Assembly (NCBI RefSeq): GCF_039679125.1 | Contig: NZ_CP155551.1 | Location: forward strand, 3,782,001-3,846,000 | DNA from: Blastococcus sp. HT6-4 | GTDB lineage: Bacteria; Actinomycetota; Actinomycetes; Mycobacteriales; Geodermatophilaceae | Reading direction: 5' to 3' | DNA length: 64,000 nucleotides | In this document: positions 1-64,000 of the stretch, one piece after another | Layout of the letters: every line of letters starts with the position of its first letter | Numbering within the stretch: position 1 is the stretch's first letter | Position numbers and translations under genes: made by a program | The notes under the pieces: generated by a model | What the model saw: the letters and a program-made list of their open reading frames with translations, nothing else | The model's database searches: none | What the model was told of the DNA's origin: nothing

Positions 1-586
1 TGCGACCGAAGGTCGTGCGGGCCTCGTAGATGCCGTAGTCGATGTTCGCGCGGAGCGTGTGCAAGGGCACGCGGCCCTCGCGGTAGAACTCCGAACGGCT
101 CATCTCCGTGCCGCCGAGGCGACCGGAGCACTGCACCCGGATGCCCTTGACCTGCGGGCTGCGCTGCGCCGACTGCATCGCCTTGCGCATGGCACGCCGG
201 AAGCTGACCCGGCTGGAGAGCTGCTCGGCGACACCCTGGGCGACCAGCTGCGCATCGGACTCGGGGTTCTTGACCTCGAGGATGTTCAGCTGCACCTGCT
301 TGCCGGTGAGCTTCTCGAGCTCACCGCGGATGCGGTCGGCCTCCGCGCCGCGACGGCCGATGACGATGCCCGGCCGGGCGGTGTGGATGTCGACGCGGAC
401 CCGGTCACGGGTGCGCTCGATCTCGACCTTGGAGATGCCGGCCCGCTCCATGCCCTTGGACATGAGCTTGCGGATCGCGACGTCTTCCTTGACGTAGTCC
501 TTGTACAGCTTGTCCGCGTACCACCGGGACTTGTAGTCGGTGGTGATACCGAGTCGGAACCCGTGCGGGTTGACCTTCTGACCCAC
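1..586 (-). CDS. rpsC: 30S ribosomal protein S3 (3' end outside window)
   Basis: S3 binds 16S rRNA in the head of the small subunit and lines the mRNA entry tunnel. The visible N-terminal 195 codons start [20 protein letters not shown], diagnostic of S3, and include the KH-domain motif [15 protein letters not shown]. The start is GTG at 586-584, which shares one base with the rplV stop (TAGTG), so translation is probably coupled. The gene runs off the left edge, so the C-terminal domain is not seen. It is the last visible gene of the S10 operon. Confidence 0.97.
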
Positions 587-1053
587 TAGCGGGTCCCTCC
601 CCTCGTGTTGCTGCTGGACTGCTGGGTCGCCGGGCCGGACTGGCCGGTGTCCCGGCGCGCCTTGCGCGACTTCTGCGCGAGGACGGCGCTGCCGGCGACC
701 TCGCTCACCTCGATGGTGATGTGGCTGGTCCGCTTGTTGATGCGGAACGCCCGGCCCTGCGCACGCGGACGGATCCGCTTGAGCGTGGGGCCCTCGTCGA
801 CGTAGGCGGCGCTGACGACCAGCGCGGCCGGGTCGAGCTGCAGGTTGTGCTCGGCGTTGGCCACCGCGCTGGCGACGACCTTGGCGACGGGCTCACTGGC
901 GGCCTGCGGCGCGAACCGCAGCAGCGCCAGGGCCTCGTCGGTCGGCAGGTAGCGGATCAGGTCCACCACCCGGCGGGCCTTCATGGGGGTCACGCGGACG
1001 AACCGGGCCGTAGCCCGGGCGACCGGTGCCTCCTGTCCCAACTGGGAAGTCAT
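586..1053 (-). CDS. rplV: 50S ribosomal protein L22
   Basis: L22 is a globular 23S rRNA-binding protein whose beta-hairpin reaches into the peptide exit tunnel. The 155-residue product has the core [19 protein letters not shown] and the hairpin segment [21 protein letters not shown] Ser/Thr/Gln-rich C-terminal tail of about 30 residues follows the fold, making it longer than the roughly 110-residue E. coli protein; such tails are common in actinobacteria. It lies 20 bases downstream of rpsS and overlaps the rpsC start by one base. Start is ATG at 1053. Confidence 0.97.
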
Positions 1054-1073
1054 CTGAATCTCTCTCTACCTGG

Positions 1074-1355
1074 TCAGCCGCGCCGGGAGCGGCGGTCGTC
1101 CTTGATGTGCCCGCGGAAGGTGCGCGTGGGCGCGAACTCCCCGAGCTTGTGCCCGACCATCGCCTCGGTCACGAACACCGGGACGTGCTTGCGGCCGTCG
1201 TGCACCGCGAGGGTGTGACCCAGCATGTCGGGGATGATCGTCGAACGGCGTGACCAGGTACGGATCACGTTCTTGGTGCCCTTGGCGTTCTGTGCGTCCA
1301 CCTTGGCGAGCAGGTGGTCGTCGACGAACGGGCCCTTCTTCAGGCTGCGTGGCAT
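1074..1355 (-). CDS. rpsS: 30S ribosomal protein S19
   Basis: S19 pairs with S13 in the head of the small subunit near the A-site tRNA. The 93-residue product is full length and begins [19 protein letters not shown], with the conserved [20 protein letters not shown] and [16 protein letters not shown] segments. It sits between rplB (23-base gap) and rplV (20-base gap) in the standard S10-operon order. The ATG at 1355 is preceded by an AGGAG-type ribosome binding site. Confidence 0.98.
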
Positions 1356-1378
1356 GTCTGTCGGACTCCTTTACCCGC

Positions 1379-2212
<834 letters not shown>

Positions 2213-2285
2213 TGCTGACTCAGTCCCTGTCTTCTATCTCTGGTCCGTGGGTCCGGGGTGGCGGTTGGGCTGGACGCCCAGCCGC

Positions 2286-2588
2286 TCAAACCCCCGGGCC
2301 CCCGAAGATCTCGATGCGGTCGCCGGCAGCCACGGAGACGATGGCGCGCTTGGTGTCCTTGCGCTTCCCCATCTGCGCGCCCCGGCTGCGCTTGCGCTTG
2401 CCCTGACGGTTGATCGTGTTCACGCCGAGGACCTTCACCCTGAAGATCTGCTCGACCGCGATCTTGATCTGCGTCTTGTTGGCGTCCGGTCGCACGATGA
2501 ACGTGTACTGGTTGCCGTCGAGCAGCCCGTAGCTCTTCTCGGAGATGACCGGGGCGAGCAGGACGTCCCGGGGGTCGCGGACGCTCAT
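2286..2588 (-). CDS. rplW: 50S ribosomal protein L23
   Basis: L23 lies at the exit of the polypeptide tunnel and is the docking site for trigger factor and SRP. The 100-residue product has the family core [20 protein letters not shown] followed by [19 protein letters not shown] and the flexible basic loop [20 protein letters not shown]. The ATG start overlaps the rplD stop by four bases (ATGA), which indicates translational coupling. Confidence 0.97.
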
Positions 2589-3361
2589 GCCTTCTCCTCG
2601 GTGGTCTCTTCGACGGTGCCCTCGCCGGCGGCGGGGGCGATGGACGGGATGCCACCGGGGGTCTCGTGGGTGGCGAGGTCCGGCAGGTCGGTGCCCGAAC
2701 GCTTGCCCTTCACGGGTCCGGCCACGTACTCGGCCAGCGCGGCCTCGGTGAAGATGACCTCGTCGGCCACCAGCACGTCGTAGGTGTTCAGCTGCCCGGC
2801 CTCGATCAGGTGGACCTCCGGCACGTTGCGCAGGCTCACCCAGTTGAGGACGTCGTCCCGGTCGAGCACGATGAGCACGCGCTTGGCCTGGGTGACCGAG
2901 TTCAGCGTGGCCAGGGCCGCCTTCGTCTTCGGGGCGTCCCCGTCGACGAACGCGGAGACCACGTGCACCCGGCCCTCGCGGGCCCGGTCGGAGAGGGCGC
3001 CGCGCAGGGCGGCGGCCTTCATCTTCTTCGGGGTCTTCTGCTCGTAGTTCCGCGGCTGCGGGCCGTGCACGACGCCACCGCCGGCGAACTGCGGAGCGCG
3101 GGTCGAGCCCTGACGGGCGCGACCGGTGCCCTTCTGGCGGTACGGCTTGGCGCCACCACCGCTGACCTGGCCACGCGACTTGGTCGAGTGCGTGCCCTGG
3201 CGGGCAGCGGCCAGCTGGGCCACGACGACCTGGTGCATCAGGGAGACGTTCGCGCTGGCGTCGAAGAGCTCACCGGGCAGCGTGACGCTGCCGGAGGTCT
3301 CCCCCGCCGGGGTGCGGACGTCGACCTGGCGGTCGGTGCGCGTCTCGGTCGACTGGGTCAC
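2585..3361 (-). CDS. rplD: 50S ribosomal protein L4
   Basis: L4 has a tunnel-lining loop and in some bacteria autoregulates the S10 operon. The 258-residue product contains the loop [20 protein letters not shown] followed by [22 protein letters not shown], typical of L4. There is an N-terminal extension of about 20 residues and an acidic, Glu/Thr-rich C-terminal tail (ending EETTEEKA) beyond the 201-residue E. coli length. The GTG start at 3361 overlaps the rplC stop (GTGA). Confidence 0.96.
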
Positions 3362-4023
3362 TTGTCGTCACTCCCCACGGGGCCACCCTTGACGGCCGAA
3401 CGGACGAGCACGAGGCCGCCCTTCGGGCCGGGGATGGCGCCCTTGATCAGCAGCAGGCCGCGCTCGGCGTCCACCTTGTGGACGTTCAGCGACAGGGTCG
3501 TGGTCTTCACCGCGCCCATGCGGCCGGCCATGCGCAGACCCTTGAAGACGCGGCCGGGGGTGGACGCGCCACCGATGGAGCCCGGCGACCGGTGCTTGCG
3601 CTGGGTGCCGTGCGACGCGCCGAGGCCCTTGAAGCCGTGACGCTTCATGACACCGGCGGTGCCCTTGCCCTTGCTGGTGCCGATGACGTCGACCTTGGCC
3701 ACGCCGTCGAACACGTCGGTGGTCAGCTCCTGGCCGACCGTGTAGCTGCCGGCGTCCGAGGTGCGCAGTTCCACCAGGTGCCGCCGCGGCGTCACGCCCG
3801 CCTTGGTGAAGTGCCCGCCCTCGGGGCGGTTCACCTTGCGCGGGTCGATGTCACCGAAGCCGAGCTGGACGGCCGAGTAGCCGTCGACCTCGGGGGTGCG
3901 CACCTGGGTCACCACACACGGGCCCGCCTTGACGACGGTCACCGGCACGAGGCGGTTGTTCTCGTCGAAAACCTGGGTCATCCCCAGCTTCTCACCGAGG
4001 AGACCGCGAAATGTGCTCGCCAT
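3358..4023 (-). CDS. rplC: 50S ribosomal protein L3
   Basis: L3 is an early-assembly protein whose loop approaches the peptidyl transferase centre. The 221-residue product begins [20 protein letters not shown] and contains the signature [20 protein letters not shown] followed by [15 protein letters not shown]. It is full length. It lies 15 bases after rpsJ and overlaps rplD by four bases at its 3' end. Confidence 0.98.
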
Positions 4024-4038
4024 GTCTGCTGACTGCCC

Positions 4039-4344
4039 TTACTGGATGTTGACGTCGACCGAGGCCGGCAGGTCGATGCGCATGAGCGCGTCGACCGTCT
4101 TCGGCGTCGGGTCGAGGATGTCGATGAGCCGCTTGTGGGTCCGCATTTCGAAGTGCTCGAAAGAGTCCTTGTACTTGTGCGGAGACCGGATCACGGCATA
4201 GACGTTCTTCTCCGTCGGCAGCGGCACCGGACCGACGACGCGCGCTCCGGTCTTCGTCACCGTTTCCACGATGCGCCGCGCCGAGGCATCGATCGCCTCG
4301 TGGTCGTAGGCCTTCAGCCGGATGCGGATCTTCTGTCCCGCCAT
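4039..4344 (-). CDS. rpsJ: 30S ribosomal protein S10
   Basis: S10 (NusE) is a small-subunit head protein and also an antitermination partner of NusB. The 101-residue product is full length: [20 protein letters not shown] at the start and the signature [20 protein letters not shown] near the end. It is the first gene of the S10 operon and follows the hairpin that closes the str operon. An AGGAG motif precedes the ATG at 4344. I saw no convincing -35/-10 pair in the 80 bases upstream, so the S10 promoter may lie further back or transcription may read through from tuf. Confidence 0.98.
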
Positions 4345-4424
4345 CGCCTGTTCTCGCTCCTGCCGATCGGTTGTGAAAGTTCAAGTGGGTCTGCTGACCC
4401 GCGAGTGGGCCCGTGGACCCTTCA

Positions 4425-4457
4425 ACGGGCGGCGGCCGTTCCCCGGCCGCCGCCCGT
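4425..4457 (-). terminator. Hairpin terminator after tuf
   Basis: Two perfectly complementary 13-base GC arms (4425-4437 and 4445-4457) with a 7-base loop begin seven bases past the tuf stop. There is no long U run, as is usual in high-GC actinobacteria. It separates the str operon from the S10 operon. Confidence 0.75.
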
Positions 4458-4464
4458 CGAGGTG

Positions 4465-5658
<1,194 letters not shown>

Positions 5659-5760
5659 TGGGGTTCCTCTCCTCGTGGTTACGCAGGTGGTGCGTGCTCT
5701 GGGGTGGTGGCACTGCTCGGAGAACGCGGGCGGTGGGCCCGCATTCCGGTCGTTCGACTG

Positions 5761-5843
5761 CTACTCGCCGGTCACCTTGGGGGCGACCATGGCTCGATTC
5801 CGGGATCGCTCCGCTCCTCGGGCCACGGACGGCCCTGCGATGC

Positions 5844-5849
<6 letters not shown>
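5761..5849 (-). repeat. Dispersed AGCGAGGAGCGG-type repeat and fusA-tail echo
   Basis: The stretch 5807-5849 is one of four related sequences in the window, reading GAGTGAGCATCGCAG then GAGGAGCGGAGCG on the gene strand and starting on the stop codon of fusA. Just downstream, 5761-5790 is a tiny frame encoding MVAPKVTGE, whose last five residues and stop repeat the fusA C-terminus (KVTGE). I see no other gene in the 185 bases between fusA and tuf; a small GC hairpin (5726-5742) is also there. Confidence 0.5.
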
Positions 5850-7943
<2,094 letters not shown>

Positions 7944-8036
7944 TGCTTCTCCTCTTGGATCAGGTCCGTGTGCGGGTGCCGGGGCTACGACATCGAGAAG
8001 CGCCCCGGGAGTCCCGCCGACGGCGGGCGCTGGTGA

Positions 8037-8507
8037 TTACCAGCGGTAGTGCGCGAAGGCCTTGTTCGACTCGGCCATCTTGTGCGTGTCCTCGCGCCGC
8101 TTGACGGCGGCACCGAGACCGTTGCTGGCGTCGAGCAGCTCGTTCATGAGGCGCTCGGTCATCGTCTTCTCGCGGCGGGCCCGGCTGTACTGGATGAGCC
8201 AGCGCAGGCCGAGGGTCGTGCTGCGGGAGGCGCGGACCTCGACCGGGACCTGGTAGGTCGCGCCACCGACACGGCGGCTGCGGACCTCGAGGGCCGGCTT
8301 GACGTTGTCCAGCGCGCGCTTGAGCGTGACCACCGGGTCGGTGTCGGTCTTGGCGCGGGCACCCTCGAGGGCGCCGTAGACGATCGCCTCGGCGACCGAG
8401 CGCTTGCCGTCGACCAGGACCTTGTTCACCAGCTGGGTCACCAGCGGCGACTGGTACACCGGGTCGGCGACCAGCGGACGCTTCGGCGCGGGGCCCTTGC
8501 GCGGCAT
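8037..8507 (-). CDS. rpsG: 30S ribosomal protein S7
   Basis: S7 nucleates assembly of the 30S head and contacts E-site tRNA. The 156-residue product begins [20 protein letters not shown] and has the signature [20 protein letters not shown], ending [13 protein letters not shown]. This is the usual length. The ATG shares one base with the rpsL stop (TAATG), indicating coupled translation. Confidence 0.98.
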
Positions 8508-8881
8508 TAGCTCTTCTCCTTCTTCGCGCCGTACCGGCTGCGAGCCTGCTTGCGGTTGCGGACACCCTGGGTGTCCAGCGACCCGCGGATGATCTTGTAG
8601 CGCACGCCGGGCAGGTCTTTCACACGGCCGCCGCGCACGAGCACCATCGAGTGCTCCTGCAGGTTGTGGCCGACGCCCGGGATGTAGGCGGTCACCTCGA
8701 TGCCACTGGTCAGGCGGACGCGAGCGACCTTGCGCAGCGCCGAGTTCGGCTTCTTCGGCGTCGTCGTGTAAACGCGCGTGCAGACTCCGCGACGCTGGGG
8801 CGAACCCTTGAGCGCCGGGGTCTTGGTCTTCTCGACCTTGTCCTCGCGGCCCTTGCGGACCAGCTGGTTGATCGTGGGCAT
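8507..8881 (-). CDS. rpsL: 30S ribosomal protein S12
   Basis: S12 sits at the decoding centre and controls fidelity. The 124-residue product begins [20 protein letters not shown]. The two Lys positions where streptomycin resistance arises (K43 and K88, E. coli numbering) are both wild type in [16 protein letters not shown] and [12 protein letters not shown], so no target-site resistance is visible. It is the first gene of the str operon, with a leader of about 330 bases from the predicted promoter. Confidence 0.98.
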
Positions 8882-9216
8882 GGGTGGCCTGGATCTCCTA
8901 CCTGCGCTGGGGTGAAGCTGTCGATTTCCTGCTGACTACGTCGTGCTCTGCGGGGTGGTGCTCGGGTGCCGGCTCCTGGCGGAACCTTCCCGACCCCGGC
9001 CGTGTTCCACCGTCCGGTCCACGCGGTCGGGTGTGTCGCCCTCCCCGGGACCGGCCCGTGTCGGACCGAACTCGGTTGCCCCTCGCGACTCGGCGCCGCC
9101 ACCCTCCCCGGCAGGGCCGGGAGGACGGTCCCCGGCGACCTCGAGATTGTCATCTCTGGCCGCCCAGGCGCACCGCGAACGGGAGCAGGCCCAGGGCACC
9201 CTGGGCACGGCTGACC
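8882..9216. other. Intergenic: rpsL leader
   Basis: This stretch between rpsL and the LLM oxidoreductase gene holds no credible gene. It is the predicted untranslated leader of the str operon on the minus strand. An AGGAG lies 13 bases before the rpsL ATG, which is a rather long spacing. No strong hairpin was recognised. Confidence 0.5.
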
Positions 9217-9245
9217 ACGATACCCGCGCCTGCGGAGCCGGTCAA
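9217..9245 (-). promoter_or_regulatory. Predicted sigma-70-type promoter of the str operon
   Basis: On the minus strand TTGACC (9240-9245) and TATCGT (9217-9222) are separated by exactly 17 bases, a close match to the housekeeping consensus (TTGACA-N17-TANNNT). It faces rpsL and lies about 335 bases upstream of its start. Confidence 0.65.
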
Positions 9246-9420
9246 AGCCGGGTGCCTCACACCCGTCGACAGGTCGACCGGGAACGGCGCGGGCGGCAGC
9301 CGGGGTGACCGGACACTACCGGCGCCGGCCTCTCCCGGACAGCTCCACCGGGCCCCCCGTGCCGGGACCGATAGCGTGCGGACGGCGCCAACGGTGGCGC
9401 CGGGAGACAGAGGAGTGCAC

Positions 9421-10461
9421 GTGCGCATCGGCATCCAGGCCAGCTACAGCGGTGGCTTCCAGGAGACGGCGGCGGAGATCCGCGACCTGGAGGCCGCCGG
9501 TCTCGACCTCGCCATGGTGGCCGAGGTCTACACGTTCGACGCGGTGAGCCAGCTGGGGTACCTCGCGGCCGTCACGGAGCGCGTGGAGCTGCTCAGCGGC
9601 ATCCTGCCCATCTACAGCCGGACGCCGGCGCTCACCGCGATGACGGCGGCCGGCCTGGACTTCGTCTCCGGCGGCCGCTTCACCCTCGGCCTGGGCGCCT
9701 CGGGGCCGCAGGTGATCGAGGGCTGGCACGGGCTGCCCTACGACGCGCCGCTGCAGCGCACCCGCGAGGTCGTGGAGATCTGCCGGCAGGTCTGGCGCCG
9801 CGAGCGGCTGGACCACCAGGGCAAGAAGTACAGCGTGCCGCTGCCCGCCGACCAGGGCACCGGCCTCGGCAAGCCGCTGAAGCTGATCAACACGCCGGTG
9901 CGCGAGCGGATCCCGGTCATGCTGGCCGCCCTCGGCCCGAAGAACGTCGAGCTCGCCGCGGAGATCGCCGAGGCGTGGGAGCCGATCTTCTTCGTGCCCG
10001 AGAAGGCGGCGTCGGTGTGGGGCGAGTCCCTGGCCGCCGGCAAGGCCAAGCGCGACCCCGCACTGGGCGACCTGCAGGTGATCACCGGCGTCCCGGTGGC
10101 GATCGGCGACGACGTCGAGGGCATGCTGGACTTCGTCCGGCCGGCGCTCGCCCTCTACATCGGCGGCATGGGCGCCCGCGGCAAGAACTTCTACAACGAC
10201 CTCGCCGTCCGCTACGGCTACGCCGACGAGGCGAAGACGATCCAGGACCTCTACCTCGACGGGAAGAAGGACGAGGCGGCCGCCGCGGTGCCCGACGAGC
10301 TGGTGCGGGCGTCGTCCCTCATCGGTCCCGAGTCCTACGTGGCCGAGCGGATCGCCGCCTTCCGCGAGGCGGGCGTCTCGACGCTGATGCTCCAGCCGCT
10401 CGACGGCAGCCGCGAGGGTCGCCTGAGGACCGTGGAGACGATGAAGCGTCTCGCCGGCTGA
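9421..10461 (+). CDS. LLM-class (F420-dependent) oxidoreductase
   Basis: The 346-residue product is a luciferase-like monooxygenase-fold enzyme of the kind that uses coenzyme F420 or FMN; the substrate is unknown. Family features seen are the N-terminal strand RIGIQASYSGGFQETAAEIR, the segment GGRFTLGLGASGPQVIEGWH typical of F420-dependent LLM enzymes, and PVMLAALGPKNVELAAEIAE. Start is GTG at 9421 because AGGAG lies five bases upstream; the open frame extends further but without family similarity. It is a lone plus-strand gene between two minus-strand core operons, divergent from rpsL and convergent with rpoC, so it is probably a monocistronic unit. F420 use is inferred from the family. Confidence 0.88.
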   Translation: MRIGIQASYSGGFQETAAEIRDLEAAGLDLAMVAEVYTFDAVSQLGYLAAVTERVELLSGILPIYSRTPALTAMTAAGLDFVSGGRFTLGLGASGPQVIEGWHGLPYDAPLQRTREVVEICRQVWRRERLDHQGKKYSVPLPADQGTGLGKPLKLINTPVRERIPVMLAALGPKNVELAAEIAEAWEPIFFVPEKAASVWGESLAAGKAKRDPALGDLQVITGVPVAIGDDVEGMLDFVRPALALYIGGMGARGKNFYNDLAVRYGYADEAKTIQDLYLDGKKDEAAAAVPDELVRASSLIGPESYVAERIAAFREAGVSTLMLQPLDGSREGRLRTVETMKRLAG

Positions 10462-10575
10462 GCACCCCGCGCCGCGCCTCCTCCCCCACCGCCGCGCGTC
10501 CTCCCTCACCGTCCGCGCTGGGGGAGGACGCGCCACGATCAGGTCACCTGATCCCGGCGCACCCGCCCCGGCACG

Positions 10576-10617
10576 CGAAAGGGCCCCGCAGGTCAGCCGA
10601 CCTGCGGGGCCCTTTCG
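10576..10617. terminator. Bidirectional hairpin terminator (LLM / rpoC)
   Basis: A perfect 19-base inverted repeat (10576-10594 and 10599-10617) with a 4-base loop lies between the convergent LLM gene and rpoC. The arms begin CGAAAGGGCCCC and end GGGGCCCTTTCG, giving short U-rich ends on both strands. Confidence 0.88.
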
Positions 10618-10637
10618 TCACTGCCTAGGCGAGGGGA

Positions 10638-14543
<3,906 letters not shown>

Positions 14544-14636
14544 GGTGGTGACCCCTTTCCGGGGCTAGTTCTTCGCTTCTAGGTCAGAGGTGGGGAGCCG
14601 GCCGGCCCCGATGGCTCGGGGCCGGCCGGCGGCCGA

Positions 14637-18146
<3,510 letters not shown>

Positions 18147-18345
18147 GATGCGTCCTTCCAAGGACCTCACGACGTGCGGGCGGTGTGCTGCGGGGTCGTC
18201 CTGGGTCGTCGTCGGTAATGGCGAGGCTGTCCGCGACGGCCGTACGCCCTGCGACGGGTCAGCGCGGGAGTCACCCGGAGGATTCCCGGGCACCCGTCGT
18301 GACCCGTCTTGGCGGGCAGGCAGTCAGAGGGCAGCGCAACAGGAG

Positions 18346-18374
18346 ACCCTACCCCTGCTCTTGCGCGTTGTCCA
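18346..18374 (-). promoter_or_regulatory. Predicted promoter for rpoBC
   Basis: On the minus strand TGGACA (18369-18374) and TAGGGT (18346-18351) are spaced by 17 bases, a good actinobacterial sigma-70-type match. It lies about 200 bases upstream of the rpoB TTG within the 535-base gap after rplL. It implies that rpoBC can be transcribed independently of the ribosomal protein genes. Confidence 0.6.
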
Positions 18375-18559
18375 CGCGGGGGGTACCGGTGCGACCGGCA
18401 CCACATCCCGGGACGCGCGGGCCCGGGATGACCGGGGCCGGCGGGGTGTGCGCCGGCTCCATGATGCCAGCCGGCCGTCGTCACCGGGACCGCCACGCCG
18501 AGGGGCAGGACCCCTCCTCCCCGCCCTCCCGCGCCCGGGGACGGGACCTGCGCACATGC

Positions 18560-18597
18560 CACAGGGGCCGCCCTCCGTGCGGAGGACGGCCCCTGTG
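18560..18597 (-). terminator. Hairpin after rplL
   Basis: Seventeen-base arms (18560-18576 and 18581-18597) with one mismatch and a GTGC loop lie 84 bases past the rplL stop and upstream of the predicted rpoB promoter. There is no U run. It probably terminates or attenuates transcription from rplJL into rpoBC. Confidence 0.6.
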
Positions 18598-18681
18598 CGG
18601 GGTGGTGCGATCCCCGGCTCACGCCGGGGAGGGGTCACGTGACCGTGACGTACCCGGCGATCGAGACCGCCGGGCAGGGGG

Positions 18682-19074
18682 TCACTTGACGGTGACGGTG
18701 GCGCCGGCGCCCTCGAGAGCGGCCTTGGCCTTCTCGGCGGCGTCCTTGGCGACCTTCTCCAGGACCGGCTTCGGCGCGTTGTCGACCAGGTCCTTGGCCT
18801 CCTTGAGGCCGAGCGAGGTCAGGCCGCGCACCTCCTTGATGACCTGGATCTTCTTGTCGCCAGCAGCCTCGAGGATGACGTCGAACTCGTCCTGCTCGGC
18901 GGCGGCCTCGTCGCCACCGCCGCCGCCACCGGCGGCCGGGGCGGCCGCGACGGCGACCGGGGCAGCCGCGGTGACGTCGAACGTCTCCTCGAACTGCTTC
19001 ACGAAGTCGGACAGCTCGAGGAGGGTCATCTCCTTGAAGGCGTCGAGCAGCTCGGCGCTGGAAAGCTTGGCCAT
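18682..19074 (-). CDS. rplL: 50S ribosomal protein L7/L12
   Basis: L7/L12 is the multicopy stalk protein that recruits translational GTPases. The 130-residue acidic product has the N-terminal dimerisation helix ([20 protein letters not shown]), an Ala/Gly-rich hinge (about residues 40-58, with five consecutive Gly) and the C-terminal domain [20 protein letters not shown] with the conserved GTPase-contact Lys residues. It lies 17 bases after rplJ, as expected for the L10-L12 operon. Confidence 0.98.
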
Positions 19075-19091
19075 GGTGTCTCCTTCTGGGA

Positions 19092-19718
19092 TCAGTCGTC
19101 GCTGGCCGCGTCGGCGGCCGGCGATTCGGTGGCCTCGGCGGCCGTGTCAGGGGTGGTGTCGGCAGCAGCGGTCTCGGCGGCGGGAGCCTCGGCAGCCGGT
19201 GCGTCGGCGGCCTTCTTCTCCTGCAGCGCGGCGGCCAGCCGGGCGACCTGCGACAGCGGGGCCTGGAACAGCCCGGCAGCCTTGGTCAGGTTGCCCTTCA
19301 TCGCGCCGGCCAGCTTGGCCAGCAGGACCTCACGGCTCTCGACGTCGGCGAGGCGGGTGACCTCGGCGGCGTCGACCGTGCGGCCCTCGACCACGCCGCC
19401 CTTGACGACGAGCAGCGGGTGGGCGCGCGCGAAGTCACGGATGGCCTTGGCGGCGTTCACCGGGTCGCCCTGGATGAAGGCGATCGCGGTGGGGCCGTTG
19501 AGCAGCGGGCCCAGGTCGGAGAACCCGATCTGGTCCGCCGCACGCTTCGTCAGGGTGTTCTTGACGACGGCGTAGCTGCTGCCCTCACCGAGGGAACGGC
19601 GCAGCTGGGTCAGCTGGGCCACGGTCAGCCCGCGGTACTCGGTGAGCACCGCTGCGCTGGACGACTGGAACCGCTCGGTGATCTCGTCGATCACCGCGGC
19701 CTTCGCCTGCGTGGGCAT
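19092..19718 (-). CDS. rplJ: 50S ribosomal protein L10
   Basis: L10 anchors the L7/L12 dimers to the ribosome and usually autoregulates its operon by binding the mRNA leader. The 208-residue product starts [20 protein letters not shown] at the ATG at 19718, preceded by GAGAGGAGG; an upstream in-frame ATG at 19841 would add 41 arginine-rich residues that do not belong to the family. The C-terminal 50 residues form a long Ala/Glu/Asp/Thr-rich low-complexity tail ([16 protein letters not shown]...), longer than the E. coli protein (165 residues). Confidence 0.96.
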
Positions 19719-19775
19719 GGGCCTCCTCTCGTCTGTCGGGCGACCTCTGGCCGCGGCACGACGACGGGCGATCGA

Positions 19776-19819
19776 CGCCCCGGAGACACGAAACGCCCCG
19801 GCGCAGGGCGCACGGGGCG
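19776..19819 (-). promoter_or_regulatory. Candidate L10 leader / attenuator
   Basis: In the untranslated leader before rplJ, on the gene strand, one CGCCCCG (19813-19819) is followed by two CGGGGCG copies (19794-19800 and 19782-19776). Pairing with the first gives a stem followed by UUUC, like an attenuator; pairing with the second would be mutually exclusive. A -10-like TATCCT lies at 19943-19948. L10 leaders are known to be bound by L10-L12; this assignment rests on position and base pairing only. Confidence 0.4.
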
Positions 19820-20026
19820 AAGGGCGGGCGCACATCGGCACCCGACTCTCGAACCGTCCTCCTGCGCGGGCCGCCCGGTATCCGGGCCCTTCGATCGCAC
19901 GCGGACGTGCGACGACCAGCGGTCTTGGGGGGAACAGCCAGAAGGATACGCCATCCGGTGGCGCCGGCGGCGACCACCCGGTCGGAAGGGACGTGGATCA
20001 CGCGAACCCACCCCCGGGACGGCGGA

Positions 20027-20056
20027 GGCCCCGCCGCGCAGCTGCGCGGCGGGGCC
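20027..20056 (-). terminator. Hairpin terminator after rplA
   Basis: Perfect 13-base GC arms (20027-20039 and 20044-20056) around an AGCT loop begin 14 bases past the rplA stop. It separates rplKA from the rplJL leader. Confidence 0.75.
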
Positions 20057-20070
20057 CCTTCGGTCGCGTG

Positions 20071-20790
20071 TCAGGCGGTCGGCTCGTCCACCGTGAGGTT
20101 GCGGGTGCGGTTCGGGTCGACCGGGATGCCCGGGCCCATCGTCGTGGAGATGGTGACCTTCTTGACGTACCGGCCCTTGGCGGCGGCGGGCTTGGCCCGG
20201 AGCACCTCGTCGAGCGCGGCGGCGTAGTTCTCGACCAGCTTGGTCTGGTCGAACGACGTCTTGCCGATCACCAGGTGCAGGTTGGCCTGCTTGTCGACGC
20301 GGAAGTTGATCTTCCCGCCCTTGATGTCGTTGACGGCCTTGGTGACGTCGGGGGTCACGGTGCCGGTCTTCGGGTTCGGCATCAGGCCGCGGGGGCCGAG
20401 GATGCGGGCGATCCGGCCGACCTTGGCCATCTGGTCCGGCGTCGCGATCGCCGCGTCGAAGTCCAGGAAGCCGCCCTGGATGCGCTCGATCAGGTCGTCG
20501 GAGCCCACGACGTCGGCGCCGGCGGCCTCGGCCTCGGCGGCCTTGTCACCGGTCGCGAAGACGATGACGCGGGCGGTCTTGCCGGTGCCGTGGGGCAGGT
20601 TGACCGTGCCACGGACCATCTGGTCGGCCTTGCGCGGGTCGACACCCAGCCGCATGGCGACCTCGACGGTGGCGTCGTAGGCGGTCGTCGACGTCTCCTT
20701 GGCCAGCGAGGCGGCCTGGAGCGGGGTGTACAGGTTGTCGCGGTCGACCTTGTCGGCCGCGGCGCGGAACTTCTTGCCGTGCTTCGCCAT
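20071..20790 (-). CDS. rplA: 50S ribosomal protein L1
   Basis: L1 forms the mobile stalk that helps release E-site tRNA. The 239-residue product has the L1 signature [20 protein letters not shown] and the C-terminal [17 protein letters not shown]. It starts [20 protein letters not shown] at ATG 20790, 105 bases after rplK, and ends at a strong hairpin. Length is typical. Confidence 0.98.
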
Positions 20791-20895
20791 GGTGATTCCT
20801 CTCCGGGCTGCGCCCGGTCGTGTGGTGCACGGGCCGGCGTGGCCCTCCCACAGTTGCTGCTGGAGCGGCCCGCTGCGTGCGCAACGGGATCCTGC

Positions 20896-21324
20896 CTACT
20901 TGACCGTGATGCCCATCGACCGCGCGGTGCCGGCGATGATCTTCTCGGCCTGCTCGAGGTCGTTGGCGTTGAGGTCGGCCATCTTCGTCTGGGCGATCTC
21001 GCGGACCTGGTCACGGGTGACCGAGGCGACCTTGGTCTTGTGCGGCTCGCCCGAGCCCTTCTCGACACCGGCGGCCTTGAGCAGCATGCGCGCCGCCGGC
21101 GGGGTCTTGGTGACGAACGTGAAGGTCCGGTCCTCGAAGACCGAGATCTCCACGGGGATGACGTTGCCGCGCTGCGACTCGGTCGCGGCGTTGTACGCCT
21201 TGCAGAACTCCATGATGTTGACGCCGTGCTGGCCCAGCGCCGGACCCACGGGCGGCGCGGGGGTGGCCGCACCGGCGTTGATCTGGAGCTTGATGACCGC
21301 GGTCAACCGCTTCCTGGGGGGCAT
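20896..21324 (-). CDS. rplK: 50S ribosomal protein L11
   Basis: L11 binds the GTPase-associated centre of 23S rRNA, where thiostrepton acts. The 142-residue product begins [20 protein letters not shown] and has the Pro-rich helix [20 protein letters not shown] plus the C-terminal RNA-binding domain ending [13 protein letters not shown]. It follows nusG by 50 bases, the usual nusG-rplK-rplA order. Confidence 0.98.
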
Positions 21325-21374
21325 GCTCTGTTCTCCGGTTCAGGTTGGGTGGTGAAGTCTTCGGGGCTCGTCCG

Positions 21375-22280
21375 TCAGATCTTCTGGACCTGGCTGAACG
21401 ACAGCTCGACGGGCGTCTCGCGGCCGAAGATGGAAACCAGCACCTGCAGCTTCTGCTGCTCGGCGTTGATCTCGTTGATGGTGGCGGGCAGCGTCGCGAA
21501 CGGGCCGTCCATGACGGTGATCGACTCGCCGACCTCGAAGTCGACGACGGCGGCCGGGGCGGCGGCAGCGCCGCCACCGGTCGACGCGGCCGCCTCGGCG
21601 GCCCGCGGTGCCTGCGGGGCGGTCGCCGGGACGAGGATCTTGACGACCTCGTCGAGGGTGAGCGGCGAGGGCTTGGACGTGGCGCCGACGAAGCCGGTGA
21701 CGCCGGGGGTGTTGCGGACCGCGCCCCACGACTCGTCGTTGAGCTCCATGCGGACCAGCAGGTACCCCGGCAGGACCTTGCGGTTGACCTGCGACCGCTT
21801 GCCGTTCTTGATCTCGGTGACCTCCTCGGTGGGCACCTCGATCTGGTAGATGTAGTCCTCCACGTCGAGGGACTGGATGCGCGCCTCGAGGTTGGTCTTC
21901 ACCTTGTTCTCGTAGCCGGCGTACGAGTGGACGACGTACCAGTCGCCCGGTGCGATCCGCAGCGCCTTCTTCATCGCCTCGGCCGGGTCCTCGTCCTCCT
22001 CGACGGCGAGGTCGGAGTCGGCGGCTGGCTCGGCGAGGGGGTCGGTGCCCAGGGTGTCGGGGTCGCCGCTCTCGATCTCCGGGGTCACGTCGGCCACCTC
22101 GCCGTCGGAGATGGGGACGCCTGCGGCGATGTCGGCGGTGTCGCTGGAGCCCTCGGCGGCGTTGGCCTCGCCGGCGCCGGTCTCGACGTCGGCGGTGCCA
22201 CGCGCGTCGAAGCGGGCGTCGTCCAGATCGATGCCCTCGACCGCGCTGTCGGTCTCGAAGGGCTCGCGGGGGTCGGTCAC
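21375..22280 (-). CDS. nusG: Transcription termination/antitermination protein NusG
   Basis: NusG binds RNA polymerase and links it to Rho or to the ribosome through S10. The 301-residue product has a long acidic N-terminal extension (about residues 1-105), the NGN domain ([20 protein letters not shown]), then an unusual Ala/Gly-rich linker of about 30 residues before the KOW domain ([20 protein letters not shown]). Acidic N-termini are normal in actinobacteria; the E. coli protein is 181 residues. The start is GTG at 22280. It follows secE by 46 bases. Confidence 0.96.
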
Positions 22281-22326
22281 AGAAGTCTCTTCTTTCTCAG
22301 GGGGCGTTCAGGCACGGGACGACGGG

Positions 22327-22854
22327 TCAGCCGAAGACGGCGATCACGCCCTGTGCGAAGAGCAGGTCGAGCCCGGCCACCAGGGCGACGATGAACGCCA
22401 CGAACACGATGACCACGGTGGTGTAGGTGATCAGCTCGCGCCGGCCCGGCCAGATGACCTTGCGCAGCTCGGCGGCCACCTCGCGGAGGAACCGCAGGAG
22501 CGAACGCCGGGGCCGGTTCTCCTCGGCCCGGTCACGCTCCGCCGCTGCCCGGGAGCGCGTCGGGGCGCCCTCGCGGGCCGGGACCGACGCGGTGCTGGCG
22601 GCGCGCCGTGTGCGGGGCGCCGGCTCCTCGTCCTCGTCGTCGTCGGCGGTGATCCGGCCGCGCCGCCGACGGGTGGGCCCGGCGACGACCTTGTCCTCCT
22701 CGGACTCCGCCTCGCCGACCACCTCGTCCTCGGCGGCCTCGAGCGCCCCGGCGTCGTCGACGCCCGGGGCCTCGTGGTCGAGCTGCTCGTCGGTGAGCTC
22801 GGCGTCGGAGGCGGCGCGAGCGTCGTCCTCGCGGTCCGGCTTCTCGTCGCTCAC
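22327..22854 (-). CDS. secE: Protein translocase subunit SecE
   Basis: SecE is the clamp subunit of the SecYEG channel in the cytoplasmic membrane. The conserved part is the last 60 residues: amphipathic helix FLREVAAELRKVIWPGRREL and one membrane segment (TTVVIVFVAFIVALVAGLDL). The first 110 residues are an acidic, probably disordered extension. Start is GTG at 22854 (175 residues), with GAGG just upstream; longer in-frame extensions would run through the tRNA-Trp gene. It lies directly downstream of tRNA-Trp and upstream of nusG. Confidence 0.92.
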   Translation of the reverse strand: MSDEKPDREDDARAASDAELTDEQLDHEAPGVDDAGALEAAEDEVVGEAESEEDKVVAGPTRRRRGRITADDDEDEEPAPRTRRAASTASVPAREGAPTRSRAAAERDRAEENRPRRSLLRFLREVAAELRKVIWPGRRELITYTTVVIVFVAFIVALVAGLDLLFAQGVIAVFG

Positions 22855-22927
22855 TGCGCCTCGCTCGCCTCGTCGTGGTGGCCGCTCGCGCGAGGGCCGT
22901 CTGCCGTGTGGTGCGGGATCGTGCTGG

Positions 22928-23000
<73 letters not shown>

Positions 23001-23105
23001 GTGCCCTGAGCGGGCCCCGGGACCGCCGTCCCGCCGCGGTGGCACCCGACCTCGGGAGAGATCCGGGGCACGCCGGTGGCGGGGTCAACTGCCCCGAGGC
23101 CAGCA

Positions 23106-23136
23106 AGTGTACGGGACCGGCCCGGCGGTCGGCCAA
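23106..23136 (-). promoter_or_regulatory. Candidate promoter for trpT-secE-nusG
   Basis: Minus-strand TTGGCC (23131-23136) and TACACT (23106-23111) with a 19-base spacer lie about 100 bases upstream of tRNA-Trp. The -10 matches TANNNT; the spacer is slightly long. Confidence 0.4.
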
Positions 23137-23227
23137 CCTCCTGCCGGGCCACCACCCGGCGGCGGCCCGCGCGGCCACGGCGGCGGTCGCCCCGCCCGCC
23201 CGCCGCCGTCTTTGACACGATGGGCCC

Positions 23228-24481
23228 ATGACCGCCGCCTCCGCCCCGGAGCCCGCCCACCCGACCGACCAGCCGGCCACCGAGCGTCGCATCTCCCGCC
23301 GCGTCGGCGCGATCGCCGAGTCCGCGACGCTGGCGGTCGACGCCAAGGCCAAGGCGCTGAAGGCCGCCGGCAAGCCGGTGATCGGGTTCGGGGCCGGGGA
23401 GCCGGACTTCCCGACGCCGGACTACATCGTCGAGGCCGCCGCCGCCGCGTGCCGCCAGCCGGCGATGCACCGGTACACCCCGGCCGGCGGCCTCCCCGCG
23501 CTCAAGGACGCGATCGTGGCCAAGACCGCGCGCGACTCCGGCCTGCAGGTCGCCGCCAACCAGGTGCTGGTCACCAACGGCGGGAAGCAGGCCGTCTACG
23601 AGGCGTTCGCCGCCCTGCTCGACCCGGGCGACGAGGTGCTGCTGCCCGCGCCGTACTGGACGACCTACCCGGAGGCGATCGCGCTCGCCGGCGCGGTGCC
23701 CGTGCCGGTGGTCGCCGACGAGCAGAGCGGCTACCTGGTCTCGGTGTCGGAGCTCGAGGCGGCCCGCACGCCGCGGACCAAGGTGCTGCTGTTCTGCTCG
23801 CCCTCGAACCCGACCGGTGCGGTCTACCCGGCCGAGCAGGTCGAGGAGATCGGCCGGTGGGCCGCCGAGCACGGGCTGTGGGTGCTCACCGACGAGATCT
23901 ACGAGCACCTCACCTACGGCGGGGCGACCGCCCCCTCGATGCCGGTGCTGGTGCCCGAGCTGGCCGACCGCTGCGTGGTCGTCAACGGCGTGGCCAAGAC
24001 CTACGCCATGACCGGCTGGCGGGTCGGCTGGATCCTCGGCCCGGCCGACGTCGTCAAGGCGGCGACGAACCTGCAGTCGCACGCCACGTCCAACGTCGCC
24101 AACGTCTCGCAGGCGGCGGCGGTGGCGGCGCTGACCGGTGACCTGTCCGCGGTGGCCACGATGCGCCAGGCGTTCGACCGGCGCCGGCAGACCATCGTGT
24201 CGATGCTGCGGGAGATCCCCGGCGTCGCCTGCCCCGAGCCGCAGGGGGCGTTCTACGTCTACCCGTCGGTGAAGGGGCTGCTCGGCCGGGAGATCGCCGG
24301 CCGCACGGCGCACAGCAGCGTGGAGCTGGCCGAGCTGATCCTGGACGAGGCCGAGGTCGCCGTCGTGCCCGGTGAGGCGTTCGGCACCCCCGGGTACCTG
24401 CGCATGTCCTACGCCCTGGGCGACGACGACCTCGTCGAGGGCGTCGGCCGGCTGCAGCGGCTGCTCGGTCAAGCCGACTGA
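23228..24481 (+). CDS. aspC: Aspartate-type PLP aminotransferase (class I)
   Basis: The 417-residue product is a fold-type I aminotransferase, most like aspartate aminotransferases of the Thermus/actinobacterial Ib group that interconvert aspartate and oxaloacetate. The PLP lysine lies in [35 protein letters not shown] and the substrate Arg in YLRMSYAL are present. The N-terminal [13 protein letters not shown] motif supports subgroup Ib. It starts at ATG 23228 with no clear ribosome binding site. It is on the opposite strand to its neighbours and separates hadB from trpT-secE. Exact substrate is inferred. Confidence 0.88.
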
Positions 24482-24488
24482 ACGAGGA

Positions 24489-24528
24489 CCCCGTCCCCCC
24501 TCACGCCTCCGCGAGAAGGGGGACGGGG
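24489..24528. terminator. Hairpin between aspC and hadB-like gene
   Basis: Perfect 11-base arms (CCCCGTCCCCC at 24489-24499, complement at 24518-24528) with an 18-base loop lie between the two convergent genes; likely bidirectional. Confidence 0.6.
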
Positions 24529-24550
24529 CCTCAGCGGGCTGCGCGAGGGG

Positions 24551-24973
24551 TCACCGCAGCTGCACGGTGGCCCGGGCCAGGGAGAGCACCTTCTCGCCGT
24601 CGCTGGTGACCGTCAGGTCCACGCGGGCACGCCGGCCCTCCAGGAGGGCCCCCACCTTGCCCCGGACCGTCACCTCGGCACCGCGGTCGTCGTCGGGGAC
24701 GACGACCGGGCGGCCGAACCGGACGTGGTACTCGACGAGGGCCGCGGGATCACCGCTCCAGGCGGTCACGGCGCGGGCCGCGAGGGCCATCGTGAACATC
24801 CCGTGGGCGATGACACCGGGCAGGCCGACCGAGGTCGCCACCCGGTCGCTCCAGTGGATGGGGTTGAAGTCACCGGAGGCGCCGGCGTACCGGACGAGGT
24901 CCGCGCGGGTGACCCGGACGACGAGTTCGGGGAGCTCGGTGCCGACGGCGACGTCGCCGTGGTCGAGGGTCAC
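24551..24973 (-). CDS. hadB: MaoC-like (3R)-hydroxyacyl dehydratase, catalytic subunit
   Basis: The 140-residue single hotdog protein carries the hydratase-2 motif YAGASGDFNPIHWSD with the catalytic Asp and His, so it should dehydrate or hydrate a (3R)-hydroxyacyl thioester. In mycobacteria HadB pairs with HadA in FAS-II elongation of mycolate precursors. The gene order rpmG-hadA-hadB is the same here, and the GTG start overlaps the hadA stop (GTGA). These organisms are not known to make mycolic acids, so the acyl substrate is uncertain. Confidence 0.85.
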   Translation of the reverse strand: MTLDHGDVAVGTELPELVVRVTRADLVRYAGASGDFNPIHWSDRVATSVGLPGVIAHGMFTMALAARAVTAWSGDPAALVEYHVRFGRPVVVPDDDRGAEVTVRGKVGALLEGRRARVDLTVTSDGEKVLSLARATVQLR

Positions 24974-25416
24974 GCCGCGCCCCGGGCGACGAGCATCGAC
25001 GTCGCCGTGCAGACGGGCTCGCCGTCCTCCGTGGAGAGGTCGACGCGGGTGGTGAGCAGGTCGTTGCCCGCCACGCTCCGGACGGCGTCGATCGTGGTCG
25101 TCGCCACGAGCCGGTCGCCGACGCGGATCGGGCGGTGGTGGGCGAACTTCTGCTCGCCGTGCACCACCCGGCTGAAGTCGAGCCCGACGTCGGGGTCGCT
25201 CAGCACGACGAACGCCGCCTCGAGGCTGACCACGATGGCGAAGGTGGGCGGCGCGATGACGTCGGGGTGGCCGGCGGCGCGGGCCGCGTCCGCATCCCGG
25301 TGGAGCGGGTCGTCGGCGCCGATCGCGGCGGCGAACTGGGCGATCGCGGCCCGGCCCACCTCGTAGACGGCAGAGGGCGGGTAGCTGCGCCCGACCAGGT
25401 CCAGGTCCAGCGTCAT
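24970..25416 (-). CDS. hadA: MaoC N-terminal-like dehydratase partner subunit
   Basis: A 148-residue hotdog protein of the HadA / FAS1-like dehydratase type (YEVGRAAIAQFAAAIGADDP, VIAPPTFAIVVSLEAAF). It lacks the GDxNPxH motif and probably supplies the substrate-binding half of a heterodimer with the overlapping hadB product. It follows rpmG by 31 bases on the same strand. Role assigned by family and context. Confidence 0.83.
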   Translation of the reverse strand: MTLDLDLVGRSYPPSAVYEVGRAAIAQFAAAIGADDPLHRDADAARAAGHPDVIAPPTFAIVVSLEAAFVVLSDPDVGLDFSRVVHGEQKFAHHRPIRVGDRLVATTTIDAVRSVAGNDLLTTRVDLSTEDGEPVCTATSMLVARGAA

Positions 25417-25447
25417 GCTCCCGCCCTCGCTCAGCCGCGCCGGACCG

Positions 25448-25612
25448 TCAGCGGGTCTCGCGGTGCAGCGTGTGCTTGCGGTCGCGCGGGCAGTACTTCT
25501 TCAGCTCGAGCCGGTCGGGGTCGTTCCGCCGGTTCTTGCGGGTGATGTAGTTGCGGTTCTTGCACTCCTGGCAGGCCAGGGTGATCTTCGGACGGATGTC
25601 GGTGGCTGCCAC
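25448..25612 (-). CDS. rpmG: 50S ribosomal protein L33
   Basis: A 54-residue protein with the L33 core: [20 protein letters not shown] then [20 protein letters not shown] and HRETR. Start is GTG at 25612 (MAATDIRP...), preceded by AGGAG at seven bases; an upstream ATG would add non-homologous residues. It has the first Cys pair of the zinc ribbon (CQEC) and the third Cys (YCPRD), but the fourth is Asp, so it is neither the standard C+ nor C- form. Confidence 0.93.
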
Positions 25613-25719
25613 AGGAGTGCTCCTAGCCTTGTCGGGCGAGGACCCGCTCCGGGTCCTCGTGCCGTGGCGGCCGGGGGCCGACACGGCGACGGACCCCGGG
25701 GTGCGGGGTCCGTCGGGAG

Positions 25720-25793
25720 TAGCGGTGACCGGACTTGAACCGGTGACACAGCGATTATGAGCCGCTTGCTCTACCAGGCTGAGCTACACCGCC
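25720..25793 (-). tRNA. metT: tRNA-Met (CAT anticodon)
   Basis: Cloverleaf on the minus strand: acceptor GGCGGTG with CACCGCT, D-arm TAGCTCAGCCTGGTAGAGCA, anticodon loop CTCATAA, T-arm CCGGTTCAAGTCCGG. The paired first acceptor position (G-T) and lack of initiator features suggest elongator Met; a CAT anticodon could also be a lysidine-modified Ile tRNA. CCA is not encoded. Confidence 0.92.
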
Positions 25794-25849
25794 GGGATGA
25801 CCACGCGGCCCGGTCTCACGACAGGACCGGTAGGTCAGCTTACTGCCAG

Positions 25850-25922
25850 AGCCCCTTTACGGAATCGAACCGTAGACCTTCTCCTTACCATGGAGACGCT
25901 CTGCCGACTGAGCTAAAGGGGC
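25850..25922 (-). tRNA. thrT: tRNA-Thr (GGT anticodon)
   Basis: Cloverleaf on the minus strand: acceptor GCCCCTT with AAGGGGC, D-arm AGCTCAGTCGGCAGAGC, anticodon loop ATGGTAA (GGT) and T-arm ACGGTTCGATTCCGT. It lies 56 bases upstream of metT in the same orientation, followed by rpmG. CCA is not encoded. Confidence 0.95.
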
Positions 25923-26018
25923 GTGCTCCGAGCCGTCGAAGACTGTACCTGGCCGTGCTGGCCGGGTCTGCGCCGGGGGCGCAGGTCCCCTCCGAACCGT
26001 GCGGGAGGACTCTATCAG

Positions 26019-28556
26019 TCAGGTCCGGACGAACAGTCGGCGGTGGGTGGCACCGGGGGCGACGGAGCGGATCCCGGTGCGCGCCAGCAGCCACTTCTCC
26101 AGCCGGTCCTCGGGCAACGGCCGGCTGATCAGGAAACCCTGCAGCTTGTCGCAGCCCATGGTCGCCAGCTGGTTGCGGGTCATCTCGTCCTCGACGCCCT
26201 CGGCGACCACGCAGAGCCCCAGGTTGTGCGCCAGCTCGATGATGGAGCGCGCGATGGACGACTCCCCCTGGCTGGTGGCCATCGTCAGCACGAAGGACTT
26301 GTCGATCTTCAGCTCGTCGATGGGCAGCTGCCGCAGCTGCGACAGCGACGAGTAGCCGGTGCCGAAGTCGTCCATGGACAGCGAGATCCCGAGGTCGTGC
26401 AGGTCCTCGAGCACCGTGGACTCGCGGACGGAGTCGTCGACGACGCTGCTCTCGGTGAGCTCCAGGACGAGCAGCTGCCCGGGCACCTCGTGCCGCTCCA
26501 GCGCGCGCCGGATCCGGTCGACCAGGTCCGGCTCGGTCAGCGACCGGGCGGAGATGTTGACCGACACCGAGAGCGAGATGCCCTGGTCCAGCCATCGCCG
26601 GCAGCGCGCCAGTGCCAGGTCGAGGACGTGGTCGGTCACGGCGCCGATGCGGCCGATCTGCTCGGCCAGGCCGATCACGTCCTCGGGCGGGATGCTGCCG
26701 TACCGGGGATGGGTCCAGCGGACGAGCGTCTCCACCGACACGATGTCCGACGTCTGGGCGTCGATGACCGGCTGGTAGACCACGCCGATCTGCCCGTCGG
26801 CCATGGCCTGCTCCAGCTCGGTGCCCAGCTGCAGCCGGCGCAGGCTCTGCTGGTCGAGCACCGGGTGGTAGCTGGCGACGCCGCCGGAGCCACCGGCGGC
26901 CAGCAGGGCGACGTCGGCCCGCTGCATGAGCGTCCCGGCGTCGGTCCCGTGCACCGGGGCGGCGGCGACGCCGATGGTGAGCGACACCTCGAGGTCCAGC
27001 CCGGCGACGCGCACGCGGGTCGCGGCCGCCTCCCGCAGCCGGCGGGCGGCCTGCTCGGTCGCCGCCAGCGAGAGCCCGGGCAGGAGCACGGCGAACTGCT
27101 CGCGCTCCATGCGGGCCAGGAGGGCGCCCGGCGGGGCGTGCTCGCGGAGCAGCCCGGCGGTGACGAGCAGCAGCTCGTCGCTGGCCGCGTGACCCAGGGT
27201 GTCGGTGACGTCGCCGTAGGTGCCCAGGCAGGCGAGGATGAGGCCGGCCCGGCCACCCCCGGGCTCGGCCGACAGGAGCTGGCCGATCTCGGCGGCCATG
27301 CGCTGCCGGTTCGGCAGACCGGTCAGCCGGTCGTGGTCGGCGTCGTAGCGGATCCGGGTGAGCAGCTGCTGCTGCCGGATCGCGGCGTTGACGTGGGTGA
27401 GCATCGAGTCCAGCGCGCCGCGCTCGCTGCGCCCGAAGGACGCCGTGTCGCTGCGCCGGTCGCACACCTCGAGGTATCCGGGCTCCCCCGCGGCCGTGGT
27501 CACCGGCGCGCCCAGCAGCTCGGTCGCCCCCCGGCGGCCGAGCGCGGCGATCTCCACCTGGTCGGCCCGGGCCAGGGAGACGTAGACCGCACCGCCGGTC
27601 GACGCGACCGCCCGGCGCCGCAGTGGGTCGTCGGGGTCACCGGGACCGTCGTACCAGTCCGCGCCGTCCTCGGCGGACACCACGAGCCGCGGCCCCTCGT
27701 CGAGGTAGGGCGGCAGCCAGAGGGCGACGCGCTCGGCGTTCAGGAGCTCCCGGACCGCCTGGACGATCTGGCGGGTGCCGGCTTCGTCGGGGCCCACCTG
27801 CTCCACCGTGCGCGCGAACTCGTAGACCCGCTGCACCGAGTGCGCCTCGCGGGTCACCTCCGCGAACCGGCGGTAGAGGAGCACGAGCGCCGCGGCCAGG
27901 GGGGCGATGAGCAGCCAGCCCCAGAGGGTGGCGTGCAGCAGCAGCACGATGGCCAGGCCGATGAGCACCGCCACGGGCTGCACGACGACGACGGGCACGA
28001 GCAGGCTCGTCCAGACGGTGCGGCCCGGATAGCCCTGGGTCACGGTGATGGCGCCGGCCACCAGGCACGCGGCGACGGCGTTGGCGGCGAAGATGGCGGC
28101 CAGGCTGGACAGCCAGGTCAGCGGCGAGGTCACGTCGCCCGCCGGCAGCAACGAGAGGACGAACACCGCGACGGCGGTCTCGATCACCGCCACGGCCACG
28201 TTGAAGACGATCTTGGGCGCCGGGAACCGCTGGATCACCAGCACCAGCCCGACCGCGCCGGCACGGGTCACGGCCGTCCACACGCCGCCGATCTCGAGCA
28301 GGGCGATCACGAAGGCCAGTTCGCTGGCCGAGTTGACGAAGCTCTGCGTGCGGAACTCGATGTGGACGTACACCCACTCGGCCACCACGGCGGTGAGGAA
28401 CACCGCGATCAGGACTGCGAGGTCCACGTCCTCGGGGCCGCGCGTGAGGACGGCCGCACCGAGCGGGACGGCGAGCGACACCGCCAGCAGCGCGACCGCC
28501 CACGGGCTGCGCGCCGGGTGCGGCCGGCCAGGCGCGCCAAGGTCCTGCTCAGCCAC
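26019..28556 (-). CDS. Membrane GGDEF/EAL protein, probable c-di-GMP phosphodiesterase
   Basis: The 845-residue product has about seven hydrophobic segments (residues 18-228), a GAF-like region (about 245-390), a GGDEF domain (about 400-560) and an EAL domain (about 575-825). The GGDEF signature is degenerate: MEREQF at 483-488, so cyclase activity is unlikely. The EAL domain is intact: ETL (609-611), VNIS (666-669), ELTES (699-703), DDFGTG (729-734), KIDK (750-753), EGVE (786-789) and QGF (806-808). It should hydrolyse cyclic-di-GMP, with the GGDEF and GAF parts as possible sensors. Start is GTG at 28556 after GGGGAG. A 34-residue peptide gene and hairpin lie upstream on the same strand. Confidence 0.92.
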   Translation of the reverse strand: MAEQDLGAPGRPHPARSPWAVALLAVSLAVPLGAAVLTRGPEDVDLAVLIAVFLTAVVAEWVYVHIEFRTQSFVNSASELAFVIALLEIGGVWTAVTRAGAVGLVLVIQRFPAPKIVFNVAVAVIETAVAVFVLSLLPAGDVTSPLTWLSSLAAIFAANAVAACLVAGAITVTQGYPGRTVWTSLLVPVVVVQPVAVLIGLAIVLLLHATLWGWLLIAPLAAALVLLYRRFAEVTREAHSVQRVYEFARTVEQVGPDEAGTRQIVQAVRELLNAERVALWLPPYLDEGPRLVVSAEDGADWYDGPGDPDDPLRRRAVASTGGAVYVSLARADQVEIAALGRRGATELLGAPVTTAAGEPGYLEVCDRRSDTASFGRSERGALDSMLTHVNAAIRQQQLLTRIRYDADHDRLTGLPNRQRMAAEIGQLLSAEPGGGRAGLILACLGTYGDVTDTLGHAASDELLLVTAGLLREHAPPGALLARMEREQFAVLLPGLSLAATEQAARRLREAAATRVRVAGLDLEVSLTIGVAAAPVHGTDAGTLMQRADVALLAAGGSGGVASYHPVLDQQSLRRLQLGTELEQAMADGQIGVVYQPVIDAQTSDIVSVETLVRWTHPRYGSIPPEDVIGLAEQIGRIGAVTDHVLDLALARCRRWLDQGISLSVSVNISARSLTEPDLVDRIRRALERHEVPGQLLVLELTESSVVDDSVRESTVLEDLHDLGISLSMDDFGTGYSSLSQLRQLPIDELKIDKSFVLTMATSQGESSIARSIIELAHNLGLCVVAEGVEDEMTRNQLATMGCDKLQGFLISRPLPEDRLEKWLLARTGIRSVAPGATHRRLFVRT

Positions 28557-28684
28557 GTGTACCTGCGCTCCCCGGGTCGGTTGGGCGGGCGAAGGCTAAC
28601 AGCGAGATCGGTCACCACCAGCCCCATCCGCCCCGGAAGAGTCAGTCGGCCGGAAGGGGAAATCGGCGTCCACGTGCAGGAACG

Positions 28685-28722
28685 CCACGGGGCGGCCGCT
28701 CCGGGGAGCGGCCGCCCCGTGG
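28685..28722 (-). terminator. Strong hairpin after the 34-residue peptide gene
   Basis: Perfect 17- to 18-base arms (28685-28702 and 28705-28722; CCACGGGGCGGCCGCTCC and complement) lie 18 bases past the peptide stop and about 130 bases before the GGDEF/EAL start. It may end the peptide transcript or act as an attenuator. Confidence 0.75.
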
Positions 28723-28740
28723 TGCGGGCGTTCGGGTCGG

Positions 28741-28845
28741 TCAGGCCTGGGCGCGGCCCCAACGGACCCCGCGACCCCAACGGACGCCGCGACCCCAACG
28801 GACGCCGCGGGCGGACTGGGACTCTCGCTGCATGCTGCTGTTCAT
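28741..28845 (-). CDS. 34-residue Arg/Trp peptide with three GVRWGR repeats
   Basis: I do not recognise this gene. The frame starts at ATG 28845, five bases after GAGGGAGA, and encodes MNSSMQRESQSAR, then three exact copies of the hexapeptide GVRWGR, then AQA. The product has eight Arg, three Trp and one Glu (net charge about +7) and no signal peptide. At DNA level the repeat is an 18-base unit with silent differences between copies, consistent with selection on the peptide. A strong hairpin follows the stop. It could be a cationic regulatory or antimicrobial-like peptide, a modified-peptide precursor (no modifying enzyme is nearby), or a leader peptide for the downstream EAL gene. Confidence 0.6.
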   Translation of the reverse strand: MNSSMQRESQSARGVRWGRGVRWGRGVRWGRAQA

Positions 28846-29002
28846 GGACGTCTCCCTCTGAGCACGACTGATTGGCTGGCGCGGCAGCCATCCACGCGCG
28901 GGGCAAGGCGTCGTCGAATACGGACCGCGCGGGAGACACTCCTTCCCGTCACGACCGGCGGCAAGCTTGTCGGCGAGGACACGCCGCGAAGATCGTCATG
29001 TC

Positions 29003-29017
29003 GTGACCATCCGTCAC
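29003..29017. promoter_or_regulatory. Inverted repeat GTGAC-N5-GTCAC
   Basis: Perfect 5-base arms with a 5-base spacer lie about 160 bases upstream of the peptide gene, in a stretch (28846-29084) that holds no other recognisable feature. The regulator is unknown. Confidence 0.3.
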
Positions 29018-29084
29018 TTTGATCACACGATGCGTATCCACCGAGGAGGCAGACCCGTCCTGGACGCACCGTCGGGGCCGTCGG

Positions 29085-29158
29085 CGTCCACAGGGAGAGC
29101 CGGGTGCCACGGGGACGGGTGAACCGTCGTCCACAGTGTCCACAGATCGTGTCCACAG
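29085..29158 (+). promoter_or_regulatory. Cluster of four DnaA-box-like 9-mers
   Basis: Four same-strand sequences resemble the actinobacterial DnaA box TTGTCCACA: GCGTCCACA (ending 29092), TCGTCCACA (ending 29135), and GTGTCCACA twice (ending 29144 and 29157). Each matches 7 or 8 of 9 positions. They lie just upstream of the Tad-like gene. No dnaA, dnaN or gyr gene is nearby, so this is not the chromosomal origin; a DnaA-binding or regulatory site is possible. Confidence 0.35.
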
Positions 29159-29184
29159 GTGGTGGACGGCGACGGACCGGTGCT

Positions 29185-29190
29185 TACGCT
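29185..29190 (+). promoter_or_regulatory. -10 element of a leaderless promoter
   Basis: TACGCT (TANNNT) ends seven bases before the GTG at 29198, and no ribosome binding site is present. This spacing is typical of leaderless actinobacterial transcripts whose first base is the start codon. Confidence 0.45.
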
Positions 29191-29197
29191 CCGGCGC

Positions 29198-29629
29198 GTG
29201 CACCCCGGCCAGGACGATCGCGAGCGCGGCTCGACGCTGCCCTTCGTGCTGGTCTGCTGGCTGGTGGCGGCCCTCATGGTGGTCGGCGGCATCGCGGCCT
29301 CCGACGCCTTCCTGGAGCAGCAGGAGGTCCAGTCGGTCTGCGACGGCGCCGCGCTCGCCGCGGCCAACCAGGCCGACGAGGCCGTCCTCTACGCACGGGG
29401 GGTCGGCACCGAGCTGCCGCTCACCCGCGCCGCCGCGCAGGCTGCGGTGGCCGACCAGCTCGCCGACGGCGGGGTGCGGCTGGACAGCTGGTCGGCCGAG
29501 ACCGACGGCGCCGAGGTGACCGTGCGGTGCACCCGCCACGTCGACATCGCGTTCGGCTGGCTGTTCCTCGGCGGGCAGCCGCTGGAGCGGACCGCCGTGT
29601 CGGGCGCGCGGGCGCCCACGCTGCCGTGA
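29198..29629 (+). CDS. TadE/TadG-like pilus-assembly membrane protein
   Basis: A 143-residue protein with the Tad N-terminal pattern: short charged head ending RERGS, then one membrane helix (TLPFVLVCWLVAALMVVGGI), then LEQQEVQSVCDGAALAAANQ, matching the QxxADAAALAAA signature of TadE/TadG-like pseudopilins in the Flp pilus and secretion pathway. It acts presumably at the membrane outer face. No other tad gene is in the window, so it is an orphan here. Start at GTG 29198 is chosen for the leaderless promoter; GTG 29159, 29162 or 29180 are alternatives. A hairpin follows. Confidence 0.75.
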   Translation: MHPGQDDRERGSTLPFVLVCWLVAALMVVGGIAASDAFLEQQEVQSVCDGAALAAANQADEAVLYARGVGTELPLTRAAAQAAVADQLADGGVRLDSWSAETDGAEVTVRCTRHVDIAFGWLFLGGQPLERTAVSGARAPTLP

Positions 29630-29643
29630 GCCGGCCGGGACGG

Positions 29644-29677
29644 CGACGGCCCCCGACCGGGTGGTCGGGGGCCGTCG
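29644..29677. terminator. Hairpin between Tad-like gene and tRNA-Tyr
   Basis: Perfect 15-base arms (29644-29658 and 29663-29677) with a GGGT loop between the convergent Tad-like gene and tRNA-Tyr; likely ends both. Confidence 0.75.
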
Positions 29678-29686
29678 TACCGGGTG

Positions 29687-29768
29687 TGGCGGGTGAAGGA
29701 TTCGAACCTTCGTAGGCTAAGCCGACGGATTTACAGTCCGCTCCCATTGGCCACTCGGGCAACCCGCC
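29687..29768 (-). tRNA. tyrT: tRNA-Tyr (GTA anticodon)
   Basis: An 82-base class II tRNA on the minus strand: acceptor GGCGGGT, anticodon loop CTGTAAA (GTA), a long variable arm after TCCGT, T-arm GAAGGTTCGAATCCTTC, discriminator A. CCA is not encoded. Confidence 0.96.
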
Positions 29769-29872
29769 GCGTTTGGTACGCGGGAGAGACTACAAGACGG
29801 GGGACCCCGCGTGTGACGGGTCCCCGGCGACGGCGCCCGGGACCGGGCCCGTCCGGGACGGAGAGGAACGAC

Positions 29873-30364
29873 ATGGCCGACGCATCCTTCGACGTCGTCA
29901 GCAAGGTCGACCGGCAGGAGGTCGACAACGCCCTCAACCAGGCGGGCAAGGAGCTCTCGCAGCGCTTCGACTTCCGCGGCACGAACGCCACCATCGCGTG
30001 GGCCGGCGAGGACGGCGTGACGCTCCAGGCCGACACCGAGGAGCGGGTGGCCGCGGCGCTGGAGGTCTTCAAGGAGAAGCTCGTCAAGCGGAGCATCTCG
30101 CTCAAGGTGCTCGACGCGGGAGAGCCGCAGGCCTCCGGCAAGAGCTACAAGATCGGCGCGAAGATCAAGCAGGGCATCGAGTCCGACACCGCGAAGAAGA
30201 TCGCGAAGATCATCCGCGACGAGGGCCCCAAGGGCGTGCAGGCGCAGATCCAGGGCGACCAGCTCCGGGTGACCGGCAAGAAGCGGGACGACCTGCAGGC
30301 GGTGCAGCAGCTGCTGCGCGGCAAGGACCTCGACGTCGCCCTCCAGTTCGACAACTACCGCTGA
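29873..30364 (+). CDS. yajQ: YajQ-family cyclic-di-GMP-binding protein
   Basis: The 163-residue product is a full-length YajQ/UPF0234 protein: [20 protein letters not shown] at the start, [12 protein letters not shown], and the C-terminal [20 protein letters not shown] ending LQFDNYR. Family members have two ferredoxin-like domains and some bind cyclic-di-GMP or nucleic acid and act as signalling co-regulators. Start is ATG 29873 after GAGAGGA. It lies 1.3 kb from the EAL gene but on the opposite strand. A weak hairpin follows. Confidence 0.93.
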
Positions 30365-30365
30365 G

Positions 30366-30409
30366 CCGCCGACCCGGCGGGCGGCGGAGCCCCGGGACGG
30401 CGTCGGCGG
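30366..30409 (+). terminator. Possible terminator after yajQ
   Basis: Eight-base arms CCGCCGAC (30366-30373) and GTCGGCGG (30402-30409) enclose further GC pairing just past the yajQ stop. Weaker than the other hairpins. Confidence 0.35.
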
Positions 30410-30482
30410 TCCGGTCGCACCGGGTCGTACTGTCGAGGGCCGACGCCCGTCCCGGGCGCCGCCCGACCCGTGGAAGGCCCCT

Positions 30483-31583
30483 GTGACCCCCCGCAGAAGC
30501 ATCGCCGCCCTGACCGGCGCGGTGGTCGTCGGCGGCTTCGCCGTCTTCGTGGCGAGCTACGTCCCGCCCAACGAGCGCAGGAGCGTCGACGAGGGGGTCG
30601 AGCTGCTCAGCGGCCCCCTCGTCGGCGCCGGCTCCAGCGCCCAGCAGGCGGCCATGCAGGGCTGGACCGCCGGCTTCACCGCCGTCCAGCCCCGGGTGAC
30701 CGTCAGCTACGACCCCATCGGCTCCGGCGGCGGCCGCGAGCAGTTCCTCGCCGGCGGCACCGACTTCGCCGGCTCCGACGCGGCGCTGGACTCCGAGGAG
30801 CTCGCGCAGGCCGAGGAGCGCTGCGGCCCCTCCGGCGTCTTCGAACTGCCGAACTACATCTCCCCCATCGCCGTCGTGTACAGCCTCGAGGGAATCGAGC
30901 AGCTCAACCTCTCCCCCGAGACCCTCGCCGGCATCTTCGACCAGCGGATCACCACCTGGAACGACCCGGCGATCGCCGCCGACAACCCCGGCACCGCGCT
31001 GCCGGACCTGCCGATCACGCCGGTCAACCGCGCCGACGACTCCGGCACCACCGAGAACTTCACCGAATACCTGGCCGCCGCGGCAGGCCCTGGGTGGCCG
31101 CACGAGCCCGACGGCACCTGGCCGGTCGCCGGCGGTGAGGCGGCCCAGGGGAACTCCGGCGTCGTGGCCGCCGTGGGTGGCGGGCAGGGCACCATCGGCT
31201 ACGCCGACCTGAGCCAGGCCGGAGACCTCGGCGTCGCGAACATCGGCGTCGGCGACGAGTTCGTCGCCCCGACGGCCGAGGCCGCCGCCGCCGTCGTCGA
31301 GAACTCCCCGCGCCTCGAGGGGCGCAGCGAGCACGACGTCGTCATCGAGCTCAACCGGGACACCACCGGGTCCGGCGAGTACCCGATCGTGCTCGTCAGC
31401 TACCACATCGGCTGCATGGAGTACGAGGACCCGGAGGTCGCCGAGCGGCTCCAGGCCTTCATGACCTACGTCGTCAGCCCCGAAGGGCAGCAGGCCGCCG
31501 CCGAGGTCGCCGGGTCCGCGCCCATCTCCGACGGCCTCCGGGAGCAGGCCCTGGACGCGATCGACGCGGTCCGGGCCACCTGA
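30483..31583 (+). CDS. pstS: PstS-like phosphate-binding protein
   Basis: A 366-residue periplasmic-type phosphate-binding protein. PstS family features are LLSGPLVGAGSSAQQAAMQG, YDPIGSGGGREQFLAGGTDF, FELPNYISPIAVVYSLEGI, and RADDSGTTENFTEYL, with the Ser/Asp/Thr/Gly residues that contact phosphate. The N-terminus has a basic head and one hydrophobic segment (residues 8-25) but no lipobox Cys, unlike most Gram-positive PstS lipoproteins. Start is GTG 30483, five bases after GGAAGG. No pstC, pstA or pstB follows; it is convergent with htpX with a gap of ten bases. Confidence 0.88.
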   Translation: MTPRRSIAALTGAVVVGGFAVFVASYVPPNERRSVDEGVELLSGPLVGAGSSAQQAAMQGWTAGFTAVQPRVTVSYDPIGSGGGREQFLAGGTDFAGSDAALDSEELAQAEERCGPSGVFELPNYISPIAVVYSLEGIEQLNLSPETLAGIFDQRITTWNDPAIAADNPGTALPDLPITPVNRADDSGTTENFTEYLAAAAGPGWPHEPDGTWPVAGGEAAQGNSGVVAAVGGGQGTIGYADLSQAGDLGVANIGVGDEFVAPTAEAAAAVVENSPRLEGRSEHDVVIELNRDTTGSGEYPIVLVSYHIGCMEYEDPEVAERLQAFMTYVVSPEGQQAAAEVAGSAPISDGLREQALDAIDAVRAT

Positions 31584-31593
31584 CCCGAGCGCG

Positions 31594-32472
31594 TCAGCCG
31601 CGGCCGGACTCCCGGGCCATCTGCTCCAGCCGGGCGATCCGCTCCGGCATCGGCGGGTGGCTGGCGAACAGCGACGCCAGGCCCTGGCCGCGGAACGGAT
31701 TGGCGATCATCAGGTGGCTCTGGGTGACCAGCCGCTCCTCCTGCGGGAGCGGCCGGGCCGCCGTCCCCCGCTCGATCACCCGCAGGGCGTCGGCCAGCGC
31801 CAGCGGGTCCTGCGACAGCTCGGCACCCGAGGCGTCGGCCTGGAACTCGCGGCTGCGGCTGACCGCCATCTGCACCATCCCGGCGGCCAGCGGGCCGAGC
31901 AGCATGAGCAGCAGCCCGCCGATCATGTTGCCGCCGCCGCGGTCCGCGTCGGACCGGCCACCGAACAGCGACGCGAACATCGCCATGTGCGCCAGGTAGG
32001 TGATCACCGTGGCCATGGCGCCGGCGACCGAGCTGATCAGGATGTCGCGGTTGTAGACGTGCGAGAGCTCGTGGGCGAGCACACCGCGCAGCTGCCGGCG
32101 GTCCAGCAGCTCCAGGATTCCCTGGGTGACGCAGACGGCGGCGTTGCGTGGGTTGCGACCGGTGGCGAAGGCGTTGGGCTGCGCCGTCGGGCTGACGTAG
32201 AGCCGCGGCATCGGCTGCCGCGCCTCGGTGGCCAGCTCGCGGACGATCGCGTAGAGCGCGGGCGCCTGGGTCTGCGTGACCGGGAAGGCCCGCATCGACC
32301 GCAGCGCCAGCTTGTCGGAGTTGAAGTACGCGTAGCCGTTGACGCCGAGCGCGATCACCAGCGCGATGAGCAGGCCACCGCGCCCGCCGATGAGCGCACC
32401 CGCCATCAGGATCAGCCCACCCATGAGGCCCAGGAGCAGGGCGGTCTTCAGTCCGTTGTTCCAGCGATGCAC
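31594..32472 (-). CDS. htpX: Membrane zinc metalloprotease HtpX
   Basis: HtpX (peptidase M48) degrades misfolded membrane proteins. The 292-residue product has two N-terminal membrane segments (residues 8-45), the zinc motif [10 protein letters not shown], two further membrane segments (about 150-205) and the third zinc ligand in [11 protein letters not shown]. The start is GTG 32472, five bases after GGAG; the open frame upstream is antisense to korA and is not part of it. It is divergent from korAB and convergent with pstS. Confidence 0.93.
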
Positions 32473-32652
32473 GTCCGCTCCAACGTCGTCCTCCGGGCCC
32501 CCGTTCCCGCCGTCCCCCGGTGGAATGACGGAGCCACCGGCACGGTTGTCACCCCCGAACGCGGTGAAATCGTCGCCGCTGCAGCGTGTCCGGTTGCACA
32601 GCCCGGCCGCCGACACACGCACGTAACCTCGCCCGGTGGAGGTAGACCGCTG

Positions 32653-34623
32653 ATGACTGGCACCAACCCGACCGTCGCGCCCTCGGACTCGAACGGCGCC
32701 CTGGCCACCACGGTGTCCAGCTCGGCCCCCGGCGGGCTCGTCAAGAGCGTCGTGGAGCTCGACCGCGTCGTGATCCGGCTGGCCGGTGACTCCGGCGACG
32801 GCATGCAGCTGACCGGCAACCGCTTCACCAGCGAGACGGCGTCCTTCGGCAACGACCTGAAGACGCTGCCCAACTTCCCCGCCGAGATCCGGGCGCCGAC
32901 GGGCACCCTGCCGGGTGTCAGCTCCTTCCAGCTGCAGTTCGCCGACCACGACGTCATGACGCCGGGCGACGCCCCGGACGTCCTCGTGGCGATGAACCCG
33001 GCCGCGCTCAAGGCCAACCTCGGCGAACTCCCCGGCGGTGGCCTGCTGATCGTCGACTCCGACGAGTTCACGCCGCGCAACCTGGCCAAGGTCGGCTACG
33101 CCACCAACCCGCTCGACGACGGCTCGCTCGAGGGGTGGCAGACCGTCAGCGTGCCGCTGACGTCGATGACCCTGGACGCGCTCGCCGACTCCGGCCTGGG
33201 CAAGAAGGAGGCCGAGCGCAGCAAGAACATGTTCACGCTCGGCCTGCTCTCGTGGATGTACCACCGCCCCACCGAGGGCACGATCCGCTTCCTCGAGCGC
33301 ACCTTCCGCCGGAAGCCGGAGATCGCCGCGGCCAACATCGCCGCGTTCCGCGCCGGCTACAACTACGGCGACACCACCGAGGCCTTCGCCGTCTCCTACG
33401 AGATCAAGCCGGCCCCGATGAAGCCGGGCCGCTACCGGAACATCTCCGGCAACCAGGCGCTGGCCCTCGGGCTCGTCGCCGCCGGCCAGCGGTCGGGGCT
33501 GCCGGTGTTCCTCGGCGCCTACCCGATCACCCCGGCGTCGGACATCCTCCACGAGCTGTCCCGGCACAAGGCCTTCGGCGTGCGCACGTTCCAGGCCGAG
33601 GACGAGATCGCCGGCATCGGTGCGGCCCTCGGCGCCTCCTTCGGCGGTGCGCTGGGCATCACGACGACGTCGGGCCCCGGCGTGGCGCTCAAGGCGGAGA
33701 CGATCGGGCTGGCGGTCATGACCGAGCTGCCGCTGGTCATCGTCGACGTCCAGCGCGGTGGCCCCTCCACAGGTCTGCCGACGAAGACCGAGCAGTCGGA
33801 CCTGCTGCAGGCGATGTTCGGCCGCAACGGCGAGGCGCCGGTGCCGGTCATCGCCCCGCGCTCCCCCGGCGACTGCTTCGACGCGGCCGTCGAGGCGGCG
33901 CGGATCGCGCTGACCTACCGGACGCCGGTCATGCTGCTGTCGGACGGCTACCTCGCCAACGGCGCGGAGCCGTGGGCGATCCCGGCCACCGACTCGCTCC
34001 CCGACCTCACCGGGTCGGCCGCCTTCGCCACCGAGCCCAACGGCGAGGACGGCGAGTTCCTCCCCTACCTGCGCGACCCCGAGACCCTGGCCCGCGCCTG
34101 GGCCATCCCGGGCACCGCGGGCATGCAGCACCGCATCGGTGGGCTGGAGAAGGCCGACCGGACCGGCAACATCTCCTACGACCCGGCCAACCACGACTTC
34201 ATGACCCGCACCCGGCAGGCGAAGATCGACGGCATCGCCGCCTCGATCCCGGCCACCGACGTCGAGGACCCGGACGGCGACGCGCGCGTCGCCGTCATCG
34301 GGTGGGGCTCCACCTACGGCCCGATCGGCGCCGCCTGCCGGCGGATCCGCACCTCCGGCCGCAAGGTCGCGCAGATCCACCTGCGGCACATCAACCCGTT
34401 CCCGGCCGACCTCGGCGAGGTCCTGGCCCGGTACGACCGGGTGATCTGCCCCGAGATGAACCTCGGGCAGCTGGCGCTGCTGCTGCGCGCGAAGTACCTG
34501 GTCGACGTCCAGAGCCACACCCAGGTGCGCGGGCTGCCCTTCCGCGCCGCCGAGCTGGCCGCGGTCATCCAGGACGCCATCGACACCGGAAACCCTGCCG
34601 CTGTGAACGGAGCACTCCAGTGA
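32653..34623 (+). CDS. korA: 2-oxoacid:ferredoxin oxidoreductase, alpha (gamma-alpha fusion)
   Basis: With KorB this enzyme oxidatively decarboxylates a 2-oxoacid (probably 2-oxoglutarate) to the acyl-CoA and reduces ferredoxin. The 656-residue product is the fused form: gamma domain near residues 35-220 ([35 protein letters not shown]) and alpha domain from about 260 ([45 protein letters not shown]). Start is ATG 32653 with GGAGG upstream. korB overlaps by four bases. This pair substitutes for or supplements 2-oxoglutarate dehydrogenase in actinobacteria such as Mycobacterium. 2-oxoglutarate as substrate is inferred. Confidence 0.93.
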
Positions 34624-35711
34624 CCACCATCGACCTCGGTATGCCCGTCGAAGGCCCGATCGCGGACGCCATCACCGCCTCGGTCGCGAGCCAGGGCGAG
34701 AAGCAGACGGCGCTCAAGGCCAAGGACCTCAAGACCGACCAGGAGGTGCGCTGGTGCCCCGGGTGCGGTGACTACGTCATCCTCAACGCGGTCCAGAGCT
34801 TCCTGCCGAGCCTCGGCATCGCCCGCGAGGACATGGTGATCGTCTCGGGCATCGGCTGCTCGTCGCGCTTCCCGTACTACCTGAACACCTACGGGATGCA
34901 CTCGATCCACGGCCGCGCCCCCGCGATCGCCACCGGCCTCGCCGCTTCCCGCCCCGACCTGTCGGTGTGGGTCGTGACCGGGGACGGCGACGCGCTGTCG
35001 ATCGGCGGCAACCACCTGATCCACGCGCTGCGCCGCAACGTCAACATGACGATCCTGCTGTTCAACAACCGGATCTACGGGCTGACCAAGGGCCAGTACT
35101 CGCCCACCTCCGAGGTCGGCAAGGTCACCAAGTCCACGCCGATGGGCTCGCTGGACCACCCGTTCAACCCGGTGTCGCTGGCCCTGGGCGCCGACGCCAC
35201 CTTCGTCGGGCGTGCCATGGACTCCGACCGCAAGGGCCTCACGGAGGTGCTCCGGCAGGCCGCCGAGCACCAGGGCACCTCGCTGGTGGAGATCTACCAG
35301 AACTGCAACATCTTCAACGACGGCGCGTTCGACCTGCTCAAGGACCCGGCCACGGGCCCGATGTGGACGATCCCGCTGGAGCACGGCAAGCCGCTGGTGT
35401 TCGGCCCGGACGGTGCCTCGTGCGTGGTCCGCGACGAGTTCGGCGGGCTGCGGATCGCCGAGACCAACCAGGTCGACGCGAGCGAGATCGTGGTCCACGA
35501 CGCGACCCGCGAGGACCCGTCCTACGCGTTCGCGCTGTCCCGGCTGTCCAGCCAGGACCTCCGCTACACGCCGATGGGGGTCTTCCGGAAGGTGGCGAAG
35601 CCCAGCTACGAGGCGATGATGGCCGAACAGCTCCACGAGGCCACCCTGCAGGGCCCCGGGGATCTGGACGCCCTGCTCGCCGGCGGCGACACCTGGGAAG
35701 TGAAGGCCTGA
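34620..35711 (+). CDS. korB: 2-oxoacid:ferredoxin oxidoreductase, beta subunit
   Basis: A 363-residue TPP- and Fe-S-containing subunit. WCPGCGDY, the Cys in [10 protein letters not shown] and the Cys in IYQNCNIFN are the expected four [4Fe-4S] ligands; [20 protein letters not shown] through [14 protein letters not shown] is the TPP-binding fold with GDG...NN. Start is GTG 34620 overlapping the korA stop (GTGA), after GGAG; the open frame further upstream is a shadow of korA. It ends at a terminator shared with the convergent mocR-type gene. Confidence 0.94.
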
Positions 35712-35715
35712 CGAT

Positions 35716-37143
35716 CTAGGCCGGGACCGCGGGCCCGTCCTCCTCCGGGAGGGCGGGCCCGCGGTCGTTCCCGGGGCGTTCGCGCAGGACATCGCCCAGC
35801 ACGGCCAGCGCGCCGCGCAGCTCCTCGCGGGTCGGGGCGGCGAAGCCCAGCACCAGACCCGACCGGTGGCTGCCGGATCCGGCGAGGTGGTGCCGGCCGA
35901 GCCCGTCGAGCGCGATCCCCCGCCGCGCGGCGCGCGCGATCACCTCCGCCTCGACCACGGCATCGGCCAGCGGCACCAGCACGTGGGCACCGGCCGGATC
36001 GCCCTCGGCGGTGCACCCGGCCGCGGCCACCGCGGCACGCACCTCGTCCCGCCGGGCCACCAGCTCGCGGCGCAACCGGCGCAGGTGCCGGGCGAGATCC
36101 CCGGACTGCGCCAGCGCGGTCAGCACCCGCTGGCCGGCCCGCGCGGGGCGGGTGCCGGTGGCCACGCGACGGGCCAGCAGATCGTCCCGCAGCGGCTCGG
36201 GCGCCACCAGCCAGCCGACGCCCAGCGTCGGGCTGACGATCTTGCTCGTGGTGCCGAGGTGGACGACGACGTCGGACCCCAGGGCGCCCAGCAGCGGCAG
36301 CGGAGCGACGTCGTAGCGCAGTTCGCCGTCGTAGTCGTCCTCGAGCACCCACCAGCCCTCGGCGCGGGCCCGGGCAACCAGCGCCACCCGCCGGGCCGCC
36401 GACATGCGGCGGCCGAGCGGGTACTGGTGCGCCGGCGTGCAGTAGACGGCGGCCAGCCGCGACGGCAGCGCGTCGACGACCAGGCCGTCCGCGTCGACGG
36501 GCACCGGGACGACCTCGGCGCCTGCGTCGCGCAGCGCGCCCACGACCCGCTGGTAGCCGGGGTCCTCCACCGCGACCCGGCTGCCCGGCGCGAGGGTGCT
36601 CGCCACCTCGCCCACCGCCGCGGAGGTGCCCGCGGTGGCGAGCACGTCGTCGGGACCGGCGACCAGGCCCCGGTGGCGGAGCAGGTGCTCGCTCACCGCC
36701 GTCCGGAACCCCGGGTCGCCGGCGGCGTCGGGGCGGAGATCGGCCGGCAGGTCACCGGCCGCCCGCCAGCCGCGCCGCCAGGCGGCCCGGTCGAGCACCT
36801 CCAGGCACGGTGAGCCGGCCCGCAGGTCGACCAGCGCGGGGACCGCCGCGCCGGGCCGGGCCGGAGACACCGGAGCGACCGGGGACGTGGGCGCGGCGCC
36901 CAGCACGAAGGTCCCGACACCCCGCCGACCACCGGCCCACCCCTCGGCGAGCAGCTGGTCATAGGCGGCCGCCGTGACCGTGCGACTGACCCGCAGGGCG
37001 CCGGCGAGCTCGCGGGTGGACGGCAGCCGGTCGCCGGGCCGCAGGCTCCCCTCCGCGGCGGCGACACGCAGGGCGTCGGCGAGCTGCACCGACAGCGGAA
37101 CGCCGGCGCCGCGGTCGAGCACGAGGGGCGGGATGCCGGTCAC
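35716..37143 (-). CDS. MocR/PdxR-type regulator (GntR wHTH fused to aminotransferase fold)
   Basis: The 475-residue product has an N-terminal winged helix of the GntR family (about residues 10-78, with RPGDRLPSTRELAGALRVSR) and a fold-type I aminotransferase domain with the PLP lysine in LGTTSKIVSPTLGVGW. Such proteins sense PLP or amino compounds and often control a divergently transcribed gene. Here that gene encodes a PPOX flavoprotein, and a palindrome lies between them. Relatives include PdxR, which activates PLP synthesis; whether this one does is not known. The 3' end contains the korB terminator. Confidence 0.9.
   Translation of the reverse strand: MTGIPPLVLDRGAGVPLSVQLADALRVAAAEGSLRPGDRLPSTRELAGALRVSRTVTAAAYDQLLAEGWAGGRRGVGTFVLGAAPTSPVAPVSPARPGAAVPALVDLRAGSPCLEVLDRAAWRRGWRAAGDLPADLRPDAAGDPGFRTAVSEHLLRHRGLVAGPDDVLATAGTSAAVGEVASTLAPGSRVAVEDPGYQRVVGALRDAGAEVVPVPVDADGLVVDALPSRLAAVYCTPAHQYPLGRRMSAARRVALVARARAEGWWVLEDDYDGELRYDVAPLPLLGALGSDVVVHLGTTSKIVSPTLGVGWLVAPEPLRDDLLARRVATGTRPARAGQRVLTALAQSGDLARHLRRLRRELVARRDEVRAAVAAAGCTAEGDPAGAHVLVPLADAVVEAEVIARAARRGIALDGLGRHHLAGSGSHRSGLVLGFAAPTREELRGALAVLGDVLRERPGNDRGPALPEEDGPAVPA
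35725..35766. terminator. Hairpin terminator embedded in the mocR-type 3' end
   Basis: A 19-base stem (35725-35743 and 35748-35766, one G-U pair) with a TCCG loop starts 14 bases past the korB stop. It lies wholly inside the last codons of the convergent mocR-type gene. Confidence 0.75.
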
Positions 37144-37178
37144 GGGTCCTCCTCGGGGCAGCGGTGGCCTGCCGGAAA

Positions 37179-37207
37179 GCTAGCCGATTGGCCGTTCCGT
37201 ACGGCCA
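37179..37207. promoter_or_regulatory. Palindromic operator between mocR-type and PPOX genes
   Basis: TGGCCGT (37189-37195) and ACGGCCA (37201-37207) form a perfect inverted repeat with a 5-base spacer. On the minus strand it is followed by TAGCTT (37179-37184), a good -10 for the regulator gene. It is the likely binding site of the MocR-type protein, by position. Confidence 0.5.
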
Positions 37208-37230
37208 CCACCGCCCCGGAGGATGACGGC

Positions 37231-37917
37231 ATGGACACCGCCGCCCCGCTCTCCCCCACCGACCGCAGCACCGTGCGCCGGGGCAGCAAGCGCGCCCGTA
37301 GCGACCGCGCGGACCTCTACGCGGTGCTCGACGCGGGCCTGATCGGCCACCTCGGCGTGCAGCTCGGCGGCGCCCCGGTCGTGCTGCCCACCGGCTACGG
37401 CCGTCGCGGCGACACCCTCTACCTGCACGGCTCGACGGGAGCCGCGACGCTGCGGGCCGCCGCCGCCAGCGTGCCGGTCTGCTTCACCGTCACCCACCTG
37501 GACGGCATCGTGTACGCGCGCTCGGCGTTCCACCACTCGGTCAACTACCGGTGCGCCGTCGTGCACGGCACCGCCCGGCTGCTCGACGACCCGGCGGAGC
37601 GGCTGCTCGGCCTGGAGGTGCTGACCGAGCACCTCGCGCCCGGCTCGTGGTCGGCGACCCGGCTGCCCGACCGCAAGGAGCTCGCCGCCACCGCGGTGCT
37701 CGCGCTGGACCTGGCCGAGGCCAGCGTGAAGATCCGCACCGGGCCGCCCGGCGACGACGATCGCGACCTGCCGGCCGCCGGCACTCCCGACCCCGTCTGG
37801 GCCGGGGTGCTCCCGCTGCGCACGGTGGCCGGGGAGCCCGAGCCCTGCCCGCGGCTGCCCGCCGGCACACCCGTCCCCGGGCGGGTGCGCGACCGGGCGC
37901 TCAGCCCGTCGGCGTGA
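37231..37917 (+). CDS. Pyridoxamine 5'-phosphate oxidase-family (FMN-binding split barrel) protein
   Basis: A 228-residue flavin-binding split-barrel protein of the Nim/PPOX type: ADLYAVLDAGLIGHLGVQLG, VVLPTGYGRRGDTLYLHGST and GIVYARSAFHHSVNYRCAVV are typical. It is not a standard PdxH, and its substrate is unknown; family members reduce nitro compounds or use flavin in other ways. The start at ATG 37231 follows CCGGAGGA. It is divergent from the MocR-type regulator, which probably controls it. Its last 17 bases overlap the 3' end of the convergent sugar dehydrogenase gene. Confidence 0.82.
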   Translation: MDTAAPLSPTDRSTVRRGSKRARSDRADLYAVLDAGLIGHLGVQLGGAPVVLPTGYGRRGDTLYLHGSTGAATLRAAAASVPVCFTVTHLDGIVYARSAFHHSVNYRCAVVHGTARLLDDPAERLLGLEVLTEHLAPGSWSATRLPDRKELAATAVLALDLAEASVKIRTGPPGDDDRDLPAAGTPDPVWAGVLPLRTVAGEPEPCPRLPAGTPVPGRVRDRALSPSA

Positions 37918-39082
37918 CCCGCAGCAGCACGTCCTGGTCGTCGCCGTTGTCGGTGGTCACGTAGAGCGCGCCGTCGGTGCCCTGCTCGACGGTGCGGATG
38001 CGCCCGTAGGTGCCGTCCAGCTCGGGCAGCCGGAACTGCTCGACGAGGGAACCGGCCTCGTCCAGGCGGAGCGCCAGGACGTGCTGCCCGCGGAGCGCGC
38101 CGAGCAGGAGGAGCCCGTCGTAGTCGGCCCACTGATCGCCGTCGAGGAAGGTGCCGTCGCTCGGTGCGATGGGCGGGGCGCCGGAGTCCCAGACCGCCGG
38201 CACCGCCCCCTCGATCTCCGGATCGGTCATCGGGACGCTCTCGTCGTACCCCCCGCCGCCCACGGGGTCCCAGCCGTAGTTGCCGTCGGGCTGCAGCAGG
38301 TTCACCTCGTCGTTCCGGTCGGGGCCGTGCTCGACCGAGTAGAGCTGCTCCGTGCCGGGCCGCGCCGCCAGGCCCTGCACGTTGCGGTGCCCGTAGGTGT
38401 AGATCAGGTCGGCGGCGCCGTCGTCCGGAGCGACGAACGGGTTGTCCGGCGGCGCTTCCCCGGTGGCCGGGTCGGCGCGCAGCACCTTGCCCGCCAGCGA
38501 GCCGAGGTCCTGCGGGTAGCTGCCGACCGCGTTGTCCCCGGTGCCGACGAACAGCGCACCGTCCGGGCCGAACTCGAGCCGGCAGCCGCCGTGCCGCCCG
38601 ATGCGCTCGTTGAGCGGGATGCCGCCGATCAGCGGGGCGTCGACCCGGGTGGCCGACGACCAGTCGTCCGCCACCGTCCACGCGACGACGCCGATGAACC
38701 CGTCCTGGTCGCCCTGGCACGTGTAGAACCGCCGGTTCTCGGCGAACGCCGGATCCAGCGCCAGGCCCATCAACCCGGTCTCCCCCGCGACGAACAGGTC
38801 GCCGAAGTCGGCCTGCACCTCCTGGACGGTGCCGTCCGGGAGCACGGCGGTGAAGCCGCCCGCGCGCTCGTCGAGCAGGAGTGTTCCGTCCTCGGCCTGG
38901 GCGACGTCCCACGGGTGGTCCAGACCGTCGGCGATCACCTCGATCTCCAGCGCCGGGGCACCGGTGGGGGGCGACGTCGTGGGAGGTGTCGAGACGGACC
39001 CGGCCTCCTCCTCCGCCACCCCGTTCGAGCAGGCCGTGAGCGGAAGCGTCAGCACCAGCACGCAGGCGAGGGAGGACCGCAT
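37901..39082 (-). CDS. PQQ-dependent aldose sugar dehydrogenase-like lipoprotein
   Basis: The 393-residue product has a lipoprotein signal (MRSSLACVLVLTLPLTACSN, lipobox LTAC), a Pro/Thr linker, and a six-bladed propeller of the soluble glucose dehydrogenase/YliI type: DGLDHPWDVA, GLMGLALDPAF, HGGCRLEFGPDGALFVGTGD, GHRNVQGLA, VEHGPDRNDEVN, GNYGWDPV. Family members oxidise aldoses with PQQ outside the membrane; cofactor and substrate are inferred. Start ATG 39082 is chosen because it begins a proper signal peptide. It follows the polyprenyl synthase gene by 22 bases. Confidence 0.87.
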   Translation of the reverse strand: MRSSLACVLVLTLPLTACSNGVAEEEAGSVSTPPTTSPPTGAPALEIEVIADGLDHPWDVAQAEDGTLLLDERAGGFTAVLPDGTVQEVQADFGDLFVAGETGLMGLALDPAFAENRRFYTCQGDQDGFIGVVAWTVADDWSSATRVDAPLIGGIPLNERIGRHGGCRLEFGPDGALFVGTGDNAVGSYPQDLGSLAGKVLRADPATGEAPPDNPFVAPDDGAADLIYTYGHRNVQGLAARPGTEQLYSVEHGPDRNDEVNLLQPDGNYGWDPVGGGGYDESVPMTDPEIEGAVPAVWDSGAPPIAPSDGTFLDGDQWADYDGLLLLGALRGQHVLALRLDEAGSLVEQFRLPELDGTYGRIRTVEQGTDGALYVTTDNGDDQDVLLRVTPTG

Positions 39083-39104
39083 GCCTGGTCCGTGCCCACC
39101 TCGC

Positions 39105-40160
39105 TCAGCTGGTACGCGTGACCACGTAGTCGCAGAGCGCCGACAGCGCGTCCCGGACGTCGCCCTCGGGGACGGCGTCCAGCCGGCGGCGGGCACGGTC
39201 GGCGTACTCCCGCAGCACCTCGGTGGCCCGCTCCAGCGACCGCGAGGACCGCAGCAGCGCCAGCGACTCGGCGTGCTCGGCGTCGTCGGTGACCGGGCCG
39301 GCCACCAGCTCGCGCAGCCTCGCCTCGGCGGGGTCGTCCCCGGCCAGGGCGAACAGCACGGGCAGCGTGGCGATCCCCTCGCGCAGGTCGGTGCCGGGCA
39401 GCTTCCCCGAGACGCCGTCGACGCTGACGATGTCGATCAGGTCGTCGGAGATCTGGAAGGCGACCCCGACCTCCTCGCCGAACTCGGTCAGCGCCGCCAC
39501 GAGCTCCGCCTCCACGCCGGCGAAGGAGGCGCCGAACCGGGCCGCCGTCGCCACCAGCGAGCCCGTCTTGTCGGCCAGCACGTCCAGGTAGTGGGCGATC
39601 GGGTCGTCCCCGGGCTGGGCGCCCACGGTCTCCCTGATCTGCCCGGTGACCAGCCGCTCGAAGGTGCGGGCCTGGATCCGCACGGCCTCGGGACCGAGGT
39701 CGGCCAGGATGTCCGACGCCCGCGCGAACAGCAGGTCACCGGTGAGGATGGCGACGCTGTTGCTCCACCGGCTGTTGGCGCTGGGCGCCCCCCGGCGCAC
39801 GGCGGCCTCGTCCATGACGTCGTCGTGGTAGAGCGTCGCCAGGTGGGTGAGCTCGCAGACGACCGCGCCCTGCGTGACCTGCGGGGCGGTGGGATCCCCG
39901 AGCTGCGCGGCGACCAGCGCGAGCATGGGGCGGAAGCGCTTGCCGCCGGCGGCCATCAGGTGGCCGGCCGCCTCGCGCACGAACGGGTGCTCGCTCCCGA
40001 CGGCGACGACCAGCTCGGCCTCCACCCGGGACAGGCCCTCGGCGAGCGCCTCGCCGAGGGCGCCCTCGGGCAGCCAGGGGCCGATGGTCGACGCCGGGGT
40101 GGACATCCGGTGCCAGACCTCGGGGGGAGTGCCATCGACTGCGGCACGGGCTCCGGTCAT
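39105..40160 (-). CDS. Polyprenyl diphosphate synthase (menaquinone side chain)
   Basis: A 351-residue trans-prenyltransferase that condenses isopentenyl diphosphate onto allylic diphosphates to make the long chain, most likely for menaquinone given the men and nuo neighbours. First and second Asp-rich motifs are LYHDDVMDEA and QISDDLIDIV; GGKRFRPML and the KTGSL motif are present. It resembles GrcC1/HepT-type enzymes. ATG 40160 overlaps the nuoN stop (TGATG), so it is probably the last gene of the nuo transcript; an internal ATG at MSTPASTIG is an alternative start. Confidence 0.9.
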   Translation of the reverse strand: MTGARAAVDGTPPEVWHRMSTPASTIGPWLPEGALGEALAEGLSRVEAELVVAVGSEHPFVREAAGHLMAAGGKRFRPMLALVAAQLGDPTAPQVTQGAVVCELTHLATLYHDDVMDEAAVRRGAPSANSRWSNSVAILTGDLLFARASDILADLGPEAVRIQARTFERLVTGQIRETVGAQPGDDPIAHYLDVLADKTGSLVATAARFGASFAGVEAELVAALTEFGEEVGVAFQISDDLIDIVSVDGVSGKLPGTDLREGIATLPVLFALAGDDPAEARLRELVAGPVTDDAEHAESLALLRSSRSLERATEVLREYADRARRRLDAVPEGDVRDALSALCDYVVTRTS

Positions 40161-41701
40161 CAACCGACGAAGATAGCCGCCTGCCGCGCGAGGTCGAGCA
40201 CCGCCCCGGGCAGGATGCCGAGCGCCAGCGTCGCCGTCGCGGTCACCGCGAGCACCACGGTCGTGGGCAGGCCGGGCACGCCCACGGTGGGGCCGTCGGC
40301 GGCCGGCTCGGAGAAGTACATGAGCACGATCACCCGCAGGTAGAAGAAGGCGGCGACCGCGCTCGCCAGCAGGGCCACCACCACCAGCGGCCACGCGCCC
40401 TGCTCGATCGCCGCCCGGAAGACGGCGAACTTCCCGGTGAACCCGGCGGTCAGCGGGATGCCCGCCAGCGCCAGCAGGAACAGGCTCATCACCGCCGCGG
40501 TGACCGGGGACCGGGCGCCGAGACCGGCCCACTGGGAGAGGTGGCTAGCCTCGCCGTCGCCGTCGCGCACGAGCGTGAGGACGGCGAAGGCCCCCAGCGT
40601 GGTGAACCCGTAGGTGAGCAGGTAGAACATCGTCGCCGCGAGGCCGGAGCCGCCCCCGCCGTCGGCCCCGAGCCCGAGGACGCCGGTCAGCAGGAAGCCG
40701 GCGTGCGCGACCGACGAGTAGGCGAGCATGCGCTTGAGGTCGGTCTGGGTGAGCGCGAGCACCGCGCCGACGACCATGGAGACGATGGCGGCGGCGTAGA
40801 TCAGCGGCCGCCAGGTCCACTCGGCGGTGCCGAACGCGACGTAGAGCAGCCGCAGGATCGCACCGAAGGCGGCGACCTTGGTGCACGCGGCCATGAAGGC
40901 GGTGACCGGCGTCGGGGCGCCCTGGTAGACGTCCGGCGTCCACGAGTGGAACGGCGCGACGCTGGCCTTGAACAGCAGCCCGACGATCAGCAGGGCCAGC
41001 CCCAGGACCAGGAGCACGCCCCCGGTCTCGCCGGTGGTGGCCTCACGGATGTCGCGGAACCGCACGCTGCCGGTTGCCCCGTAGACCAGCGCGAGTCCGT
41101 AGAGGAAGAACGCCGAGGCGAAGGCGCCGAGCAGGAAGTACTTGACCGCCGCCTCCTGGGACAGCAGCCGGCGCCGCCGGGCCATCCCGCTGAGCAGGTA
41201 CAGCGGAAGGCTCAGCACCTCCAGCGCCACGAACATGACCAGCAGGTCGTTGGCCGTGACGAACAGCATCATCCCGCCGATGGCGAACAGCGCCAGCGGG
41301 TAGACCTCGGTCTGCACGCGCGGGACCGTCGTCAGCTCCCGGTCCCGCGGGCTGCCCGCCGGGACGGCGGCGCTCACCACGAACGCCGACCGCGCGGGGT
41401 CGAGCGCGCGCTCGGCGAACAGCAGGATCGACAGCGCGCCGAACCCGGCGATCATGGCCTGCAGGAACAGCCCGGCGCCGTCGACGGCGAGCGCTCCGAC
41501 CGCGGTCACCTCCTCGGCGCCGGCGAGCAGCAGCGTCGCGACGAACCCGCCGACGGTGCCGACGAGGGCCAGCCCCACCTGCAGCGGGTGCCGCGACTCG
41601 CGGGGCGCGAACGCCTCCACCAGGACCCCGGCGCAGGCCGCGCCGAAGACGAACAGCAGGGGCGCGAGAGCCGCCCAGGAGAGGTCGGGCGCCTCGATCA
41701 T
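40160..41701 (-). CDS. nuoN: NADH-quinone oxidoreductase subunit N
   Basis: One of the three antiporter-like proton-pumping subunits of complex I. The 513-residue product has about 14 membrane segments and family motifs LYLLSGMARRRRLLSQEAAV then KYFLLGAFASAFFLYG, LLIVGLLFKASVAPFHSWTP with the key Lys, and TQTDLKRMLAYSSVAHAGF. The ATG overlaps the nuoM stop (ATGA). Confidence 0.96.
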   Translation of the reverse strand: MIEAPDLSWAALAPLLFVFGAACAGVLVEAFAPRESRHPLQVGLALVGTVGGFVATLLLAGAEEVTAVGALAVDGAGLFLQAMIAGFGALSILLFAERALDPARSAFVVSAAVPAGSPRDRELTTVPRVQTEVYPLALFAIGGMMLFVTANDLLVMFVALEVLSLPLYLLSGMARRRRLLSQEAAVKYFLLGAFASAFFLYGLALVYGATGSVRFRDIREATTGETGGVLLVLGLALLIVGLLFKASVAPFHSWTPDVYQGAPTPVTAFMAACTKVAAFGAILRLLYVAFGTAEWTWRPLIYAAAIVSMVVGAVLALTQTDLKRMLAYSSVAHAGFLLTGVLGLGADGGGGSGLAATMFYLLTYGFTTLGAFAVLTLVRDGDGEASHLSQWAGLGARSPVTAAVMSLFLLALAGIPLTAGFTGKFAVFRAAIEQGAWPLVVVALLASAVAAFFYLRVIVLMYFSEPAADGPTVGVPGLPTTVVLAVTATATLALGILPGAVLDLARQAAIFVG

Positions 41702-43320
41702 CGGTCGGTCCCTCCAGGGACACCCAGGTCGCCCATGGTGGCGACGACGGCGGGCTCGATCAGGTCCAGCAGTGGCTGCGGGTACACACCGAGGCCGATG
41801 ATCAGGGCGATCAGCGGCGCCACCACGGCCAGCTCCCGCCGGTCGAGGTCGGTGAACCGGCGCAGCCCGCGGGCGGGCGCCGGTGCGGTCACGGTGGCGG
41901 TCGCGGCCGAGGCGCCGCCCCGGGCCGGCTCGGACCCGGGACCGGGCGCGGGGTCGCCACCGTGGACGTCGTCGAGCAGCACCCCGCGCGGCGGGCCGTG
42001 CATGGTCCGCTGGTACATCAGCAGCACGTACAGGGCCGCCAGGATGATGCCGACGGTGGCCAGGACCGTGAACACCGGCCGCTCGGGGAACGAGCCGATC
42101 AGCACGAGGAACTCGCTGACGAAGCTGTTGGTGCCCGGCAGCGCGAGGGAGGCTAGACCGGCGATCAGGAAGGCGCCGGCCAGCAGCGGTGCGTGCGCCG
42201 CGACGCCGCCGTAGTCGGCGATCCGGCGGGAGCCACCCCGGCTGATCAGCATGCCGACGACGATGAACAGCAGCCCGGTCGCGATGCCGTGGTTGACCAT
42301 GTAGAGCACGGCACCGGTGGCGGCCTCGGTGGTGAACACGAAGATGCCCAGGGCGATGAAGCCGAAGTGCGAGATCGACGTGTAGGACACCAGCCGCTTC
42401 ATGTCGGTCTGGCCCATGGCCAGCAGCGCGGCGTAGAGGATGCCGACGACGGCGAGGACGAGGACGAACGGGGCGAAGTACCGCGAGGCGTCGGGGAACA
42501 GCGGCAGGCAGTAGCGCAGGAAGCCGAAGGTGCCGACCTTGTCGAGCACGCCGACCAGCAGCACCGAGCCGCCGATCGGCGCCTCGGAACCGGAGTCGGG
42601 CAGCCAGGTGTGGAACGGCACCAGCGGCGCCTTGATGGCGAAGGCGATGAAGAAGCCGAGGAACAGCAGCTTCTGCACGTCCGGGTCGATGTCGAGCTGT
42701 CGCAGCGCGTCGAAGGCGAAGGTGCCCTCGCCCAGCTGGCTGGTGCTCACCACGTAGAGCCCGATCACCGAGGCGAGCATGACGAGCCCGCCGACCAGGC
42801 TGTAGAGGAAGAACTTGACCGCCGCGTACTGCCGGCGTGGCCCCCCGAAGCTGCCGATCAGGAAGTACATCGGGACGAGCATCGCCTCGAAGAACACGTA
42901 GAACAGCAGCACGTCGGTGGCGGCGAAGACGCCGACCATCATCGCCTCGAGCAGCAGCAGCCAGGCGAAGAAGACCCGGGCCGGCCGGGGTCCGGCGTCG
43001 GCCTCGTGCCAGGAGGAGGCGACCACCAGCGGCACGAGCACGCCGACGAGCAGCAGCAGCACCAGGGCGATGCCGTCGACCCCCAGCGCGAACTCGGAGC
43101 CGAAGTCGGGGATCCAGGAGACCGACGTGGTCAGCTGGAACCGTTCGCCGCCGACGTCGAAGGCGGCCGTGGCGAGCACCACCAGCGCGAGCACCAGCAG
43201 GCTGATCCCGAGGGTCACCTGCTTGGCCAGCAGCTCCCGGCCCCGGGGCAGCGCGGCGACGACCGCGGCGCCGATCGCCGGGACCGCGATCATCGCGATC
43301 AGGAACGGGAAGTCAGCCAC
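41698..43320 (-). CDS. nuoM: NADH-quinone oxidoreductase subunit M
   Basis: Antiporter-like subunit with about 14 membrane helices. The 540-residue product has FFEAMLVPMYFLIGSFGGPR with the key Glu, AIKAPLVPFHTWLPD, and MGQTDMKRLVSYTSISHFGF. Near the C-terminus there is an extra segment of about 45 residues rich in Gly/Pro/Ala/Thr (between MYQRTMHGPPRG and DLDRRELAVV), not usual in E. coli NuoM. Start is GTG 43320. The 111-base gap to nuoL contains a dispersed repeat. Confidence 0.96.
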   Translation of the reverse strand: MADFPFLIAMIAVPAIGAAVVAALPRGRELLAKQVTLGISLLVLALVVLATAAFDVGGERFQLTTSVSWIPDFGSEFALGVDGIALVLLLLVGVLVPLVVASSWHEADAGPRPARVFFAWLLLLEAMMVGVFAATDVLLFYVFFEAMLVPMYFLIGSFGGPRRQYAAVKFFLYSLVGGLVMLASVIGLYVVSTSQLGEGTFAFDALRQLDIDPDVQKLLFLGFFIAFAIKAPLVPFHTWLPDSGSEAPIGGSVLLVGVLDKVGTFGFLRYCLPLFPDASRYFAPFVLVLAVVGILYAALLAMGQTDMKRLVSYTSISHFGFIALGIFVFTTEAATGAVLYMVNHGIATGLLFIVVGMLISRGGSRRIADYGGVAAHAPLLAGAFLIAGLASLALPGTNSFVSEFLVLIGSFPERPVFTVLATVGIILAALYVLLMYQRTMHGPPRGVLLDDVHGGDPAPGPGSEPARGGASAATATVTAPAPARGLRRFTDLDRRELAVVAPLIALIIGLGVYPQPLLDLIEPAVVATMGDLGVPGGTDR

Positions 43321-43380
43321 CGAGCACGTCCTCTCCGACAGACCGGTCGGCGGTCATCGCCGTCCGATCGCTACTGCGGA

Positions 43381-43420
43381 GCGCTCCGCTCCTCGCTCGT
43401 TCCGCACTGCGCTCCTCACG
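43381..43420 (-). repeat. Dispersed AGCGAGGAGCGG-type repeat, copy at nuoL/nuoM
   Basis: GCGCTCCGCTCCTCGCTCG, then a diverged half, in the spacer between nuoL and nuoM. It is the most diverged of four copies; the others lie after fusA, nuoC and nuoD. Confidence 0.45.
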
Positions 43421-43431
43421 CCCCAGTGCGC

Positions 43432-45339
43432 TCATCCGGCCGTCACCGCCAGGAGGGCACCCGCCACCATCACGGCACCACCGAGCATCCCCAGCGCGTA
43501 CGTGCGCACGAAGCCGGTCTGCGCGCGGCCGAGCCGCGACGACGAGCCGCCGAGCCCGGCGGCCAGGCCGTTGACCGCGCCGTCGACGCCCCGGTTGTCG
43601 ACCCAGACCAGGGCGCGGGTGAGCCACTGGCCGGGGCGCATGAACAGCGACTCGTTCACCGTGTCGGCGTAGAGCGCGTTCCGGGCCGCCCGGGTGACCG
43701 GCGAGACCCGCACCGGGGCGGTCACCGGCACCTCGCGGCGGCCGACGAACAGCCAGGCGAGCGCGACACCGGCGAAGGCGACGAGCGTGACGACGAGCCC
43801 GATGACGGCGGGGGCCACCACGTGCGCGGCCTCCGCCGGCTCGCCGTAGACCGGCGCCAGCCAGTCGGCGAGCGGGAACACCGCGACCAGCAGCGCACCG
43901 GCGAACACCGAGCCGAACGCCAGCACGACCATCGGCGCGGTCATCACCGCCGGCGCCTCGTGCGGGTGGACGCCCTCCTCCCACCGGGCCCGGCCGAAGA
44001 AGGTCATCAGCATCAGCCGGGTCATGTAGAAGGCGGTCAGCCCGGCGCCGAGGACCATCACGCCACCGAGCACCCAGCCCCAGACGTCGTCCCGGTCCAG
44101 CGCTACCTCGATGATCGCGTCCTTGGTGAAGTAGCCGGACAGGAACGGGAAGCCGATCAGCGCGAGGTAGCCCAGACCGAAGGTGCCGAAGGTGACCGGC
44201 AACCTCTTCCACAGCGCGCCGAAGCGGCGCATGTCCACCGAGTCGTTCATCGCGTGCATCACCGAACCGGCGCCCAGGAACAGCCCGGCCTTGAAGAAGC
44301 CGTGCGCCAGCAGGTGCGCCAGGCCCGCCACGTAGCCGGCCGGGCCGAGCCCGACGGCCAGGAACATGTAGCCGATCTGGCTGACGGTCGAGTACGCCAG
44401 GACCTTCTTGATGTCGTCGAAGGCGCAGCCGGCGATCGCGCCGATCAGCAGCGTCACCGCGCCGATCGCGAGGATGACCGCGCGGGCGGTGGGCGTGAGG
44501 TCGTAGATCGGTGCCGAGCGGGCGATGAGGTAGACCCCGGCGGTGACCATGGTCGCGGCGTGGATCAGCGCCGAGACCGGGGTGGGGCCCTCCATGGCGT
44601 CGGGCAGCCACGCCTGCAGCGGGAACTGGCCGGACTTCCCGCAGGCGCCGAGCAGCAGGAGCAGCCCGATCGCGGTGACCGTGCCGCCCGCCAGCGTGCC
44701 GACCGCGCCGAAGACGCCCGCGTAGGACGTCGTCCCGAGCTGGGCGAACATGATGAAGATCGCCAGCGCCAGGCCGACGTCGCCGACCCGGTTCATGATG
44801 AACGCCTTCTTGGCGGCGGTCGCCGCGGCCGGGCGGGTGTACCAGAACGCGATCAGCAGGTAGGACGCCAGACCGACGCCCTCCCACCCGACGTACAGCA
44901 GCACGTAGCCGTTGCCGAGGACCAGCAGCAGCATCGCCGCGACGAAGAGGTTCAGGTAGGCGAAGAACCGGCGGCGCGCGGGGTCGTGCGCCATGTAGCC
45001 GATCGAGTACACGTGGATCAGCGAGCCGACGCCGGTGATCAGCAGGGCGAACGTCGCCGACAGCGGGTCGAACAGCAGCCCGGCGGTGACGTCGAGGTCG
45101 CCGGTGGCGATGAACGTGAACAGCTCGACGTCGGCCGCGCGCTCGTCGAGGCCGGCCAGCTGCGCGGTGCACGCCACGGCGAGGATGAAGGCCGTGACGA
45201 CCGTCGCCGTCCCCAGCAGGTGACCCCAGCGGTCGGTGCGCCGGCCACCCAGCAGCAGCACCGCGGCGCCGGCCAGCGGCAGCGCGATCAGCAGCCACGA
45301 CCAGCCGAGCAGCCCGTCGGCCGGCAGCGTCTCAGACAC
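43432..45339 (-). CDS. nuoL: NADH-quinone oxidoreductase subunit L
   Basis: The distal antiporter-like subunit, with the long lateral helix that couples the pump modules. The 635-residue product has about 16 membrane helices; VGWEGVGLASYLLIAFWYTR, SGQFPLQAWLPDAMEGPTPV and SALIHAATMVTAGVYLIARS are the family signatures, and the C-terminal helix follows LYADTVNESLFMRPGQWLTR. Start is GTG 45339, 19 bases after nuoK. Confidence 0.97.
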   Translation of the reverse strand: MSETLPADGLLGWSWLLIALPLAGAAVLLLGGRRTDRWGHLLGTATVVTAFILAVACTAQLAGLDERAADVELFTFIATGDLDVTAGLLFDPLSATFALLITGVGSLIHVYSIGYMAHDPARRRFFAYLNLFVAAMLLLVLGNGYVLLYVGWEGVGLASYLLIAFWYTRPAAATAAKKAFIMNRVGDVGLALAIFIMFAQLGTTSYAGVFGAVGTLAGGTVTAIGLLLLLGACGKSGQFPLQAWLPDAMEGPTPVSALIHAATMVTAGVYLIARSAPIYDLTPTARAVILAIGAVTLLIGAIAGCAFDDIKKVLAYSTVSQIGYMFLAVGLGPAGYVAGLAHLLAHGFFKAGLFLGAGSVMHAMNDSVDMRRFGALWKRLPVTFGTFGLGYLALIGFPFLSGYFTKDAIIEVALDRDDVWGWVLGGVMVLGAGLTAFYMTRLMLMTFFGRARWEEGVHPHEAPAVMTAPMVVLAFGSVFAGALLVAVFPLADWLAPVYGEPAEAAHVVAPAVIGLVVTLVAFAGVALAWLFVGRREVPVTAPVRVSPVTRAARNALYADTVNESLFMRPGQWLTRALVWVDNRGVDGAVNGLAAGLGGSSSRLGRAQTGFVRTYALGMLGGAVMVAGALLAVTAG

Positions 45340-45358
45340 AGATGTCCCCGTCTCGCCG

Positions 45359-45658
45359 TCAGTACTTCAGCAGGTTGGCGTCGTCGACCGAGGCGGACCG
45401 GCGGGTCCGGTAGATCGACATGATGATGGCGAGGCCCACGACCACCTCGGCGGCGGCGACGACCATCACGAACAGCGCGATGATCTGGCCGTCGACGGTC
45501 CCGGTGGACCGGGCGAAGGTGATCAGCGTCAGGTTCACCGCGTTGAGCATCAGCTCGATGCACATGAAGACGACGATCGCGTTGCGCCGAACGAGGACGC
45601 CGACGGCGCCGATCGTGAACAGGATCGCCGCGAGCACCAGGTAGTAGCTGAGCGTCAT
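45359..45658 (-). CDS. nuoK: NADH-quinone oxidoreductase subunit K
   Basis: A 99-residue membrane subunit with three helices; NuoK relays protons via two Glu residues, seen here in [14 protein letters not shown] and [13 protein letters not shown]. Starts [20 protein letters not shown] and is full length. The ATG overlaps the nuoJ stop (ATGA). Confidence 0.97.
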
Positions 45659-46509
45659 CGGTGCTCCCCTCCCGTGCGGCCGCCCGGGGTGTCGCTGAGC
45701 GTGGGGTCGAGGGCGCCGAGCGCGGCGTCCGGGGAGCCGAGCTGCTCGCGGCCGGTGGGCCGGGGCATCTGCTCGACCTGCTCCGGCTCGATCCCGGTGC
45801 CGAAGCTGTCCTCGGCCAGGCTGCCGTCGGGCAGCAGCGCGGGGGCGCCGACCGAGGTGGCGCGGGCGTGGACGCCGGGCCCGGGGAGGGTCTGCGGGCG
45901 GTCGGTGAGGAAGCGTGCCCGCGACCGCTCCTTCTGCGTCTGCTTGGTGCCCGGTTCCCGCTCCACGTGGGTGAGCAGCAGCGCGCCGACGGCGGCCACG
46001 ATGAGCAGCGCGCCGGTGACCTCGAAGGCCAGCAGGTACCGGGTGTAGAGCAGCGCCGCGATCACCTCGACGTTGCCCGACGTCGGGCCGCGCACCCCGC
46101 CCTGCACCGCCTCGAGGCCGAGGACGGGCAGGTCCTGGGTGGCGCGGGCGATGCCGGCGCCCACGAGCGCGGCGAAGCCGGCGCCCAGCACGAGCGCCGC
46201 GACCCGCTGCCCGCGCAGCGTCTCGACCACCGAGTCGGAGGAGTCCCGGCCGACGAGCATGAGCACGAACAGGAACAGGATCATGATCGCGCCGGTGTAG
46301 ACGATCACCTGCACGACGCCGAGGAAGGGCGCCTCCTGGACGACGTAGAAGACACCCAGCGAGAGCATCGTGAGCACCAGCCACAGCGCCGAGTGCACCG
46401 CGTTGCGGCTGAGCACCATGCCCAGCGCCCCGGCCAGGGCGACCGGGCCGAGGATCCAGAAGACGACGGCCTCGCCGGTGCCGATGACGACGGTCTCGAG
46501 CCCGTTCAC
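45655..46509 (-). CDS. nuoJ: NADH-quinone oxidoreductase subunit J
   Basis: A membrane subunit with five helices in the first 185 residues ([40 protein letters not shown]). The 284-residue product carries a hydrophilic C-terminal tail of about 95 residues (from [15 protein letters not shown]) not present in the 184-residue E. coli protein. Start is GTG 46509 after GAGGAGAAGG, overlapping the nuoI stop; the open frame upstream is a nuoI shadow. Confidence 0.95.
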
Positions 46510-47150
46510 ACCTTCTCCTCGGCGACCGGTTCCGCGGTCGAGCCCTTCTCGGGCGCGCGCAGGTAGTAGTCCTTCTCGTCGTCGCCGAGCCGCATCGGGT
46601 GCGGCGGCTGCTCCATGCCGGGCAGCAGCGGCGCCATCAGCTGCTCCTTGGTGTAGATCAGGTCCTGGCGGTTGTCGTCGGCGAGCTCGAAGTCGTTGCT
46701 CATCGTCAGCGAGCGGGTGGGGCAGGCCTCGATGCACAGCCCGCAGAAGATGCAGCGCAGGTAGTTGATCTGGTAGACCGCGCCGTAGCGCTCGCCGGGC
46801 GAGAAGCGGGCGTCCTCGGTGTTGTCACCGCCCTCGACGTAGATGGCGTCCGCCGGGCAGGCCCAGGCGCACAGCTCGCACCCGACGCACTTCTCCAGGC
46901 CGTCCGGGTGCCGGTTGAGCACGTGCCGGCCGTGGTACCGCGCCTTGGTCACCTTCGGCTCGTACGGGTACTGCTCGGTGGTCACCGTGCGGAAGATCTG
47001 CGCGAACGTGACGCCGAACCCCTGCACCGCGGCGGGCAGCAGGCTGTCGCGCACCGCCGGCCGGTTCCGGCCGCCCTCGGACGAGCGTTCGACCTCCCCC
47101 CGGGAGCGCCGCACCATGTCCTGCTCGCCGGGCTTGCTGCGTTCAGGCAT
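46506..47150 (-). CDS. nuoI: NADH-quinone oxidoreductase subunit I (2 x [4Fe-4S])
   Basis: Carries clusters N6a and N6b in the peripheral arm: [12 protein letters not shown] and [12 protein letters not shown] are both intact. The 214-residue product has a basic N-terminal extension of about 40 residues before the core ([20 protein letters not shown]). It overlaps nuoH by eight bases at its start and nuoJ by four at its end. Confidence 0.97.
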
Positions 47151-48624
47151 CGCCGTCCTCCTCGGATGTGGTGGCGCCGCGCCGCCCGGTGCCGACGACC
47201 GCGCCGGGCACCGGCTCGCCGCCGGTGCTCACCGGCTGGCGCCGCAGCCGCGGGGACGGCGGCACCGTCAGGTCCATCGGCGGGACCGGGAAGCCGCCCT
47301 CGGCCCGGCTCGGGCCTCCGCTCGGCTGCCGGCGCGCGCCGGCCGGGGGCAGCACCTCGGGCTCGGTGCTCGTCGGGTGGTTGGAGCCGGCCGCCGCCTC
47401 GACGGCGGCCAGGCGGGTGTCGCGGTGGCCGGCCCGGCCGGCGAGCCAGAGGCCCAGCAGCAGGACGACCGCGATGGGCACGCCCACGTAGAACGCGACC
47501 TCACCGGCGGAGAGTTCGGCCTCCCGGGACACGGCGCGCATCGTCGCGACGACGAGGATCCACACCAGCGAGACCGGGACCAGCACCTTCCAGCCGAACC
47601 GCATGAACTGGTCGTACCGGAGCCGCGGCAGCGTGCCGCGCAGCCAGATGAAGACGAACAGCGCGACGACGACCTTGAGGAAGAACCACAGCAGCGGCCA
47701 CCAGCCGGTGTTCGCGCCGTCCCAGATCGAGATCGGCCACGGCGCCCGCCAGCCGCCGAGGAACAGCGTCGCGGCCAGGGCGGAGACGGTGACCATGTTG
47801 ATGTACTCGGCCAGGAAGAACAGCGCGAACTTCAGCGACGAGTACTCGGTGTGGAAGCCGCCGACCAGCTCGCTCTCGGCCTCGGGCAGGTCGAACGGCG
47901 CGCGGTTGGTCTCGCCCACGACGGCGATCGCGTAGATGACGAAGGAGACCGGGAGCAGGACCACGTACCAGCTCGGCCCGGTGAACTCCCAGCCGAAGAA
48001 GGACAGCTGCGACCCGTCGGCCTGGGCGGCGACGATCTCGGACGTGGACATCGTCCCGGCGTAGAGGAAGACGGCGACCAGAGAGAGCCCCATCGCGATC
48101 TCGTAGCTGATCATCTGGGCCGCGCTGCGCAGGCTGCCCAGCAGGGGGTAGGTCGAGCCGGACGCCCAGCCGCCCAGGACGATGCCGTAGATGCCCATCG
48201 CCGACATCGCCAGGATGATCAGCACGCCGATCGGGGCATCGGTGAGCTGCAGCGGCGTCTGCTCGCCGAAGATGCTCACGACCGGCCCCATGGGGATGAC
48301 GGAGAACGCCACGAACGCGGGGATCGTCGCGATCACCGGGGCCAGGAAGTAGACCGGCTTGTCGGCCATCGCCGGCATGATGTCTTCCTTGAAGGCCAGC
48401 TTCAGCCCGTCGGCGAGGCTCTGCAGGTAGCCGCGGGGGCCGACCCGGTTGGGGCCGATCCGCTGCTGCATGCGGGCAACGACCTTGCGCTCGAACACGA
48501 TGGCGAACAGCGTCATCGCCACCAGCACGCCGAAGACACCGACGATCTTGATGAGGACGATCCACCAGACGTCGTTGCCGAAGTCCTCCAGGGTCGGCTG
48601 GTCGGCCGCGGCCCACACGTTCAT
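47143..48624 (-). CDS. nuoH: NADH-quinone oxidoreductase subunit H
   Basis: NuoH forms the quinone-entry channel with eight membrane helices. Core motifs [37 protein letters not shown] and [19 protein letters not shown] are present. The 493-residue product has a C-terminal cytoplasmic tail of about 85 residues (Pro/Gly/Arg-rich, ending TTSEEDGDA) beyond the conserved fold. Start is ATG 48624, overlapping the nuoG stop (ATGA); nuoI begins inside its 3' end. Confidence 0.96.
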
Positions 48625-51104
48625 CGCACGCCCTCCACGCCGGTGCGGGCCAGCCGCACGACACCGCCGGGCCCGGTGCCCAGCGCCGTCCGGATCTCGC
48701 TGCCGGGCGAGCGCATCGGCAGCCACACCACCTGGTCGGGCATCGCCGTGACCGTGACAGGGAGGCTGACCGAGCCGGTGAGCCCGCTGACGGTCAGCCG
48801 GTCGCCGTCGGCGAGGCCGAGCCGGGCGGCCGCCTCCGGGCTGATGCGGGCGACCGGGCGCCGCGCCGTGCCGGCCAGCTCCGGCTCGTCCCGCTGCAGC
48901 GTGCCGACGTCGAGCAGCTGCCGCCAGGAGGCGAGGACCGCCTCGTCGTCGCCCAGCCGCGGCGCGGCGGGCGGTGCGACGTCGAGGCCCGGGGCCTGCG
49001 CCGCCGAGCGACGGGCACCGAGCGCCGACAGCGCCGCGCGGGCGGTCTGCGGGCTGGGCAGCCGGAGGTCGACGTCCATCTCCTCGGCGAGGCCGTGGAG
49101 CACCCGGCCGTCGGTCAGCCGTCCGGTGCCGTGCAGGGTCGCGTCGAACGACCGCAGCCGGCCCTCCCAGTCCAGGTAGCTGCCCGCCTTCTCCGGCGCG
49201 GCCGCGACCGGCAGCACGACGTCGGCGCGCTCGGTGACCGCGCTGGGGAACATCTCCAGGCTGACGACGAACGCGGCCGCGTCGAGCGCGGCGACCGCCA
49301 GGTCGGGGTCGGGCAGGTCGGCGGGGTCGACCCCGCCCACCAGCAGCCCGGGCAGCCGGCCGCTGCGCGCGGCGGTGAGGATGCCGGTGAGGTCCCGCCC
49401 GGGGGCGTCGGGCACGGCCGCGGGGTCGATGCCCCAGACGGCGGCCACCTCGGCGCGGGCCGCGGCGTCCTCGACGCTGCGGCCGCCGGGCAGCAGGGTC
49501 GGCAGCGCGCCGGCCTCGACGGCTCCCCGCTCGCCCGCGCGGCGGGGCACCCAGGCCAGGCGGGCCCCGGTCGCGCGGGAGAGCTCCAGCAGCGCGGTGA
49601 ACGCGCCGGGCATCTCGGCCAGCCGCTCGCCGGCGAGGACGACGGCGCCCGGCTCGCGCAGGGCCGCCACGGCCGGGCCGCCCCAGCTGCCCTCGGCCAG
49701 CGCGTGCAGCGAGCGCGCCTCGGCCCCGGGCAGCGTGGTGAGCACCGTGGCCTGGAGCTTCTCCGCCGCCCGGGTGGCGAAGGGCGCCAGGTCGAACACC
49801 GACAGCCCCCCGGTGCGCACGGCCCGGCGCAGCCGAAGGAACAGGATCGGCGACTCCTCCTCCGGCTCCAGCCCGGCCAGCAGCACGGCGGGCGCCGACC
49901 CGACGTCGTCGTAGGTGACGGCGCCGGTCGCGGGACCGGTGCCGGCGATGGCGACCTCCAGGAACGCCAGTTCCTCGGCCGAGTGCGCACGGGCGCGGGC
50001 GTCCACGTCGTTGGTGCCCAGCGCCACGCGGGCGAAGGTCGCCCACGCGTAGGCGTCCTCGAACGTCAGCCGGCCGCCGGGCAGCACCCCGACGCCGCCG
50101 TCGGCGCGGGCCTGCCGCAGGCCGGCGGCGGCCGCGGCCCACGCCTCGGGCCACGAGGCGGGCTCCAGGACCCCGTCGCGCCGGACCAGCGGCGTCGTCA
50201 GCCGCTCGTTCGCCGTGGCGTAGCGGAACGCGTAGCGGCCCTTGTCGCAGGTCCACTCCTCGTTGACCGCGGGGTCGTCACCGGCCTGCCGGCGGGTGAT
50301 CTTCCCCCGCCGGTAGTCGGTGCGCATCGCGCAGCCCGACGCGCAGTGCTCGCACGCGCTGTCCTCGCTGCGCAGGTCGAAGGGCCGGGCGCGGAACCGG
50401 TACTGGGCGCTGGTGAGCGCGCCGACCGGGCAGATCTGGGTGGTGTTGCCGGAGAAGTAGGACTCGAACGGCTCGTCCTCGTAGATCGCCACCTGCTCCA
50501 GCGCACCGCGCTCGAACAGCTCGATGAACGGGTCGCCGGCGACCTGCTGGGAGAACCGGGTGCACCGGGCGCACAGCACGCAGCGTTCGCGGTCGAGCAG
50601 CACCTGGCTGCTGATCGGCAGCGGCTTCGGGTAGGTCCGCTTCTCGTCGACGAACCGGCTCTCGGTGCGGCCGTGGCCCATCGCCTGGTTCTGCAGCGGG
50701 CACTCGCCGCCCTTGTCGCACGTGGGGCAGTCCAGCGGGTGGTTGATCAGCAGCAGCTCCATCGTGCCCTGCTGCGCCTTGTCGGCCACCGGGCTGGTCA
50801 GCTGCGTCTTGACCGCCATGCCGTCGGTGACGGGCATGGTGCAGGAGGCGACCGGCTTGCGCTGCCCCTCCACCTCGACCAGGCACTGCCGGCAGGCGCC
50901 GACCGGCTCCAGCAGCGGGTGGTCGCAGAACCGCGGGATGAAGACGCCGACCTGCTCGGCCGCGCGGATGATGAGCGTCCCCTTCGGGACGGCGACGTCG
51001 AAGCCGTCGATGGTGCAGTGGACGGCGTCCGGCGGGGTGTGCGGACCCGGGGCGCCCGGGGGCACCGCGGGTGCGGGTGGCGGGTTGGTGGGCGTGAGCG
51101 TCAT
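48621..51104 (-). CDS. nuoG: NADH-quinone oxidoreductase subunit G
   Basis: The large Fe-S subunit of the peripheral arm. The 827-residue product has the [2Fe-2S] N1b ligands ([17 protein letters not shown]), the His/Cys N5 site ([17 protein letters not shown]), N4 ([12 protein letters not shown]) and N7 ([17 protein letters not shown]), then a molybdopterin-oxidoreductase-like domain without molybdenum catalysis. The C-terminal half is Ala/Gly-rich and poorly conserved, as usual. ATG 51104 overlaps the nuoF stop. Confidence 0.96.
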
Positions 51105-52429
51105 GATGCGGCTCCGACCGGCTCGAGGCGGAGGGAGCGGCCGATCCGGGCCTGCTCCTCGGGCGGCAGCAGGGCGACGTAGTCGTCCTTGAAGTACTTG
51201 AGCGAGCTGGTGATGCAGCTGGTCGCACCGTCTCCGAGGGCGCAGAACGACCGGCCCAGGATGTTGTCGCAGGTGTCGACCAGGATGTCGAGGTCTTGGG
51301 CGGTCCCCCGCCCGTGCGCGATCCGCTCGAGGATCTGCACCAGCCAGTAGGTGCCCTCGCGGCAGGGCGTGCACTTGCCGCAGCTCTCGTGCGCGTAGAA
51401 CTCGGTGAACCGCAGGGTGGCCTCGACGATGGAGTCGGTCTCGTCGAACACCATCAGCGCGGTCGTCCCGAGCATCGAGCCGGCCGCCGCCACGGAGTCG
51501 AAGTCCAGCGGGACGTCGAGGTGCTCGGCGGTGAAGTAGGGCGTGGACGAGCCGCCCGGCGTCCAGAACTTCAGCTCGTGGCCGGGGCGGACGCCGCCGG
51601 CCATCTCGAGCAGCTCGCGCATCGTCGTCCCCATGGGGGCCTCGTACTGGCCCGGCCGGACGACCCGTCCCGACAGCGAGTAGATCTTGGGCCCCGGCGA
51701 CTTCTCCGGCCCGAAGGCCTTGAACCACTCGGCGCCGCCGCGGACGACGAACGGCACGCTGGCCAGGGTCTCCACGTTGTTGATGACTGTGGGCGCCCCG
51801 TACAGGCCCGCGACGGCGGGGAACGGCGGCTTCAGCCGGGGCTGGCCGCGGTAGCCCTCGAGCGAGTCGAGCAGCGCCGTCTCCTCGCCGCAGATGTAGG
51901 CGCCGGCCCCGGCGTGCACGATGAGCTCGAGGTCGTAGCCGGAGCCGAGGATGTCCGAGCCCAGGTAGCCGGCGGCGTAGGCCTCCCCCACGGCGTTCAT
52001 CAGCCGGCGGTGCGCGTGCACGGCCTCGCCGCGGACGTAGATGACGGCGAAGTTCGACCGGATCGCGTAGGCGGAGATGATCACGCCCTCGATGAGCGAG
52101 TGCGGGTCGGCCATCATCAGCGGCAGGTCCTTGCAGGTACCCGGCTCCCCCTCGTCGGCGTTGACCACGAGGTACTTGGGCATCGCCGCGGGGCCGCTCG
52201 GCTCCTCCCCCGGCTTGGGCTGCGGGATGAAGCTCCACTTCATGCCGGTCGGGAACCCGGCGCCGCCGCGGCCGCGCAGCCCGGAGTCCTTGACCAGCGT
52301 GACCAGCTCGTCGGGCGCCATCGACAGCGCCGTGCGCAGGGCCGAGTAGCCGTCGAGCCGCTCGTAGGTGGACAGCCGCCACGAGTTCTCGGCGCCCCAG
52401 CGGGTGGTGAGGACAGGAGTGAGGGGCAT
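51101..52429 (-). CDS. nuoF: NADH-quinone oxidoreductase subunit F
   Basis: Binds NADH and FMN and holds cluster N3. The 442-residue product has the NADH/FMN motif [38 protein letters not shown] and the [4Fe-4S] ligands [12 protein letters not shown] plus Cys in [11 protein letters not shown]. It follows nuoE by three bases and overlaps nuoG by four. Confidence 0.97.
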
Positions 52430-52432
52430 GGC

Positions 52433-53446
52433 TCAGGCCTTCCCGGGACCTTGGCCGGAGGTTCCCGGCTCGGACCCCGCAGGGGTGTCGGTGCCTTCCC
52501 GGCCGTCGGGCAACCGCCGTCCGGCCGGTTCGGGGGCGTCCGGGTGCGAACCGGCGGCGCCGGCCTTCTCCGCCGGGGTGTCGGCGGCGGCGACCCGGGC
52601 GTCCGCCGCCTCCTTGCCCGGGGTCTCCCCGGTCTCCCCGGAGGGACGCACGGTCTCGCGCGGCTCGCCGGCGTCGGGCTCCTTCGGCGCCGGGCCGGGC
52701 ATCGGTGGCGCCGACTCGCCGCGCTCGGCGGCCAGCGCCAGCCCGGCCAGCGTGGGCCCCAGCGAGCCGGGGGCGTCGACGGCAGTCGCAGCCCCGGCCT
52801 CGTCGGCGTGCTGCGAGAAGCCGGCCAGCTGCCGGGAGATGCCCCTGAAGTCGGTGAGCGGGGCGCCGCGGGTCGGCAGCGGCTTCTCGCCCCGGCGCAG
52901 CGCGGCCACCAGGGCCCGGGCGCTGTCGACGTCCTGCTGGTCGTAGAACTCGTAGTCGACGGTGACCACCGGCGCGTAGTCGCAGGCGGCCAGGCACTCG
53001 GCGTGCTCGAGGGTGATCGACCCGTCGGCGGCGGTCTCGTCGTGGTGGACGCCCAGGTCCGCCGACAGCGCGTCCATGATCCGCTGGCCGCCGAGCACGC
53101 TGCACAGCGTGTTCGTGCAGACGCTGACCAGGTGCCGGCCGGTCGGGCGGCGCTTGTACATCGTGTAGAAGGTCGCGACCGCGCCCACCTCGGCCTTGGT
53201 CAGCCCCAGCTCCTCGGCGCACAGCGCGACGCCCTCGGGCGTGACGTAGCCCTGGTAGCTCTGCACCAGGTGCAGCATCGGCAGCAGCGCCGAGCGCGGC
53301 ACGGGGTAACGGGCGATGATCGCCCGCGCCTCGAGCCGGGCCTGCTCGGGCAGCAGTGGGACCTCGGCCAGGGACGCGGTGTCGACCGGGCTCGAGTCGA
53401 GCCCGGTGACCGCCGTCCCCTCGGGGCTCCCCGGAAGTGCGCTCAT
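52433..53446 (-). CDS. nuoE: NADH-quinone oxidoreductase subunit E, with long tail
   Basis: NuoE holds the [2Fe-2S] cluster N1a: Cys ligands in [11 protein letters not shown] and [12 protein letters not shown]. The thioredoxin-like core takes up about the first 190 residues; the 337-residue product then continues with about 145 residues of Ala/Glu/Pro/Gly-rich, probably disordered sequence (the E. coli protein has 166). Start is ATG 53446. A dispersed repeat lies in the 76-base gap after nuoD. Confidence 0.95.
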
Positions 53447-53480
53447 CGGTCCACACTCCGTCCCTGGGTCGTCTCCGCGG

Positions 53481-53522
53481 CCGCTCCGCTCCTCGCTCGC
53501 TGGCGCTCGCTGCGATGCTCAC

Positions 53523-53524
<2 letters not shown>
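53481..53524 (-). repeat. Dispersed AGCGAGGAGCGG-type repeat, copy at nuoD/nuoE
   Basis: Reading on the gene strand GAGTGAGCATCGCAGCGAGC then GCCAGCGAGCGAGGAGCGGA, starting on the nuoD stop codon. The most regular of four copies in the window. Confidence 0.6.
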
Positions 53525-54854
<1,330 letters not shown>

Positions 54855-54878
54855 CTCTGCCCCTCCTCGACTCCGGAC

Positions 54879-54922
54879 TCGTTCCGCTCCTCGGTCGCTG
54901 GCGCTCCCTGCGATGCTCGCTC
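54879..54922 (-). repeat. Dispersed AGCGAGGAGCGG-type repeat, copy at nuoC/nuoD
   Basis: A variant of the nuoD/nuoE copy (about seven differences over 44 bases), ending nine bases from the nuoC stop. Confidence 0.55.
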
Positions 54923-54930
54923 GCCCGTCG

Positions 54931-55680
54931 TCATCGGTAGGCCCTCCGGGTGTCCGGCGGCGGGATGGTCGCGTCGTGGTACTCCACGGGGATCCCGCCG
55001 AGCGGGTAGTCCTTGCGCTGGGGGTGGCCGTCCCAGTCGTCGGGCATGAGGATCCGGGTCAGCGCCGGGTGCCCGTCGAAGACGATCCCGAACATGTCCC
55101 ACGTCTCGCGCTCGTGCCAGTCCGCCGTCGGGTAGATGCCGGTCACCGACGGCACGTGCGGGTCCTCGGCGGTCACCGCCACCTCCAGCCGGATGCGGCG
55201 CCGGTAGGTCATCGAGGTCAGGTGGTAGACGACGTGCAGCCGCGGGCGGCCGGGCTCCACGGCGGGGCCGCCGCTGTCGAGGTAGTCGACGCCGGAGACG
55301 CTGCTGCAGAGCTCGAAGCGCAGCGCCTCGTCGTCGCGCAGGGGCTGCACGAGGGTCAGCAGGTGCTCGCGGGCAACGAAGTAGGTGATCTCGCCGCGGT
55401 CGACCAGCACCCGGGTGACGGCGGCCGCCCAGGTGGCCTCGCCCACCGCGTCGATCAGCGCGTCGGTGACCTCGTCGAAGTAGCTGCCGTAGGGCCGCTC
55501 GGTGGAGTGCAGCGCCACCGCGCCGCCGGGCTCGACGCGCACGAGCCCGCCGAACCCGGAGGTGTCGCCGCTGCCGCTGACGCCGAAGGCGCCCTTCCGG
55601 AAGCCGCCCGAGGGCGCCGTGCTGTCGTCGTACCCGGCCTCCTCGCGGCCCGGGACGACCTCGCCGCCGTCGTTGCTCAT
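54931..55680 (-). CDS. nuoC: NADH-quinone oxidoreductase subunit C
   Basis: The 30-kDa subunit of the peripheral arm. The 249-residue product has the signature [20 protein letters not shown] and [20 protein letters not shown]. About 60 residues of Gly/Ser-rich sequence precede the conserved region. ATG 55680 overlaps the nuoB stop (ATGA). Confidence 0.97.
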
Positions 55681-56351
55681 CGCCGGTCCTCTGCCCCGGG
55701 GAGCAGCACGGCGTTCCCGCCGCGCCGCTCGATGGCGAACTGGCCGGCGCGCCCCTCGGCGGCCGCCTGCTCGTAGGCCCGGCGGGCGTCCTTGTCCACC
55801 CGCACGGTCGACGGCATCTCGACCAGCAGGTCCCGCGCGGTGCCGTCCTCGCGGGCCTGCCGCTGCTGCCGGGCCCGCTTCTCGCCCAGCGGCTCGTGCT
55901 GGATCTTGTGGTGGAGCTTGAGGATGGCGTCCATCAGCATCTCGGGCCGGGGCGGGCAGCCGGGCAGGTACATGTCCACCGGGACGACGTGGTCGACGCC
56001 CTGGACGATCGCGTAGTTGTTGAACATGCCGCCGGAGCTGGCGCAGACCCCCATCGCGAGCACCCAGCGGGGCTCGGGCATCTGGTCGTAGATCTGCCGC
56101 AGGACCGGCGCCATCTTCTGGCTCACCCGGCCGGCGACGATCATCAGGTCGGCCTGCCGCGGCGAGGCGCGGAAGACCTCCATGCCGAACCGGGCGAGGT
56201 CGTAGCGTCCGGCCCCGGACGCCATCATCTCGATCGCGCAGCAGGCCAGCCCGAACGTCGCGGGCCACAGCGATGACTTGCGGGTCCAGTTGACCAGCTT
56301 CTCGACGCTGGTCAGCAGGACCCCGCTGGGGATCTTCTCCTCGAGTCCCAT
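55677..56351 (-). CDS. nuoB: NADH-quinone oxidoreductase subunit B
   Basis: Carries cluster N2, which reduces quinone. The Cys pair in [11 protein letters not shown] and the further ligands in VCASSGGMF and PGCPPRPE are all present. The 224-residue product has a C-terminal tail of about 40 residues past the conserved fold. It follows nuoA by 13 bases. Confidence 0.98.
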
Positions 56352-56364
56352 GGTCAGGCTCCCC

Positions 56365-56727
56365 TCAGTCCCACTCGAGCCCGCCGCGCCGCCACTCGTA
56401 GGCGAAGGCGAGGAAGACGGTGCCGATGAACACGACCATCGCGACCAGGCCCCACACGCCCAGCGCGTCGTTGGCGACGGCCCAGGGGTAGAGGAAGACG
56501 ATCTCGATGTCGAAGACGATGAACAACATGGCGGTCAGGTAGTACTTGACCGGGAAACGGCCGCCGGTGAGCGGCTGGTCGACCGGCTCGATGCCGCATT
56601 CGTAGGCCGCCAGCTTGGCCCGGTTGTACCGGCGCGGACCGACGAACGGCGCGACGGCGACCGAGAAGAGCGCGAACGCCGCGGCCAGGACGAACAGGCC
56701 GACGATCGGGGCGTAGGTCGAGAGCAT
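56365..56727 (-). CDS. nuoA: NADH-quinone oxidoreductase subunit A
   Basis: A small membrane subunit with three helices; family motifs [34 protein letters not shown] and the C-terminal [10 protein letters not shown] are present. The second of two adjacent ATG codons (56727; 120 residues) is chosen because AGGGTGG lies at a better distance, but 56730 is possible. It is the first gene of the 14-gene nuo operon. No clear -35/-10 pair was found in the 90 bases upstream, so the operon may be co-transcribed with the menJ-like gene. Confidence 0.94.
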
Positions 56728-56820
56728 CATCGCCACCCTAGGGTGATCCCGGTCACGCACGGGTCACGGTCCGGACACGGAGAGTTCGTGTCGGGTCGAC
56801 ATGTCGTCATGGCGGCCACC

Positions 56821-58092
56821 TCAGGTCGCCGGGGTCAGGCGGAGGAGGACGGCCAGGGCGCGGTCGACGGCGTCGCCGTCGCGACCGTCGGTCAGGTTGC
56901 CCATGAGCCGCAGCGCGGCGTCGGCCTGCGCCGGCCGGCGCAGGCCGCGGGCGGCCAGCAGCCGGACGACGGCGGGACGGGCCAGCAGCGCCAGGAACCC
57001 CAGCCCGAGCCGGTGGTGGCGGCCCAGCTCGGCGCGCAGCCGCGCGGGGTAGCGGTGCAGCGCCGCCTCGCGCGCGGCCCCCTCCGGGAGGGCGAGCGCC
57101 GCGGTGGCGGCCTCGGCGGCCATCCGGCCGCTCTCGATGGCGGAGCTGATGCCCTCCCCGTTGCAGGGGTTCACCGTCCCGGCCGCGTCCCCGGCCAGCA
57201 GGAGCCCGCGGGTGTAGGCCGGGCCGCGGCTCAGCGCCATCGGCAGGCCGGCCCCGCGCAGCGCGCCGACCGCGTCGTCCTCCCCCAGCCCGTCCGCCGC
57301 CGGGAAGGTGTCGAGCCAGCGGCGGAGGATCGCGCGACGGTCCGCCCCGGTGCCGCGGCGGGTGTCGAGCAGGCCGTACCCGACGTTCGCCGTCCCGTCG
57401 CCCATCCCGAAGATCCAGCCGTAGCCGGGCAGCGAGTCCCGGGTGGGGCCGTCGGCGGTCAGGTCGAAGGCGATGTCGAGGTAGGTGTCGTCGCTGCGGC
57501 GGCTGCGCGCGTAGCGGCGGAGGGCGACGCCGAGCGGCCGGTCGGTGCGGCGCAGCAGGCCGAGGCTCTTCGCCAGCCGGCCCGACAGCCCCTCGGCCGA
57601 CACGACCAGCGGCGCCCGCCACGTCACCGGCGCGCGGTCCTCCCCCGCGTCGCCGTGGACCCCGACCACCCGGCCGGCGTCGTCGAGCAGCGGCCCGGTG
57701 ACGGTCGTGCCGGTGACCAGCCGCGCGCCGGACCGCTGGGCGTGGGCGGCCAGCAGCGCATCGAGCTCGCGGCGGGTGCGGACCAGCCCGTGGTCGGGCC
57801 AGGAGTCCAGCCGCGGCCAGTCGACCTCGGCCACGCGGCCGCCGCCGTGCACGCGCAGGCCCCGGCGGCGCACCCAGCCGGGGGCGGAGGTGTCCACGCC
57901 CATGTCGCGCAGGGCCTGCACGCCGCGTGGGGTCAGCCCGTCGCCGCAGACCTTCTCGCGGGGGAACTCGGCCTTCTCGAGCACCGCGACGTCGACACCG
58001 CCGCTCGCCAGGTGCCAGGCGGCGCTCGACCCGGCCGGCCCGGCTCCGACCACGACGACGTCGGCGTGCTGCACGGTCCCGCGCTCGGTCAT
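56821..58092 (-). CDS. Geranylgeranyl reductase-family flavoprotein, menJ-like
   Basis: A 423-residue FAD enzyme of the geranylgeranyl reductase family: dinucleotide-binding motif ADVVVVGAGPAGSSAAWHLA, KVCGDGLTPRGVQAL, and GLLLAGDAAGTVNPCNGEGI. The mycobacterial relative MenJ saturates one isoprene unit of menaquinone, and the men/nuo setting supports the same role here. Start ATG 58092 follows GGGGGTG; GTG 58098 is an alternative. Upstream lie a promoter and a Rex/Crp-like palindrome. nuoA follows on the same strand 93 bases downstream. Confidence 0.85.
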   Translation of the reverse strand: MTERGTVQHADVVVVGAGPAGSSAAWHLASGGVDVAVLEKAEFPREKVCGDGLTPRGVQALRDMGVDTSAPGWVRRRGLRVHGGGRVAEVDWPRLDSWPDHGLVRTRRELDALLAAHAQRSGARLVTGTTVTGPLLDDAGRVVGVHGDAGEDRAPVTWRAPLVVSAEGLSGRLAKSLGLLRRTDRPLGVALRRYARSRRSDDTYLDIAFDLTADGPTRDSLPGYGWIFGMGDGTANVGYGLLDTRRGTGADRRAILRRWLDTFPAADGLGEDDAVGALRGAGLPMALSRGPAYTRGLLLAGDAAGTVNPCNGEGISSAIESGRMAAEAATAALALPEGAAREAALHRYPARLRAELGRHHRLGLGFLALLARPAVVRLLAARGLRRPAQADAALRLMGNLTDGRDGDAVDRALAVLLRLTPAT

Positions 58093-58120
58093 GGTCACCC
58101 CCGGCTCGTCGTCGGCCCCC

Positions 58121-58150
58121 GGCACTTTGTGAAAAGGTTCACAAGGTGCC
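58121..58150 (-). promoter_or_regulatory. Rex- (or Crp-) type operator
   Basis: TTGTGAA-AAGG-TTCACAA is a perfect palindrome, extended by GGCAC and GTGCC on the outside (13-base arms, one mismatch). It fits the redox repressor Rex consensus TTGTGAA-N4-TTCACAA and also TGTGA-N6-TCACA of Crp-type regulators. It lies 29-58 bases upstream of the menJ-like start, just downstream of the predicted transcription start. Confidence 0.75.
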
Positions 58151-58158
58151 ACGGTCCG

Positions 58159-58189
58159 AGTCTAGGCCCGGGTGTGAGCTAGGTGACAA
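58159..58189 (-). promoter_or_regulatory. Predicted promoter of the menJ-like gene
   Basis: Minus-strand TTGTCA (58184-58189) and TAGACT (58159-58164) with a 19-base spacer. The predicted start (about 58152) abuts the palindromic operator, a repressing arrangement. Confidence 0.5.
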
Positions 58190-58242
58190 CGGCCCCTCTA
58201 CGGAAGCCCCTCCGCGCCACGGCGCCGGTCGGCCGATCCGGG

Positions 58243-58920
58243 TCAGGAGGGGGCCGGCAACCAGGTCCTCAGCCAGGCCACGGAGCGGTCGATCACCTGC
58301 TCGAGGGCGCCCGGCTCGGGGAACAGGTGGGTGGCCGCGGGGACGACGGCGACCTCGTGCTCGACGGCGAGCCGGTCGGCGGCCTGCCGGTTGAGCTCGA
58401 TGACCTGCGCGTCGGCGCCGCCCACGATGAGCAGCACGGGCGCGCGCACCTGGTCGAGCGCGCTGCCGGCCAGGTCGGGACGACCACCGCGGGAGATCAC
58501 CGCCCGGACCCGGTCCGGTCGCTCGGCCGCGGTGATCAGGGCGGCCGCGGCGCCGGTGCTGGCACCGAAGGTGGCGACCGGGAGGCCGGCGAGACCGGGC
58601 CGGCCGAGCAGCCAGTCGGTCGCGCCGGTCAGCCGCCCGGCCAGCAGCGGGATGTCGAAGCGCAGCTCGCGCGTGCGCGCGTCGACCTCCTCCTCGGCGA
58701 GGGTCAGCAGGTCCAGCAGCAGGGTCGCGTACCCGGCGGCGTGCAGGCCCTCGGCGACCTGCTGGTTGCGCGGGCTGCGCCGGCTGCTCCCGCTGCCGTG
58801 CGCGAAGACCACCACACCGTGCGGATCAGCCGGGCCGACGAGGTCGGCACGCAACACCGCCCCGGGCACGTCGACGACGACGTCCTCCTGGAAGGCGGGC
58901 ACGCCCGGGTCAGCCGGCAC
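58243..58920 (-). CDS. Dienelactone hydrolase-like alpha/beta hydrolase
   Basis: A 225-residue alpha/beta hydrolase: VVVFAHGSGSSRRSPRNQQV after strand 3, nucleophile elbow TFGASTGAAAAL (Ser), a late Asp in VGGADAQV and His in AATHLFPEPG. The substrate is unknown. Start is GTG 58920, preceded by GGAGGAGG, overlapping the end of the phosphoribosyltransferase gene by 11 bases. In M. tuberculosis these two domains are fused in one protein (Rv0571c), which supports a shared function. The longer open frame 5' of this start is antisense-like and not used. Confidence 0.83.
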   Translation of the reverse strand: MPADPGVPAFQEDVVVDVPGAVLRADLVGPADPHGVVVFAHGSGSSRRSPRNQQVAEGLHAAGYATLLLDLLTLAEEEVDARTRELRFDIPLLAGRLTGATDWLLGRPGLAGLPVATFGASTGAAAALITAAERPDRVRAVISRGGRPDLAGSALDQVRAPVLLIVGGADAQVIELNRQAADRLAVEHEVAVVPAATHLFPEPGALEQVIDRSVAWLRTWLPAPS

Positions 58921-59614
58921 CGCTGCCCTCCTCCGGCTCGCCGGGGCGGGCCTGCGCGAGGGCGGCGCGCACCTCGTCGTCCTCCGTCGCACGGAAGTCG
59001 GCGTAGCCCTGGCCGACGGCGGAGAAGTCCTCGGGAGCCCAGAGGCAGAGCAGTTCCTCCACGTCCGGCGCGATCTGCCCGCAGGCGTTGGGCGAGGCCA
59101 CGGGGACGGCGACGGTCAGGTGCGCGGGCTCCTGGTGGCGGACGGCGGCGACCGCGGCGCGCATGGTCGAGCCGGTGGCCAGGCCGTCGTCGACCAGGAC
59201 GACGCGCCGGCCGGCCAGGGCCAGCGGTGGGCGGTCGCCGCGGTAGGCCGCGGTGCGCCGGCGCAGCTCGGACACCTCCTCGGCGCGCACTCTCTCGAAG
59301 GTGGCGGCGTCCACCCCGGCGCGGTCCAGGACGTTCTCCTGCCGGACCGTCTCGATCTCGTCCCCCACGGCGGCGATCGCGCCCATGGCCAGCTCCGGGT
59401 GCCAGGGCAGGCCCACCTTGCGGACGACGACGATGTCGAGCGCTGCGTCCAGGGCGGCGGCGACCTCCGCCCCGATGACGACGCCGCCCCGCGGCAGGCC
59501 GAGCACGACCACGTCGCTGCGCCCGGGGGGCACCAGGCCGTCGTCCACCAGTCGCGCGGCGAGCGCCCGCCCGGCCTCCCGGCGATCTGCGAAAGGTCTC
59601 CGGTCTCCAACCAT
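58910..59614 (-). CDS. Phosphoribosyltransferase-domain protein
   Basis: The 234-residue product is a type I phosphoribosyltransferase: VVVLGLPRGGVVIGAEVA near the N-terminus and the PRPP-binding loop RVVLVDDGLATGSTMRAAV. It is like the N-terminal half of mycobacterial Rv0571c; the acceptor base is unknown. It overlaps the alpha/beta hydrolase gene, so both are probably one operon. The start is ATG 59614. Confidence 0.85.
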   Translation of the reverse strand: MVGDRRPFADRREAGRALAARLVDDGLVPPGRSDVVVLGLPRGGVVIGAEVAAALDAALDIVVVRKVGLPWHPELAMGAIAAVGDEIETVRQENVLDRAGVDAATFERVRAEEVSELRRRTAAYRGDRPPLALAGRRVVLVDDGLATGSTMRAAVAAVRHQEPAHLTVAVPVASPNACGQIAPDVEELLCLWAPEDFSAVGQGYADFRATEDDEVRAALAQARPGEPEEGSGAG

Positions 59615-59667
59615 GCGTGTCGGGCTACCCGGCCTGACGGGCGGTTAACGATCGGGCGCCGCCGGGG

Positions 59668-59814
59668 TCAGACCGGGCGGGGGCCGGCGGGCGGCGGCGC
59701 GGTGGGGTCCGTCGGACCGGGTGTCGGGTAGGGGGCCGGCCCGGGTGGCGGCGTCGGGTCGGTCGGCGTCGGCGAGGGCGACGGCGGCTGCGGGGGTGGC
59801 GGCGGTGTCGTCAT
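59668..59814 (-). CDS. Possible 48-residue proline-rich peptide
   Basis: The frame from ATG 59814 encodes MTTPPPPPQPPSPSPTPTDP then TPPPGPAPYPTPGPTDP and ends AGPRPV. About half the residues are Pro and the rest mostly Thr, Ser, Gly and Ala. There is no clear ribosome binding site, signal peptide or recognised family, and GC-rich DNA can produce such frames by chance. It occupies most of the 300-base gap between menG and the phosphoribosyltransferase. Confidence 0.35.
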   Translation of the reverse strand: MTTPPPPPQPPSPSPTPTDPTPPPGPAPYPTPGPTDPTAPPPAGPRPV

Positions 59815-59917
59815 GCGCCGACGCTAGTGCCGGCCGGCCCTCCGCAGGGCCGGATGGCCCCTTCCTGCGCCCCACCGCACCGCGATCCCGGGTCCCGGGA
59901 CGACGGGCGGCACGGCC

Positions 59918-60637
59918 TCAGGGCTTGCGGCCCCGGTGCAGCGCGACGATCCCACCGGTCAGGTCGTGCCACGCGACGTCGGCCCAGCCGGCCTCCTGCA
60001 GCCGGCCGGCGAGCGCCGGCTGGTCGGGCCAGGCGCGGATCGACTCGGCGAGGTAGACGTAGGCCTCCGGGTTGCTGCTCACCGCGCGGGCGATCCGGGG
60101 CAGCGCCTTCATCAGGTACTCGGTGTAGACCGTCCGGAACGGGGCCCAGGTGGGGCTGGAGAACTCGCAGACCACGAGCGTGCCGCCGGGCCGGGTGACC
60201 CGGGCGAACTCGCGCAGCGCGGCGTCCGGGTCGGCCACGTTGCGCAGCCCGAAGGAGATGACGACGCCGTCGACGCTCTCGTCGGCGAGCGGCAGGGCCA
60301 TCGCGTCACCGGCCACCTTCGGCACGGGCCGCGCCGCCCCGGCACGGAGCATCCCCTGGGAGAAGTCGCACGCGATGGCCCGCACCCCACCGGCGGCCAG
60401 CTCCACCGTGGAGACGGCCGTCCCGGCGGCGACGTCGAGCACCGTCTGCCCCGGGCGGGCTCCCAGCGCCTCCCGGGTGGCCCGCCGCCACCCGGCGTCC
60501 AGGCCCGCGGAGAGCACGGTGTTGGTGATGTCGTAGCGCTCCGCCACGCGGTCGAACATGGCCGCGACGTCGGCCGGTCGCTTGTCCAGCCCGGCCCGCG
60601 TGCCGGCGGTGTGCGGGTTCTCTCGCCGGTCTGCCAC
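59918..60637 (-). CDS. menG: Demethylmenaquinone methyltransferase
   Basis: MenG/UbiE adds the final C-methyl to demethylmenaquinone using S-adenosylmethionine. The 239-residue product has motif [36 protein letters not shown] near the N-terminus, the UbiE signature [20 protein letters not shown] and the C-terminal [11 protein letters not shown]. Start is GTG 60637 with no ribosome binding site but a -10 seven bases upstream (leaderless). It is divergent from the isochorismate synthase gene with only 35 bases between start codons. Confidence 0.94.
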
Positions 60638-60644
60638 GGCGTCG

Positions 60645-60666
60645 ACGCTACAAGGCCTCCTACTCT
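60645..60666. promoter_or_regulatory. Divergent leaderless promoters, menG / isochorismate synthase
   Basis: Minus-strand TAGCGT (60645-60650) ends seven bases before the menG GTG; plus-strand TACTCT (60661-60666) ends six bases before the isochorismate synthase GTG. Both fit TANNNT, neither gene has a ribosome binding site, and clear -35 boxes are absent. Confidence 0.5.
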
Positions 60667-60672
60667 GGACCC

Positions 60673-61917
60673 GTGACCGCGGCGGCCCTGACCTCACCGG
60701 CGGCGGCGTCGCGCAGCGTCACCACGGTCCGCTCGGACGCCGCCGGAGAGCTGCTCGACCTCCTCCCGGCGCGGGGCGGGCTGTCCTGGGTGCGCCACGG
60801 CGAGGGGCTGGTCGGCTGGGGCGAGGCCGCCCGCCTGGAGGTCTCCGGCCCCCGGGCGCTGGCCTCCGCGGCCGCGTGGTGGGCGGACTACACCGCCGGC
60901 CTGGACGTCGCCGACGAGCTGGGTGTGCCCGGCAGCGGTCCGGTCCTGTTCGCCAGCATCGCCTTCGACCCCGACGCGGGGACGTCGGTCTTCGTCGTCC
61001 CCGAGGTCGTCGTCGGACGGCGCGACGGCGTCGGCTGGGTGACCGCCCTCGGCACCGCCCCGGAGCTCCCGGAACCGGTGCCGCACGACGAGGGTCCCGC
61101 CCCCCGCCTGCGCTACGCCGACGGTGCGATGGACCCGGCCCGCTGGTGCGCCGCCGTGTCCGCCGCCGTCAGCCGCATCGACGCCGGCGACCTGGAGAAG
61201 GTGGTGCTCGCCCGCGACCTGCTCGTCTCCGCCGACGTGCCGCTCGACCCGCGGCGGATCCTGCGCCGGATGGCCGCGCGGTTCCCCGGCTGCTGGACCT
61301 TCGCCGTCGACGGCCTGCTCGGCGCCACCCCGGAGCTGCTGCTGCGCCGCACCGGCCGGCAGCTGTCCTGCCGCGTGCTGGCCGGGACCGCGCCGCGCGG
61401 GGCCGGCGCCGAGGACCAGCGGCTGGCCGCGGCGCTGCTGAACTCGGAGAAGGACCGCGGCGAGCACGCGCTCGCCGTCGACTCCCTGGTGCGCGCGCTG
61501 GAGCCGTACTGCCGGAAGCTGTCGGCACCCGCCGAGCCCGAGCTGCTCACCCTGGCGAACGTCCGGCACCTGGCCACCGACGTCGTCGGGACCCAGCGCG
61601 GCTCCGCGGGCCTGCTGGAGCTGGTCGGCGCGGTGCACCCGACCGCCGCCGTGTGCGGCACCCCGACGCCGGACGCGGCCGCGCTGATCGGCGAGCTCGA
61701 GGGCATGGACCGCGGCCGGTACGCCGGCCCGGTCGGCTGGCTGGACGCCGCCGGGGACGGCGAGTTCGGCCTGGCGCTGCGCTGCGCCGAACTCGTGGGC
61801 GACGACGGTGCGCGGCTGTTCGCCGGCTGCGGGATCGTCGCCGGCTCCGACCCGGCCGCGGAGCTGGCGGAGACCCAGTCGAAGTTCGCCGCCTTCCAGG
61901 CCGCGCTCGAGGGCTGA
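60673..61917 (+). CDS. menF: Isochorismate synthase
   Basis: Converts chorismate to isochorismate, the first step toward menaquinone (or siderophores). The 414-residue product has the chorismate-binding fold: [82 protein letters not shown] and [20 protein letters not shown]. It may equally be named entC/dhbC; the men neighbourhood favours menaquinone. Start is GTG 60673 with leaderless features. It is convergent with the membrane-protein gene, five bases away. Confidence 0.91.
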
Positions 61918-61922
61918 CAGCC

Positions 61923-62558
61923 TCAGCCGCGCGGCGCAGGAGGCGCCCCGCGGCCGATGGCCGCGCCGATCGCCACCCCGAGGACCAGCGGGATCAGGCC
62001 GAGCAGGGCGACGCCGACCGCGGCATTCACGAGGTGGTCCGTCCATCCCTCCTGGCCGGGCACCAGGAGGGTCCAGCCGAGCGCGAACAGCGGCAGCGAC
62101 ACGACCCCCGTGCCCAGCGCGGCCGCGGCGCGCACGGTCCGGCCGGCCCGCCGGAACGGCAGCGCCCCGAGGACGGCGGGCACGAAGGTGAACAGCCAGT
62201 GCAGCACCGGGATGAGCGCGTCCACCACGGTCGTCGAGTAGGCCGCCGAGTAGAGGGCGTTCCACGCCAGGACGGCGGCCGTCAGCACGAGGACCGTCAG
62301 CCACGCCACCGCGGCCGGCCCGCGGAACCACGGCCCCGCCGCACGCCGGGTCGCGGCCGCCGCGACGACCAGGCAGACCACGGTCAGCCCGAGGACGAGC
62401 GCCCAGAGCGCCGCGGGCACGTCGTCGACCATCAGCCCGCCCCTGGTCAGCCGGGGGAGCGGCCAGTCCGCGATGCCGAGGGCCATCGCGGCGACGGTCA
62501 GCCCGGCGACGGCGAGCACGAGCGGCCAGGACCGCGCGGGCGCTGCGGGGGATCTCAT
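61923..62558 (-). CDS. Conserved integral membrane protein linked to menD
   Basis: A 211-residue protein with about six hydrophobic segments (for example [40 protein letters not shown], and a last one ending [11 protein letters not shown]). No catalytic motif was recognised. A transmembrane protein also follows menD in mycobacteria (Rv0556), so the link may be functional. Start ATG 62558 lies 20 bases after the menD stop; GTG 62567 is an alternative. Confidence 0.75.
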
Positions 62559-62578
62559 GGTGCGCACCGTCCCACGCG

Positions 62579-64000
62579 TCAGCGCGGGGCGAGGGCCTGG
62601 GCCGCCACGACGCGCAGGTCGGCGGCGAGCGCGGCCTCCGCACGCTGGTCGGTGCCGACGACGACGACCCGCGGCCCGCCGAGCCCCAGCACCTCCGGGA
62701 GCTCCTCGGCCGAGCCGACCCGCGACGCGGCCCACCCGAGCGCCGAGGCCACCGCCACCAGGTCGCGGCCGTGCGGCGTCCCGAACACCCGGCGGTAGTT
62801 CCGGGCATGGCGGTCCTGCCCCGGCTCGAGCTGGGCGAAGATCCCGCCGCCGTCGTTGTCGGGCACGACGACCGTGAGGTCGGGACGGGGCTCACCCTCG
62901 CCCAGCAGGAGCCCGGTGAGGTCGTGCAGGAACGTCAGGTCGCCCATCAGCGCGAACGCCGGCCCGCCGTGCACCAGCGCCGCACCCACGGCCGTCGAGA
63001 CCGTGCCGTCGATGCCCGCGACACCGCGGTTGGCGAGCACCGTGAGGTCGGGCCGCGGCACCGCGAGCCGGTCGACGTCGCGGACCGGCGTCGAGGACCC
63101 CAGCACCAGCAGCGCCCCGGACGGCAGCGCGGCGACGACGTCGCGGGCCAGCCGGGCGGCGGTCAGCCCCGGAGCGGCGTCGAGCGCCGCGTCCACGGCG
63201 TCGCCGACCCGTTCCGCGGCGACGCGCCAGGCGGCCGCCCACGGCTCGTCGGCCGCGTCGTCGGGCCCGGTACCGGCGAACAGCCGCGCGACCCGGCTGC
63301 TCGACCGGCCGGCGTCGGCCCACCGCGGGGACGCGCTCACCGTCTCGACCGCGACCGCCGGGTCGGCCAGCAGGGCGCTGACCGGCCGGGAGAGCGTCGG
63401 CCGCCCCACGACCAGCACCCGCTCGGGCCGGTGCGCGGCCAGCCAGGTGCCGGCACCGAGGAGCAGCGCACCGCCCCGCAGGGCCGCCCCGTGCCCCCAG
63501 AAGCCGCTGCTGGGCTCGGCGAGGACCGGCCGGCCGACGCCCTCGGACAGCCCCGGTGCGGCGTGCCGCGGCCCGTCGCCGGCGATCACCAGCATCCGCG
63601 GCGGCAGCCGGTGCGCCTGCGCCGCCCAGCCGGCCGACGGCTCCGCCGCGGTCCAGGGCCGCCCGCCGGGGCGGCCGGCCCAGGGCGCGGCGAGCTCGGC
63701 CGGCGGCTCCTCGTCGGGGAGCAGCGGGTCCCGCAGCGCGAGGTTGAGCTGCACCGGCCCCGGGTCGGCCGAGAGCGTGCCGGCGGCGATGGTCAGCGCC
63801 TTGGCCACCACGGACCGCCAGTAGCGGTTCTGCTCGGGCTCGCGGCCGCCCTCGGGGACGCCGACGTCGGCCGCCCAGCGGACCGCGCCGCCGTAGAGGC
63901 CGGGCTGCTCGATCGTCTGGTTGGCCCCGGTGGCCCGCAGCTCCGGCGGGCGGTCGGCGGTCAGCGCCAGCAGGGGCACCCCGCTCGCGTCGGCCTCGAG
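62579..64000 (-). CDS. menD: SEPHCHC synthase MenD (5' end outside window)
   Basis: MenD condenses isochorismate with 2-oxoglutarate using TPP, the second step of menaquinone synthesis. About 473 residues are visible. The frame stays open to the right edge and reads LEADASGVPLLALTADRPPE, which is internal to MenD (family LxLTADRPPELR, GANQTIEQPGLYG), so the GTG at 63979 is not the start. The C-terminal TPP domain has FALMGDLTFLHDLTGLLLGE and VVPDNDGGGIFAQLEPGQD. It is followed by the membrane-protein gene. Confidence 0.95.
   Translation of the reverse strand, partial: LEADASGVPLLALTADRPPELRATGANQTIEQPGLYGGAVRWAADVGVPEGGREPEQNRYWRSVVAKALTIAAGTLSADPGPVQLNLALRDPLLPDEEPPAELAAPWAGRPGGRPWTAAEPSAGWAAQAHRLPPRMLVIAGDGPRHAAPGLSEGVGRPVLAEPSSGFWGHGAALRGGALLLGAGTWLAAHRPERVLVVGRPTLSRPVSALLADPAVAVETVSASPRWADAGRSSSRVARLFAGTGPDDAADEPWAAAWRVAAERVGDAVDAALDAAPGLTAARLARDVVAALPSGALLVLGSSTPVRDVDRLAVPRPDLTVLANRGVAGIDGTVSTAVGAALVHGGPAFALMGDLTFLHDLTGLLLGEGEPRPDLTVVVPDNDGGGIFAQLEPGQDRHARNYRRVFGTPHGRDLVAVASALGWAASRVGSAEELPEVLGLGGPRVVVVGTDQRAEAALAADLRVVAAQALAPR

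Follow-up and report, generated by a model that had tools for sequence, protein, structure and literature searches.

The question raised by this locus is whether a very small open reading frame on the minus strand of the window (the whole stretch of 64,000 nucleotides of DNA that was analysed) represents a genuine gene and, if so, what its conspicuously repetitive product does in the cell. The encoded peptide reads MNSSMQRESQSA(RGVRWG)3RAQA and contains eight Arg residues, three Trp residues and a single Glu, amounting to a net charge of about +7. The original prediction had described a ribosome binding site, an ATG, 34 codons, a stop codon and a long perfect hairpin, as well as three exact GVRWGR repeats with the above-mentioned composition, and all of these features were recovered on the minus strand and from the translation of the ORF (Table 1). 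The copies had also been said to differ by synonymous changes only, and the window gene's units indeed display four synonymous and no non-synonymous codon-pair differences. When the residues of the 34-aa peptide were shuffled, at least one tandem hexamer pair was obtained in 4 of 200,000 trials. The mini-gene is present as a single copy in its own 4.30-Mb genome (a single hit at E 1e-16, followed by one at E 0.18).

Table 1. Features of the mini-gene locus (positions within the window)
Feature	Position	Strand	Remarks
Partner gene	26019..28556	-	845 aa; an N-terminal membrane domain of ~255 aa, then GAF, GGDEF and EAL (Pfam)
Hairpin, perfect, 17 bp with 4-base loop	28685..28722	-	18 bases past the stop codon; probable terminator; without U-run
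Mini-gene ORF	28741..28845	-	34 codons, ATG start, stop; MNSSMQRESQSARGVRWGRGVRWGRGVRWGRAQA
Repeat array R(GVRWGR)x3	28753..28809	-	identical residues, synonymous differences only
Repeat units	28789-28806, 28771-28788, 28753-28770	-	each an exact GVRWGR
Conserved leader	28843..28942	-	match to model R1, ends at the ATG; E 6e-18 here
Shine-Dalgarno-like GAGGGAG	28852..28858	-	G-rich stretch at the same place in 44 aligned relatives
Leader hairpin P2 (UGGCUG...CAGCCA)	28873..28890	-	both arms of the stem vary from species to species
Highly conserved 5' leader element	28895..28931	-	may form stem P1 (28925-28931 with 28895-28901)
-10-like hexamer GAGTGT	28936..28941	-	putative promoter; position relative to the -35-like hexamer conserved by eye
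-35-like hexamer TTGCCG	28959..28964	-	putative promoter, by eye
Lone TadE/G-like pilus gene (PF13400)	29159-29629		divergent from the mini-gene; near it in 32 loci

There is scarcely any doubt that the mini-gene is real. A protein search matched all 22 genomes of the same genus (Blastococcus), with best E values ranging from 4e-14 to 0.03, which disposes of the scenario, named in the original prediction, of missing or frameshifted relatives, and extraction of ORFs yielded a family of peptides of 18–42 residues. Stronger proof was provided by a census based on a covariance model of the leader (R1, built from 44 sequences), by which selection of loci according to their peptide is avoided; the sequences behind this model came from peptide and leader-pattern matches, and the two lines of evidence are thus not fully independent. 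The model matched 101 of the 112 Geodermatophilaceae genomes (92 of the 96 good ones), and a W-repeat ORF starts at the end of every one of these 101 family matches, in one case with a single unit. The 11 family genomes lacking a leader match comprise nine of genera g86–g88 and two that are incomplete (70 and 80%). Applied to one genome per species, a DNA pattern of three repeats matched at least 115 stretches, and among those listed 28 are small ORFs with the leader, all from Geodermatophilaceae, one is without it (L206) and 86 are others. A chance ORF is ruled out by this conservation across the family, and what emerges is an unrecognised gene of about 18–42 codons that is close to universal in one family of bacteria from soil and rock. 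The original prediction had assigned such a pattern to no named family, and this view was upheld by the database searches: six family peptides found no match in Pfam or NCBIfam at the curated cut-off, an Rfam search of the window returned sub-threshold matches only, and a profile search against solved structures gave nothing at E 1. Similarly, plasmid relatives of the mini-gene were absent at E 1, and 21 stretches in viral contigs fit the repeat pattern, none of them with the leader. Three entries are unusual in other respects. A divergent but leader-bearing relative (L330, genome G051) specifies a peptide with one W unit only (MSATRSARTSPRSVRTVRWG); a fragmented genome (G407) contains two full leader copies (L327 and L328) with different arrays (TARWG x3 plus SSRWS, and a TAKWG array, respectively), reflecting either a mixed assembly or a duplication; and a contig whose title reads Bacillus sp. 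AZ43 (unverified; L243) bears a Blastococcus-type gene, the genome being probably mislabelled.

The family exhibits an unusual evolutionary signature, in that the units are identical within a species and different between species. Arrays of at least two W units occur in 100 of the 101 ORFs (G051 having its single unit), and the units are identical in 96 of these 100, the exceptions being G407, G172, G070 and G216. About 64 distinct five-residue cores were found between species (that of G070 being mis-phased by the script), in which G predominates at x1 and either K or R at x3, x2 is highly variable, W invariant and x5 small, and most arrays consist of two to five units. Codon-pair differences within arrays amount to 362 synonymous versus 18 non-synonymous, where single-step mutational opportunity would favour the non-synonymous class about 3 to 1, and the selection on the amino acids that had been suggested for the window copies is thus supported for the family as a whole. 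Synonymous but no non-synonymous differences are present in 73 of the 100 arrays, while 23 arrays contain no difference whatever. The excess extends to the variable positions (84 versus 4 at x2 and 70 versus 3 at x5), and both TCN and AGY codons for Ser are mixed within identical arrays in four species. On a tree of the neighbouring enzyme, the units track the lineages and change along them. The safe statement from these sequence comparisons is that strong purifying selection acts on the residues within a lineage, in addition to change between lineages.

The homogeneity of the arrays could also arise passively, if slippage at the DNA level kept the units alike and the x residues had no function. 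One array (L327) appears to have been caught in replacement, with three TARWG units and one SSRWS, where L329 of the same genus has four SSRWS units, and DNA-level turnover therefore does happen and explains part of the homogeneity. Furthermore, unit-by-unit descent, as judged from kept synonymous fingerprints, was not significant where the units differ (P 0.22, 7 pairs), the corresponding values being P 0.05 for the 8 same-unit pairs and 0.056 over all 25 pairs; parallel unit-by-unit substitution was consequently dropped as a proven fact and is regarded as unproven. However, freshly homogenised DNA would not show the synonymous divergence without residue change that is observed in 73 arrays, nor do the Ser codon mixtures fit such a process. 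Passive turnover as the entire explanation appears already strained by the synonymous divergence, and we consider it distinctly improbable.

Upstream of the ORF, the 5' leader element has the consensus GCGGTCCGTACCGAACGACGCTCTGCCCCCGCG. Covariation in the possible P1 stem was weak according to RNAalifold (1 of 5 predicted pairs). A best leader stem of at least 5 bp was identified in 68 of 71 leaders, albeit not always the same stem, and the mean score of the P2 stem was 5.8 as compared to 5.0 in shuffled segments; because such controls give only slightly shorter stems, length is a weak argument by itself and the case for P2 depends on matching changes in its two arms between species, judged by eye (GGCUG/CAGCC, GACUGC/GCAGUC and GACAGC/GCUGUC). 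Downstream of the ORF, a hairpin below -15 kcal/mol is present in 61 of 71 relatives, and a putative -10-like hexamer (TAGCCT) is located between the mini-gene's hairpin and the following gene, which encodes a c-di-GMP enzyme. The mini-gene, with its own hairpin and with this hexamer behind it, is thus not simply part of one operon with the enzyme, and is probably transcribed independently. A short ORF with Trp and Arg codons, a hairpin past the stop and a conserved downstream gene is nevertheless reminiscent of a leader-peptide attenuator, in which translation of the W/R codons would control read-through into the c-di-GMP gene. Such control is very unlikely to be the explanation: selection covers the amino acids including the x positions, beyond the Trp and Arg codons, the downstream gene is a c-di-GMP enzyme rather than a regulated amino-acid gene, the -10-like hexamer is situated after the hairpin, and a visual search for pairing between leader and terminator showed that several species do not conserve it. 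Antitermination through pairing of the leader CUGCCCC with the terminator was rejected on the latter grounds, as was sequestration of the ribosome binding site by the leader GACGC, which by eye is likewise not kept across species.

In the window as well as in 32 of 32 further loci, the mini-gene is situated directly upstream of a GAF-GGDEF-EAL gene, in the window on the same strand as this membrane protein gene and at a distance of 184 bp. Conserved neighbours are the EAL gene, rpmG, maoC, tadE and yajQ, the tadE side being less tight (1–3 kb from the mini-gene in 14 of 32 loci). In L278, L273 and L050, which represent several genera, the mini-gene and tadE are separated by a gene of about 670–800 aa. 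The pairing with the c-di-GMP gene, the conserved leader and the species-wise change of the units had gone unnoticed in the original prediction, whose range of suggested functions was left open.

The association is not confined to the mini-gene. In a sample of 30 loci with homologues of the enzyme, of which 29 belong to other families within the order, both strands were scanned, and a W-repeat ORF was detected upstream of the enzyme in eight, including G424 with at least seven GTAWN units; all eight are on the enzyme's strand and none on the opposite one. Among the 19 loci in which the enzyme N-terminus could be aligned, and the upstream region is thus well defined, seven were positive and 12 negative. 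No W-repeat was found upstream in 22 of the 30 loci, several of which have rpmG/maoC behind the enzyme. The upstream genes in other families encode peptides with GNTWT x5, GALWG x2 or GAGWG x2, or S8 subtilases (PF00082) with tails such as (SSTWA)n, (SARWS)n or GRTWS, and at the GNTWT, GALWG, GAGWG and SSTWA loci rpmG and maoC follow the enzyme as they do in the window. Additionally, among the more distant members of the mini-gene's own family, two loci of G420 specify peptides of 21 and 22 aa (RAGRWG/RNGRWG) at the corresponding place, without the leader, while G425 (83 or 110 aa, according to the start chosen) and G423 (112 aa) encode GVSWN/GVSWG repeat proteins with a signal-peptide-like N-terminus. 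A search of 397 genomes of the order for the secreted GVSWG protein gave one weak match, in the mini-gene's own family and at a different locus.

The converse sample consisted of 30 W-pentad loci, one per genome, chosen without regard to the enzyme and drawn from the 170 of 239 genomes with some periodic-Trp match. The W-pentad DNA pattern is unspecific, with a reversed control giving similar counts, and the informative part of this sample is the five loci that hold an S8 subtilase: in all five, an enzyme homologue is next to the subtilase on the same strand, with gaps of 4–98 bp, as identified from the first ~450–500 enzyme residues inside the locus. The N-termini of these enzymes contain six to eight hydrophobic segments like those of the window enzyme, and are hardly alike in sequence. 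The W-tails of the scanned subtilases found no Pfam or NCBIfam match at the curated cut-off. Blastococcus genome G014 (L417) and G205 (L422, L441) also hold subtilase/enzyme pairs, with tails of (GVSWS)15 in L417 and (GLSWN)15 in L441. W-tail S8 subtilases immediately before membrane GAF-GGDEF-EAL-type genes were noted in L441, L442, L445, L446, L404, L417, L422, L424, L432 and L437. Membrane c-di-GMP enzymes of one kind are thus repeatedly preceded by tandem-Trp genes, W-tail subtilases included. The mini-gene thus appears to be a repeat-only version of a partner that recurs beside the c-di-GMP protein. The pairing is well supported and, in our judgement, quite probably functional.

The enzyme's N-terminal membrane domain has no Pfam match. 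For the window enzyme, which was the one modelled, this domain is predicted to resemble ECF S-components in fold, the structure comparison covering Foldseek's own candidates, such that a family absent from these is not thereby excluded. The known S-components bind vitamins or metal ions, which tells against a peptide ligand; the domain may represent a novel class of sensor among c-di-GMP proteins. The signals of many GGDEF/EAL sensors are unknown, and with a candidate ligand encoded by the adjacent gene, one class of them would become directly testable. We propose that the mini-gene, transcribed from a putative promoter of its own, would specify the repeat-only member of a tandem Trp-repeat class with the core xxxW[SGNTA], which the window peptide contains in three tandem copies as G-V-R-W-G joined by R. 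Its partner would be the protein in which GAF, GGDEF and EAL come after a membrane domain that, for the window enzyme, is predicted to be S-component-like. The repeat peptide, whole or possibly cut at the Arg linkers, would make contact with this partner as a ligand or direct regulator and thereby set the c-di-GMP level, regulation presumably running from peptide to enzyme; in other lineages, the repeats would be carried on secreted peptides or on a subtilase tail. Each unit would have to fit one co-evolving site, which would keep units identical within a species and let them change between species.

That the peptide is a ligand or regulator of the enzyme is the reading we tentatively prefer, at close to even chances. 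It is consistent with units that are identical and that change from lineage to lineage and, to a weak degree, with the co-divergence seen for the membrane domain of the enzyme. Unit change against divergence of this domain gave a partial r of 0.13 (P 0.04, uncorrected, six proteins tested), and an earlier test, in which the only control was the enzyme's catalytic part, gave 0.18 (P 0.001, with permutations ignoring relatedness); co-divergence, being weak and uncorrected, was dropped as firm evidence. The main difficulty for a ligand of an outer pocket is the missing signal peptide in the main lineage: no obvious signal peptide was seen by eye in any of the 101 census peptides, whose N-termini are short and polar, and in Blastococcus the peptide would have to be exported all the same. 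A broader version, an Actinomycetota "tryptophan code" in which W-units are cut to identical Trp peptides and read by the vitamin-receptor-like enzyme domain, is speculative and rather unlikely; if true, it would constitute a species-specific peptide-to-c-di-GMP route, undescribed as far as searches show, with mini-peptides, secreted repeat peptides and protease tails as its carriers.

Some of the same observations would also suit a precursor of identical signal peptides that are exported and cut, with an unrelated receptor encoded elsewhere and the c-di-GMP gene as an incidental neighbour. Copies identical within and divergent between species, mostly two to five in number, are consistent with this, as are the signal-peptide-like N-termini of the G425 and G423 relatives and the precedent of bacterial RRNPPA pheromone precursors, which carry up to six identical peptide copies (PMC9765709). 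However, the census peptides lack an obvious signal peptide, no receptor or protease gene was identified for them, and the W-tail subtilases adjoin an enzyme of the same kind in five of five cases, so that the neighbour is probably not incidental; this explanation is therefore considered unlikely. A cytoplasmic micro-protein that binds nucleic acid or the ribosome is a further candidate, in which RG/W repeats would bind RNA multivalently and the gene would be autoregulated via a structured leader. The strong positive charge, the lack of a confident AlphaFold2 fold (mean pLDDT 54) and a leader that may be structured are compatible with such a role; yet unspecific binding needs no identical x positions, contrary to the ratios at x2 and x5, and such a role offers no explanation for subtilases that carry W-repeat tails and adjoin an enzyme of this kind. 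We regard this role, too, as distinctly improbable. The preferred reading remains that of a ligand or regulator of the neighbouring enzyme.

A literature search retrieved nothing on the mini-gene, the W-tails or the pairing with the enzyme, the papers that contain "GVRWGR" being on N-acetyltransferases and taken as unrelated, and as far as searches show, no known system combines tandem Trp units with a c-di-GMP protein of this type. The mini-gene resembles the W-tail S8 subtilases, which share an xxxW[SNA] core and a position directly upstream, on the same strand, of a partner gene of the same kind, but are hundreds of residues in length, contain a PF00082 domain and carry many pentads without an Arg linker; no name was found for their arrangement with GAF-GGDEF-EAL genes. 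RiPPs, which include a Trp-crosslinked triceptide type, are characterised by a leader peptide before the core, whereas only two to three residues after Met precede the array here (L128, L130). For peTrpL of Sinorhizobium, which is presumably tiny and Trp-containing, we know of no tandem units or c-di-GMP partner. It is a leader peptide acting in trans, but originates from a transcription attenuator and has been connected with the regulation of multidrug resistance (PMC7298713). Multi-copy pheromone precursors come nearest as working analogues. Those of the RRNPPA systems (AimR, NprR, Rap and PlcR types) resemble the mini-gene in being small genes with several identical peptide copies, a variable position with a possible role in specificity and a sensor gene alongside, for which the mini-gene's neighbour is a candidate, and differ in Sec export and the TPR-fold receptors of Firmicutes (PMC9765709); here, the main-lineage peptide is without a signal peptide by eye and its neighbour is a membrane GAF-GGDEF-EAL gene of Actinomycetota. 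Fission yeast P-factor likewise has tandem copies (4–8), with gene and receptor diverse in nature, but is a eukaryotic secretory precursor of which wild strains mix the copies (PMC6342294), whereas 96 of 100 arrays are pure in the present family.

The distribution of the leader was also explored beyond the mini-gene. A regulon sharing the leader was rejected, as the window's own genome contains one exact match to the core pattern, and the 34 other matches in that genome have one to two mismatches and are chance-like (control 9). Across the order, the leader pattern was present in 43 of 397 genomes, 42 of them from the same family and one chance-like, and in the class beyond the mini-gene's own genus the leader model matched 3 of 394 genomes at E 0.004–0.007, which was taken as chance. 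In three genomes of genus g21 (L324 in G410, L325 in G323 and L326 in G319), the promoter region and the first leader element are duplicated near the mini-gene, and the duplicated modules lie ahead of other small ORFs, which measure 70, 77 and 47 residues and contain hydrophobic stretches, indicating that the promoter/first-element module occurs apart from the peptide.
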